The position numbers were made by a program, and so were the translations under genes. Below are positions 1-34,569 of a DNA stretch of 34,569 nt, piece after piece (the first letter of the stretch is position 1; each line of letters begins with the position of its first letter). The notes under the pieces are model-generated. The model was given only the letters and a program-made list of their open reading frames with translations. It was not told the DNA's origin and did not search any database. The stretch lies in the IMG/VR virus record IMGVR_UViG_3300041809_000328, positions 1 through 34,569 of that record; one strand, 5' to 3'. Source of the stretch: a virus.

Positions 1-58
1 AAGGAGAAGGAGAAGGAGAAGGAGAAGGAGAAGGAGAAGGAGAAGGAGAAGGAGAAGG
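1..58. repeat. (AAGGAG)n hexanucleotide tract, left contig end
   Basis: Nine perfect AAGGAG units plus a partial unit. Bases 1-57 are identical to the last 57 bases of the contig, so the two ends overlap in a circular assembly. The tract is read on the minus strand as (Ser-Pro)n inside the O-like gene. Because one unit is 6 bp, changes in copy number would alter linker length without breaking the frame. The true copy number cannot be known from an assembly that closes in the repeat. Confidence 0.95.
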
Positions 59-496
59 GGCATTGCGTTTAGCATCGCTTGAGCATTGCTTGGTAGATGC
101 TTGATGGATGCTTGGAGCATTGCTATTCTGAGCGGTTTTCTTAGCCCATCTTGCCTCGGCGGCTAGTCTGGCTTTTTCTGCACGGTCGTCTGCGTGTGCG
201 GCATAGCCATTATGTTCGCACCAATCGTGTATCTGCAAAATTCCGTCCTTGTTTCTTACTAAGAATTTCAACTCAAGCAGTGAATTAATCAAACTTCCTT
301 TTTCACCTTTCCATTCGGATACAATTTCTACAGCCGAATCGGGTATTCCAGAGAGTATTCCGTTAGGTTTGTTTTGCGCAGCAAATCCCCAAAGTTGAAG
401 TAACGATAAAACACCGTCAGAACCATGGTCGTTTTTTAAAATGAGGGTTTTCCAGTGGTGGAAAAATGAGACCGCCAGGCGTATGTCCTTATTCAT
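1..496 (-). CDS. O-like replication initiator, N-terminal half (gene continues at the other contig end)
   Basis: Reading from ATG 496-494 leftward, the frame is open to base 1. The first ~120 residues look like a phage replisome-organizer winged-helix domain: start MNKDIRLAVSFFHHWKT, a core LLQLWGFAAQN, and the characteristic segment IHDWCEHNGYAAHADD followed by a basic helix with EARW. From about residue 145 the frame enters the hexamer tract and encodes alternating Ser-Pro. The same Ser-Pro frame reappears at the other end of the contig and runs to 33956, so this is one gene of about 350 codons cut by linearisation. The start overlaps the stop of the upstream zinc/HTH gene as ATGA, which implies translational coupling. 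Role by family: binds the origin and recruits the helicase loader encoded downstream. This half is visibly more AT-rich than the other. Confidence 0.8.
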   Translation of the reverse strand, partial: MNKDIRLAVSFFHHWKTLILKNDHGSDGVLSLLQLWGFAAQNKPNGILSGIPDSAVEIVSEWKGEKGSLINSLLELKFLVRNKDGILQIHDWCEHNGYAAHADDRAEKARLAAEARWAKKTAQNSNAPSIHQASTKQCSSDAKRNAPSPSPSPSPSPSPSPSPSP

Positions 497-843
497 GCCG
501 CATCCCCCCATGTCTTTCTCTGTGCAATAGAGTGAATGGTTTTCCAGCATACCTCGAACTTTTCCGCGATGCTGGTTTTTGGAATGAATGGCAATAATTC
601 GCGGATAAGCATCACATCGGCTATTTCCAGCTTTGCCGCGTTTTTATTGCCTAGCCTCGGATTATTTTTAGGTTTTGTGGTTATTGGATTATTCCGGTCT
701 TCGATCCTTGCCTTTCTGGCCTTCTTCCGGCAAAGCCTGCACCATGCCTGATAGCCGCTCGGGCTATGGCGGTCGAGCGAGAATTTTGACGGGTCGGACT
801 CGCCGCACTGTGGGCAAATGTGGATGGAATAGGGTTTAGCCAT
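493..843 (-). CDS. small zinc-finger / helix-turn-helix protein
   Basis: 116 residues. The N-terminus holds a likely zinc-binding module, CPQCGES near residues 10-16 and CRLC near 35-38. The middle is very basic and Asn/Lys-rich (about 40-70). The C-terminus (about 75-112) reads like a helix-turn-helix: IRELLPFIPKTSIAEKFEV, then a recognition-type helix KTIHSIAQRKTW. The architecture resembles small phage proteins related to HNH nucleases or DNA-binding regulators, but I see no convincing HNH catalytic motif. The start at 843 has a modest ribosome-binding sequence (AAAGGC). The stop overlaps the O-like start as ATGA. Role unknown; DNA binding is inferred. Confidence 0.7.
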   Translation of the reverse strand: MAKPYSIHICPQCGESDPSKFSLDRHSPSGYQAWCRLCRKKARKARIEDRNNPITTKPKNNPRLGNKNAAKLEIADVMLIRELLPFIPKTSIAEKFEVCWKTIHSIAQRKTWGDAA

Positions 844-865
844 GGCGGTTGCCTTTTAGTCTCCC

Positions 866-1417
866 CTACAGGACGGCGGATTGACCGGCTTCGGCTTTGC
901 GCCTGGGCCTATGGGTTGATCGACCGCTTTCCCAGTCCGGGGCTAGAATGTCCATCGCGTCGGCCACGGTCATGGCGTCTTTCATGACGGGTTTCATGAC
1001 GCCCAACTCTTCAACGAACGAATGAAAGCTCTTCTGCACATTGATCATGTTGTGCAGCATTTCATCGTGCTTGATGAGGAGTATTTCCAGCGTCATGTCC
1101 TGGTAACGGACAATCCTTACTTCCCCAGTTTTTGGGCAGGTGAAGCGATAGATCGAGTCGTAATGGCTCTTGATGCCGGAGAAGACATCAAGCTGCCCGT
1201 TTGTCGGCTTCTGCTTCTTCCCATCAATCAGCTTGTCGGTTTCGTACCGGAACAGCGCGTCCATCGCCATCCCGATGAGCTTCGGGTCCGGCACGAAGCC
1301 TTCCTTCGCCCGCTCGACGACATCGTTAACGGCCGGAGTCCCGGTTAACCCTTGGAGCACAAAGGCGATGCGCTGGCGCATTTCCTCGCTAAATAGGGGT
1401 GCGATTTGCGGTTTCAT
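866..1417 (-). CDS. conserved phage protein of unknown function (183 aa)
   Basis: ATG 1417 (MKPQIAPLFSEEMRQRIAF) overlaps the ParB-like stop as ATGA and is preferred to the longer frame, which begins inside the ParB-like gene. The protein is mostly helical by inspection. Residues about 85-110 carry FTCPKTGEVRIVRYQDMTLE, which could be a small beta unit. No catalytic motif was recognised. Its place between a ParB-like protein and the zinc/HTH and replication genes suggests an early regulatory or replication-accessory role; this is context only. Confidence 0.65.
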   Translation of the reverse strand: MKPQIAPLFSEEMRQRIAFVLQGLTGTPAVNDVVERAKEGFVPDPKLIGMAMDALFRYETDKLIDGKKQKPTNGQLDVFSGIKSHYDSIYRFTCPKTGEVRIVRYQDMTLEILLIKHDEMLHNMINVQKSFHSFVEELGVMKPVMKDAMTVADAMDILAPDWESGRSTHRPRRKAEAGQSAVL

Positions 1418-2388
1418 TTCTGCAACTCCTTCCTGATCTCTTGCAGGAACAGCCTGATGCCTTCTTCCAACCCCCCGTCCACCGCCTCTTCTATCCTTGA
1501 TAGACACGCCTCCAGGTCGTCCTGCCGGTTGAACTCAAATTCCTTGCGGTAGGCCACCAGGGTCTTGGCGTTATAAATCCTATTTTCTTCGTGGTTGAAT
1601 TTGCCCAAGTCGTCTATGAACCTGGAAAAGGCGTGATACAGCAGGTTCCGCCGGTCCTTGATGAGCTGCTCCTGATACTTCCTTTCCTTGTACTCGGCTT
1701 CCGCCAGGGTGTCGAGCTGCTTTTCGGTGATATACCCTTCCTTGAACCGTTGGAAAAGGTCGGGGTAGTCGCGCTGAAGGATGGCTATTCTTTGTGCTTC
1801 TGCGCTTCGGACTCTCCGGGCTTCGACGGCTTCGGCATAGGCGACGCTTAATTGCTTCTCCCCGCTAAGTACCATTTTCGCCGTTTCCGGGGATTCGGCC
1901 AGGACGGTCCTGGCTTGGCTGAGCAGGTTTTCAGCGGTTCGTTTTGCCACTCCGAGTTGTTCTGTTTTCACGACATCGTGAGAACCAGAACCCTTACGCT
2001 TTAATTTCGCCGCATCAGGGAACATCACCGCCGCGGCCATGACCTTTTGGCCGGTGGTCATGTGGCGGCGGGCGATGTTTTCGGAATAGATGAAATCGGT
2101 AATGTCTTCGGACGGGTCGAGAAAGCGGTATGCCGGTTCCACGCCCGCCAAGCGGCACGCCTCGCGGCGGTTCCTACCGTCGATCAGGTGCGGCTCGCCT
2201 TCGTACAGGCCGACGACCAGCGGATGCCGTAGCCCTTTTGCCTCGATGTCTTCCGCCAAGTCGGCAAGCTCTTCCTCGCCGAGCATGGGGAAGATATTCG
2301 CAGTGGGGTGGACCGGCAGCTCAAAGATGTCCACCGGACCTGGCGCGGGATGGGGCTGGACGGGGTGAAGGGTGGCTATCCAGCTCAT
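1414..2388 (-). CDS. ParB/sulfiredoxin-fold DNA-binding protein
   Basis: 324 residues from ATG 2388, chosen because it overlaps the upstream stop as ATGA; the frame is open further upstream but that part is unrelated in character. Residues about 20-95 form a ParB N-terminal domain: LADLAEDIEAKGLRHPLVV, then the signature LIDGRNRREA (68-77) and AYRFLD. Next comes ENIARRHMTTGQKVMAA, the ParB box-like helix, and a helix-turn-helix region around TEQLGVAKRTAENLLSQAR. The C-terminal half is long, charged and helical. Members act as DNA-binding partition proteins, CTPases or nuclease-like regulators. No ParA is encoded nearby, so plasmid-style partition is not supported; a phage transcription or replication role is more likely. 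Confidence 0.82.
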   Translation of the reverse strand: MSWIATLHPVQPHPAPGPVDIFELPVHPTANIFPMLGEEELADLAEDIEAKGLRHPLVVGLYEGEPHLIDGRNRREACRLAGVEPAYRFLDPSEDITDFIYSENIARRHMTTGQKVMAAAVMFPDAAKLKRKGSGSHDVVKTEQLGVAKRTAENLLSQARTVLAESPETAKMVLSGEKQLSVAYAEAVEARRVRSAEAQRIAILQRDYPDLFQRFKEGYITEKQLDTLAEAEYKERKYQEQLIKDRRNLLYHAFSRFIDDLGKFNHEENRIYNAKTLVAYRKEFEFNRQDDLEACLSRIEEAVDGGLEEGIRLFLQEIRKELQK

Positions 2389-2609
2389 GGCTTCGCCCCC
2401 CCCGAAGTTCCGCCGGAACCGTTCGTTCCCTGTCCCTCGAACACTTCCAGGAGGATAGTGAGTTCCGACTTCTTGGAGGCCAGGTACTCGTCTATCAGCT
2501 TGCGCCCGAGCGACGAGCAGTCTAGTCCCTGGTAGTTGGCAATCGCCGAGAACTGCCGCCGCGACGAGTCGGGCAGGTGGACGGTGATGGCCGCGATGCA
2601 TTTGTCCAT
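2385..2609 (-). CDS. small ribbon-helix-helix-like protein
   Basis: 74 residues from ATG 2609. The pattern CIAAITVHLPDSSRRQFSAI, followed by a second helix (SLGRKLIDEYLASKK), matches the beta-strand plus two-helix layout of Arc/CopG repressors. The tail is Gly/Ser-rich. It overlaps the ParB-like start as ATGA, so the two are probably co-translated. The leader just upstream carries a terminator-like hairpin, so expression may depend on read-through. The ribosome-binding site is poor: an A-run with AAGAAA directly before the start. Family assignment is moderate. Confidence 0.6.
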   Translation of the reverse strand: MDKCIAAITVHLPDSSRRQFSAIANYQGLDCSSLGRKLIDEYLASKKSELTILLEVFEGQGTNGSGGTSGGAKP

Positions 2610-2639
2610 TTTCTTTTTTTTATCCGGCAATCGTTCGTT

Positions 2640-2663
2640 AAAAAACCCCCGGCAAGCCGGGGG
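2640..2663 (-). terminator. intrinsic terminator or attenuator upstream of the RHH-ParB operon
   Basis: On the minus strand an 8-bp GC stem (CCCCCGGC/GCCGGGGG, 2646-2663) with a 2-base loop is followed at once by six T residues (2645-2640). It lies about 30 bp before the RHH gene start and downstream of the Cro-like gene, so it either ends the short regulator transcript or attenuates the RHH-ParB-replication operon. Confidence 0.85.
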
Positions 2664-2686
2664 AAGGCTCATGGGAAAACTACGCC

Positions 2687-2720
2687 GATCCAAGCCGCCT
2701 CGGGCGCGGGCGGTTGGATC
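2687..2720. repeat. imperfect inverted repeat (12-bp arms, one bulge)
   Basis: GATCCAAGCCGCC (2687-2699) pairs with GGCGGTTGGATC (2709-2720) with one bulged G. It could be an RNA hairpin in the leader of the RHH-ParB operon, or a protein-binding site. It lies 24 bp upstream of the terminator on the leftward transcript. Confidence 0.6.
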
Positions 2721-2727
2721 CGTTAAA

Positions 2728-2827
2728 TCATTTGCCCGGTCCGTTTCGGGCGTCGTCCAGGTCCTCAGCCACGTACTCTTGCAGGGGTCGCCCTGGCTGC
2801 GCGGATCGCCTTCTGCTGGGCTATCAG
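2728..2827 (-). pseudogene. frameshifted small gene downstream of the Cro-like regulator
   Basis: Two frames read like one short protein: IAQQKAIRAARATP in the first, and LQEYVAEDLDDARNGPGK followed by TGA in the second. Removing a single base from the G-run at 2784-2787 joins them into about 32 residues (99 nt). No ATG, GTG or TTG is present in the first frame; only CTG at 2827 is available, overlapping the Cro stop. It may be a sequencing or assembly indel, a decayed gene, or a programmed frameshift product. Confidence 0.4.
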
Positions 2828-3066
2828 GGAGAGGGAGGCACCGCCGCGCCTGGCGTGGGTGGAGAAACACCGAAAAGGTCGGGCCGCAACTCGGCGCGCG
2901 TCACCAAGCCGTTGGTGACGCGTTCAATCTGGACGGCGCGTTCGGCAGGGACACGGCGTTTTTTCCAGCTATGCACTACCTGTTGATGCACGCCAATCAA
3001 CCTACCGAGATTGACTTGCGACCCGGCGATATCGATGGCTTTTTGTAATGGCGTCGAATTTTTCAT
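2824..3066 (-). CDS. Cro/YdaS-like helix-turn-helix regulator
   Basis: 80 residues from ATG 3066 (MKNSTPLQKAIDIAGSQVNL). The helix-turn-helix is clear: AIDIAGSQVNLGRLIGV, then HQQVVHSWKKRRVPAERAV and IERVTNGLVTRAELRPDLFG, the typical pattern of YdaS/Cro proteins. A longer frame reaches 3102, but the start at 3066 fits the family. It would begin 1-2 bases after the predicted transcription start of the minus promoter at 3074-3102, so the mRNA would be nearly leaderless. The ATG itself lies in one arm of a perfect 29-bp inverted repeat, suggesting autoregulation. No separate CI-type repressor is seen, so this may be the only lysis/early switch. The tail is Pro-rich. Confidence 0.85.
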   Translation of the reverse strand: MKNSTPLQKAIDIAGSQVNLGRLIGVHQQVVHSWKKRRVPAERAVQIERVTNGLVTRAELRPDLFGVSPPTPGAAVPPSP

Positions 3067-3134
3067 GTGAAAAACAATAAACAAAATGAATCTACTTGTC
3101 AACTATTTGTTTATTGTTTTTCACATGAAAAATT
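3057..3134. promoter_or_regulatory. perfect 29-bp inverted repeat, operator region
   Basis: Bases 3057-3085 are the exact reverse complement of 3106-3134, separated by 20 bp. The left arm covers the -10 box of the leftward promoter and the Cro-like start codon. The right arm lies just upstream of the rightward -35 box. The region is strongly AT-rich. A second element, AACTATTTGTT, occurs at 3101-3111 and 3139-3149. This is the likely binding region of the Cro/YdaS protein. Confidence 0.85.
3074..3102 (-). promoter_or_regulatory. leftward early promoter
   Basis: On the minus strand TTGACA (3102-3097), a 17-bp spacer and TATTGT (3079-3074) form a good sigma-70 match. Initiation would fall at about 3067-3068, directly before the Cro-like ATG at 3066, predicting a leaderless or nearly leaderless transcript. 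Confidence 0.7.
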
Positions 3135-3147
3135 TATAAACTATTTG

Positions 3148-3176
3148 TTGACAAGCTTAAACAAAATGTTTATTAT
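3148..3176 (+). promoter_or_regulatory. rightward early promoter
   Basis: TTGACA (3148-3153), a 17-bp spacer and TATTAT (3171-3176) closely match the sigma-70 consensus. It precedes the 3221 gene by about 40 bp and should drive the rightward recombination operon. The two promoters are divergent; GTTGACAAG here is mirrored by CTTGTCAAC in the leftward promoter. Confidence 0.8.
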
Positions 3177-3220
3177 CTCCACACCAGCCATCCCGGCTGG
3201 CGCAACTCAGGAGAGCAAAC

Positions 3221-3391
3221 ATGAAAACGCTAAACAAAAGAATCCCCTTGAAAGACTGGCCGCCGCCGGAGCCTTGCCATGCAAGGACGGCGGGCACGCC
3301 GGTGCTGTTAAGGGTCGCCCTGATCGCAGTATCCCTCCTCTGGCTCTATTGCGTTTTTGTCACCATCGAAATGGGGGGGTGGCTGTTATGA
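3221..3391 (+). CDS. small single-pass membrane protein
   Basis: 56 residues starting MKTLNKRIPLKDWPPPEP. It has a good ribosome-binding site (AGGAGA, about 7 bases upstream). Residues about 29-50 (VLLRVALIAVSLLWLYCVFV) form one hydrophobic helix; the N-terminus is basic, so N-in orientation is likely. Its stop overlaps the next start as ATGA. It is the first gene of the rightward operon. Function unknown; small early membrane proteins in phages often interfere with host functions or superinfection, but nothing here proves that. Confidence 0.7.
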   Translation: MKTLNKRIPLKDWPPPEPCHARTAGTPVLLRVALIAVSLLWLYCVFVTIEMGGWLL

Positions 3392-3627
3392 AAAATTCAT
3401 TCCTAAAACTCTACGCCCGCTGGCTCAAACACGAGCTGGCAGGCTGCAACAAGGACGCGGAATTCCACATGGAGATGTTCCAGGCCGCGTCCAATGACGC
3501 GGCAAGGATCACCGCCGCACTGCACAAACTCAAACCCGTCACCAACCCGCAGGGCGATCCCAAACTCCCCCGCCTGGGCAAGAGCGGGGGCGCGAGCGTC
3601 ATTTACCGCAGGGGTATGCAGGCATGA
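3388..3627 (+). CDS. hypothetical early protein (79 aa)
   Basis: Starts at ATG 3388 (MKNSFLKLYARWLKHEL), preceded by a G-rich ribosome-binding sequence inside the end of the previous gene and overlapping it as ATGA. The first ~50 residues look helical; the C-terminus is basic and Gly-rich. A longer upstream frame is rejected because it would start in the operator region and run across the 56-aa gene. Function not recognised. Confidence 0.6.
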   Translation: MKNSFLKLYARWLKHELAGCNKDAEFHMEMFQAASNDAARITAALHKLKPVTNPQGDPKLPRLGKSGGASVIYRRGMQA

Positions 3628-3971
3628 GCGCAATTACACACCAGACATCCAGACCGGGCCATGACCCGGTGCTCCGCGACCTGGCCCGGTATGAGTGTGG
3701 GCAGTCGGATCAATCGGCCTACGAAGCCTACAAAGAGTCGCGCATCGAGGCGATTTACGAGGAAATCATCCAAGGGCACACCCTGTCCGACGCGCTCGGA
3801 TGCCTTCCCGATGCCGGGGACTGGGCGAAGCGCATCACCCAACTGGCGCTTTCCGGCAAGGAGCGCGAGGCCGGGTATGAAGTCAGGGGGTGCATGAGGG
3901 AGTATGCCGAAAAGCTCTCCGAGGACTCCTTCGAGAAGGAGTTCAAAGAATTGTTTGACGTTCGGGGATAA
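3624..3971 (+). CDS. hypothetical early protein (115 aa)
   Basis: ATG 3624 overlaps the upstream stop as ATGA. The sequence is acidic and helical, with YEAYKESRIEAIYEEIIQG and a C-terminal EKEFKELFDV. No catalytic motif was recognised. It sits in the recombination operon ahead of the 173-aa protein and YqaJ exonuclease, so a role in DNA metabolism is possible but unproven. Confidence 0.65.
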   Translation: MSAITHQTSRPGHDPVLRDLARYECGQSDQSAYEAYKESRIEAIYEEIIQGHTLSDALGCLPDAGDWAKRITQLALSGKEREAGYEVRGCMREYAEKLSEDSFEKEFKELFDVRG

Positions 3972-3974
3972 AGA

Positions 3975-4007
3975 ATGAACAACATGAACTACAGAGAATT
4001 GAAATGA
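3975..4007 (+). CDS. 10-residue coupling or leader ORF
   Basis: ATG 3975 opens a 10-codon frame (MNNMNYRELK) whose TGA overlaps the ATG at 4004 as ATGA. A purine-rich stretch (GGGGATAAAG) sits upstream. It fills the only gap in a chain of overlapping genes, so it could couple translation of the 115-aa and 173-aa genes. It is too short to be certain it is translated. Confidence 0.3.
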   Translation: MNNMNYRELK

Positions 4008-4525
4008 ACGCAACAGCAACCGCAACCAAAGAAACCGTAAAACAGAAACCCGGAACCTCGGAAGTCTCAACCTCCGTCCGCGCCCAAGCCCCGCGCTTCA
4101 CAAACGAGCAGATCGCCGCCGCCTCGCTGCACTCCGACGCGGATTTGCCCGCGCTGGCGGAGGCGAAGGTGGCACCGGTGCCGCTCAGCGTCGAATACTG
4201 GTCGCCTGAAGTAGAAGGTGAAACCAAACGGTGCTGGATCCTCGGCATCGAGGACCGGGAAATCGCCGACATGGAAACCGGCGAACTTAAAGAGATCGAA
4301 TCCGTGCTGTTTGTCGAGCAGACCGACACGGGGCAGATCAAGAGATGGTTCTGTGCCTGCAAGATACTCGTCGCCAACATCGCGGATGCCATCGAACGCG
4401 GAGAGATCATCCCCGCATCGCGCCTGACGCCGGTACAAATTAAGTATACCGGTATGGTAAAAAATAGCCGCAACGCATTCAAAAGCAAGCGGTTTGAAAT
4501 TCTTCCGATCGTGTGGGTGCAATGA
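4004..4525 (+). CDS. putative recombination partner of YqaJ (173 aa)
   Basis: The N-terminal ~55 residues are low-complexity and Thr/Ala-rich. The rest (about 60-170) is a mixed alpha/beta domain ending PVQIKYTGMVKNSRNAFKSKRFEI, a pattern resembling small single-strand-binding or annealing-type phage proteins. It is directly upstream of the YqaJ exonuclease (stop at 4525, next ATG at 4527), a position often held by the annealing or SSB partner. The specific family is not recognised. Confidence 0.55.
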   Translation: MNATATATKETVKQKPGTSEVSTSVRAQAPRFTNEQIAAASLHSDADLPALAEAKVAPVPLSVEYWSPEVEGETKRCWILGIEDREIADMETGELKEIESVLFVEQTDTGQIKRWFCACKILVANIADAIERGEIIPASRLTPVQIKYTGMVKNSRNAFKSKRFEILPIVWVQ

Positions 4526-4526
4526 C

Positions 4527-5264
4527 ATGAACGACGTAAACTCCCTCTTTGAAGACTTCCTGTCCGCCGCGCCGAACCACCCCCCGCTGGCCTCCTTGCC
4601 TGTCGGCCCAAAGCTGAAGACTCCCGATGAGCGCCGCGCCGAATGGCTTGCGCAACGCTGGGGGCGGTTCACTGCCTCCCAGTTCCACCGACTGATGTCC
4701 AACGGCAAATTGGCCGACAAATTGTCGGCGGGTGCCAAGGCCTACTGCCTGGAAAAGGCCGTGGAAATAATGACGGAGGTTTCCGTGGACGGCTACGTCA
4801 GCCCCGCCATGCAGTGGGGCTTGGACCACGAAGCCGAAGCCGCCGAGGCGTTCATGGCCCGATCAGGGCTTTTGGTCGATAAACATAATCATGACCAAAC
4901 ATTCCTCACCCTCGGCGACTCTATCGGAGGCACGCCGGACGGCCTTATCAAAGGCTGCGCGGCGGGGGTGGAAATCAAGTGCCCCTCGTCCAAGGTGCAT
5001 CTGGACTACCTTGGGATAACCGGCGCGGCCTCTTTGTTTGAAATCGCCCCGGACTACTACTGGCAGTGCCAGGGGTTGATGCTCATAACCGGCTACCTGG
5101 AATGGCACTTCGTAAGTTACGACCCGCGCTTCAAGGACGAGAAGCTAAGGCTCCACACCGCGCTCATCAAGGCCGTTGTGACGGACATACAACGGCTAGT
5201 TAAAAGACTGCCGTTGGCCATCCAGTACCGGGACTCCATCTGCGCCAGCTTGACCCACACCTGA
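4527..5264 (+). CDS. YqaJ-like viral recombinase exonuclease
   Basis: 245 residues from ATG 4527, directly after the previous stop. The PD-(D/E)XK core is visible: RRAEWLAQRWGRFTAS (typical N-terminal helix), GLDHEAEAAEAF, then GGTPDGLI with D138, and GVEIKC with E149 and K151. Members are lambda Red alpha-like 5'-3' exonucleases that resect double-stranded ends for annealing recombination during rolling-circle replication or repair. It is the last gene of the rightward operon and is followed by terminator hairpins at 5280-5320. Confidence 0.88.
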   Translation: MNDVNSLFEDFLSAAPNHPPLASLPVGPKLKTPDERRAEWLAQRWGRFTASQFHRLMSNGKLADKLSAGAKAYCLEKAVEIMTEVSVDGYVSPAMQWGLDHEAEAAEAFMARSGLLVDKHNHDQTFLTLGDSIGGTPDGLIKGCAAGVEIKCPSSKVHLDYLGITGAASLFEIAPDYYWQCQGLMLITGYLEWHFVSYDPRFKDEKLRLHTALIKAVVTDIQRLVKRLPLAIQYRDSICASLTHT

Positions 5265-5279
5265 CGCGTCAACCGCATC

Positions 5280-5320
5280 ACCGCCCTGCTTAGGGCGGTC
5301 CTGCGCATTGTGCGCATTTT
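5280..5320 (+). terminator. transcription terminator between converging units
   Basis: ACCGCCCT (5280-5287) and AGGGCGGT (5292-5299) form a perfect 8-bp stem with loop GCTT. A second hairpin, TGCGCA-TTG-TGCGCA (5302-5316), is followed by TTTT on the plus strand. The block ends the rightward YqaJ operon; the first hairpin may also act on leftward transcripts arriving from 5345, though that side lacks a T-run. Confidence 0.65.
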
Positions 5321-5344
5321 GCTTCCCCATAAAAAAGAGGATGA

Positions 5345-5533
5345 TCATTCGCCTTCCCACCTGAACACCGCCACCGCCGCGCTTGCCCGCTTCAGCCCGG
5401 TTCCGCAGAGGTCGCAGACGCATTTTCCCCACAACCCGACGACTAACCCCTGATAGCGGTCGCAGTGTTCGTTGGGGCAGGCCCAGCCGAACACCTTTCC
5501 CGCCGTCCCGGTTTTCGCCGGGTTGCCGCTCAT
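5345..5533 (-). CDS. small zinc-ribbon protein, last gene of the structural operon
   Basis: 62 residues from ATG 5533 (MSGNPAKTG), overlapping the lectin-like gene stop as ATGA. Four to five cysteines are spaced as in a zinc ribbon: CPNEHC near residues 19-24 and CVCDLC near 40-45. A frame extending to 5608 overlaps the lectin gene and is not preferred. Possible roles include a late regulator or a nucleic-acid-binding accessory; function unknown. Confidence 0.65.
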   Translation of the reverse strand: MSGNPAKTGTAGKVFGWACPNEHCDRYQGLVVGLWGKCVCDLCGTGLKRASAAVAVFRWEGE

Positions 5534-6327
5534 GTGATGATGCATATCCCCGGCGTGGCACCGGATGACGGCACCCCCTTTAAAATAATGGCAGCTTGGT
5601 TTTGCCAAATCCTATTAGGATTTCCGTACAAATCCATGACCTCGGACATGCTGAGTGCGCGGTTGTAGACCCGCACATCCCACATGGCCCCCACGAAATT
5701 CTGTTGTGAGTTAGTGGGTTCGCCGCCGAAACTCAATACGGTGGTATCAGTCGGTGCCGTCGAACACGCGCCCGACGAAATCTGTTGGCCGCCGTCTCCA
5801 ATCAGATAGAGCGTAGCCCCTTTGCGGATGCACACAAAATGATGCGGTATGCCATCCTTTAGCGTGAGATAACCAGCAGAAAATGCGCCATCTACATATG
5901 CAATCCATTGGTTTGAATTTAGGTTATTCCTTATTAGCGCAATGTTGCTTATGTTTTTCTGCAACAGCTTGTCATAACCAGCTTGTGATTTTACCCCTCC
6001 GATATTATTGAACCATAGTGAAAAAGTATAATCCTGAAGCACGGAATCAAACGTCGTGTAAGGGTTGTTTACTGTAAGGTTTTGAACGTAATAGTAACCG
6101 AAATAATTTGCAGGGCCATTTGTTTCAGTGACCCAGACGGGCGATACCGCGCTGGCATACGGTCCATGTCCAGAAGCAGTATTACAGTCATTATTTCCCC
6201 GGCTCCAATCTTTAAGCGTGGTCCCAACACCCTCGTTCATTGGCCAGAAGCCGACCAGCCCGCGTGCCTGCGGGCTACCCCAGTCCACAGACCGGATTCT
6301 ACGGTTCGGCAGTATCAAGTTCGGCAT
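5530..6327 (-). CDS. LamG/concanavalin-like lectin, probable receptor-binding protein
   Basis: 265 residues. After a short tail-attachment-like N-terminus (MPNLILPNRRIRSVDWGSPQ) the core resembles a LamG jelly roll: GLVGFWPMNEGVGTTLKDWS, YTFSLWFN, HHFVCIRKG, and the closing signature MWDVRVYNRALSMSEVMDLY. Such domains bind carbohydrates. Its place at the distal end of the tail operon, after the fibre genes, suggests it decorates the tail tip and contacts host surface glycans. No enzyme motif is seen. Confidence 0.8.
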   Translation of the reverse strand: MPNLILPNRRIRSVDWGSPQARGLVGFWPMNEGVGTTLKDWSRGNNDCNTASGHGPYASAVSPVWVTETNGPANYFGYYYVQNLTVNNPYTTFDSVLQDYTFSLWFNNIGGVKSQAGYDKLLQKNISNIALIRNNLNSNQWIAYVDGAFSAGYLTLKDGIPHHFVCIRKGATLYLIGDGGQQISSGACSTAPTDTTVLSFGGEPTNSQQNFVGAMWDVRVYNRALSMSEVMDLYGNPNRIWQNQAAIILKGVPSSGATPGICIIT

Positions 6328-6762
6328 TTAAACCCCCGATCCCGTATAGAGGGAATAAGCCACGGAACCGCTGGTCAGCGCCACGCCGCAATCGTTTTTG
6401 ACAATTACATTGAGGTAAGGAGGCACCCACCCCAGCGCCGCCGCCACGCTGAATGCCTTGGTTTGTTGGTTCGCCGAATTGACCGGGACGGTGCCTAAGA
6501 AATACAAGTCAGACTCGTCGGTGGTTGTAGTCCCGCTAGTCGGCCCCGACGAGAAATTCGTGCCGTCCAGCGATTCCTGCGCGAATACCACTATCTGCTG
6601 GTCTCCTGACGTCACACCGTTTGGGAGTGCATTGACTTCCACAATCACATCCAGAGCATTGCTGGATGTGATTGTGCCAGCATTGACGTAGGTGCCGTTG
6701 GCTAGGGTTCCGAGCGAGCCGAGCGAAGTTTTAGTGCCGGGTATTGATGTGATTGTGGTCAT
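6328..6762 (-). CDS. tail-tip associated beta-rich protein (144 aa)
   Basis: Thr/Ser/Gly-rich and beta-strand-like throughout, with short hydrophobic stretches such as ALDVIVEVNAL and QQIVVFAQESLDG. It starts at ATG 6762, overlapping the fibre stop (TAATG). The composition and position between the fibre and lectin genes suggest a virion structural component. No specific family recognised. Confidence 0.65.
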   Translation of the reverse strand: MTTITSIPGTKTSLGSLGTLANGTYVNAGTITSSNALDVIVEVNALPNGVTSGDQQIVVFAQESLDGTNFSSGPTSGTTTTDESDLYFLGTVPVNSANQQTKAFSVAAALGWVPPYLNVIVKNDCGVALTSGSVAYSLYTGSGV

Positions 6763-8072
6763 TATCGTGTTCCTGCTAATGTGATTGCGATATTCGCCAG
6801 AGTAGAATCTGGCGTGTTGGGTGCGACAATCTCAAGCGTGTCGCCCGCCGAAAGTGTCGCCCCCCCGGAAAGCGTGAAGGTCGCCGTGGCGCTGGCCGTG
6901 AATACCACCGTCCCGACAGCCGAGCCATTGTGTTTGATTATGAAAGTCGCCGTCCCCGCCGAAGCGGTGAGTGCCACGCCGTGGGAGCCTGCCAATGCCG
7001 CCGGGAGGGTGACGGTGCGGTTGACGACATGGAACAACACAACCGCCGCTGCAATGGGCGAGCCGGGATAAAACGCCGCGATGTCGTAGGGCTGCGATCC
7101 GCCGCCGCCCCCGCCGGATGGCACCGACCAAGTTCCATCAGCTTTTAAGTATTTACCCGCCGCCGCCGTGCCAGCCGCCGGAGCCGGGACGGCCCCCTGG
7201 GTGCCGCCGCTCCCGGAATCGCCAACCATGGCCGGAAGATCCTCCGCGACGAGTTCACGGAATGCCGGGGCAGCCGCCGATCCGCTTGCAGGGCCAGCTA
7301 ATATTTGGTTGGCGGATTCGGTTGCCAGTGTGGCAGTCAATGTCCCGGAAGTGGTCACTGGCGAATCGGAAACCTCGAAAATCGAAGGCAGGGAAAGCCC
7401 GACGCTGTTCACCGTGCCGCCGGATCCGGCCGGGACATCCCAACTTGCATCTTCGCGCAGGAATTTCACCGCCCCCGCCGTTGCGCCGGGATCAGGGACT
7501 ATGCCCGCCGCGTGGTCCGCGCCGCTTGCGCCCATGACCGGAAGGTTTGCAACCGGGACAAAACCGCCTGCATCAAGACCGGCATACCCGTCCGGCTGGC
7601 CTTTGTTGGCCTGGTATTCGATATCCACTTCCGGCACGATCCGCTGGATCGTACCGAATGCCGAGCCAGTCCAGACTACTGAATAAATCGCATTGGCATT
7701 ATTCGTGTCATACGTCGAGCTACCTGTCGGGCTGATGTGAGTATAGTAAGTCCCTGCCGCCACCGAGGAAAAATCAAACGATGTGCCGCTTGAACTGACT
7801 ACGGTCAGCGATGCCGGAAGCCATGCGTAGCCGGGGGCGATGGTCAGCGTGGAACCCGAGCCGGTCGGCAAATAACTCCCCGCGCCAATGGTCGAAAGCT
7901 GTGTGCCAAACAACGCCTGTAGGGCCGATAATTGGGTGAGCGTGCCGGATGTAACCGACCCCATCTGTGAGATAAGCGTGTCAATCGCCGGGCCGATTGC
8001 GGCAAAATTGGCATTGAGCTTAGAAACGTAATTAGTGTCGCCGTTGGCGAACGTCAAAATTGGAGTAGTCAT
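6762..8072 (-). CDS. tail fibre protein with repeated modular C-terminus
   Basis: 436 residues. The N-terminus (MTTPILTFANGDTNYVSKLN) fits a phage tail-attachment segment. The middle has fibre-type motifs: YAGLDAGGFVPVANLP, AGAVKFLREDASWDVP and GKYLKADGTWSVP, which recur in trimeric fibres. A Gly-rich linker precedes a C-terminal ~110-residue domain (AAFYPGSPIAAAVVLFHV to LANIAITLAGTR). That domain is clearly homologous to the end of the 223-aa protein at 20959-21630. Likely host contact or adhesin carrier. Confidence 0.8.
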   Translation of the reverse strand: MTTPILTFANGDTNYVSKLNANFAAIGPAIDTLISQMGSVTSGTLTQLSALQALFGTQLSTIGAGSYLPTGSGSTLTIAPGYAWLPASLTVVSSSGTSFDFSSVAAGTYYTHISPTGSSTYDTNNANAIYSVVWTGSAFGTIQRIVPEVDIEYQANKGQPDGYAGLDAGGFVPVANLPVMGASGADHAAGIVPDPGATAGAVKFLREDASWDVPAGSGGTVNSVGLSLPSIFEVSDSPVTTSGTLTATLATESANQILAGPASGSAAAPAFRELVAEDLPAMVGDSGSGGTQGAVPAPAAGTAAAGKYLKADGTWSVPSGGGGGGSQPYDIAAFYPGSPIAAAVVLFHVVNRTVTLPAALAGSHGVALTASAGTATFIIKHNGSAVGTVVFTASATATFTLSGGATLSAGDTLEIVAPNTPDSTLANIAITLAGTR

Positions 8073-8605
8073 GTCGTAATCCTCAAAAGTATTCCGCCCT
8101 GGAAAATTCCAATCGCCCCGAACGGGCAGAAGCCAAACCCGCCCCCGTAATCGGCAAGCTCGCCAAGGGTCAAAAGCCGAGAAGTCAGGCTGATGTCCTC
8201 CGGGTTGCCCTGGGTGTTTTGGGATAAACAGACCGAGATAGTTGTGTAAGTTCCAGCTCCATTAGTGGCAAAGCCGGTAATTTGGTACGTCCCGGTATTG
8301 GTCTGCTGCAAGATCACGCCCATCCCGATTCCCGCGTAAATCAGCGAGTTATTGTTAGAGGAGATAGGTACATTCCGCAGCGGCGGGACTGTCCACTGGC
8401 CGGTCACGGTATCGGATCCAGGTTCTGGGATTACCGATTGCCACCAATTGACATTTTCGTATGCATTATTTATTGCGTAATTTACGTTGACATCGCAGAC
8501 ATAGCCCAGGCCAGATAAAAGCGTTGGGGTGCTTAAAACCGTCCCGTATAGCTGTTTAGCCTGAGTGGCCATTGTCGCCTGCATCAGATCGACTAAGATG
8601 CTCAT
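8069..8605 (-). CDS. minor tail / tail-tip protein (178 aa)
   Basis: Start at ATG 8605 (MSILVDLMQATMATQAKQL), overlapping the hub gene stop as ATGA; a longer frame reaches into the hub gene and is rejected. Beta-rich, with a Gly/Phe-rich C-terminus (DYGGGFGFCPFGAIGIF). It lies between the hub and the fibre, where small tail-tip proteins usually sit. Family not recognised. Confidence 0.65.
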   Translation of the reverse strand: MSILVDLMQATMATQAKQLYGTVLSTPTLLSGLGYVCDVNVNYAINNAYENVNWWQSVIPEPGSDTVTGQWTVPPLRNVPISSNNNSLIYAGIGMGVILQQTNTGTYQITGFATNGAGTYTTISVCLSQNTQGNPEDISLTSRLLTLGELADYGGGFGFCPFGAIGIFQGGILLRITT

Positions 8606-10134
8606 GACGACCCCGGCGAGGGTATGAGAAATACGGTAAGCTGGACGGTCGGCTGCGCCCCCCTTGACAGATCGCGCAGGTAGTCGAGCACATACCATGT
8701 CGCGCCGTCATAGGTTGTGATGATGTCGCCGACTTCGATATTGAGGTCATCCACCATGGTGATCGTGGATTTCTGACTGCTGTAGGCTTGGAATTTCAGT
8801 TCGTTGACTGAAATCTGGTCAGCCATTGGTTCGCCGGAGATCAAATCGCAGCGCACCTCGGACCGGTTGAAATTCCAAGGCGGTGCGCCGTTGTCTATTG
8901 CCTCAGTGATGTTCACGCGATGCAGATAATCCCACGGCTCGCCCCACACTTCATAATGCCCCGTCCCGACGCAGGACATGGTGAGCAGGATTCCTAGAAT
9001 ATCCGCGCCTTCGACGAGTCTTCCCACAGGGATCGTCACGCCGCCTTCGACAAATAATCCGCCTGTCACAACATCGTCAGGGATAAAATGCGACGCAAAA
9101 TATCCGACAAACAGTACGGTTAATAAGGTCGGCTCCCACGCCGAAGTCGTCACTTTTATCGTGCCGTGCCAGTCATCGTCCTGGGCATAATCCTCGGAGC
9201 AGAAATGCACCAGTCCCGAATTCGCCGATTGTTTGACGACCAGATAGGTATTTTCGGCCCGCTGGAATGGCGCGCTCCCGCCCGCCTGGAACCATATATC
9301 CTTGTTTTGGTGAAGCTGAAAATATCCGGCTGTGATACTCGCTTCGCCAAGTTTTTGAACTATTTGAACGACTTTAGTGAGATTTGGGTCGAGCCATGAC
9401 AGTTTAAAATTGGTGATCGGCATCAATTGCCGCCCCTGGTTGAACGATATAATCCGATCCTTGGAATAGGTTTTCGAGGATGGCCGATCGAGGTTTCGGC
9501 TGTAATAAGTGATTAGCCCTTTACCATTAGTCCATGGTGTGAGCATGGCTGGCCAGAGTAAATTTGTTAGCATGTCCCATGCCGACATGGCCGCGAATTG
9601 GAGATTCTGCTGGTAAACCGAAAGCCCGATGTTATTCAGCAAATATTCCTGCGGGGCCATGATGACGGCAGAGCAGATATCTGCAGCAATCCCGTCGAAT
9701 ATCGTCCCCATTGGATAAACATTTGTCACCCGCTCTACGCCGCGCCAGGCATTGCACTGATCCCGCGTCCGTGCGCTGATGCGCATCTGCCGTGTACCCC
9801 TTTCCTCAATATACTGTGCGATGGAATAGACCATCCCGCGCCAAAGGATACCGCCGTTGAAAACCACTTCAATCCATTGGCCGGTGCTTGGCATTAATGT
9901 TGTGTAACTCCCGCACGGGCCTGAGTTCGCAATGGATGCCGGGAATTCTTCGTGCCATCTGATAGTCAAGTCAAGCTCGGTCGAGGTTTGCTGGCACTGT
10001 GCGACGAATGGTGTCAGGTCCACCGCGTCGGTCGAGGTGCCGCTGATGAGCATGTAGGGTGTCGCGCTAGGATGCCATGTGACCGTGACATTTCTTTGCG
10101 CATCCAATGGGAGTAAAGGCCAACTTGCTAACAT
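8602..10134 (-). CDS. tail hub / baseplate hub-like protein
   Basis: 510 residues. The layout suggests a phage hub (gp44/D-like) protein: an N-terminal domain of strands (TVTWHPSATPYMLISGTS, LDLTIRWHEEFP), WIEVVFNGGILWRGMVYSI, a helical region (WDMLTNLLWPAM), and C-terminal LNIEVGDIITTYDGATWYVLDYLRD. The position after the Ig-ending trio and before the fibre agrees with a tail-tip hub. Its stop overlaps the next gene as ATGA. Assignment rests on layout and order rather than on a single diagnostic motif. Confidence 0.65.
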   Translation of the reverse strand: MLASWPLLPLDAQRNVTVTWHPSATPYMLISGTSTDAVDLTPFVAQCQQTSTELDLTIRWHEEFPASIANSGPCGSYTTLMPSTGQWIEVVFNGGILWRGMVYSIAQYIEERGTRQMRISARTRDQCNAWRGVERVTNVYPMGTIFDGIAADICSAVIMAPQEYLLNNIGLSVYQQNLQFAAMSAWDMLTNLLWPAMLTPWTNGKGLITYYSRNLDRPSSKTYSKDRIISFNQGRQLMPITNFKLSWLDPNLTKVVQIVQKLGEASITAGYFQLHQNKDIWFQAGGSAPFQRAENTYLVVKQSANSGLVHFCSEDYAQDDDWHGTIKVTTSAWEPTLLTVLFVGYFASHFIPDDVVTGGLFVEGGVTIPVGRLVEGADILGILLTMSCVGTGHYEVWGEPWDYLHRVNITEAIDNGAPPWNFNRSEVRCDLISGEPMADQISVNELKFQAYSSQKSTITMVDDLNIEVGDIITTYDGATWYVLDYLRDLSRGAQPTVQLTVFLIPSPGSS

Positions 10135-10135
10135 A

Positions 10136-11293
10136 TTATGCCGTCTGGGTTGCCGTGCATGTCACCGTTTCCTCAGCCGGGGTTATGCTGGTTACTGATG
10201 TCCTCAAATAGCCGTTGCTGTCGCTCAGCATTTGCGAAGGGGCAAACGTCAAGTCGCCGCCGGGGGTAAATGAATATGCCCCAGATACCCCCGATATTTG
10301 CTCGCCCGCATTGCCGTAGAGCCTGGACACGAAGGGGGTGATCTTGCCTTTTCGCGCCACATTGAGTGGCAGCGGCGGGGCCATCCCGTCAATCTCGGCA
10401 TTGGGGAAATAGCCGGATATTCGCATTGTCGAACTGCCGTCTACATTGTCCGGGGAACCGGGGACGATCAATATCCGGTCATAGAATGTATCGTAGCCAA
10501 ATCCAAATCGGGTAAATTCATTGGCATTGTTTTTTTGCAGGATGTTCATCACCCCGTATTTGTTGCCAGACGGGTAGCTGAAAAGCGTGGACGTGCCGGA
10601 GCCGGATATGGAAATGTAATAACCGTCCCTGATCGAATAGACTGCGGATGGCTCGCCTGCAACCCTGATGCTCTGTAGGAATTCGCCCGTGGACCAGCGG
10701 AATATCCCGACACACGACCAAGGTAAATATACGCAATTAGTTATCGACGCGACTAGTAAATCGTTTGGCATGTCGATGCAAAAAGCATTCATCAACGCCC
10801 AGTCGCCGCCATGCGCCCCCGTCAAACCGGTGAATTTCGCGGTATCCAGCGGCCCGTTGATAATTTGATATGTAGCCGAATCGTACTGGGTAAGAGTACC
10901 TCCGGCAAGCGAATACATCCAAAATGTGTTTGGCTCGAATTGTGCAAATGAATAGCCAATTGGTAATGGTAATATGCCAATCATGTAGTCACGGCCCAAA
11001 TAGGCCCCCGTGTCAGGATCGAATTTCTCGAAATACGAACCGAAGCCGCCGGTCCCCATATTGTAATAGGTGTTAGTGAACAGCCACACGGCATAAGCCC
11101 ATCCCCGTATTGAAGGATACGCGACTTGTATCACGCCAGCGGGTCCGATTTCCACAGCCCCCAACGGATAGGCAGTTTCGTCGTACATCCTCGGCGCATC
11201 GCGTAGTGACGGGTTGGATACGCCAAACGTGCCAGGCGAAGGGGTTGGCATGTAGTACATGGGGTCGGACTGGTAGACGAACCGCATACTCAT
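10136..11293 (-). CDS. tail protein: propeller-like body with Ig-like C-terminus (paralogue 2)
   Basis: 385 residues. The body has repeated aromatic/Gly strands and FDPDTGAYLG-type turns, suggesting a beta-propeller-like fold. The last ~80 residues read like a bacterial Ig-like (invasin-type) domain with LSDSNGYLRTSVTS near the end. The neighbour at 11290-12279 has the same arrangement (FDPNTGISYG and TDETGTATTTYY), so the two look like diverged duplicates. It starts at ATG 11293, overlapping the upstream stop as ATGA. Probable tail-tip adhesion or extension component. Confidence 0.65.
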   Translation of the reverse strand: MSMRFVYQSDPMYYMPTPSPGTFGVSNPSLRDAPRMYDETAYPLGAVEIGPAGVIQVAYPSIRGWAYAVWLFTNTYYNMGTGGFGSYFEKFDPDTGAYLGRDYMIGILPLPIGYSFAQFEPNTFWMYSLAGGTLTQYDSATYQIINGPLDTAKFTGLTGAHGGDWALMNAFCIDMPNDLLVASITNCVYLPWSCVGIFRWSTGEFLQSIRVAGEPSAVYSIRDGYYISISGSGTSTLFSYPSGNKYGVMNILQKNNANEFTRFGFGYDTFYDRILIVPGSPDNVDGSSTMRISGYFPNAEIDGMAPPLPLNVARKGKITPFVSRLYGNAGEQISGVSGAYSFTPGGDLTFAPSQMLSDSNGYLRTSVTSITPAEETVTCTATQTA

Positions 11294-12279
11294 GACGCTA
11301 TCACCATCGCTGTTATCGAATCGCTACCTGGTGCCAATGGAGCATAATATGTAGTTGTTGCCGTACCGGTCTCATCGGTAATGCTTTGCGTCGGGTTTAC
11401 CGTCCCGTCCCCCGAGTTCGTCCAATTGACCGGGAAATCCGGGCATGGCTCCCCTTGCGAGCCGGTTAGGATTGTCGTCACCGGTACGCTCGCACCCATC
11501 ACTGGTATGGCCAATGCCGGATTCGACAGACTGACTGGTATAGTCTCAATGGCATAAATGCATATCCCTTGCAGTTCGTCGGAACTGCTATAGACGGCTA
11601 TTATCACTCCCAATATTTGATCGTACCATGCGCCGAACAAAGCCGTGTAGGTCACGCCGCCGGATGTGAAAGTGGTCGGGATGTAATAGACATGGACTTC
11701 CCCCGTCAGCAGGTTTAGCGAAGTCACTCCCCCGCTAACGCTGCATAGCCAGACAGTATTTCCCCCGCCATCGCTGCACCAGTCGATGCTCATGGTCGAT
11801 GTGTATATTATTTGATCCGGGCCAGTCGTAAACCCAGTGTCCGAGTCCACTTTATAAAGTGCCATCCCGGCCTGAACAAGATTGTACGTATCCCATTCGA
11901 TAATATAATTGCCGATTCCGACATAAAAAAGCGTGTCTCCGTATGAAATACCCGTATTTGGATCGAATGCATACCAAGAATAACCAAGGTTTCCGGTGAC
12001 TGGGTCATACCCAGATGCGCCTTCGATTATCGTTTTCCGCACCCGGCTCATGCCGATTACAGATCCAACACCCTGATTGCGGGCATAAGTGTAACCGTCA
12101 TACTGGCCGATGCAATATTTAAAATAGGAAGCTGTTGATCCCCAAGAATTACCAACGACCTGCCCAACCAAGCCGATGTCAGGGAGCCATAGCGGTTTGT
12201 CGGTAAACCGGAACGGATTGAACCCCGAATATAATTCGTTGGATTGCACAAGGTATGGTCCACCAAGCAGGTTAAGCAT
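11290..12279 (-). CDS. tail protein: propeller-like body with Ig-like C-terminus (paralogue 1)
   Basis: 329 residues from ATG 12279, overlapping the upstream 72-aa gene by 8 bases. The body (about 1-245) is Gly/Tyr/Trp-rich with strand-turn repeats including FDPNTGISYGD and LNLLTGEVHVYY, consistent with a propeller. The C-terminus (about 250-329) is an Ig-like domain with PVNWTNSGDGTVNPTQS and ITDETGTATTTYYAP. Partner of the following 385-aa protein. Function inferred as a virion tail-tip structural or adhesive part. Confidence 0.65.
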   Translation of the reverse strand: MLNLLGGPYLVQSNELYSGFNPFRFTDKPLWLPDIGLVGQVVGNSWGSTASYFKYCIGQYDGYTYARNQGVGSVIGMSRVRKTIIEGASGYDPVTGNLGYSWYAFDPNTGISYGDTLFYVGIGNYIIEWDTYNLVQAGMALYKVDSDTGFTTGPDQIIYTSTMSIDWCSDGGGNTVWLCSVSGGVTSLNLLTGEVHVYYIPTTFTSGGVTYTALFGAWYDQILGVIIAVYSSSDELQGICIYAIETIPVSLSNPALAIPVMGASVPVTTILTGSQGEPCPDFPVNWTNSGDGTVNPTQSITDETGTATTTYYAPLAPGSDSITAMVIAS

Positions 12280-12490
12280 TGGCGTGGGTCACACTAATAA
12301 TGGCGGTCCCCAGTGCGCCCGGTGTGAAGATGGCTAATGCCAATCCAGACGAATCGGTCATTGTCGAGTTAATCGGAATCACCGTCCCGGCCCCGGCCAG
12401 CGACCAGGAAATCGTCATGTTCGGTGCGCCAGTGAATTGAATCAGCGAAGTTGCATCTTCGCGCACTATTTGCGGGATTGCGATTATCAT
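12272..12490 (-). CDS. stand-alone Ig-like (Big_1-type) domain protein
   Basis: 72 residues from ATG 12490, overlapping the previous stop as ATGA. Almost the whole protein is one invasin-type Ig-like domain: ISWSLAGAGTVIPINSTMTD, then SSGLALAIFTPGALGTAII. The TD-x-x-G-x-A motif is the same as in the C-termini of the next two genes. Likely a virion decoration or linker domain. A longer upstream frame overlaps the 194-aa gene and is rejected. Confidence 0.7.
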   Translation of the reverse strand: MIIAIPQIVREDATSLIQFTGAPNMTISWSLAGAGTVIPINSTMTDSSGLALAIFTPGALGTAIISVTHANA

Positions 12491-13071
12491 AGTTTTCCAC
12501 AAACGCGCATTGTCAATGTCACAGCTTGTGACACATAACCGCAAATTGAAAAAGCGTCCAGTTCGATGTCGTTGGCATTCCCGGTGGGGCCGCCCGTGGA
12601 TAAGGTAGTCTCGACTTTCAGGAGGATGACATTGTAGCCATTGGTGTTGATGTAGTTCGGATACCACTGGACATAAGTTGACGCGGGGTCCGGCGGATTG
12701 GTCCACATCATGATCATCATGTTCAGCTGCGAAAAACGCATAGACAAACCGCCGGTGCTCTGCCAAATTTCTTGCACAATCACATCGCGTAGTTCGCCTT
12801 TCCAAAGCGTGTTTGCATAGCTGCTGAGGGTCATCGTCGATTGCCAGACCGGCGGAATGATCGCATCGGAAGACATGTTGCGCCAGGCGAAAGGCATGAT
12901 GTCATAGTCATAGGTTCCGAATGTCGGATGGATTAGTCTCCCGGATCCGGCTGTTGCGCCCGATCCGCCGCCGCCTACTCCGCCAGAAATGACAGTGACC
13001 GGAACCGATTCCGTTGTTATGGTAGAGGCATTTTCAATGGTGAACGCCGACGTTGCTGTCAGTGTGGTCAT
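12487..13071 (-). CDS. minor tail protein (distal tail-like)
   Basis: 194 residues from ATG 13071 (MTTLTATSAFTIENAS), just after the tape-measure stop at 13077. A Gly-rich linker (about 40-50) precedes GRLIHPTFGTYDYDIMPFAW, then WQSTMTLSSYANTLWKGELR, DVIVQEIWQ, and WTNPPDPASTYVQWYPNYIN. I recognise this as the pattern of a minor tail protein that follows the tape measure in several siphoviruses. Position supports a role in the tail tip below the tape measure. Confidence 0.7.
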   Translation of the reverse strand: MTTLTATSAFTIENASTITTESVPVTVISGGVGGGGSGATAGSGRLIHPTFGTYDYDIMPFAWRNMSSDAIIPPVWQSTMTLSSYANTLWKGELRDVIVQEIWQSTGGLSMRFSQLNMMIMMWTNPPDPASTYVQWYPNYINTNGYNVILLKVETTLSTGGPTGNANDIELDAFSICGYVSQAVTLTMRVCGKL

Positions 13072-13076
13072 TTTAT

Positions 13077-16000
13077 TTACCGGTTTGCATATATCCCGGT
13101 TATTTCCCGCTCCATCCAATCGCGTAGCGTCATATTGGCCGCGCCTTGGGTAAGCTGGACTTGCACTGCCCCGGATGATTGGCTGCTGGACGCTTGGATG
13201 TTCGATGACGTACCTGCCGTTGATGCTGCTCGAACGGTATTAGCGATATTTGCGGGCAGAACCATTTCGTTCGGGTGGAGCATGAACAAGCCGCCCTGCC
13301 CGGTCGTTTCAGCACCCTGAGCCGCATGGCCTAAAATCATCTCCGAATCGGCGGATGACAGCGCATCCGCCGACTCTCCCATGCCGCCTAAATCCGCAAT
13401 GGCACCACCCCCTGATGCATTTGAGCCGCCGAAATTGATCCCCAGCACACTTCCCAACAATGCACCCAGCAGGCTGCCGCCTGACGCGCCGCTTGATCCT
13501 GAACTTGAACCCGCCGCCGCCGCCGCGCCTGTTGCGGCACCCCCGAACAGGCTGCCCATTCCGCTTCCGCCGAATATCGAATCGCTGATTTTATTCGCAA
13601 CCAGCTTTGCGAGGTTATTTTGAATGGATTTGAAGAATGCTTCCATAGCCTGCCCTGCGGACTGGCTGCGTGTGATGATTGAGGCAAACGCATCGGCAAA
13701 CGATGATTGCATGTTTTTCGTCACATTCATGAAATCGGAGTCCGTGGTGGTTTTGATGGTTTGCAACTGTGTCTGCATTTTCACCAGGGCCGGGGTCAGC
13801 GAATCCGGGTTGCCCATCACCCCTTGCATTTCCTTGTATTTGTCGATCAATCCCTGCAAGATCGGGGTTTCGGACTTCTCGGCCTCTTCGATTTTTTGCC
13901 GCATCCCGTATTCGGAGAGCATCCCGGCATTATGCTGGTTGGTCGCCTCCATTTCCTTGGCCTGCATTTCGGCGATGGCCGCATCCCATGCCGCCTTGAT
14001 CTTGTCGATGTTTTCCTTGGCGGTTTCGACATTGATGAGTTTCGATGTCAGGTCCATTCCTTCCGTGCTACCGGTTTGCCTGAACTGGTCCATCAGCGGT
14101 TGATACTGCTCGGTGACTTTGGCCTTGGTGGCCGAGGTGTCGGTGCTGCCCTTGCCAGTTATTGCATCCAGCTTGGCCTTGGTCTCGTCCAGGATTTTTT
14201 GCAGTGCTTTGTGGGCCTGCCCGATTTTTGTGGCGTCCTCGATTTGTTTGATCGCACCCTGGTTGGATGTCTGGGCCATCTGCCCTTCAATGGTTTTGAT
14301 CTGCGTAAGGGTGGTGATGTATTCCGCCGATCCCTTGGTCTGTTCGGACAATTGCTGCTGATAGAGGGCCTTTTTCTTTTCCAACGCAGCCACGGTCACT
14401 GTGACTGACTGTTCGTCCAGGACTTTTTCACGGCTATAGTATTCGGACGCGCTGATTTCCTCGGCTTTGTAGGCCGCTTCGACTTCCGCCTTTTCCTTAG
14501 CCAATCCGCGCAGACGCGCCGATGCCTCTTCGTTGATTTCCTGCTCGGCCAGTTTGAGCTTCGCATCGGCGAGCTTGGAGGTTGAGCCCTCGTCCTCGAA
14601 CAGCGATGCCGGGGCCGATAGGCCGGGGGCTTCCGGTGCTTCTTTCTTTCCCATTCGGCCCATCACAGCCGGGACGTATTTTTGTGTCTCTGCGGGCATT
14701 TTCGACATCCAGTTGGTGCCGGCCGATTTGACGGCCTGGGTCACTCGGTCGGGCCCGGCATTGTAAGCCGCAAGGGCTTTTTGCAGGTCGCCGCCAAATT
14801 GTTTGAGCATGTCTGACAGGAAATGCGCCGCGCCGGATATTTCCTGGCCGGGGTCGAATCGATTGGTGACACCATATTGGGCGGCTGTAGATGGAATCAT
14901 TTGCATAAGCCCCGCTGCGCCTTTGGGGCTAACCACATCCGGGTTGCCGCCGCTTTCCTGGTGCATGATGGCTGGCAGCACGCCAGACGGCAATCCGTAG
15001 GACGATTCCGCCGCCGCCATTTGCAACGCAAACTTGCCGGTTTCCGTGGTGCTGGTCCTGATCACCTCGGCATTGATTTGCTGTAATGTTTGCAGCTTCT
15101 TTTGCAGAGATTCGATTTCCTTATCCAATTCGGCCTTACGGTCTTTCGCCCCCTGGATTTCCAACGGGTTGCTGGTTTTTCCCGGATAAGGTGCGATCCT
15201 TTTTTCCATTTCCAATTCCCCGGCCTTTTTCTGATCGAGCGCCGCCCTTGTTGCGTCTATTTCCGTGTTGGCATTCACTCCCTCGTGCCCTTTGCCCCCT
15301 TCCTGGGATTTGTAATAGGTTTCCCATGCGGTTGCCGCCCCATAGACAGCAGCGGTCAATGCGATTATCTGTGTGATCGGTCCACCCAAAATTGCGGCAA
15401 GCCCTGTCGATGCCGTGGCTGCTTCCAGCATGCCGGTGCCAAACTTGCCGATGGCCACGATGACTTTGCTTACTATTAATCCCTCCAACAGGGCCATCCC
15501 CGCATGTAACGCCGTGGCGGACTTTTCCACCCCGTCTATATTTGGGATGAGGGACGAAAAAGCGGATGACAGCGATTTTATCTGTGCGCCGATGACGGTG
15601 GCAGTGTCGCCGATTGCTTTGAGTGCGGCGACTATATCGTGGGAATGCGACGTGAACCCCTTCGCCATTTCGGTGATCACCGGCAAAAGCTGTTGACCTA
15701 TTTTCATGCGAATGGCCTCGAAAATGTCTTTGACTTCTTCGATGCTGCGCTTGTATTCACGCGCTACGCCGGGGTCCATGCTGATACCGAACTCTTTCAT
15801 GAAGCGGGTTGCATCCTCCACGGCCTCGGAGTTAAGCCGCGTCATGGCCAGCAAGTCTGCGGATCCGCGCTTGCTGATCGCCTTGGCAACAGCCTCCTGG
15901 TCAATCCCTTCTTTGTATTTTTTCACCACCCCAACTGCATTCATCACCACTTCGTTCAGCGACAACAAATTCCCTTTGTCGTCCTTGAACGCGACACCCC

Positions 16001-16400
16001 ATTTTTCCAGATTGGATTGGTTGGTGACGATCTCCCGCGTCAGTGCATTCGCGGCACCGGCAAAAGCCTCGGTCGGCACCCCGCTGGCTTTCATCGCCAT
16101 GGTGTAAGCCTGTGCCTCGGTCGCCGAAACACCCAATTGCCGCCCAAGTTTTCCTGCGGCAATCTCGGTGTCGGCCACTTCCCCGGTGAATTCCTTAGCG
16201 ATAAAGCCGCCAGTGAACAGCGCGGTCAGGCCCATCATCCCCGATTCGATCCTCTCGAACGCGCCGACGATGCCCTCTCCGCCGGATAGCACGGATTCCT
16301 TCATTTCCGCCATCTCGGCTTTCAAGGCAATCCCCGCCGCCTGGAATTCGTCGAATTTCGCGGATATTTTTACTTGGAGTTCTTCAGCCGTAGTCGCCAT
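13077..16400 (-). CDS. tape measure protein with lytic transglycosylase domain
   Basis: 1107 residues, the largest gene. Long helical and coiled segments flank a hydrophobic region around 300-350. A soluble lytic transglycosylase domain occupies about 465-595: SSYGLPSGVLPAIMHQESGG (catalytic Glu near 481), SPKGAAGLMQMIPSTAAQYG and AAYNAGPDRV. The C-terminus has Gly/Ser-rich low-complexity sequence (about 930-1000). It sets tail length and probably opens peptidoglycan during DNA entry. Start ATG 16400 has no clear ribosome-binding sequence. The 33 bp spanning this start (16390-16422) is copied exactly at 31351-31383. Confidence 0.92.
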   Translation of the reverse strand: MATTAEELQVKISAKFDEFQAAGIALKAEMAEMKESVLSGGEGIVGAFERIESGMMGLTALFTGGFIAKEFTGEVADTEIAAGKLGRQLGVSATEAQAYTMAMKASGVPTEAFAGAANALTREIVTNQSNLEKWGVAFKDDKGNLLSLNEVVMNAVGVVKKYKEGIDQEAVAKAISKRGSADLLAMTRLNSEAVEDATRFMKEFGISMDPGVAREYKRSIEEVKDIFEAIRMKIGQQLLPVITEMAKGFTSHSHDIVAALKAIGDTATVIGAQIKSLSSAFSSLIPNIDGVEKSATALHAGMALLEGLIVSKVIVAIGKFGTGMLEAATASTGLAAILGGPITQIIALTAAVYGAATAWETYYKSQEGGKGHEGVNANTEIDATRAALDQKKAGELEMEKRIAPYPGKTSNPLEIQGAKDRKAELDKEIESLQKKLQTLQQINAEVIRTSTTETGKFALQMAAAESSYGLPSGVLPAIMHQESGGNPDVVSPKGAAGLMQMIPSTAAQYGVTNRFDPGQEISGAAHFLSDMLKQFGGDLQKALAAYNAGPDRVTQAVKSAGTNWMSKMPAETQKYVPAVMGRMGKKEAPEAPGLSAPASLFEDEGSTSKLADAKLKLAEQEINEEASARLRGLAKEKAEVEAAYKAEEISASEYYSREKVLDEQSVTVTVAALEKKKALYQQQLSEQTKGSAEYITTLTQIKTIEGQMAQTSNQGAIKQIEDATKIGQAHKALQKILDETKAKLDAITGKGSTDTSATKAKVTEQYQPLMDQFRQTGSTEGMDLTSKLINVETAKENIDKIKAAWDAAIAEMQAKEMEATNQHNAGMLSEYGMRQKIEEAEKSETPILQGLIDKYKEMQGVMGNPDSLTPALVKMQTQLQTIKTTTDSDFMNVTKNMQSSFADAFASIITRSQSAGQAMEAFFKSIQNNLAKLVANKISDSIFGGSGMGSLFGGAATGAAAAAGSSSGSSGASGGSLLGALLGSVLGINFGGSNASGGGAIADLGGMGESADALSSADSEMILGHAAQGAETTGQGGLFMLHPNEMVLPANIANTVRAASTAGTSSNIQASSSQSSGAVQVQLTQGAANMTLRDWMEREITGIYANR

Positions 16401-16422
16401 ATCATCATGATTACATTATGGT
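16390..16422. repeat. 33-bp sequence duplicated at 31351-31383
   Basis: These bases cover the tape-measure start codon, its first codons and upstream sequence. An identical 33-bp copy lies at 31351-31383, about 15 kb away and in the same orientation. Confidence 0.9.
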
Positions 16423-16457
16423 TTGTTAAGCGAAAAAATTCCGCCCAAATCGCCCAA

Positions 16458-16667
16458 TCATCGCCCGAAGCCGTCCAGGAAATCCCCCGCCTGCGCTTCC
16501 GGCTCCATTTGGCGGGGCTTGTAGGTGCCGAGGTAGGCTGCAACTGAATAGTGGGTCGGGGGCGCGACCTGCCATTCGGCCTGAATAGCCGCATACCTCG
16601 GCATAGTCACGGTGTCCAGGGTTTCGTCCCAGGTCCACCCGGTCGCGCAGACGATCTGCGCGACCAT
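16458..16667 (-). CDS. tail assembly chaperone T-like (possible frameshift extension)
   Basis: 69 residues from ATG 16667. The pattern VCATGWTWDETLDTVTMPRY, then AAIQAEWQVAPPTHYSVAAY, is typical of the second small protein before the tape measure in many siphoviruses (G/T pair). It lies in the -1 frame relative to the 111-aa gene. Its frame is open back across that gene's stop, so it could be made as a -1 frameshift extension through CCCC-TAG, or from its own ATG. Function: chaperone for the tape measure and tail tube. Confidence 0.7.
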   Translation of the reverse strand: MVAQIVCATGWTWDETLDTVTMPRYAAIQAEWQVAPPTHYSVAAYLGTYKPRQMEPEAQAGDFLDGFGR

Positions 16668-16678
16668 CGAATCAATGT

Positions 16679-17014
16679 CTAGGGGCTGCCCGCCCCCGAT
16701 GCGTTTCCCAAAGCCACCCCGCTGATACCTGCCATGGCGTTTAGCACCTCCTTGTAGTTTCCGGCATCGACCAGATCCAGCATGTCCTCTAAACTGACGG
16801 CCGGATAGTTGCGCTGCAACGCCATTGCGATGCCGTGCAAATTGGCCTCGAATATTTTGCGCTCGTCCCCTTTCGATTCCCTTATTTGATCATTAAGATC
16901 GTCAAGCTGGCGTAGAGTCAGCGGGGGCAATATCCATGCATAGCCGCCCATTTCAATCTTCGCGCCCTTGATAACGGGGGATCGCAACGATTTATTAATG
17001 TCCTCGATAGTCAT
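16679..17014 (-). CDS. tail assembly chaperone G-like
   Basis: 111 residues. It opens MTIEDINKSLRSPVIKGAKI, followed by GYAWILPPLTLRQLDDLNDQ, and ends Gly/Ala-rich (GVALGNASGAGSP). The size, position between tail tube and tape measure, and helical C-terminal half fit the first tail assembly chaperone. Normally it directly follows the tail tube gene; here a four-gene cassette (17024-19301) separates them. Confidence 0.7.
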   Translation of the reverse strand: MTIEDINKSLRSPVIKGAKIEMGGYAWILPPLTLRQLDDLNDQIRESKGDERKIFEANLHGIAMALQRNYPAVSLEDMLDLVDAGNYKEVLNAMAGISGVALGNASGAGSP

Positions 17015-17023
17015 TTTTAATTC

Positions 17024-17950
17024 CTAGACTGTGTTTGAATCTTCATTGCGGCTTCTGAAATACCGGTCGATGTCATACCTCAGCCGGGGTTTGTTGCCGG
17101 TCAGTTCCAAGACGCCAAAACTGTTTTTCTTGATGTCAGTCACCGGGTCGTAGTTGTTCGAGGTGAGTATCTGCCAGCGGTCCACATAGGCGCGGCGCTC
17201 CTTGGGGCCGTGCCATTGGTGCTCGATGGTACCCGGCACATAGCTGATATTCTGGCAGATGTGGGTTGTGGCCCGCTGCTGCCAGGCCATGACGGTGTTT
17301 TTGTAGTCCTGGCTGATGTTGCCGGGTAGTGATGCCTCGGCTTTGCCAACCAGTGACAACGCCATGTGGTGGTCGCCCGCGCCAAGAATGGCAATCTCAA
17401 TCATGCCGCCCAGCCAGTCGAAGGCTTGGCGGGTAGCTGCCCAAGCGAAGCCCGGATGGGGGAATGTGTAACCGTTTTCCCACTTGCCGCAGATAGGGCC
17501 GCCATCCCGGAAAACTTTGCAGAATGATGTGTGCGCTTGTAGATGTTCGCCGTCCGGCCCGAGGTCGTAGCAGTGCGCCCAGGGCTGAACCAACTGATAA
17601 AGCTGCAAGGCATGGACCGTTTCCGCCGCCCAATGGAGATGTCGAAACATAATGTCGGCATCGGCCCAGCATAAATATTTCCAATCTGGCGGCAGCCGCG
17701 ATATGCCGATATTGATGAGGTTTTCCTTGAGCCAGAGCATTGTGTGCGCCCTGACGTGGATGATGTTCACATTCGTATAGTCGGCATCGACAATCTGGAA
17801 CGGCCTCTCCCCGTATTCGCACTCGACCACAGTTAGCCGAACCCCGCTGTCCAGCATATGCGCGACAAACTTTTTGAATAATCTAATTCGTGAATGCCAG
17901 CGGATCGGGTTGTTGATCACCGTGACAACATCGAGCAGTTCGGCTCGCAT
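17024..17950 (-). CDS. GT-A type glycosyltransferase
   Basis: 308 residues from ATG 17950, with a strong ribosome-binding site (GAGGAG) in the end of the preceding 34-aa gene; a longer frame to 18151 lacks this and is rejected. The N-terminus, LLDVVTVINNPIRWHSRIRL, begins a Rossmann-like nucleotide-sugar fold. The metal-binding DxD motif is seen in YLCWADADIMF (D97, D99). Later GGPICGKWENGYTFPHPGFA and GAGDHHMAL resemble GT-A acceptor-site segments. It could glycosylate a virion protein or a host surface component; substrate unknown. It sits inside the tail operon, between the peptidase pair and the tail chaperones. Confidence 0.75.
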   Translation of the reverse strand: MRAELLDVVTVINNPIRWHSRIRLFKKFVAHMLDSGVRLTVVECEYGERPFQIVDADYTNVNIIHVRAHTMLWLKENLINIGISRLPPDWKYLCWADADIMFRHLHWAAETVHALQLYQLVQPWAHCYDLGPDGEHLQAHTSFCKVFRDGGPICGKWENGYTFPHPGFAWAATRQAFDWLGGMIEIAILGAGDHHMALSLVGKAEASLPGNISQDYKNTVMAWQQRATTHICQNISYVPGTIEHQWHGPKERRAYVDRWQILTSNNYDPVTDIKKNSFGVLELTGNKPRLRYDIDRYFRSRNEDSNTV

Positions 17951-17955
17951 TGCGT

Positions 17956-18060
17956 TTACTCCTCTTCCTTCGATGAAAACCAGTCGAACATGGCGATGAC
18001 CCCACAAATGGCGAACATCCCCAGCACGAACACCGCAATCGCAATCAGGTGGGCGCTCAT
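17956..18060 (-). CDS. 34-aa single-span membrane protein
   Basis: The sequence opens MSAHLIAIAVFVLGMFAICG, continues VIAMFDWF and ends SSKEEE. About 24 residues form one hydrophobic helix with an acidic C-terminus. ATG 18060 overlaps the peptidase stop as ATGA. Its own end carries the GAGGAG ribosome-binding site of the glycosyltransferase. It may be a small membrane anchor or regulator acting with the flanking peptidase or glycosyltransferase; function unknown. Confidence 0.65.
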   Translation of the reverse strand: MSAHLIAIAVFVLGMFAICGVIAMFDWFSSKEEE

Positions 18061-18767
18061 ACCAGATCCAGATCTTTTTGCAATGCCGCAAAATTGATTG
18101 TCTTTGAGTTTTTGAATTCTTGCGACAACACGGCCCAGGCTTCGTCGCCATAAACTTTAAACCAGCGATAAGTCATTCTCCGCACCTTGCCCCATGTGAC
18201 CACGTAAAAAAAGTCTTTGTCATAACCGACAATGGGGACTGCATGTCCACCCACAACCGGCTGCTCCAGCCAGCCCGGTGCCAAATGCCAAGGTTGGCCG
18301 TCGTTAAATTGAGTCTCGGCATTGGCCGGGACTTGAATGCCGACATAGGCAAGCCCGAATAATGCGATGGCCTGTTGGATCAGGGTTTGATTATGGATAT
18401 TGACCGGTGCGTAGCACACGATTTCGTTATCCCCAAAAAGTCCGGTTTTTTTCCAAATCGACAAGACATCCGATTCAACGAGCCCGGTGTCCTGTCCGCC
18501 GGTCAGCGCAAAATACTGGCCCTCGATTTCTGCCGTATCAGGGACTGGATCGTTAGTCCTCGCAAGCACATTCCAGCATTGCAGCGCGTGGGCCACGGCG
18601 GCGATGGTGCAATTGCCGTAAACGTCGTTGCCGTCCATCGGCCAGACGGGGACGGCGGAATAATTGTCAATCGTTGGCGGCGGGGGCGGTAAAGGGTATG
18701 TAAGGTAGGCTTCCAGCACTTTCAGTGCCTTCGGGAATATCGGATTTAGTTTGCCGTACTTTTTCAT
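18057..18767 (-). CDS. papain-like cysteine peptidase-fold protein
   Basis: 236 residues. A Pro-rich stretch (25-32) precedes the catalytic block WPMDGNDVYGNCTIAAVAHA, with the nucleophile Cys expected at C53. The histidine block is VVGGHAVPIVGYD (H175), followed by VVTWGK. Between them AYVGIQVPANAETQF matches the family. I recognise a widespread phage/bacterial family with a papain (C1-like) fold. Role unclear: possible virion protein processing, host-envelope cleavage, or a non-canonical lysis function. No signal peptide. It overlaps the membrane protein gene as ATGA. Confidence 0.8.
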   Translation of the reverse strand: MKKYGKLNPIFPKALKVLEAYLTYPLPPPPPTIDNYSAVPVWPMDGNDVYGNCTIAAVAHALQCWNVLARTNDPVPDTAEIEGQYFALTGGQDTGLVESDVLSIWKKTGLFGDNEIVCYAPVNIHNQTLIQQAIALFGLAYVGIQVPANAETQFNDGQPWHLAPGWLEQPVVGGHAVPIVGYDKDFFYVVTWGKVRRMTYRWFKVYGDEAWAVLSQEFKNSKTINFAALQKDLDLV

Positions 18768-18770
18768 GGT

Positions 18771-19301
18771 TCACTCGATCTTCAATGGTTGGAATTCAAT
18801 TTTTGACAGCCGTTTGACTCCTTTGAATGACGGGACGCGCTCAAGATAGGCAATGGCCCTCGCCCTGTTTGCCTTTACCCAAGTCGCTGGGATCCGGTAA
18901 AGTTCTGGCAGTTGGGCGGATGGGACGTATGCCGAGATTTTCATCACGGCGTCGATTGTCATATCCATCATGGCCTGCCGTCCAATCGGAAAAAATGCCT
19001 CGATTTTTGGTGGCGAGACGCCCTCGAAAACGAGGATGGCCACCGGTTTGGTCGCCTCATCCCATTTTTCGATCTCGTCTATGATAGCGAGCACCCTGAT
19101 TTTTTCACGCCGTGCGCTTTCCAATGTCTGGGCATTGAAAAAGGGGTGGAAGCCGCTCGCTATCCATTCATTGATCGTATGCAGAACCGAATGGACTACC
19201 ATCCCCGCCGCCGCTTCGCTGATGCCAAAAGCCTCCGCAATCTTGCCGGTTTCACAACCGGCAAGCGCGTTTTCAAAGATGAGCCGGTCCTGCGGGTTCA
19301 T
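18771..19301 (-). CDS. unknown protein with N-terminal helix-turn-helix-like segment
   Basis: 176 residues. Residues 1-45 (DRLIFENALAGCETGKIAEA, then FGISEAAAGMVVHSVL) look like a helix-turn-helix of the sigma/terminase-small type. The middle has ILVFEGVSPPKIEAFFPIGR, and the C-terminus is basic. It sits directly after the tail tube stop, where tail proteins are expected, and upstream of the peptidase. Either a tail assembly factor or a regulator; unresolved. Confidence 0.55.
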   Translation of the reverse strand: MNPQDRLIFENALAGCETGKIAEAFGISEAAAGMVVHSVLHTINEWIASGFHPFFNAQTLESARREKIRVLAIIDEIEKWDEATKPVAILVFEGVSPPKIEAFFPIGRQAMMDMTIDAVMKISAYVPSAQLPELYRIPATWVKANRARAIAYLERVPSFKGVKRLSKIEFQPLKIE

Positions 19302-20036
19302 TTAGGATGCTTGTGCAAAAGCCCAGGTGCCGATGTTGTTCGCATCGTCGGCAAACGCGGCAAAGCTGAAGTCAGGCTTGGTGAAATCCTCCAAAGCCGA
19401 CTGGATTGTGAACTTTGCGGCGATCGCCTTGTTTAGCGTTAAAACACTTTGCTGCGCATTATAAGTCTGCATGAATACGGCCTGGAACGCTGCAGCCACG
19501 CCCATCAACGCGTTTTTCATGGTAAGCGTCTCGCCCGCTGTCGCATCGCTATAAATGTAGGTGATCTGCACCGGCAGTCCCTCCATGTCGGTGAAAAATG
19601 TATAAACGCCAGCCGCCACTTGGTACTGCCCGGTCGCTAGTGTGCCAGACGATGAAATGCGGATCATTTCCGCGCCAGTTGCCGGGTTGATCACACCCAA
19701 GTCGGATGTCCAATTCGCGCTGTTTGCCACCGTCACGGCACTGGATGTCACGGTGCCGTTTTCAAGGTCGGCAACCGTTGACGTACCTGCCGCCAGTGTG
19801 GAGTTGGCGAAAAATACGCTGTTCAGGAATTGACCCGCTATTTGAGCGAATTTTCCAGACCCGTCGATTTTCACCGTGCCTCTAGCGGATGCCAGCGGGA
19901 ACTGATAAGCGCCAAACAAATTCACCGTGTTAGCGTTGAAGTCCACGCCGATCTGCTGGACCGCGCCGAAACGATTAGGGGTCGGGTTTGCCACGCCCGG
20001 AACTGTGTAAAGGTTACCTGCACCAAATGCATACAT
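19302..20036 (-). CDS. major tail tube protein
   Basis: 244 residues. Features typical of tail tubes: a beta-rich core with FGAVQQIGVDFNANTVNLFG, YQFPLASARGTVKIDGSGKF, AQIAGQFLNSVFF, then TTSSAVTV-like strands and ADGVYTF-like segments (AAGVYTFFTDMEGLPVQITY). It lies between neck/head-tail completion proteins and the tape-measure region, as expected. It would polymerise into the tail tube around the tape measure. Confidence 0.75.
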   Translation of the reverse strand: MYAFGAGNLYTVPGVANPTPNRFGAVQQIGVDFNANTVNLFGAYQFPLASARGTVKIDGSGKFAQIAGQFLNSVFFANSTLAAGTSTVADLENGTVTSSAVTVANSANWTSDLGVINPATGAEMIRISSSGTLATGQYQVAAGVYTFFTDMEGLPVQITYIYSDATAGETLTMKNALMGVAAAFQAVFMQTYNAQQSVLTLNKAIAAKFTIQSALEDFTKPDFSFAAFADDANNIGTWAFAQAS

Positions 20037-20069
20037 GATTTTAATCCTCGATTGAATGATTGTGTATCG

Positions 20070-20501
20070 TCATACCGTCGCCAAAACCCTTACAGGAATT
20101 AGCGCTACTGTTTGCTGCCCCAGCAGCCCCTCGTCCGTTTCTATTTCGCCTTCGATCCAACAATGAGAGACTGCCTGGCCCAGCGTCAGCACATCGGTTG
20201 TGCTGTTGTCCGGCGCGAATGCCGCCTCAATCAGATCCAGCAATTCATTCTGGATCGTGGCCGGGACATCCTCGGGGTTGTCAGCATGGGCATAGAGCGC
20301 GAGTTCGTAACTGTAAACCCACTTCGGAGGAAGCCCACGGAGCTGCTCGACATATTGCCCGGTCTGCCGGATGAACAATGCCGGTTGCTGGCCGGGCGAG
20401 ACATCGGAAAAGTGTTTCCATTTCCGGCTTACCGTGACCAGCCCCGGAATGGATGCGACCAGGTTGTAAACCGCCTGAGCGATGTTTTCCCGGCTAGTCA
20501 C
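20070..20501 (-). CDS. tail completion / neck protein
   Basis: 143 residues. The sequence (MTSRENIAQAVYNLVASIPG, KWKHFSDVSPGQQPALFIRQ, then VYSYELALYAHADNP and LGQAVSHCWIEGEIETDEGL) fits the small tail-terminator/completion proteins (gpU or Gp17-like) that precede the tail tube. Its start overlaps the previous gene stop as ATGA. It probably caps the tail and joins it to the neck. Confidence 0.7.
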   Translation of the reverse strand: MTSRENIAQAVYNLVASIPGLVTVSRKWKHFSDVSPGQQPALFIRQTGQYVEQLRGLPPKWVYSYELALYAHADNPEDVPATIQNELLDLIEAAFAPDNSTTDVLTLGQAVSHCWIEGEIETDEGLLGQQTVALIPVRVLATV

Positions 20502-20959
20502 TGGTATTTAATCCTGCGCGTTAGAATGCTCATTACCCCGTCCAGTTTTCCTTCCATCCGTATCTGCATGGCTTTCGACTCATTTTTGTCATCCCTAATC
20601 TCAAGAATTTGGGCTTCGATATAGCGTATTCTTTCTTCGGTGATTGGCAATATTCCATGCCCGACGGTCGCTTTAAGCTCGCTGATGTTCGCGTACATCG
20701 AATTCGTCCTAGCTTCGCTTTTTACGTCAACCGATTCGATTTTCGATTCAAGTTTTAGCCCCCAGGCTATCCCGCCGATTAACGCCGACATGATGATCAT
20801 CATCGAAGCGAGGTCGCCCCATGTTTTCGGGGCGGCGGCGGCGAGCGGGCTTGGAGGGGGCGGCCTTGCATCTGCTCCGGCCCTGCGCTCGGTTCCGCTG
20901 CGCCGGTCGGTTCCGCTGCGCCTCTCCTTCTGCAGCCATGAGTCCGAAACTAGCGACAT
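20498..20959 (-). CDS. membrane protein with arginine-rich head and coiled coil
   Basis: 153 residues. The N-terminus has repeated RRSGTDRRSGTERR (about 12-26), produced by an 18-bp tandem duplication at 20890-20922. A hydrophobic segment spans about 47-66 (LASMMIIMSALIGGIAWGLK). The rest is a charged coiled coil ending RMEGKLDGVMSILTRR. This layout resembles XhlA/holin-like or other phage membrane accessory proteins. Start overlaps the preceding stop as TAATG. Its place among virion genes is unusual; lysis or membrane docking are possible. Confidence 0.55.
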   Translation of the reverse strand: MSLVSDSWLQKERRSGTDRRSGTERRAGADARPPPPSPLAAAAPKTWGDLASMMIIMSALIGGIAWGLKLESKIESVDVKSEARTNSMYANISELKATVGHGILPITEERIRYIEAQILEIRDDKNESKAMQIRMEGKLDGVMSILTRRIKYQ

Positions 20960-21630
20960 TACGAAAAAGTCCCCCTCAGGCTCATCGCCACGTTAGCCAG
21001 GCTCGCATCTACCGTGCCTGGGAAAACCGCTGTCAAGATATCGCCAGCCGCCAGCGAGAATGCCGCCGAAGCCGCGATGGCCGCCACGGCCCCCGAAGCC
21101 GCAAACGTCGCCGTCCCGACTGCCGATCCGTTTTTATTGATCGTGATCACCGAACCGGTTGCCGCCGCCGTCCCTGCCTTGCATTTCGATGTCCCAAGGC
21201 CGGAGGGGAACGAGCAAGCATCAGTGGCGATGAACATCAATAGAATTGCATTTGCCGCCGGTACGCCGGGATAAAACCCGCCGACTATCACCGGCCGGCC
21301 GGATATGTTCGATGCCGCCGCGCCCGGTTGCAGTGCCGATGCCGCCAGCGCACCTTGTGCCGCCGTCGCATAGCCGGAAAGCGCCGGGATGTTGGCCAAC
21401 GGCACTAGGCTGTTGGAATCTAGTGGGCAATAGCCGTTCGGCGCGCCCTTGTCCACAAGCAATTCCACGCCGGGAAGGGTTTCGCCCATAATCTCCCATC
21501 CAAGCGAAATAAACCCGGTCACATCCTCGTTGTTGATCTGCGCCTGGTTGTTCGCATCGACATCGTAGCGGATGCCGGATTGTCCTATCCCCCGGGCGGT
21601 GCCCGCCGGAGCCTGCATTAAAATAGTCAT
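20959..21630 (-). CDS. virion protein with fibre-type C-terminal domain
   Basis: 223 residues. The N-terminal half (about 1-105) contains a fibre-like LVDKGAPNGYCPLDSNSLVP with a Pro/Ala linker. The C-terminal ~110 residues (GGFYPGVPAANAILLMFIAT to ANVAMSLRGTFS) match the end of the 436-aa tail fibre closely, including INKNGSAVGTATFAASG and LAAGDILTAVFPGTVDASLA. This means a shared domain was duplicated between the head-proximal part of the operon and the tail fibre. It could be a head or neck decoration fibre. Confidence 0.7.
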   Translation of the reverse strand: MTILMQAPAGTARGIGQSGIRYDVDANNQAQINNEDVTGFISLGWEIMGETLPGVELLVDKGAPNGYCPLDSNSLVPLANIPALSGYATAAQGALAASALQPGAAASNISGRPVIVGGFYPGVPAANAILLMFIATDACSFPSGLGTSKCKAGTAAATGSVITINKNGSAVGTATFAASGAVAAIAASAAFSLAAGDILTAVFPGTVDASLANVAMSLRGTFS

Positions 21631-21640
21631 GGATATTGCC

Positions 21641-22363
21641 TCATTGTATAGTCAGCGTCATATCGTCGAACCATATAGTTCCGGGCCCTTGCGACTGGAA
21701 TTCTGTTGTGACGGCATAGGTTCCCACCGGCACCGAACCGCAAGCCTCCATCAATCCCCACACTGAGGCATTAGCCGCCGACGAGCCATGGACGGATTCC
21801 GCGACTGCCCCGCCGCGCGATTTGAACTGAAGCACCACACCGCCCAAAGCCCCTTTTGCATACACATAGGCGCAAAACTCCTGGCCTGCCGCAACGCCAT
21901 TTGTATTTGTCATCCATGCGGCGCTGGCAGTGGATTTGTTGATGATTTTCAGGCTGTGGGTAGGCGAATGGCTTTGCTGATTATCCCACGAATAAAAGGC
22001 ATTCAGGCCATTCGCATGGTAGCTGGCCCTGGGGTAATTCTCGAAATCATTGGTTGCCAAGATCGTATAGGGCGAGACCGTAAAAGTGACTGCCGATAAC
22101 CCGCTGAATAAATGTGGCGATACCGTTGTCAATTGGTAAAACGCCGATACTTCATGAGTCCCGGCCACCAGCGTTGATGGGATGACATAGTAGCAACTGC
22201 CGTCTGTTTTTGTCGGCGTGTTTACCGGTGCGCCTGTATCAATCGTTATCGTGCAGATGTTGGGTGTGGGAGTCCCGCCGGTATATGCCCCCGAGATCAC
22301 CTTCCATGCCTGTGACTGGCTGGAAAACAACACTAAAACCAGGAGGGCGACCAACCGTTTCAT
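21641..22363 (-). CDS. secreted or virion protein with signal peptide and jelly-roll domain
   Basis: 240 residues. The N-terminus is a Sec signal (MKRLVALLVLVLFSSQSQAW): n-region KR, hydrophobic core, AxA-type cleavage after residue 19. Residues about 45-95 look Ig/FN3-like (VAGTHEVSAFYQLTTV). The C-terminal ~140 residues (ATNDFENYPRASYHANGLNA, FYSWDNQQS, HSLKIINKSTASAAW) match a CBM/discoidin-like jelly roll, ending GTIWFDDMTLTIQ. A signal peptide on a gene inside the head-tail operon is unusual; it may be exported to the host periplasm or envelope rather than assembled. It overlaps the upstream gene as ATGA. Confidence 0.75.
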   Translation of the reverse strand: MKRLVALLVLVLFSSQSQAWKVISGAYTGGTPTPNICTITIDTGAPVNTPTKTDGSCYYVIPSTLVAGTHEVSAFYQLTTVSPHLFSGLSAVTFTVSPYTILATNDFENYPRASYHANGLNAFYSWDNQQSHSPTHSLKIINKSTASAAWMTNTNGVAAGQEFCAYVYAKGALGGVVLQFKSRGGAVAESVHGSSAANASVWGLMEACGSVPVGTYAVTTEFQSQGPGTIWFDDMTLTIQ

Positions 22364-22944
22364 CGCATGGCCTCCCTAATTCCCGCATTCATGCGCTCGA
22401 TGATTTCGGCTTTCATTTCCTGCAAGCTCGGCTTCATGTAGGGTCGCGCAGGGATATTCACAGACTTGCGCAGCAAGAAAAGCGACACGATTTTATTCGC
22501 CGCCAACTTCTGCCAGAGGATCAAATTTTTGCCCCCCGATGCCGCGCCGCGCTTGAAAAACGTGTTCGGATAGTCCCGCGCCTTCGGGTATTTCATCACG
22601 GCCGCCCCGGTGAGCGCCGCCTCCAGCGGGATCGTCAGCCACTGGCTGGTTTTGCCTGCCGTCACGGTCCCCCCCAGTTCCTGGATCCGCGCATACTCGG
22701 TTTTGGTTCCGACTATCGCATCCACGCTTGATGCGTTGGATTCCATAGTCCCTAGGATAGACCGCGCCAATTTTCCGGTCCTGCGGTGCAGCACTTGGCC
22801 AGCCAGCTTGTCCCGTTCAATGTGTTTTGCCAACTTGACGGCGATTCCAAGCATGACAGGCGTGAGGGTCGCTTGTATTTTTTCCAGCTTTTCCAACCGG
22901 GCTTCAAGTTTTGCAGCACCTAAAAAAGTAACTTCGATGCTCAT
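22360..22944 (-). CDS. HK97 gp10-like head-tail / tail completion protein
   Basis: 194 residues. Recognisable gp10-like features: MSIEVTFLGAAKLEARLEKL, then HRRTGKLARSIL, EYARIQELGGTVTAG and the C-terminal IPARPYMKPSLQEMKAEI. This family connects head and tail. It follows the gp6-like connector with an ATGA overlap, the usual order. Confidence 0.82.
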   Translation of the reverse strand: MSIEVTFLGAAKLEARLEKLEKIQATLTPVMLGIAVKLAKHIERDKLAGQVLHRRTGKLARSILGTMESNASSVDAIVGTKTEYARIQELGGTVTAGKTSQWLTIPLEAALTGAAVMKYPKARDYPNTFFKRGAASGGKNLILWQKLAANKIVSLFLLRKSVNIPARPYMKPSLQEMKAEIIERMNAGIREAMR

Positions 22945-23699
22945 ACCGGCACCACCTTGCGAAACTGGTTTAGCATGGCTTTTGTGTCGGCGCTCAGGTC
23001 AGACTGGCTGAAAGCCGTGGTCTCGCCCGCCAGCCCCTTGCTGGCCAAGCCGATCCGGTCGCGCTCGCGGTATTTGCGCCCGACAAGATCTATGCAAGCC
23101 TGTTCGATCTCCGCTGGGACATAGCCATAGGTGATCGCAATCAAACTTCCTGCATCAGATGGATCGAAAGTATAAATGCCGTCAACCGCTGAATATTGGC
23201 CCTCCCCGCTTGGAGTCGCGTATACATTGGAAAACTGGACGCCTCTGGCATAGACCGAAACATCCGAAGTCCAAAGCAGCAAGGTTTGCAGGGTATATGG
23301 GGAAGCATACGGAATGGTGAAAATTTCGACCGTCTGGAACCCGGCTTTATAGAACACCTGCACATTGTCGATGCCAAGCCGGAAGCGGTAGCCATCCAGG
23401 ATGATTTGGCTAAAATCAAAGGTAAAACCCGGCAATGTCGGCCCAGGTTTTGCTGGTATCGGTTGCCCGTCTATCGTGACGGACTGCACAGATAAGATGG
23501 GATAGTTAGCGACATTGAGCCGGGTGCTTCCGGTACCGCCGTAGGTTTCGCTGTAGGCCGTCAATTCAATTTCGCGGTTGATCCATCCTTTGATGTATCC
23601 CGTGGCCGAAACGATGAGCCTACTAATCAGGTCGTCGTCCGTTTCGGTGGTCAGGTTCAGCCATGCTTTGGCGTTATCAAGGGTTGTAAACTGGATCAT
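22941..23699 (-). CDS. gp6-like head-tail connector / adaptor
   Basis: 252 residues. N-terminal helical block IQFTTLDNAKAWLNLTTETD, DDLISRLIVSATGYIKGWIN is typical of gp6/gp15-like adaptors; the end is IEQACIDLVGRKYRERDRIG followed by a Gly/Ala tail. The middle carries extra beta-rich sequence (about 65-185), so the protein is longer than the ~100-residue minimal family. It would bind the portal ring and receive the tail. Confidence 0.78.
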   Translation of the reverse strand: MIQFTTLDNAKAWLNLTTETDDDLISRLIVSATGYIKGWINREIELTAYSETYGGTGSTRLNVANYPILSVQSVTIDGQPIPAKPGPTLPGFTFDFSQIILDGYRFRLGIDNVQVFYKAGFQTVEIFTIPYASPYTLQTLLLWTSDVSVYARGVQFSNVYATPSGEGQYSAVDGIYTFDPSDAGSLIAITYGYVPAEIEQACIDLVGRKYRERDRIGLASKGLAGETTAFSQSDLSADTKAMLNQFRKVVPV

Positions 23700-23935
23700 A
23701 GCCGCCTGAACCCGTGGTATGTCAGATCGTTTGTCGCCGCTTCGGGCACGATGACCACGCCGTTTGCGTTTGCCTGATATTCAATCCCGGCATAGGCGCA
23801 ATTGGAGCCGAGCATGGCCGCATATCCCGGCGGGATTGTCAGCCCAGCCAGAATATCCACTGCCTCGAACTCCTCGTTGACCTCCCCGGTCAATGCCGGG
23901 GAGTCGATCTCAACGATCTTACGCCTTGCACCCAT
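23696..23935 (-). CDS. small head protein (79 aa)
   Basis: ATG 23935 overlaps the capsid TGA as TGATG, so it is preferred to a longer frame reaching 24046. Sequence MGARRKIVEIDSPALTGEVN, then AVDILAGLTIPPGYAAMLGS. Its position directly after the major capsid protein suggests a head accessory or decoration role. Family not recognised. Confidence 0.6.
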   Translation of the reverse strand: MGARRKIVEIDSPALTGEVNEEFEAVDILAGLTIPPGYAAMLGSNCAYAGIEYQANANGVVIVPEAATNDLTYHGFRRL

Positions 23936-25470
23936 CAGACACCCGATTGGATGTTGTTCAGGACATAAAACGCGAACGGGGCCAGCACCTGCAACACGCC
24001 GTCGAATGTGGAGGCATACGTGTACTGGAACGTCTGGATCGGCCATTCTGTCGCGAAATAGTCGCGGCGCAAGCGTTTGCGAATCAGGATGCCCGCGTTG
24101 TTGATAGCGTAGGGAACACTGTCGGACCAGAACACCAACGTACCCGGCGGGACGTTCGGATGTACCGTCAACTTGACTTTCGTGCCGGTCACTTTGTTGA
24201 CCATCGAACCAATGACGGTTCCCGCGTCGATGCTTTCCGGGTTTTTCGCGTCGAGGTTGAATCGGAACAAAGGCGCGCCGCCGCCGTTGATAACTAGGTG
24301 GTTGATGTCCACGGCCTGCTGCGAATTGATGAAAATCTCGTTCGGGCTGAGGCGGTAAGCGTTGTACATGTTCAGAAACACGTTGTCGATCTCGTTGATG
24401 CCGCCGCTCGAGTCGCTCGTCAGTTTCGTGCCGACCCCCGGAGTGCCGGTGGGCAAACTGGAATAGTAACCGCCTTTAAAAATCTGCGTCACAAGGCCGT
24501 CGTATTCGTAATTGTCGGTCGAGCAGTCGGAGGTGGACAACGCGCTGAATAATTGAGTAGTCGTCTGCGGGGTCGTCAACAGCGCAGAATTGATCGTGGT
24601 CAACGCGGTGAGCCGTTCGGCACCTGACGTGCCGACATACCAGGCATAGGCTGCCGCGCCGGGGACTACTGAGACACTCGCCTGGATGCTATGGGTCGAA
24701 TTGCCGTCCGAGGCAGTTGTCACGGTATTATGTCCGGGTTTGCCCAGTCCGCCGTTGCGTGTGAATGACGATGCGCCATTAGCTGGCGTGATGCTGATCG
24801 TGCTGGCCAGCGCGGCGGTCGCTAGATTGAACGACTGCCCGATATTACCGTTGTTGAACCCCGCCACCTGTTCGTATCCAGCAAGCGTAAGCGGCACGCA
24901 GTAGACTGAATAGGCCGTCGCGGGGAGATAAGTGCCGCCGGTCCCCTCGTCAGTGAGCGTCGGCGTGTAGGTTCCACCCATGGTCAGCGAGGTGTTGCCC
25001 CAAAGGTCAACTTGCTCTTCTTGAATCATCAACGACCACAGCAAATTAGTGACCGCCCGCGCTTTGATGTCGTCGAACCCTTCCGCCGCCCAGTCTGCCT
25101 GGAAATCAACCTCGTCTTCCATGGATAATGTTTTAAACGCCGCCAAATAGTCGGATGTGGTATGGGAATTCGCCGTGTTGCGGGTACCGAACGGTACGGC
25201 CGCCCGCAGGCCGGCCGTGTTGATGCCGGTCACGGCGCGCCAGTTCGCCTGAATGCCTTCGCCGCCAGTGATGCGCGGGATGCGCTGCACGAGGGGGTAG
25301 ACTACCGGGAATAGGCTCAATGCCGGAGCGTCCAGTGCATATTGTGTCAACCCGCTAATAGCAGAGCCTGATTGCTGCCATCCAGCTTTTGCCAGATCGC
25401 CGCTGTTAAGTGGGCTTGCCAGGGATTTTTTCACCTCGGCAATGATTTCGTTGCTGTATCGTTGAAACAT
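23935..25470 (-). CDS. major capsid protein (HK97-type) with an inserted domain
   Basis: 511 residues. HK97-like features: an N-terminal helical region, then ALSLFPVVYPLVQRIPRITG, TLSMEDEVDFQADWAAEGFD, and the P-domain/E-loop-like blocks; C-terminal LFRFNLDAKNPESIDAGTVI, YEYDGLVTQIFKGG, and QTFQYTYASTFDGVLQVLAP. Residues about 181-300 interrupt the fold with an Ig/FN3-like insertion (TAYSVYCVPLTLAGYEQVAG, AAYAWYVGTSGAERLTALTT). A cleaved N-terminal delta segment is plausible because a protease is encoded upstream. Forms the icosahedral shell. Confidence 0.82.
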   Translation of the reverse strand: MFQRYSNEIIAEVKKSLASPLNSGDLAKAGWQQSGSAISGLTQYALDAPALSLFPVVYPLVQRIPRITGGEGIQANWRAVTGINTAGLRAAVPFGTRNTANSHTTSDYLAAFKTLSMEDEVDFQADWAAEGFDDIKARAVTNLLWSLMIQEEQVDLWGNTSLTMGGTYTPTLTDEGTGGTYLPATAYSVYCVPLTLAGYEQVAGFNNGNIGQSFNLATAALASTISITPANGASSFTRNGGLGKPGHNTVTTASDGNSTHSIQASVSVVPGAAAYAWYVGTSGAERLTALTTINSALLTTPQTTTQLFSALSTSDCSTDNYEYDGLVTQIFKGGYYSSLPTGTPGVGTKLTSDSSGGINEIDNVFLNMYNAYRLSPNEIFINSQQAVDINHLVINGGGAPLFRFNLDAKNPESIDAGTVIGSMVNKVTGTKVKLTVHPNVPPGTLVFWSDSVPYAINNAGILIRKRLRRDYFATEWPIQTFQYTYASTFDGVLQVLAPFAFYVLNNIQSGV

Positions 25471-25496
25471 GATAATTGCCTCTATATTTTAATAGG

Positions 25497-26864
25497 TTAG
25501 GAAACGCCCCGGATCCGGTACTGCAGTTTCAGGAATGCGGCGGATTTTTGGATCGGCGGAATGTCGCTGTCGATGATCTTTTGCACTTCTGCATCGATGT
25601 CAACGCCGTTTGGTTTCGCGCCTGTAGCATCATCGCCTTTGCGCACCGCCTGTAGGCGGATGTTAGTTTGCGCTGGCATCGCCTCAAGCTCTGCGATGCG
25701 CTTGGATAGATCGGATTTCTCGCCTTCAATTTTAGTTAGCGCGGCCTCGGCAACCTTTAGCTTTTCTAGTACATCCATTTTTTGTAGATCGTCCGGCACT
25801 TGGGCTTTGTCGCCGCTGCCGCAATCCGCGCCGAGCGCGATACTGTGGTCGTGGATCTGCTGGATATGCTTTGCATCAGCGATGCTGTTTCGCGCACCGG
25901 TTTTAGTGAGATCGAAAGACTTGTCGGCCATGCGCACATCGTCGTAATCGCTCGGCTCTTGGATTTCCGACGCGATGAAAACTTTAAGCCCGTCGATGAC
26001 CTGCTGCAAAGCCGCCATTTGCCCTGGGTCGCCTTCGGCCCTCTCTCTCTCGAACAGCATGTAAATGTCCGACAGGCAGGAACAAGCCCGCGCCGCGTCC
26101 CATGCCTCGCCGCCCATGTACTTTTTGAGGTCAACCGGATCGTCGGTCTTGCTTGTCCAGTCTTCCGGTAGCTTGTCAGTCGCCCCGAGTGCTTTGGCTC
26201 GCTTGACGATGTGCTTTTTGACTGCGGCCTTGTCCTTCGCGCGCCCGTAGGCTTTGATCGCGTTTTCCAGGTCGCCCACGGTGATGATCGGGAACGAGCC
26301 GTCCGGCATCGCATGGCCCTTCTTTGCCGCCTCCTTGCGCTCGTCTTCCGTAAAGTCCCGTTTGACGGTGTAGCCAGCCGGGTTTTCAGCCGTAACAGCT
26401 TTCAGGTCGTCATCGTCGTTAGGTAATGTTTTGTCATCGTCGGGGTCACTCGCATCGGATTTGAACACGTCGAAAATCGCCTCTGGGTTTGCAGGTCGGT
26501 CAACTAAGGAAATTTCAGCTAGCCGTAGCTTAGTTACTACATTGTCAAGCCGTTCGAGGGCTTTGCCGCCGATGGAAAAACCTTTGTATACACCTTCCTT
26601 GACTTTGGCCCACGCCGAATCGTCCACCACCTTTGCGGCAAGGTACAAGCCCTTCCCGTCAATACTAGCTTCCTTTGTCACGCCCACCGCGCTAGCTTGA
26701 TGCATTTCACGCACGTTTCCGAAGCGCATATAGTCAGGAAGCGCCTCTTCAATGGCATCCTTGCGCACGATCTCGCCCTGAGAATCCAGCGCTTCGGTGC
26801 TTGCATAGCCATAGACCATCCGTTTTTCATCGTCGGTCTTGATAATATCTGCATAAATCTTCAT
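25497..26864 (-). CDS. prohead protease fused to scaffold-like region
   Basis: 455 residues. Residues 1-135 resemble the XkdF-like Peptidase S78_2 fold: YGYASTEALDSQGEIVRKDA, MHQASAVGV (H55), YKGFSIGGKAL (S97), and LAEISLVDRPANPEAIFDVF (E117). Residues about 165-230 match a DUF6582-like block: KEAAKKGHAMPDGSFPIITV with GRAKDKAAVKKHIVKRAKA. A coiled coil follows at about 365-395 (LEKLKVAEAALTKIEGEKSD), then a Gln-rich scaffold-like end. It probably assembles and matures the procapsid. Located just after the portal, as usual. Confidence 0.8.
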   Translation of the reverse strand: MKIYADIIKTDDEKRMVYGYASTEALDSQGEIVRKDAIEEALPDYMRFGNVREMHQASAVGVTKEASIDGKGLYLAAKVVDDSAWAKVKEGVYKGFSIGGKALERLDNVVTKLRLAEISLVDRPANPEAIFDVFKSDASDPDDDKTLPNDDDDLKAVTAENPAGYTVKRDFTEDERKEAAKKGHAMPDGSFPIITVGDLENAIKAYGRAKDKAAVKKHIVKRAKALGATDKLPEDWTSKTDDPVDLKKYMGGEAWDAARACSCLSDIYMLFERERAEGDPGQMAALQQVIDGLKVFIASEIQEPSDYDDVRMADKSFDLTKTGARNSIADAKHIQQIHDHSIALGADCGSGDKAQVPDDLQKMDVLEKLKVAEAALTKIEGEKSDLSKRIAELEAMPAQTNIRLQAVRKGDDATGAKPNGVDIDAEVQKIIDSDIPPIQKSAAFLKLQYRIRGVS

Positions 26865-26865
26865 C

Positions 26866-29082
26866 TTATTCGCCTCTTAAAACTGGTGAAAGCGTACACC
26901 GGCAGTTGGGATGCGCCGGGGGCCACAGATCGCCGCTCTGAAACTCGTCTTCAAATCCAATCACACCCTGCTCTCCGTTCGCCGCGCAGTCTTCGCTCAC
27001 TAAATCGTCATTCGCCGTAACCCACTCCTTCCGGTCCACAAGCCCCGATTCTCGGTAGACGGCCACATTGCCTTGAATATCGGCAAACGCGCACTCGGTA
27101 CGCGCTATCATCATCGCCCGTTTCCCCCCGAACGCCGGGTCGCCAGTGACGGCCTGTCCGAACTTGGTTGCGCTCCATCCCTCTTGTTCGGCCTGGACAG
27201 TCAATTCTCTAAGCCGGTCCCGGGTCGTATCGCTGATGACCCATTTCGCATCCGGGTTGTCTATTACAGCGCCGTCTGGCATGACGCGCTTTCCTACCAG
27301 TTCCGCCCCGCGCTCGGTCGCATACTGAATGGCCTGCGGGTTCGCCAAGTCGAAGATCCTCTCGTCGTCGCTCACGCCGATCTGCACCACCGCCGCCTTC
27401 ACCCCGGCCTCCGCCGCTTTTTTCAATGCTGATGCAGCGGGCAGCACGAGGGCGGTCCAATCGAAATCTTGCAAGGCTCCCATGGCTGCCTGCGCCTGCT
27501 CGGGTAGAAATAGGTTTTCTGCGTCGTCGGCTTTGCCGATTTTTTGTACAGCCTTAACGATCTGTCTAGTTTGCTCTGCATACGCCTTTGCCAAAATGCC
27601 GGCCAATTCATTCCTTGCATCCCTCACAGACTTGCGATTCGGGTTGATGGGCTTGAGGGCTTTTTTTTTTCCAGCCTTGGCTATCTTCGCCGCCGGTTCC
27701 GGCTTCGGTTTCGCACCCGCGAAACTAGCCGCGCCGGTCCCTGGTTTGGTTTGGTCGGCGGTGAATTCTGGCAATCCAGGCTGCGGCGGCGGCTCGTCCG
27801 GTATGTATTGCGGGTCGATGCCTAGCCGATTGGCCACATAGGCCGGGTTGTAAACACCTGCATTGATGTAAATCTGGTCGATCTGGGCCTGCACCAAATG
27901 GTCAACTTCCTCGTCCTGAGTCCAGTCGAATTCGAGATCGGGCGCGTTGAAGTGCTTGTGTACGATGTAGTCCATCAAAGTTTTCACCCAGCGCTTGTGC
28001 GGCTCCAGGCCCTCCTCGGTCGCGGTTTCCTTGGCCGTCTGAGCGGTAGCTCGGTTGATTTCCTTGATGAATGGCTGCGGACTTACACTGAACGCGAAGC
28101 ACATGACGCGGGCCAGCCATTGCTCGGCTTCGCCGAATAGCTCGCCCTTGGTTATTTCGTGGACGTTGATGCCGCCCGGGATGAATTTCGCGTGGGATTT
28201 CGCTTTCAAATTCCCTTCCAGCAGCGAATCCCAATAATTTTGGAAGATCCGTATTTGCTCGGGAGTCCAGGTATCAGGCACCCCGATCAACGCCTCCGGG
28301 ATGTTCCCCTCGGTAAAGGTGTAAAGCTGCGTGATCTGTCTGCGGAGCGCAATGTTCACGCTCATGATGATCTGTTCCACCGGCCCGAACCCATAGACAT
28401 GCCCTGGCCGAGGGTTGCGGGGCCAGTAAATGATCTCGTCGCGGGTATAGTCAACCGCCGGAACGCCGTGAATGATCTGCTGGTAGGCCGGTGAGGGCGG
28501 AAGCGGGGATCGCCCGTAGAAGTCGATCAGTGGCGTGATGGTCGTACCGTCGATCACATCCAACGCGTAGACACCGCCGCCGCGTGTCGGCGTCGGGAAA
28601 ATGGTCGGCGCATCCAACACAATCATGTCTTCCATTACGAGTCTCAGCCATGCGCTCCACGAATGAAGCTGGTCGGGGTAGGCTAAAAAATCCATGATCT
28701 TGTCGCACCGCGCATCCGGGTCGCAGCCGTCCTTCGGCTTGATGCTCCATTCCAGCCCGCAAATCTGGTCTTTGCGGGTTTCGATCAGGAGGCGCAGGAG
28801 ATCGTAAGTGTCTGCCAGACCGCGCAATTGCGCAAACGAAACCGGCTCGGCGCTCCGTGGCGTGAAGCGCAGATTCTGCCCGGTCGGATAGTCGTAGACG
28901 CGGCCATGCGCCTGCTCCTGGGCTATGGGCGCAAGCGGCTGTCCGGGCGAAAACCACGAAGCGGGGATGATGTTGCGGACCATCCAGCGGCCAGTATTAG
29001 TGACAGAGTTTCCCACCACCCCGAAAAGAGTGTCAACGATGTTCTTGTCGTAGGGAGTCTGTTTTGGCTGGCTGTTAGACAT
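26866..29082 (-). CDS. portal protein fused to MuF-like head morphogenesis domain
   Basis: 738 residues. Residues about 1-430 are the portal: LLRLLIETRKDQICGLEWSI, YWPRNPRPGHVYGFGPVEQI, ALIGVPDTWTPEQIRIFQNY and NRATAQTAKETATEEGLEPH, the usual portal patterns. A Lys/Pro-rich linker (about 440-490, from a poly-T run near 27661) joins a MuF/SPP1 gp7-like domain (about 590-735) that ends WPPAHPNCRCTLSPVLRG. Portal and MuF are usually separate genes; here they are one polypeptide. Start ATG 29082 has only a weak ribosome-binding sequence and follows the promoter/operator region at 29083-29215. Confidence 0.85.
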   Translation of the reverse strand: MSNSQPKQTPYDKNIVDTLFGVVGNSVTNTGRWMVRNIIPASWFSPGQPLAPIAQEQAHGRVYDYPTGQNLRFTPRSAEPVSFAQLRGLADTYDLLRLLIETRKDQICGLEWSIKPKDGCDPDARCDKIMDFLAYPDQLHSWSAWLRLVMEDMIVLDAPTIFPTPTRGGGVYALDVIDGTTITPLIDFYGRSPLPPSPAYQQIIHGVPAVDYTRDEIIYWPRNPRPGHVYGFGPVEQIIMSVNIALRRQITQLYTFTEGNIPEALIGVPDTWTPEQIRIFQNYWDSLLEGNLKAKSHAKFIPGGINVHEITKGELFGEAEQWLARVMCFAFSVSPQPFIKEINRATAQTAKETATEEGLEPHKRWVKTLMDYIVHKHFNAPDLEFDWTQDEEVDHLVQAQIDQIYINAGVYNPAYVANRLGIDPQYIPDEPPPQPGLPEFTADQTKPGTGAASFAGAKPKPEPAAKIAKAGKKKALKPINPNRKSVRDARNELAGILAKAYAEQTRQIVKAVQKIGKADDAENLFLPEQAQAAMGALQDFDWTALVLPAASALKKAAEAGVKAAVVQIGVSDDERIFDLANPQAIQYATERGAELVGKRVMPDGAVIDNPDAKWVISDTTRDRLRELTVQAEQEGWSATKFGQAVTGDPAFGGKRAMMIARTECAFADIQGNVAVYRESGLVDRKEWVTANDDLVSEDCAANGEQGVIGFEDEFQSGDLWPPAHPNCRCTLSPVLRGE

Positions 29083-29083
29083 C

Positions 29084-29115
29084 TATCACTTATAAAAAAA
29101 CTTTATCACTGATAA
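29084..29115. promoter_or_regulatory. two tandem operator-like sites upstream of the portal gene
   Basis: TATCACTTATAA (29084-29095) and TATCACTGATAA (29104-29115) differ at one base and lie 20 bp apart, about two helical turns. The second is part of a 13-bp palindrome TTATCACTGATAA (29103-29115). Both lie just downstream of the promoter at 29123-29151, so a repressor bound here could block initiation or clearance. Confidence 0.65.
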
Positions 29116-29122
29116 GGTTTTG

Positions 29123-29151
29123 CTTATAAGTTTTAAACACATGAATGTCAA
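29123..29151 (-). promoter_or_regulatory. promoter of the structural operon
   Basis: On the minus strand TTGACA (29151-29146), a 17-bp spacer and TATAAG (29128-29123) form a near-consensus sigma-70 promoter. Predicted start is near 29116, about 34 bp before the portal ATG. It is the only promoter found in the long leftward structural unit. Confidence 0.75.
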
Positions 29152-29215
29152 TTGTTTTTTAAGGCGGCGTGAGGATGCGGACATGGCAAGGCAAAATAAA
29201 TTTGCGCCCTCCCCG

Positions 29216-30472
29216 TCAAACCTTCGCCTTCGCGGCCTCCCCCGCCATAAACCCGATCAGGCCGAACCCGCTCTGCCTGATGATGGGCTCTAATCCATAG
29301 CGCACGGCATCCCAACAATGCTCGAACCCATCAGCCAATACCGGCAAAATGTCGCCAGACAGCCGGTCGGTTTTATAGCTCCACAGCCGCGCTTCCTCGG
29401 CTGCATGGATGCAGCGGGGATGGATGACGATGGACTCATAGCCGCGCAAGTGCGCCACACCGTCCTCCACGCTCCCCTTTCCTTTCTCGGCTCCGACGAT
29501 GTTGAAGCCCTGGCGCTGCATGTAGCTGATCGTCTCCGGCCGCGCCGAGTCTGCGCGGATCAAATGTGAACGGCTACCCGGCACCGTGTCGAACAGGTTT
29601 GCCAGATGGTCAATTTCCACGCCCACGCCCCACGCCTCATGCTCTACATACAGCCGCTGCCCGTGAATCCACAGCTTGACCAGCGCGGTCGGGTCCACCG
29701 AAAAACCCCAGTCCGCCCCGAAATACGGGCCGTCCCAACCGTCATCAGGATAGAATGATTCAATGCGATACTTGCCTTTCAGCACTTGTGCGTCAGTATG
29801 GGTGCGGAACTCGCCAAGCCAGACGTGGGCGTAGGCATCCGGGTCGGCCGACTGCATCCACTCCCGCTCGCGGGGCAGGCTCGTTTTTCCGAACCATGGA
29901 TTTGCATCCCAGTTGACTTTGCGCACGATTGAGCCGGGCGGCGGGTTCTTCGCCATCCGCATAACCGGGTCGGTGGGCTGGTCGGGGTTGAAAGTGATCC
30001 ATATTTCGGAGTTGGGCTTGCGGATGGTTGGCGTGAGGGTCTCAAGGCTTGAATGGCTCACAGTCTGGCCCTCTTCGATCCAACAAATGTCAACGCCCTC
30101 GAGGGATTTTAGCGCCTGGGCATTATTCCTCATGCCGCGAAGCCCCTTGAACAGGAATTCCGCGCCGATAGAAGACCGGATTGCGTTTTCCTTGACATCG
30201 AATTTCCCGGTCAACCCCATCTCGACAATCTGATCGCTGATTAACTGGTGAACAGAGTCTTGGATTGAGTTTTGCAGTTCCCGTGCGCAGAGGATCCGCA
30301 CGGGCCGCACCGAGGCGCGAATGACCGCCATGCGGGCGAAGGTCCAGCTTTTTGCGCTGCCCCTTCCGCCGTAAGCTATTTTGTAGCGGGTTTCAGGCCG
30401 GGAGGGCAGGAACTCGGCCGCCCACGGCGGCAACAGCGGTTCACCAACCCAGTTTTTCCGGGTCGATCTCAT
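29216..30472 (-). CDS. terL: terminase large subunit
   Basis: 418 residues. The ATPase has Walker A (GGRGSAKS, 35-42) and Walker B (VDICWIEEG, around 127-135), plus the coupling segment IWITFNPDQPTDPV. The nuclease domain shows FGADWGFSVDP (D254, D260) and a later acidic residue (IRADSARPE, D308), consistent with an RNase H-like fold. The end LSGDILPVLADGFEHCWDAV fits the family. It powers DNA packaging and cuts the genome. It overlaps the small subunit by about 32 bases. Confidence 0.92.
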   Translation of the reverse strand: MRSTRKNWVGEPLLPPWAAEFLPSRPETRYKIAYGGRGSAKSWTFARMAVIRASVRPVRILCARELQNSIQDSVHQLISDQIVEMGLTGKFDVKENAIRSSIGAEFLFKGLRGMRNNAQALKSLEGVDICWIEEGQTVSHSSLETLTPTIRKPNSEIWITFNPDQPTDPVMRMAKNPPPGSIVRKVNWDANPWFGKTSLPREREWMQSADPDAYAHVWLGEFRTHTDAQVLKGKYRIESFYPDDGWDGPYFGADWGFSVDPTALVKLWIHGQRLYVEHEAWGVGVEIDHLANLFDTVPGSRSHLIRADSARPETISYMQRQGFNIVGAEKGKGSVEDGVAHLRGYESIVIHPRCIHAAEEARLWSYKTDRLSGDILPVLADGFEHCWDAVRYGLEPIIRQSGFGLIGFMAGEAAKAKV

Positions 30473-30800
30473 CGCCGCCTAGTATCAGGGTGACTTTTCC
30501 GCTGTGTTCCAGGATTTGGGTTTCTTTCCAACCGGCGTTGCACTTCAACCAAAACATAATGGAGGCTTCCTTCTGGTCATTGATGTTGGCCAGAAGTTTG
30601 TTGGTGACATGGGCAATGCCCAGCGCCTTGCCTTTTTTTAGTGCCTCGGCAAAATCCTTAGAACCATTTCTCCTTCGCCTCAGCGTTTCAATGCCGATCC
30701 CCAGGCACTCGCATATCTGTTTTTCAGTCAAGCCCAGTCCGGCAAATGCTTCGACCTGCTTTAAATCTAATGGAATAGGTTTCCGGCCTGCCTTAGACAT
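30441..30800 (-). CDS. terS: terminase small subunit-like, DNA-binding
   Basis: 119 residues with a helix-turn-helix: QVEAFAGLGLTEKQICECLG, then GIGIETLRRRRNGS. The C-terminus (MFWLKCNAGWKETQILEHSG) resembles the oligomerisation end seen in small terminases. It lies directly upstream of terL and overlaps the preceding gene (TAA at 30793). It would recognise the packaging site and present DNA to TerL. Confidence 0.82.
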   Translation of the reverse strand: MSKAGRKPIPLDLKQVEAFAGLGLTEKQICECLGIGIETLRRRRNGSKDFAEALKKGKALGIAHVTNKLLANINDQKEASIMFWLKCNAGWKETQILEHSGKVTLILGGDEIDPEKLGW

Positions 30801-31116
30801 CGATCGACTCCGGGATTTTTGTGTGGCACTGCTCGAACACCGCAGGCGGCGAGTAGCCTATGAATCCGTCCCCGTAAAACACGACATAGCCGCCAGGCTG
30901 CGGGCTATTGCGCTCGTGCCAATGCTTTGGCAGATTGACAGGCGCCAGCGCATCGTCTAACGGCATGACGCTGATCTTGCCCTCGCTTGGAAGCTCGACC
31001 ATCCAGCCTATTTTTACCGCCCTCACGATGCGGGTGCATTGGTATAGCGGGTATTTCATGATGTTCATAATCCTCCAGGCCGGTTCGGCCCATTTCAACC
31101 CTGGTTCTGTCGCCAT
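30793..31116 (-). CDS. small phage protein of a common unknown family (107 aa)
   Basis: The core YPLYQCTRIVRAVKIGWMVE, then GGYVVFYGDGFIGYSPPAVF, matches a small unnamed family often found near phage early/packaging genes (pattern Y-x-C-H/T-K/R-x-V-x-A, then G-G-Y-x-V-x-Y-x-D-G). ATG 31116 is used; ATG 31068 (MNIMKYPLYQC) is an alternative start. Function unknown. Confidence 0.65.
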   Translation of the reverse strand: MATEPGLKWAEPAWRIMNIMKYPLYQCTRIVRAVKIGWMVELPSEGKISVMPLDDALAPVNLPKHWHERNSPQPGGYVVFYGDGFIGYSPPAVFEQCHTKIPESIDV

Positions 31117-31283
31117 GGAAGGGAATCGAACTGTTCGGCCAGAAACCTATGGCAACAATGATCCGGCCCCACTGACGGATAGCCCGCGTTTAACGGCGGA
31201 GGGTCCACCCTACACGACAAATCGTCCGCCGCCCGGTTGTATTTGATCACCCACGCGCAATTTGCGCAGCGCATCATGGCCAC
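31095..31283 (-). CDS. small cysteine-rich zinc-binding-type protein
   Basis: 62 residues from GTG 31283 (good GGCGGGG upstream); ATG 31277 is an alternative. Cysteines at CANC near the start, then CRVDPP and CCHRF near the end, follow a small phage family with a CxxC...C...P...C pattern likely to bind zinc. Function unknown. The stop overlaps the following gene by about 20 bases. Confidence 0.55.
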   Translation of the reverse strand: MAMMRCANCAWVIKYNRAADDLSCRVDPPPLNAGYPSVGPDHCCHRFLAEQFDSLPWRQNQG

Positions 31284-31323
31284 GGCTACCCCGCCTTCGC
31301 GCTCATGCTGAAATCAACGACGA

Positions 31324-31411
31324 CATCGCGGCTTCGCGCATAGCCTTCCTCGTAGTCGCCATATCATCATGATTACATTATGGCATCGCGGCTTCGCGCA
31401 TAGCCTTCCTC
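31324..31411. repeat. A-B-A duplication: 28-bp direct repeats flanking a copy of the tape-measure start region
   Basis: Bases 31324-31351 recur at 31384-31411 (28 bp). Between and overlapping them, 31351-31383 is identical to 16390-16422. The pattern is an extra 60-bp unit made of A plus B. B is the tape-measure start region from 15 kb away. It introduces the TAA at 31373-31375 that ends the 108-aa gene. Confidence 0.9.
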
Positions 31412-31699
31412 TATTATCGCCTCCCGCGCGCACCTCTCCTGGCAGAACTGCGAGTGCGCGAAGCCCAGCATCCGGCTGGCGACATCAAAATCCCCGTCCG
31501 TCAGCCGCACCAGCCACTCGGCGACGGCCTTAACCCACTGCTCCGGTTGGATCATCGCCAGGTCCATCGCCTCGGTCGCCGCCGCCATTTCGATTTCCAG
31601 CAGTCCGCCCTTCAGCTTCACATCGACAATGCCGAGGTTTTTTATTGCCGGGTTGAACGGGAACAGGTTCATTTGTACTAGTTCGTTTTGTTTTGCCAT
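31373..31699 (-). CDS. hypothetical protein, 3' end altered by a 60-bp insertion
   Basis: 108 residues (MAKQNELVQMNLFPFNPAIK, then LEIEMAAATEAMDLAMIQPE). It has a good ribosome-binding site (AGGGAAAG). The stop is formed inside the 60-bp inserted unit. Without that unit, the frame would continue after YARSRD as VVVDFSMSAKAG and stop at 31286-31288, about 12 codons further. Function unknown. Confidence 0.65.
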   Translation of the reverse strand: MAKQNELVQMNLFPFNPAIKNLGIVDVKLKGGLLEIEMAAATEAMDLAMIQPEQWVKAVAEWLVRLTDGDFDVASRMLGFAHSQFCQERCAREAIIEEGYARSRDAIM

Positions 31700-31715
31700 T
31701 GGCTTTCCCTAATTT

Positions 31716-31937
31716 CTATCGGACATTGTGAATAGACTCATGACACTTCTTGCACACGCAAATCAGATCATCAAATGATTCATGGCCCAGCCGGGCATAG
31801 CTCAGGTGATGCACTTGCAATCCCTTCCGCGCCCCGCATTTCCGGCACATCGCCTTGTCGCGCCAGATCACACGGATGCGCAAATACCGCCACCGCTCCG
31901 ATAGCATGTGCGCTTCGTACTCAGCCGAGCGTGCCAC
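31716..31937 (-). CDS. HNH endonuclease
   Basis: 73 residues from GTG 31937. Compact HNH/ββα-metal nuclease: CRKC (31-34), VHHLSYARLGHESFDDLICV with H43/H44, and CKKCHESIH (C62, C65, H66, H70). The N-terminus YEAHMLSERWRYLRIRV is typical of phage HNH proteins. Small HNH enzymes near terminase genes are known to assist cos cleavage or packaging in some phages; that role is inferred from location. Confidence 0.82.
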   Translation of the reverse strand: MARSAEYEAHMLSERWRYLRIRVIWRDKAMCRKCGARKGLQVHHLSYARLGHESFDDLICVCKKCHESIHNVR

Positions 31938-32268
31938 TGTTGATCACGCGCTCGATTTCGTAGCCAGCCTGTTCCAATGCGGCGATGGCGTCCCGCGTTT
32001 CCTCGTTGCCCTCGCCGACCACGGCGACCTTCGCCCCCGGCGGCGGCGGGTTTTCAATCCGGCATCGCGTGCCGTGCAGTTTGTCGGCATCCCTGACGAT
32101 GCAGCCGTCCAGATAGGAAGCACTGAGCACCGTTGCCGCGACAACTGGAATCGAGGTAACAGGCGCGCACAGATACCTTATCCCGGAACCTTCGAGGGCG
32201 GCAATCACCTCGCTGGCCAGTTCGCGCAGGGTTTCGCCCTCCCACGGGTTCCTCGGTTCATTCGCCAT
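31921..32268 (-). CDS. degenerate phosphoribosyltransferase-fold protein
   Basis: 115 residues. The layout follows orotate phosphoribosyltransferase: SGIRYLCAPVTSIPVVAATV, then GCIVRDADKLHGTRCRIENP, then the usual PRPP-loop position PGAKVAVVGEGNEETRDAIA, and ALEQAGYEIERVINSG. In active PRTases this loop reads like VVEDVITTGGS; here the acidic pair and TGGS are missing, so catalysis is doubtful. It may bind nucleotides or PRPP, or act as a non-enzymatic regulator. Sits between holin-like and HNH genes. Confidence 0.65.
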   Translation of the reverse strand: MANEPRNPWEGETLRELASEVIAALEGSGIRYLCAPVTSIPVVAATVLSASYLDGCIVRDADKLHGTRCRIENPPPPGAKVAVVGEGNEETRDAIAALEQAGYEIERVINSGTLG

Positions 32269-32291
32269 TTTTCACCCCGGCGACGTAGACC

Positions 32292-32501
32292 CTAACCATC
32301 GGCGGACGGCCTATCCGCCACGCTGCGGGCAAACAAACCAATGGCGGCGATGGCCGCCGCCCTGGCCCAGTCTTCAAGTGTGGCATTCATCGCCCCGCCG
32401 TTGGTTGTCAATACCTCCAGTGCCCCCGCCGCGACACCGGCGAGGGTGGTGTGCCAGTGAATGACGACACACTCGTAGAGAAATTGCATGTCGTTGGACA
32501 T
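32292..32501 (-). CDS. putative holin / small membrane protein
   Basis: 69 residues. After a soluble N-terminus (YECVVIHWHTTLAG) a weakly hydrophobic segment GVAAGALEVLTTNGGAMNAT precedes WARAAAIAAIGLFARSVAD. The pattern W-x-T-T-L-A-G ... A-x-G-L-F-A-x-D is common in small phage membrane proteins annotated as holins. Hydrophobicity is modest. It precedes the PRTase-like and HNH genes; no endolysin is adjacent. Confidence 0.55.
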   Translation of the reverse strand: MSNDMQFLYECVVIHWHTTLAGVAAGALEVLTTNGGAMNATLEDWARAAAIAAIGLFARSVADRPSADG

Positions 32502-32504
32502 GGT

Positions 32505-32810
32505 TTATTTGCCCGCTTTGGCGGCGGCGGCAAGATTGACAGTGCGCGACAGGACGTTTTGGATCAGCGTCGCGACGGTTTCGATGTCCTGCAATATTGC
32601 AACGGCCTCGGGCGCTTCGCTGTCAACGAAGTTCACAATGTCGGCCAACGCCGCGCCCAGCTTGGCGGCAATCTCGCCGATTTCCTGCTCCAGGCTTTCG
32701 GCGGCGGTCGAACTGAATACGTTTTCGATGTCTTGGATGATGCCGCTCAAGTTATAGGTATCCTGTGTGTGTGAAAAAATCAATGTCAAACTGTGCCTTT
32801 GGCCCGTCAC
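32505..32810 (-). CDS. helical protein of unknown function (101 aa)
   Basis: Start GTG 32810 overlaps the upstream TGA as GTGA; a longer frame to 32954 is rejected because it crosses the previous gene. The sequence is mostly amphipathic helix: IIQDIENVFSSTAAESLEQE, then ALADIVNFVDSEAPEAVAIL and VATLIQNVLSRTVNLAAAAK. No transmembrane segment is clear. It neighbours the holin candidate, so a lysis-accessory role is possible. Confidence 0.55.
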   Translation of the reverse strand: MTGQRHSLTLIFSHTQDTYNLSGIIQDIENVFSSTAAESLEQEIGEIAAKLGAALADIVNFVDSEAPEAVAILQDIETVATLIQNVLSRTVNLAAAAKAGK

Positions 32811-33079
32811 CCCGCCAAACCCGCCGCCTCCGCCCCTTCCGGCGTCGGGTGGTAATACCTGTACCCGTACTTCCCGACCTCGCGCCCGGCCTCCATCAGC
32901 CCGCGCCGCACCAGTTCGGCGACCTCGGCGAAATACGGGTCGTTCGGGCCGCAAAAGTAGTACCTGGACGGGTTTATCGCGCCGCCAGTGTCACCGTCGC
33001 CCGTCCAGCTCCAATCGCCCGTCAAGGCTTTCTTGAGCACCGCCATCTCGTCGGTTGATATTTTGGGTTTGTCGCTCAT
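32807..33079 (-). CDS. small winged-helix-like phage protein (90 aa)
   Basis: Start ATG 33079 (MSDKPKISTDEMAVLKKALT) overlaps the previous stop as ATGA; a longer frame to 33232 is rejected. The core AVLKKALTGDWSW, YFAEVAELVRRGLMEAGREV and YGYRYYHPTPEGAEAAGL resembles small phage DNA-binding-like proteins with a winged-helix pattern. Function unknown. Confidence 0.6.
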   Translation of the reverse strand: MSDKPKISTDEMAVLKKALTGDWSWTGDGDTGGAINPSRYYFCGPNDPYFAEVAELVRRGLMEAGREVGKYGYRYYHPTPEGAEAAGLAG

Positions 33080-33282
33080 TTCAAATTCGCGCTGAGCGCG
33101 GCCATCCAGGTTTTGAACAATGCCTCCTTCGGCACGCCGAGGTTGCAGCCCGCCTCCAACCACCACCTTTGGAACAGCGCGTTTTGGCGGATGGAGTTTG
33201 TCACCGCGTCCTTGCCCAATACCCGCTCCCATCCCTGGATCTCCGATGCCGCATCGCCGTACATTGCGCGTTGCTCGGTCAT
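33076..33282 (-). CDS. small hypothetical protein (68 aa)
   Basis: MTEQRAMYGDAASEIQGWER, then RQNALFQRWWLEAGCNLGVP. Mostly helical, no recognisable motif. It follows the P-like gene directly (stop at 33283) and overlaps the next start as ATGA, so it belongs to the same operon. Confidence 0.55.
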   Translation of the reverse strand: MTEQRAMYGDAASEIQGWERVLGKDAVTNSIRQNALFQRWWLEAGCNLGVPKEALFKTWMAALSANLK

Positions 33283-33999
33283 TTACCGCCCCTCCCGCTG
33301 GTATTCAACGATTTGCCTGAACATCGCCAGCGTCTCGCCGCCCACCCGCAGCGCCGCCTCCGCCGCCAGCACACTCGGAAGCCTGCCCTGCCCCTCCTCC
33401 CACGCCGCCTGCTGCGCGATGGCATGGGTGTGCGGCATCTGCTTGTCCGACGAGTGCGCCCAAACCGCGCATTCGTACTCGATGCACGGGTCCAGCCGCT
33501 CCGTCACGGTCTTCGGCGCGTTGCCCTTGTGTTCGGCCGCCCGCAAGCTCGCCGACAGCCCCTGCATCATCCCGGCCATACGCTGCATGCCCTCGGCGCA
33601 CACCGGCTCCCGCGCCTGCCGCAGCGTCTCGGCGTCGCGGTCCGCCTTCAGCAATTCCAGGTGGACGCGCTTCATTTCCGCCTGGATCAGCCTCAGACTC
33701 GGCGGGTAGTCCGGGCAGTGCTGGCAAATACCGTCGAACGCGGCGGACAAAACCCCGTCGTCGTATGGCTCCGCGAACTCCAGCAGGCGGCACTTCCAGT
33801 CGTAGACCGAAGCCCCCAAATCGCCCCTGAAGCCAGCGGCGAACCTCTCGCCGTACTCCGCCGTCAGCGCCTCAAACGCCATGTTCGCAAAATCGCGCCT
33901 CGGCTTCTCGAACCGGGCGTGGTGGTTGCGCGGATAAATCTTCCCGCCGTTTGCATCAGTCGAACGGAATGTCTGCGCCGTTGAGCCTAAAGCGGCCAT
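33283..33999 (-). CDS. lambda P-like helicase loader
   Basis: 238 residues from ATG 33999, with an AGGGGG ribosome-binding sequence and a 44-base overlap with the O-like gene. The core FGERFAAGFRGDLG-like block (ERFAAGFRGDLGASVYDWKC), followed by FAEPYDDGVLSAAFDGICQH and YPPSLRLIQAEMK, matches the replication P family. P proteins bind the origin protein and capture the host DnaB helicase. The C-terminus is basic/Glu-rich and unassigned. Confidence 0.78.
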   Translation of the reverse strand: MAALGSTAQTFRSTDANGGKIYPRNHHARFEKPRRDFANMAFEALTAEYGERFAAGFRGDLGASVYDWKCRLLEFAEPYDDGVLSAAFDGICQHCPDYPPSLRLIQAEMKRVHLELLKADRDAETLRQAREPVCAEGMQRMAGMMQGLSASLRAAEHKGNAPKTVTERLDPCIEYECAVWAHSSDKQMPHTHAIAQQAAWEEGQGRLPSVLAAEAALRVGGETLAMFRQIVEYQREGR

Positions 34000-34569
34000 G
34001 CCTGCCCCCTGATGGTGGGTTGTTGACGATCCGGTTCTGCCAGCCCTTGCCGAACAGGAACCACTTGATTTCGCCGGGGCCGTCGCCCCGCCAGCGGTAG
34101 TCCTCCGCCGCCCGCCGCTTCACGTCGTCGATGATCAGATCGGCCAGCGGGTCCAGGCCGAGCTTCTTCCACATCACCCTGGAATCCTCCTCGCCGTCGC
34201 GGTATTCCTCGGGTATCGCCGCCCAGAACTCGTCGAAGCGGACAGTCGTGTGCTGCCCGTTCGGGGGTTCTTGGGTTTTCTTCCCGGCAGGGGGGGGTCG
34301 TCGAGGGAGTGCTCCGTCCCCAGTCACATCCAAGTTTCCGTGACCTACGACTTTCGGGTGTCCGGCCTCAGTGGCCTGCCGTGTCTGCAAAGCTCCGGTT
34401 TCTTCACCGGAATTAAAATTACCTTCACCCCCAAGGGGGGGGCCGCGCGAAGCGCCGCCTGCCTGGGAGGTTTTTTGCGATTTGCTCGCGCATGTGTCCC
34501 CCCCCCTTGGGGAAGGAGAAGGAGAAGGAGAAGGAGAAGGAGAAGGAGAAGGAGAAGGAGAAGGAGAAG
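33956..34569 (-). CDS. O-like replication initiator, C-terminal half (gene begins at the other contig end)
   Basis: From base 34569 leftward the frame encodes (Ser-Pro)n, a low-complexity linker rich in G/P/S/T including GGASRGPPLGGEGNF and PRRPPPAGKKTQEPPNGQ, and then the conserved C-terminal domain: VRFDEFWAAIPEEYRDGEED, LIIDDVKRRAAEDYRWRGDG, PGEIKWFLFGKGWQNRI. FxEFWAAxP followed by a KxxFxxxWLxxxxWxxR pattern is typical of phage O/DnaD-type replication proteins. An apparent start near 34390 is only a TTG inside the frame. Together with 496-1 this gives one protein of about 350 residues. Confidence 0.85.
   Translation of the reverse strand, partial: SPSPSPSPSPSPSPSPSPSPRGGDTCASKSQKTSQAGGASRGPPLGGEGNFNSGEETGALQTRQATEAGHPKVVGHGNLDVTGDGALPRRPPPAGKKTQEPPNGQHTTVRFDEFWAAIPEEYRDGEEDSRVMWKKLGLDPLADLIIDDVKRRAAEDYRWRGDGPGEIKWFLFGKGWQNRIVNNPPSGGRHGRFRLNGADIPFD
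34429..34512. repeat. 14-bp perfect inverted repeat next to the hexamer tract
   Basis: CCCCAAGGGGGGGG (34429-34442) is the reverse complement of CCCCCCCCTTGGGG (34499-34512), 56 bp apart. The right arm directly abuts the (AAGGAG)n tract. A further run of eight G lies at 34290-34297. All are inside the O-like gene. Confidence 0.85.
34513..34569. repeat. (AAGGAG)n hexanucleotide tract, right contig end
   Basis: 57 bases, identical to bases 1-57. It codes (Ser-Pro)n on the minus strand and supports joining the two ends. Confidence 0.95.

Follow-up and report, generated by a model that had tools for sequence, protein, structure and literature searches.

Predicted papain-like peptidase and glycosyltransferase genes inserted in a viral tail operon and recurring as a pair in other viruses

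In phages, both papain-like peptidases and glycosyltransferases usually count as accessory genes for which no explanation is offered. For the peptidases a described counterpart exists: the capture of xylellain-type enzymes by tailed phages has already been reported (PMC10380794). For the glycosyltransferases the closest described case is virion glycosylation in mycobacteriophages (Freeman et al. 2023, as cited in PMC10955285). As far as that citing account goes, the likeness to the present locus is a phage-coded glycosyltransferase that might modify virion proteins; there the matter was studied by experiment, whereas here it is approached from gene position. A third comparison is with phage morons. 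Like them, the genes described here are accessory genes lying between conserved genes and absent from relatives, but they have no recognised terminator of their own and are translationally coupled into the tail operon. No description of a peptidase–glycosyltransferase gene pair was found in the open-access literature. The stretch of DNA analysed, referred to here as the window, is a virus record of 34.6 kb (34,569 nt). Its minus-strand tail operon runs from the tube gene through genes for an HTH-like protein, a peptidase, a 34-aa membrane protein and a glycosyltransferase (GT) to two chaperone genes and the tape measure gene (Table 1).

Table 1. Features of the tail operon of the window, with the basis of each assignment.
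Feature	Position	Strand	Basis or remark
Tail tube protein	19302..20036	-	phrog_8234, E 2e-38; homologues in siphoviruses; left border of the site
HTH-like protein, 176 aa	18771..19301	-	Homologues directly downstream of the tube in 8 loci; tail-module resident, outside the insert
Papain-like (xylellain-type) cysteine peptidase, 236 aa (predicted)	18057..18767	-	AF2, PDB match, phrog_19005, conservation
Catalytic codons of the peptidase	C53 18611-18609; H175 18245-18243	-	Sequence
34-aa single-pass membrane protein, ATGA overlap with the peptidase gene	17956..18060	-	Sequence; an ORF of this kind with a strong TM segment has a chance probability of 5e-5
GT-A glycosyltransferase, 308 aa (predicted)	17024..17950	-	AF2, PDB matches, conservation
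Codons of the GT DxD motif, D97-D99	17662-17654	-	Sequence
AGGAG Shine-Dalgarno of the GT gene, within the last codons of the 34-aa gene	17959..17963	-	Sequence
Tail assembly chaperone 1	16679..17014	-	phrog_7947, E 1e-12; position same in 73 relatives; right border of the insert
Second, short chaperone-like ORF	16458..16667	-	Relatives have homologues following chaperone 1
Tape measure protein with internal lytic transglycosylase (SLT) domain	13077..16400	-	PF01464, E 1e-26, residues 463-562

An earlier note on this DNA had placed four minus-strand open reading frames between the tail tube and the first chaperone and had described the last three as tightly coupled; both the coordinates and the coupling are confirmed. 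Tube and HTH-like genes abut (0 nt), and 3 nt separate the latter from the peptidase gene. The peptidase and membrane-protein genes share a 4-nt ATGA overlap, 5 nt lead on to the GT gene, whose ribosome-binding site lies inside the 34-aa gene, and 9 nt remain before the chaperone. No terminator-like site was seen on the minus strand across the tube-to-chaperone block of genes. Could the 34-aa frame be a product of chance? It exactly fills the sole long spacer, and 3.8% of random spacers are likewise spanned by an ORF. Chance is very unlikely, because in only 0.005% of random spacers does a spanning ORF also have a strongly hydrophobic segment.

What exactly has been inserted? Tube and chaperone genes adjoin in three cultured relatives, being about 60 nt apart in Brevundimonas phage Polewnik, 6 nt apart in Acinetobacter phage 5W and overlapping by 4 nt in Pseudomonas phage KT1. 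Eighty related loci were then taken from IMG/VR, and the distance from tube end to chaperone end could be measured in the 73 that yielded both genes. It ranges from 285 to 1076 bp, against 2623 bp in the window, and the earlier remark that most siphoviruses have nothing at this place is true for these relatives. The distance has a median of 382 bp in relatives without an HTH-like gene and lies between 602 and 834 bp in those with one. Homologues of the HTH-like protein occupy the slot between tube and chaperone in eight of the 80 related viruses (L195, L196, L197, L202, L225, L228, L229 and L237), and the HTH-like gene is therefore a resident of the tail module; as a member of the cassette it was rejected. 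The peptidase, membrane-protein and GT genes, spanning 18767 to 17024, are absent from all 73 modules measured. On this comparison the insert proper consists of three genes and not of four, the boundary having been drawn one gene too wide. The insert is real once its boundary is corrected, and the pair of enzymes is more interesting than its place. Neither the GC nor the GC3 of the insert, in which a foreign base composition was sought, stands out.

Other junctions of tail operons also appear to take up accessory enzymes. Acinetobacter phage 5W carries a GDSL esterase between the chaperones and the tape measure (L006, 8405-9115). The window itself has a second block of extra genes (20498-22363) between the neck gene and the next tail gene, two genes that are adjacent in phage Polewnik. 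This block codes for a 240-aa protein with a signal peptide, a 223-aa protein with a tail-fibre-like C-terminus and a 153-aa membrane/coiled protein.

What kind of peptidase is it? The AlphaFold (AF2) model, built on 74 sequences, has a pLDDT of 96.0 and finds its best PDB match in xylellain from Xylella (3ois; Z 20.6, rmsd 2.7 over 208 aa), followed by procathepsins. Cathepsins score Z 15-18 against the model, which places it in the papain fold. With xylellain it shares the whole fold including the N-terminal segment, the catalytic Cys and His and the Trp of the Asn-Ser-Trp motif, although identity is only about 20%. By sequence it matches phrog_19005 over nearly the full length (E 4e-22), a PHROG with no assigned function. 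C53 and H175, corresponding to papain Cys25 and His159, are kept in 74/74 homologues, and the papain-like peptidase with this dyad that had been read from the sequence is thus upheld. W192, Y85, D93 and G95 are also invariant in this alignment. The enzyme departs from papain at two other positions. The place of papain Asn175 is taken by V190 in the window, with V, I, A or L in 59/74 homologues, N in 2/74 and D in 5/74, an equivalence set by the sequence motif (T-W192-G) and not by inspection of coordinates. At the place of the oxyanion Gln19 stands N47, a position that is Asn in 73/74. The peptidase therefore appears papain-like but not a canonical Cys-His-Asn C1A enzyme, and it is probably active, since the Cys-His dyad is fully conserved. 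No Pfam or NCBIfam endolysin family matched it in a comparison with muralytic families, and no plasmid match was found. A sequence search of the PDB returned chance matches only. Searches of viral contigs with single sequences of the peptidase, the GT or the tail tube gave no matches, and alignment-based searches were required.

The AF2 model of the GT (65 sequences, pLDDT 94.4) has a GT-A fold. As many as 829 of 1000 aligned PDB chains reach Z ≥ 8 against it and, among the matches listed, all are GT-A type enzymes. The top matches are tied across several families at Z of about 14-16, with none ahead: the WrtF fucosyltransferase, Leptospira 6p61, K4 chondroitin polymerase and ppGalNAc-T all share the GT-A core (residues about 1-273) with its DxD motif, but at an identity of 9-17%, and no single one stands out. 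A likeness to GT7 or GT27 was considered from the shape of the motifs; the fold search singled out no family. D97, D99, D193, H244, H247, R253, Y255 and R258 are invariant in 65/65 sequences, the DxD motif among them, and the GT-A assignment made earlier stands. The family has an invariant set of its own, comprising W73, KEN 75-77, D193, HxxHG 244-248 and RxYxxR 253-258, and is not covered by Pfam, PHROGs or NCBIfam; naming it would annotate more than 100 viral contigs.

Where are the relatives of this GT found? In the GT tree the window groups with L126, L009 and L015 (support 97), and these genes lie in tail-tip or lysis regions. In L009 the GT gene directly follows an NlpC/P60-like gene with an ATGA overlap, in L015 it is in the tail-hub region and in L126 it comes after tail genes; these neighbours are named from our own reading of the sequences. 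A common origin of the window and L126 as whole viruses, considered as their GTs are 60% identical, was rejected, the two having zero other genes in common. Further GT genes occur in the tail-tip region of L263, which has a related tail module, and in the neck region of a planctomycete prophage-like region, beside a holin-like gene (L185). Other relatives lie in early or replication regions (L028, L035, L047, L112). In Bryobacterales (Acidobacteriota; L176, L177, L178, L181 and L182) the GT gene is chromosomal, at a conserved place between housekeeping genes and without the peptidase. With relatives in such places, judging from gene position, tail glycosylation cannot be the job of the whole family. 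In a 205-kb virus (L125, 4992-10537), the peptidase–GT pair is at the head of a row of other glycosyltransferase-like genes.

Are the two enzymes together by more than accident? Eighty GT loci and 80 peptidase loci were collected independently, and both genes are held by seven of the former and five of the latter. Besides the window, ten loci from nine lineages carry the pair within 700 bp on the same strand (L036, L072, L078, L087, L112, L122, L123, L125, L126 and L175, the last a Planctomycetota assembly). The order is GT-peptidase in all but L125 and the window. The peptidases of L078 and L175 fall into a divergent subfamily and share about 20% identity with that of the window, so that the pairing spans two kinds of peptidase. 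When neighbouring genes were clustered, the peptidase was the commonest neighbour of the GT and vice versa. In whole records, the peptidase is present in 9/47 GT records (with several weak matches among them) and the GT in 7/50 peptidase records, whereas in the controls, 39 records that have a related tail tube, the peptidase was found in one and the GT in two. Pooled, a partner is present in 16/97 records selected by one gene versus 3/78 control searches (Fisher P 0.007), in a set that includes many fragmentary records and some near copies (L122/L123 and L077/L078) and whose controls are not matched for habitat. Taken alone, the GT in peptidase records does not differ significantly from the controls (P 0.29). 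Among the seven peptidase-selected records with both genes, the two lie no more than 700 bp apart in five (P about 7e-8 versus random placement). On the GT tree the paired state takes eight changes, at least three of them forced by well-supported branches, so pairing arose or was lost on several occasions. In the majority of GT records, as in the majority of peptidase records, the partner is missing.

The third gene behaves differently. No homologue of the 34-aa membrane protein was found, and nothing in the other pairs corresponds to its gene, save loosely a 73-aa protein with two TM segments in L126. The search for the three-gene set elsewhere that the earlier note had proposed thus bears out the peptidase and the GT, re-found as a pair in ten other loci, but not the membrane gene, and a functional unit of three or four genes does not hold, the HTH-like gene being in addition a resident of the tail module. 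Since the pair is re-found in unrelated phages, these comparisons suggest a recurring, undescribed accessory gene pair rather than a component of the tail. Its repeated occurrence, in two orders and with two peptidase subfamilies, leads to one testable question: which protein do both enzymes act on?

The explanation tentatively preferred here, with somewhat less than an even chance of being right, is a three-gene, moron-like insert in the tail operon whose GT would glycosylate a late or virion protein and whose peptidase would be a protease of the lysis phase or of late proteins. The three genes would have entered between the resident HTH-like gene and the chaperones, and they would be transcribed with the late genes, given their place in the tail operon. 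As no signal peptide or hydrophobic N-terminus was found among 87 peptidases and 86 GTs, both enzymes would act inside the cytoplasm as long as the membrane stays closed. The GT would take a host nucleotide-sugar and transfer the sugar to a late protein of the phage; the probable target is a virion protein from the same operon, such as one of the tail, and is favoured here since tail operons are where the nearest GTs lie. The peptidase may work at or near lysis, or may process a late protein. The closest GT relatives lie in tail operons, which agrees with the modification of virion or host-envelope proteins raised earlier, such proteins being putative substrates. If GTs of tail operons do glycosylate virions, virion glycosylation would not be limited to the mycobacteriophages, for which there are reports of it. 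A more specific proposal, rather unlikely in our judgement, is that peptidase and GT form a two-enzyme module peculiar to phages and share one polypeptide as their target, the peptidase cutting and the GT glycosylating, for example, a single late or virion protein; the system would be undescribed so far and repeatedly assembled in environmental phages.

Might the genes serve lysis instead? The peptidase would then be an endolysin or a lysis accessory cutting envelope proteins, the 34-aa protein a small holin and the GT a passenger. This is the main rival because the lysis genes of the window lack an assignment, and it is plausible if on balance doubtful. The window genes scanned yielded no endolysin, the SLT domain of the tape measure aside. 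Small membrane proteins occur more often close to the peptidase (20-24% at positions -2, -1 and +1) than far from it (9%), and an order of holin-like gene, Tat/Sec lipoprotein of 150-200 aa and papain-like peptidase recurs (L126, L140, L151, L139 and L275), possibly an undescribed type of lysis cassette. Yet the neighbours of the peptidase include, next to holins and lipoproteins, genuine endolysins of several types (Amidase_2, Amidase_3, M15, GH25 and phage lysozyme), so a muralytic role is unneeded there. Eight loci with the holin-like, lipoprotein and peptidase genes contain four endolysin-type matches, and the peptidase is therefore often not the sole lysis enzyme. For the same reason, its company of holins, lipoproteins and genuine endolysins, the earlier idea that it replaces a missing endolysin is possible but not favoured. 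Moreover, papain C1A enzymes cut proteins and are not known to act on peptidoglycan, and a location within the tail operon is uncommon for lysis genes.

Other proposals look away from the virion and from lysis. The GT could alter a glycan or protein of the host envelope and the peptidase trim surface proteins, for instance to exclude competing phages; in Komagataeibacter phages, relatives of the peptidase are indeed accessory genes located close to the integrase, and the GT of L125 stands in its row of glycosyltransferase-like genes. But no flippase or gtrA/gtrB-like partner adjoins, the GT has no membrane anchor and neither enzyme has a signal peptide, and we regard modification of the host surface as clearly unlikely. 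Distinctly improbable is a pair of effectors for counter-defence or host takeover, inactivating host proteins by glycosylation and proteolysis: the location of some pairs in early or replication regions (L112) and the spread of the GT family over unrelated phages would suit it, but a search against a library of anti-phage defence systems gave no match and the window genes sit in a late tail operon. Finally, two independent accessory genes may have come to lie side by side with no functional link, at junctions that accept other genes such as the 5W esterase and the block at 20498-22363. The ten other loci with two gene orders and two divergent peptidase subfamilies, and a closeness that random placement does not explain, make such a coincidence very improbable.

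Further features of the window lie outside the insert. The proteins encoded at 20959-21630 and 6762-8072 end in similar C-terminal domains of about 100 aa (FYPG...NGSAVGT...AGD...LANVA/LANIA), which look as if one receptor-binding tip had been duplicated at two places in the genome. A single ORF of 738 aa at 26866-29082 joins a portal protein to a MuF-like head morphogenesis domain. The window begins and ends (1-57 and 34513-34569) with 57 identical bases, an (AAGGAG)n run, while no terminal repeat is recorded for the genome; given these identical ends, the window may be a complete, circular genome opened within the repeat.
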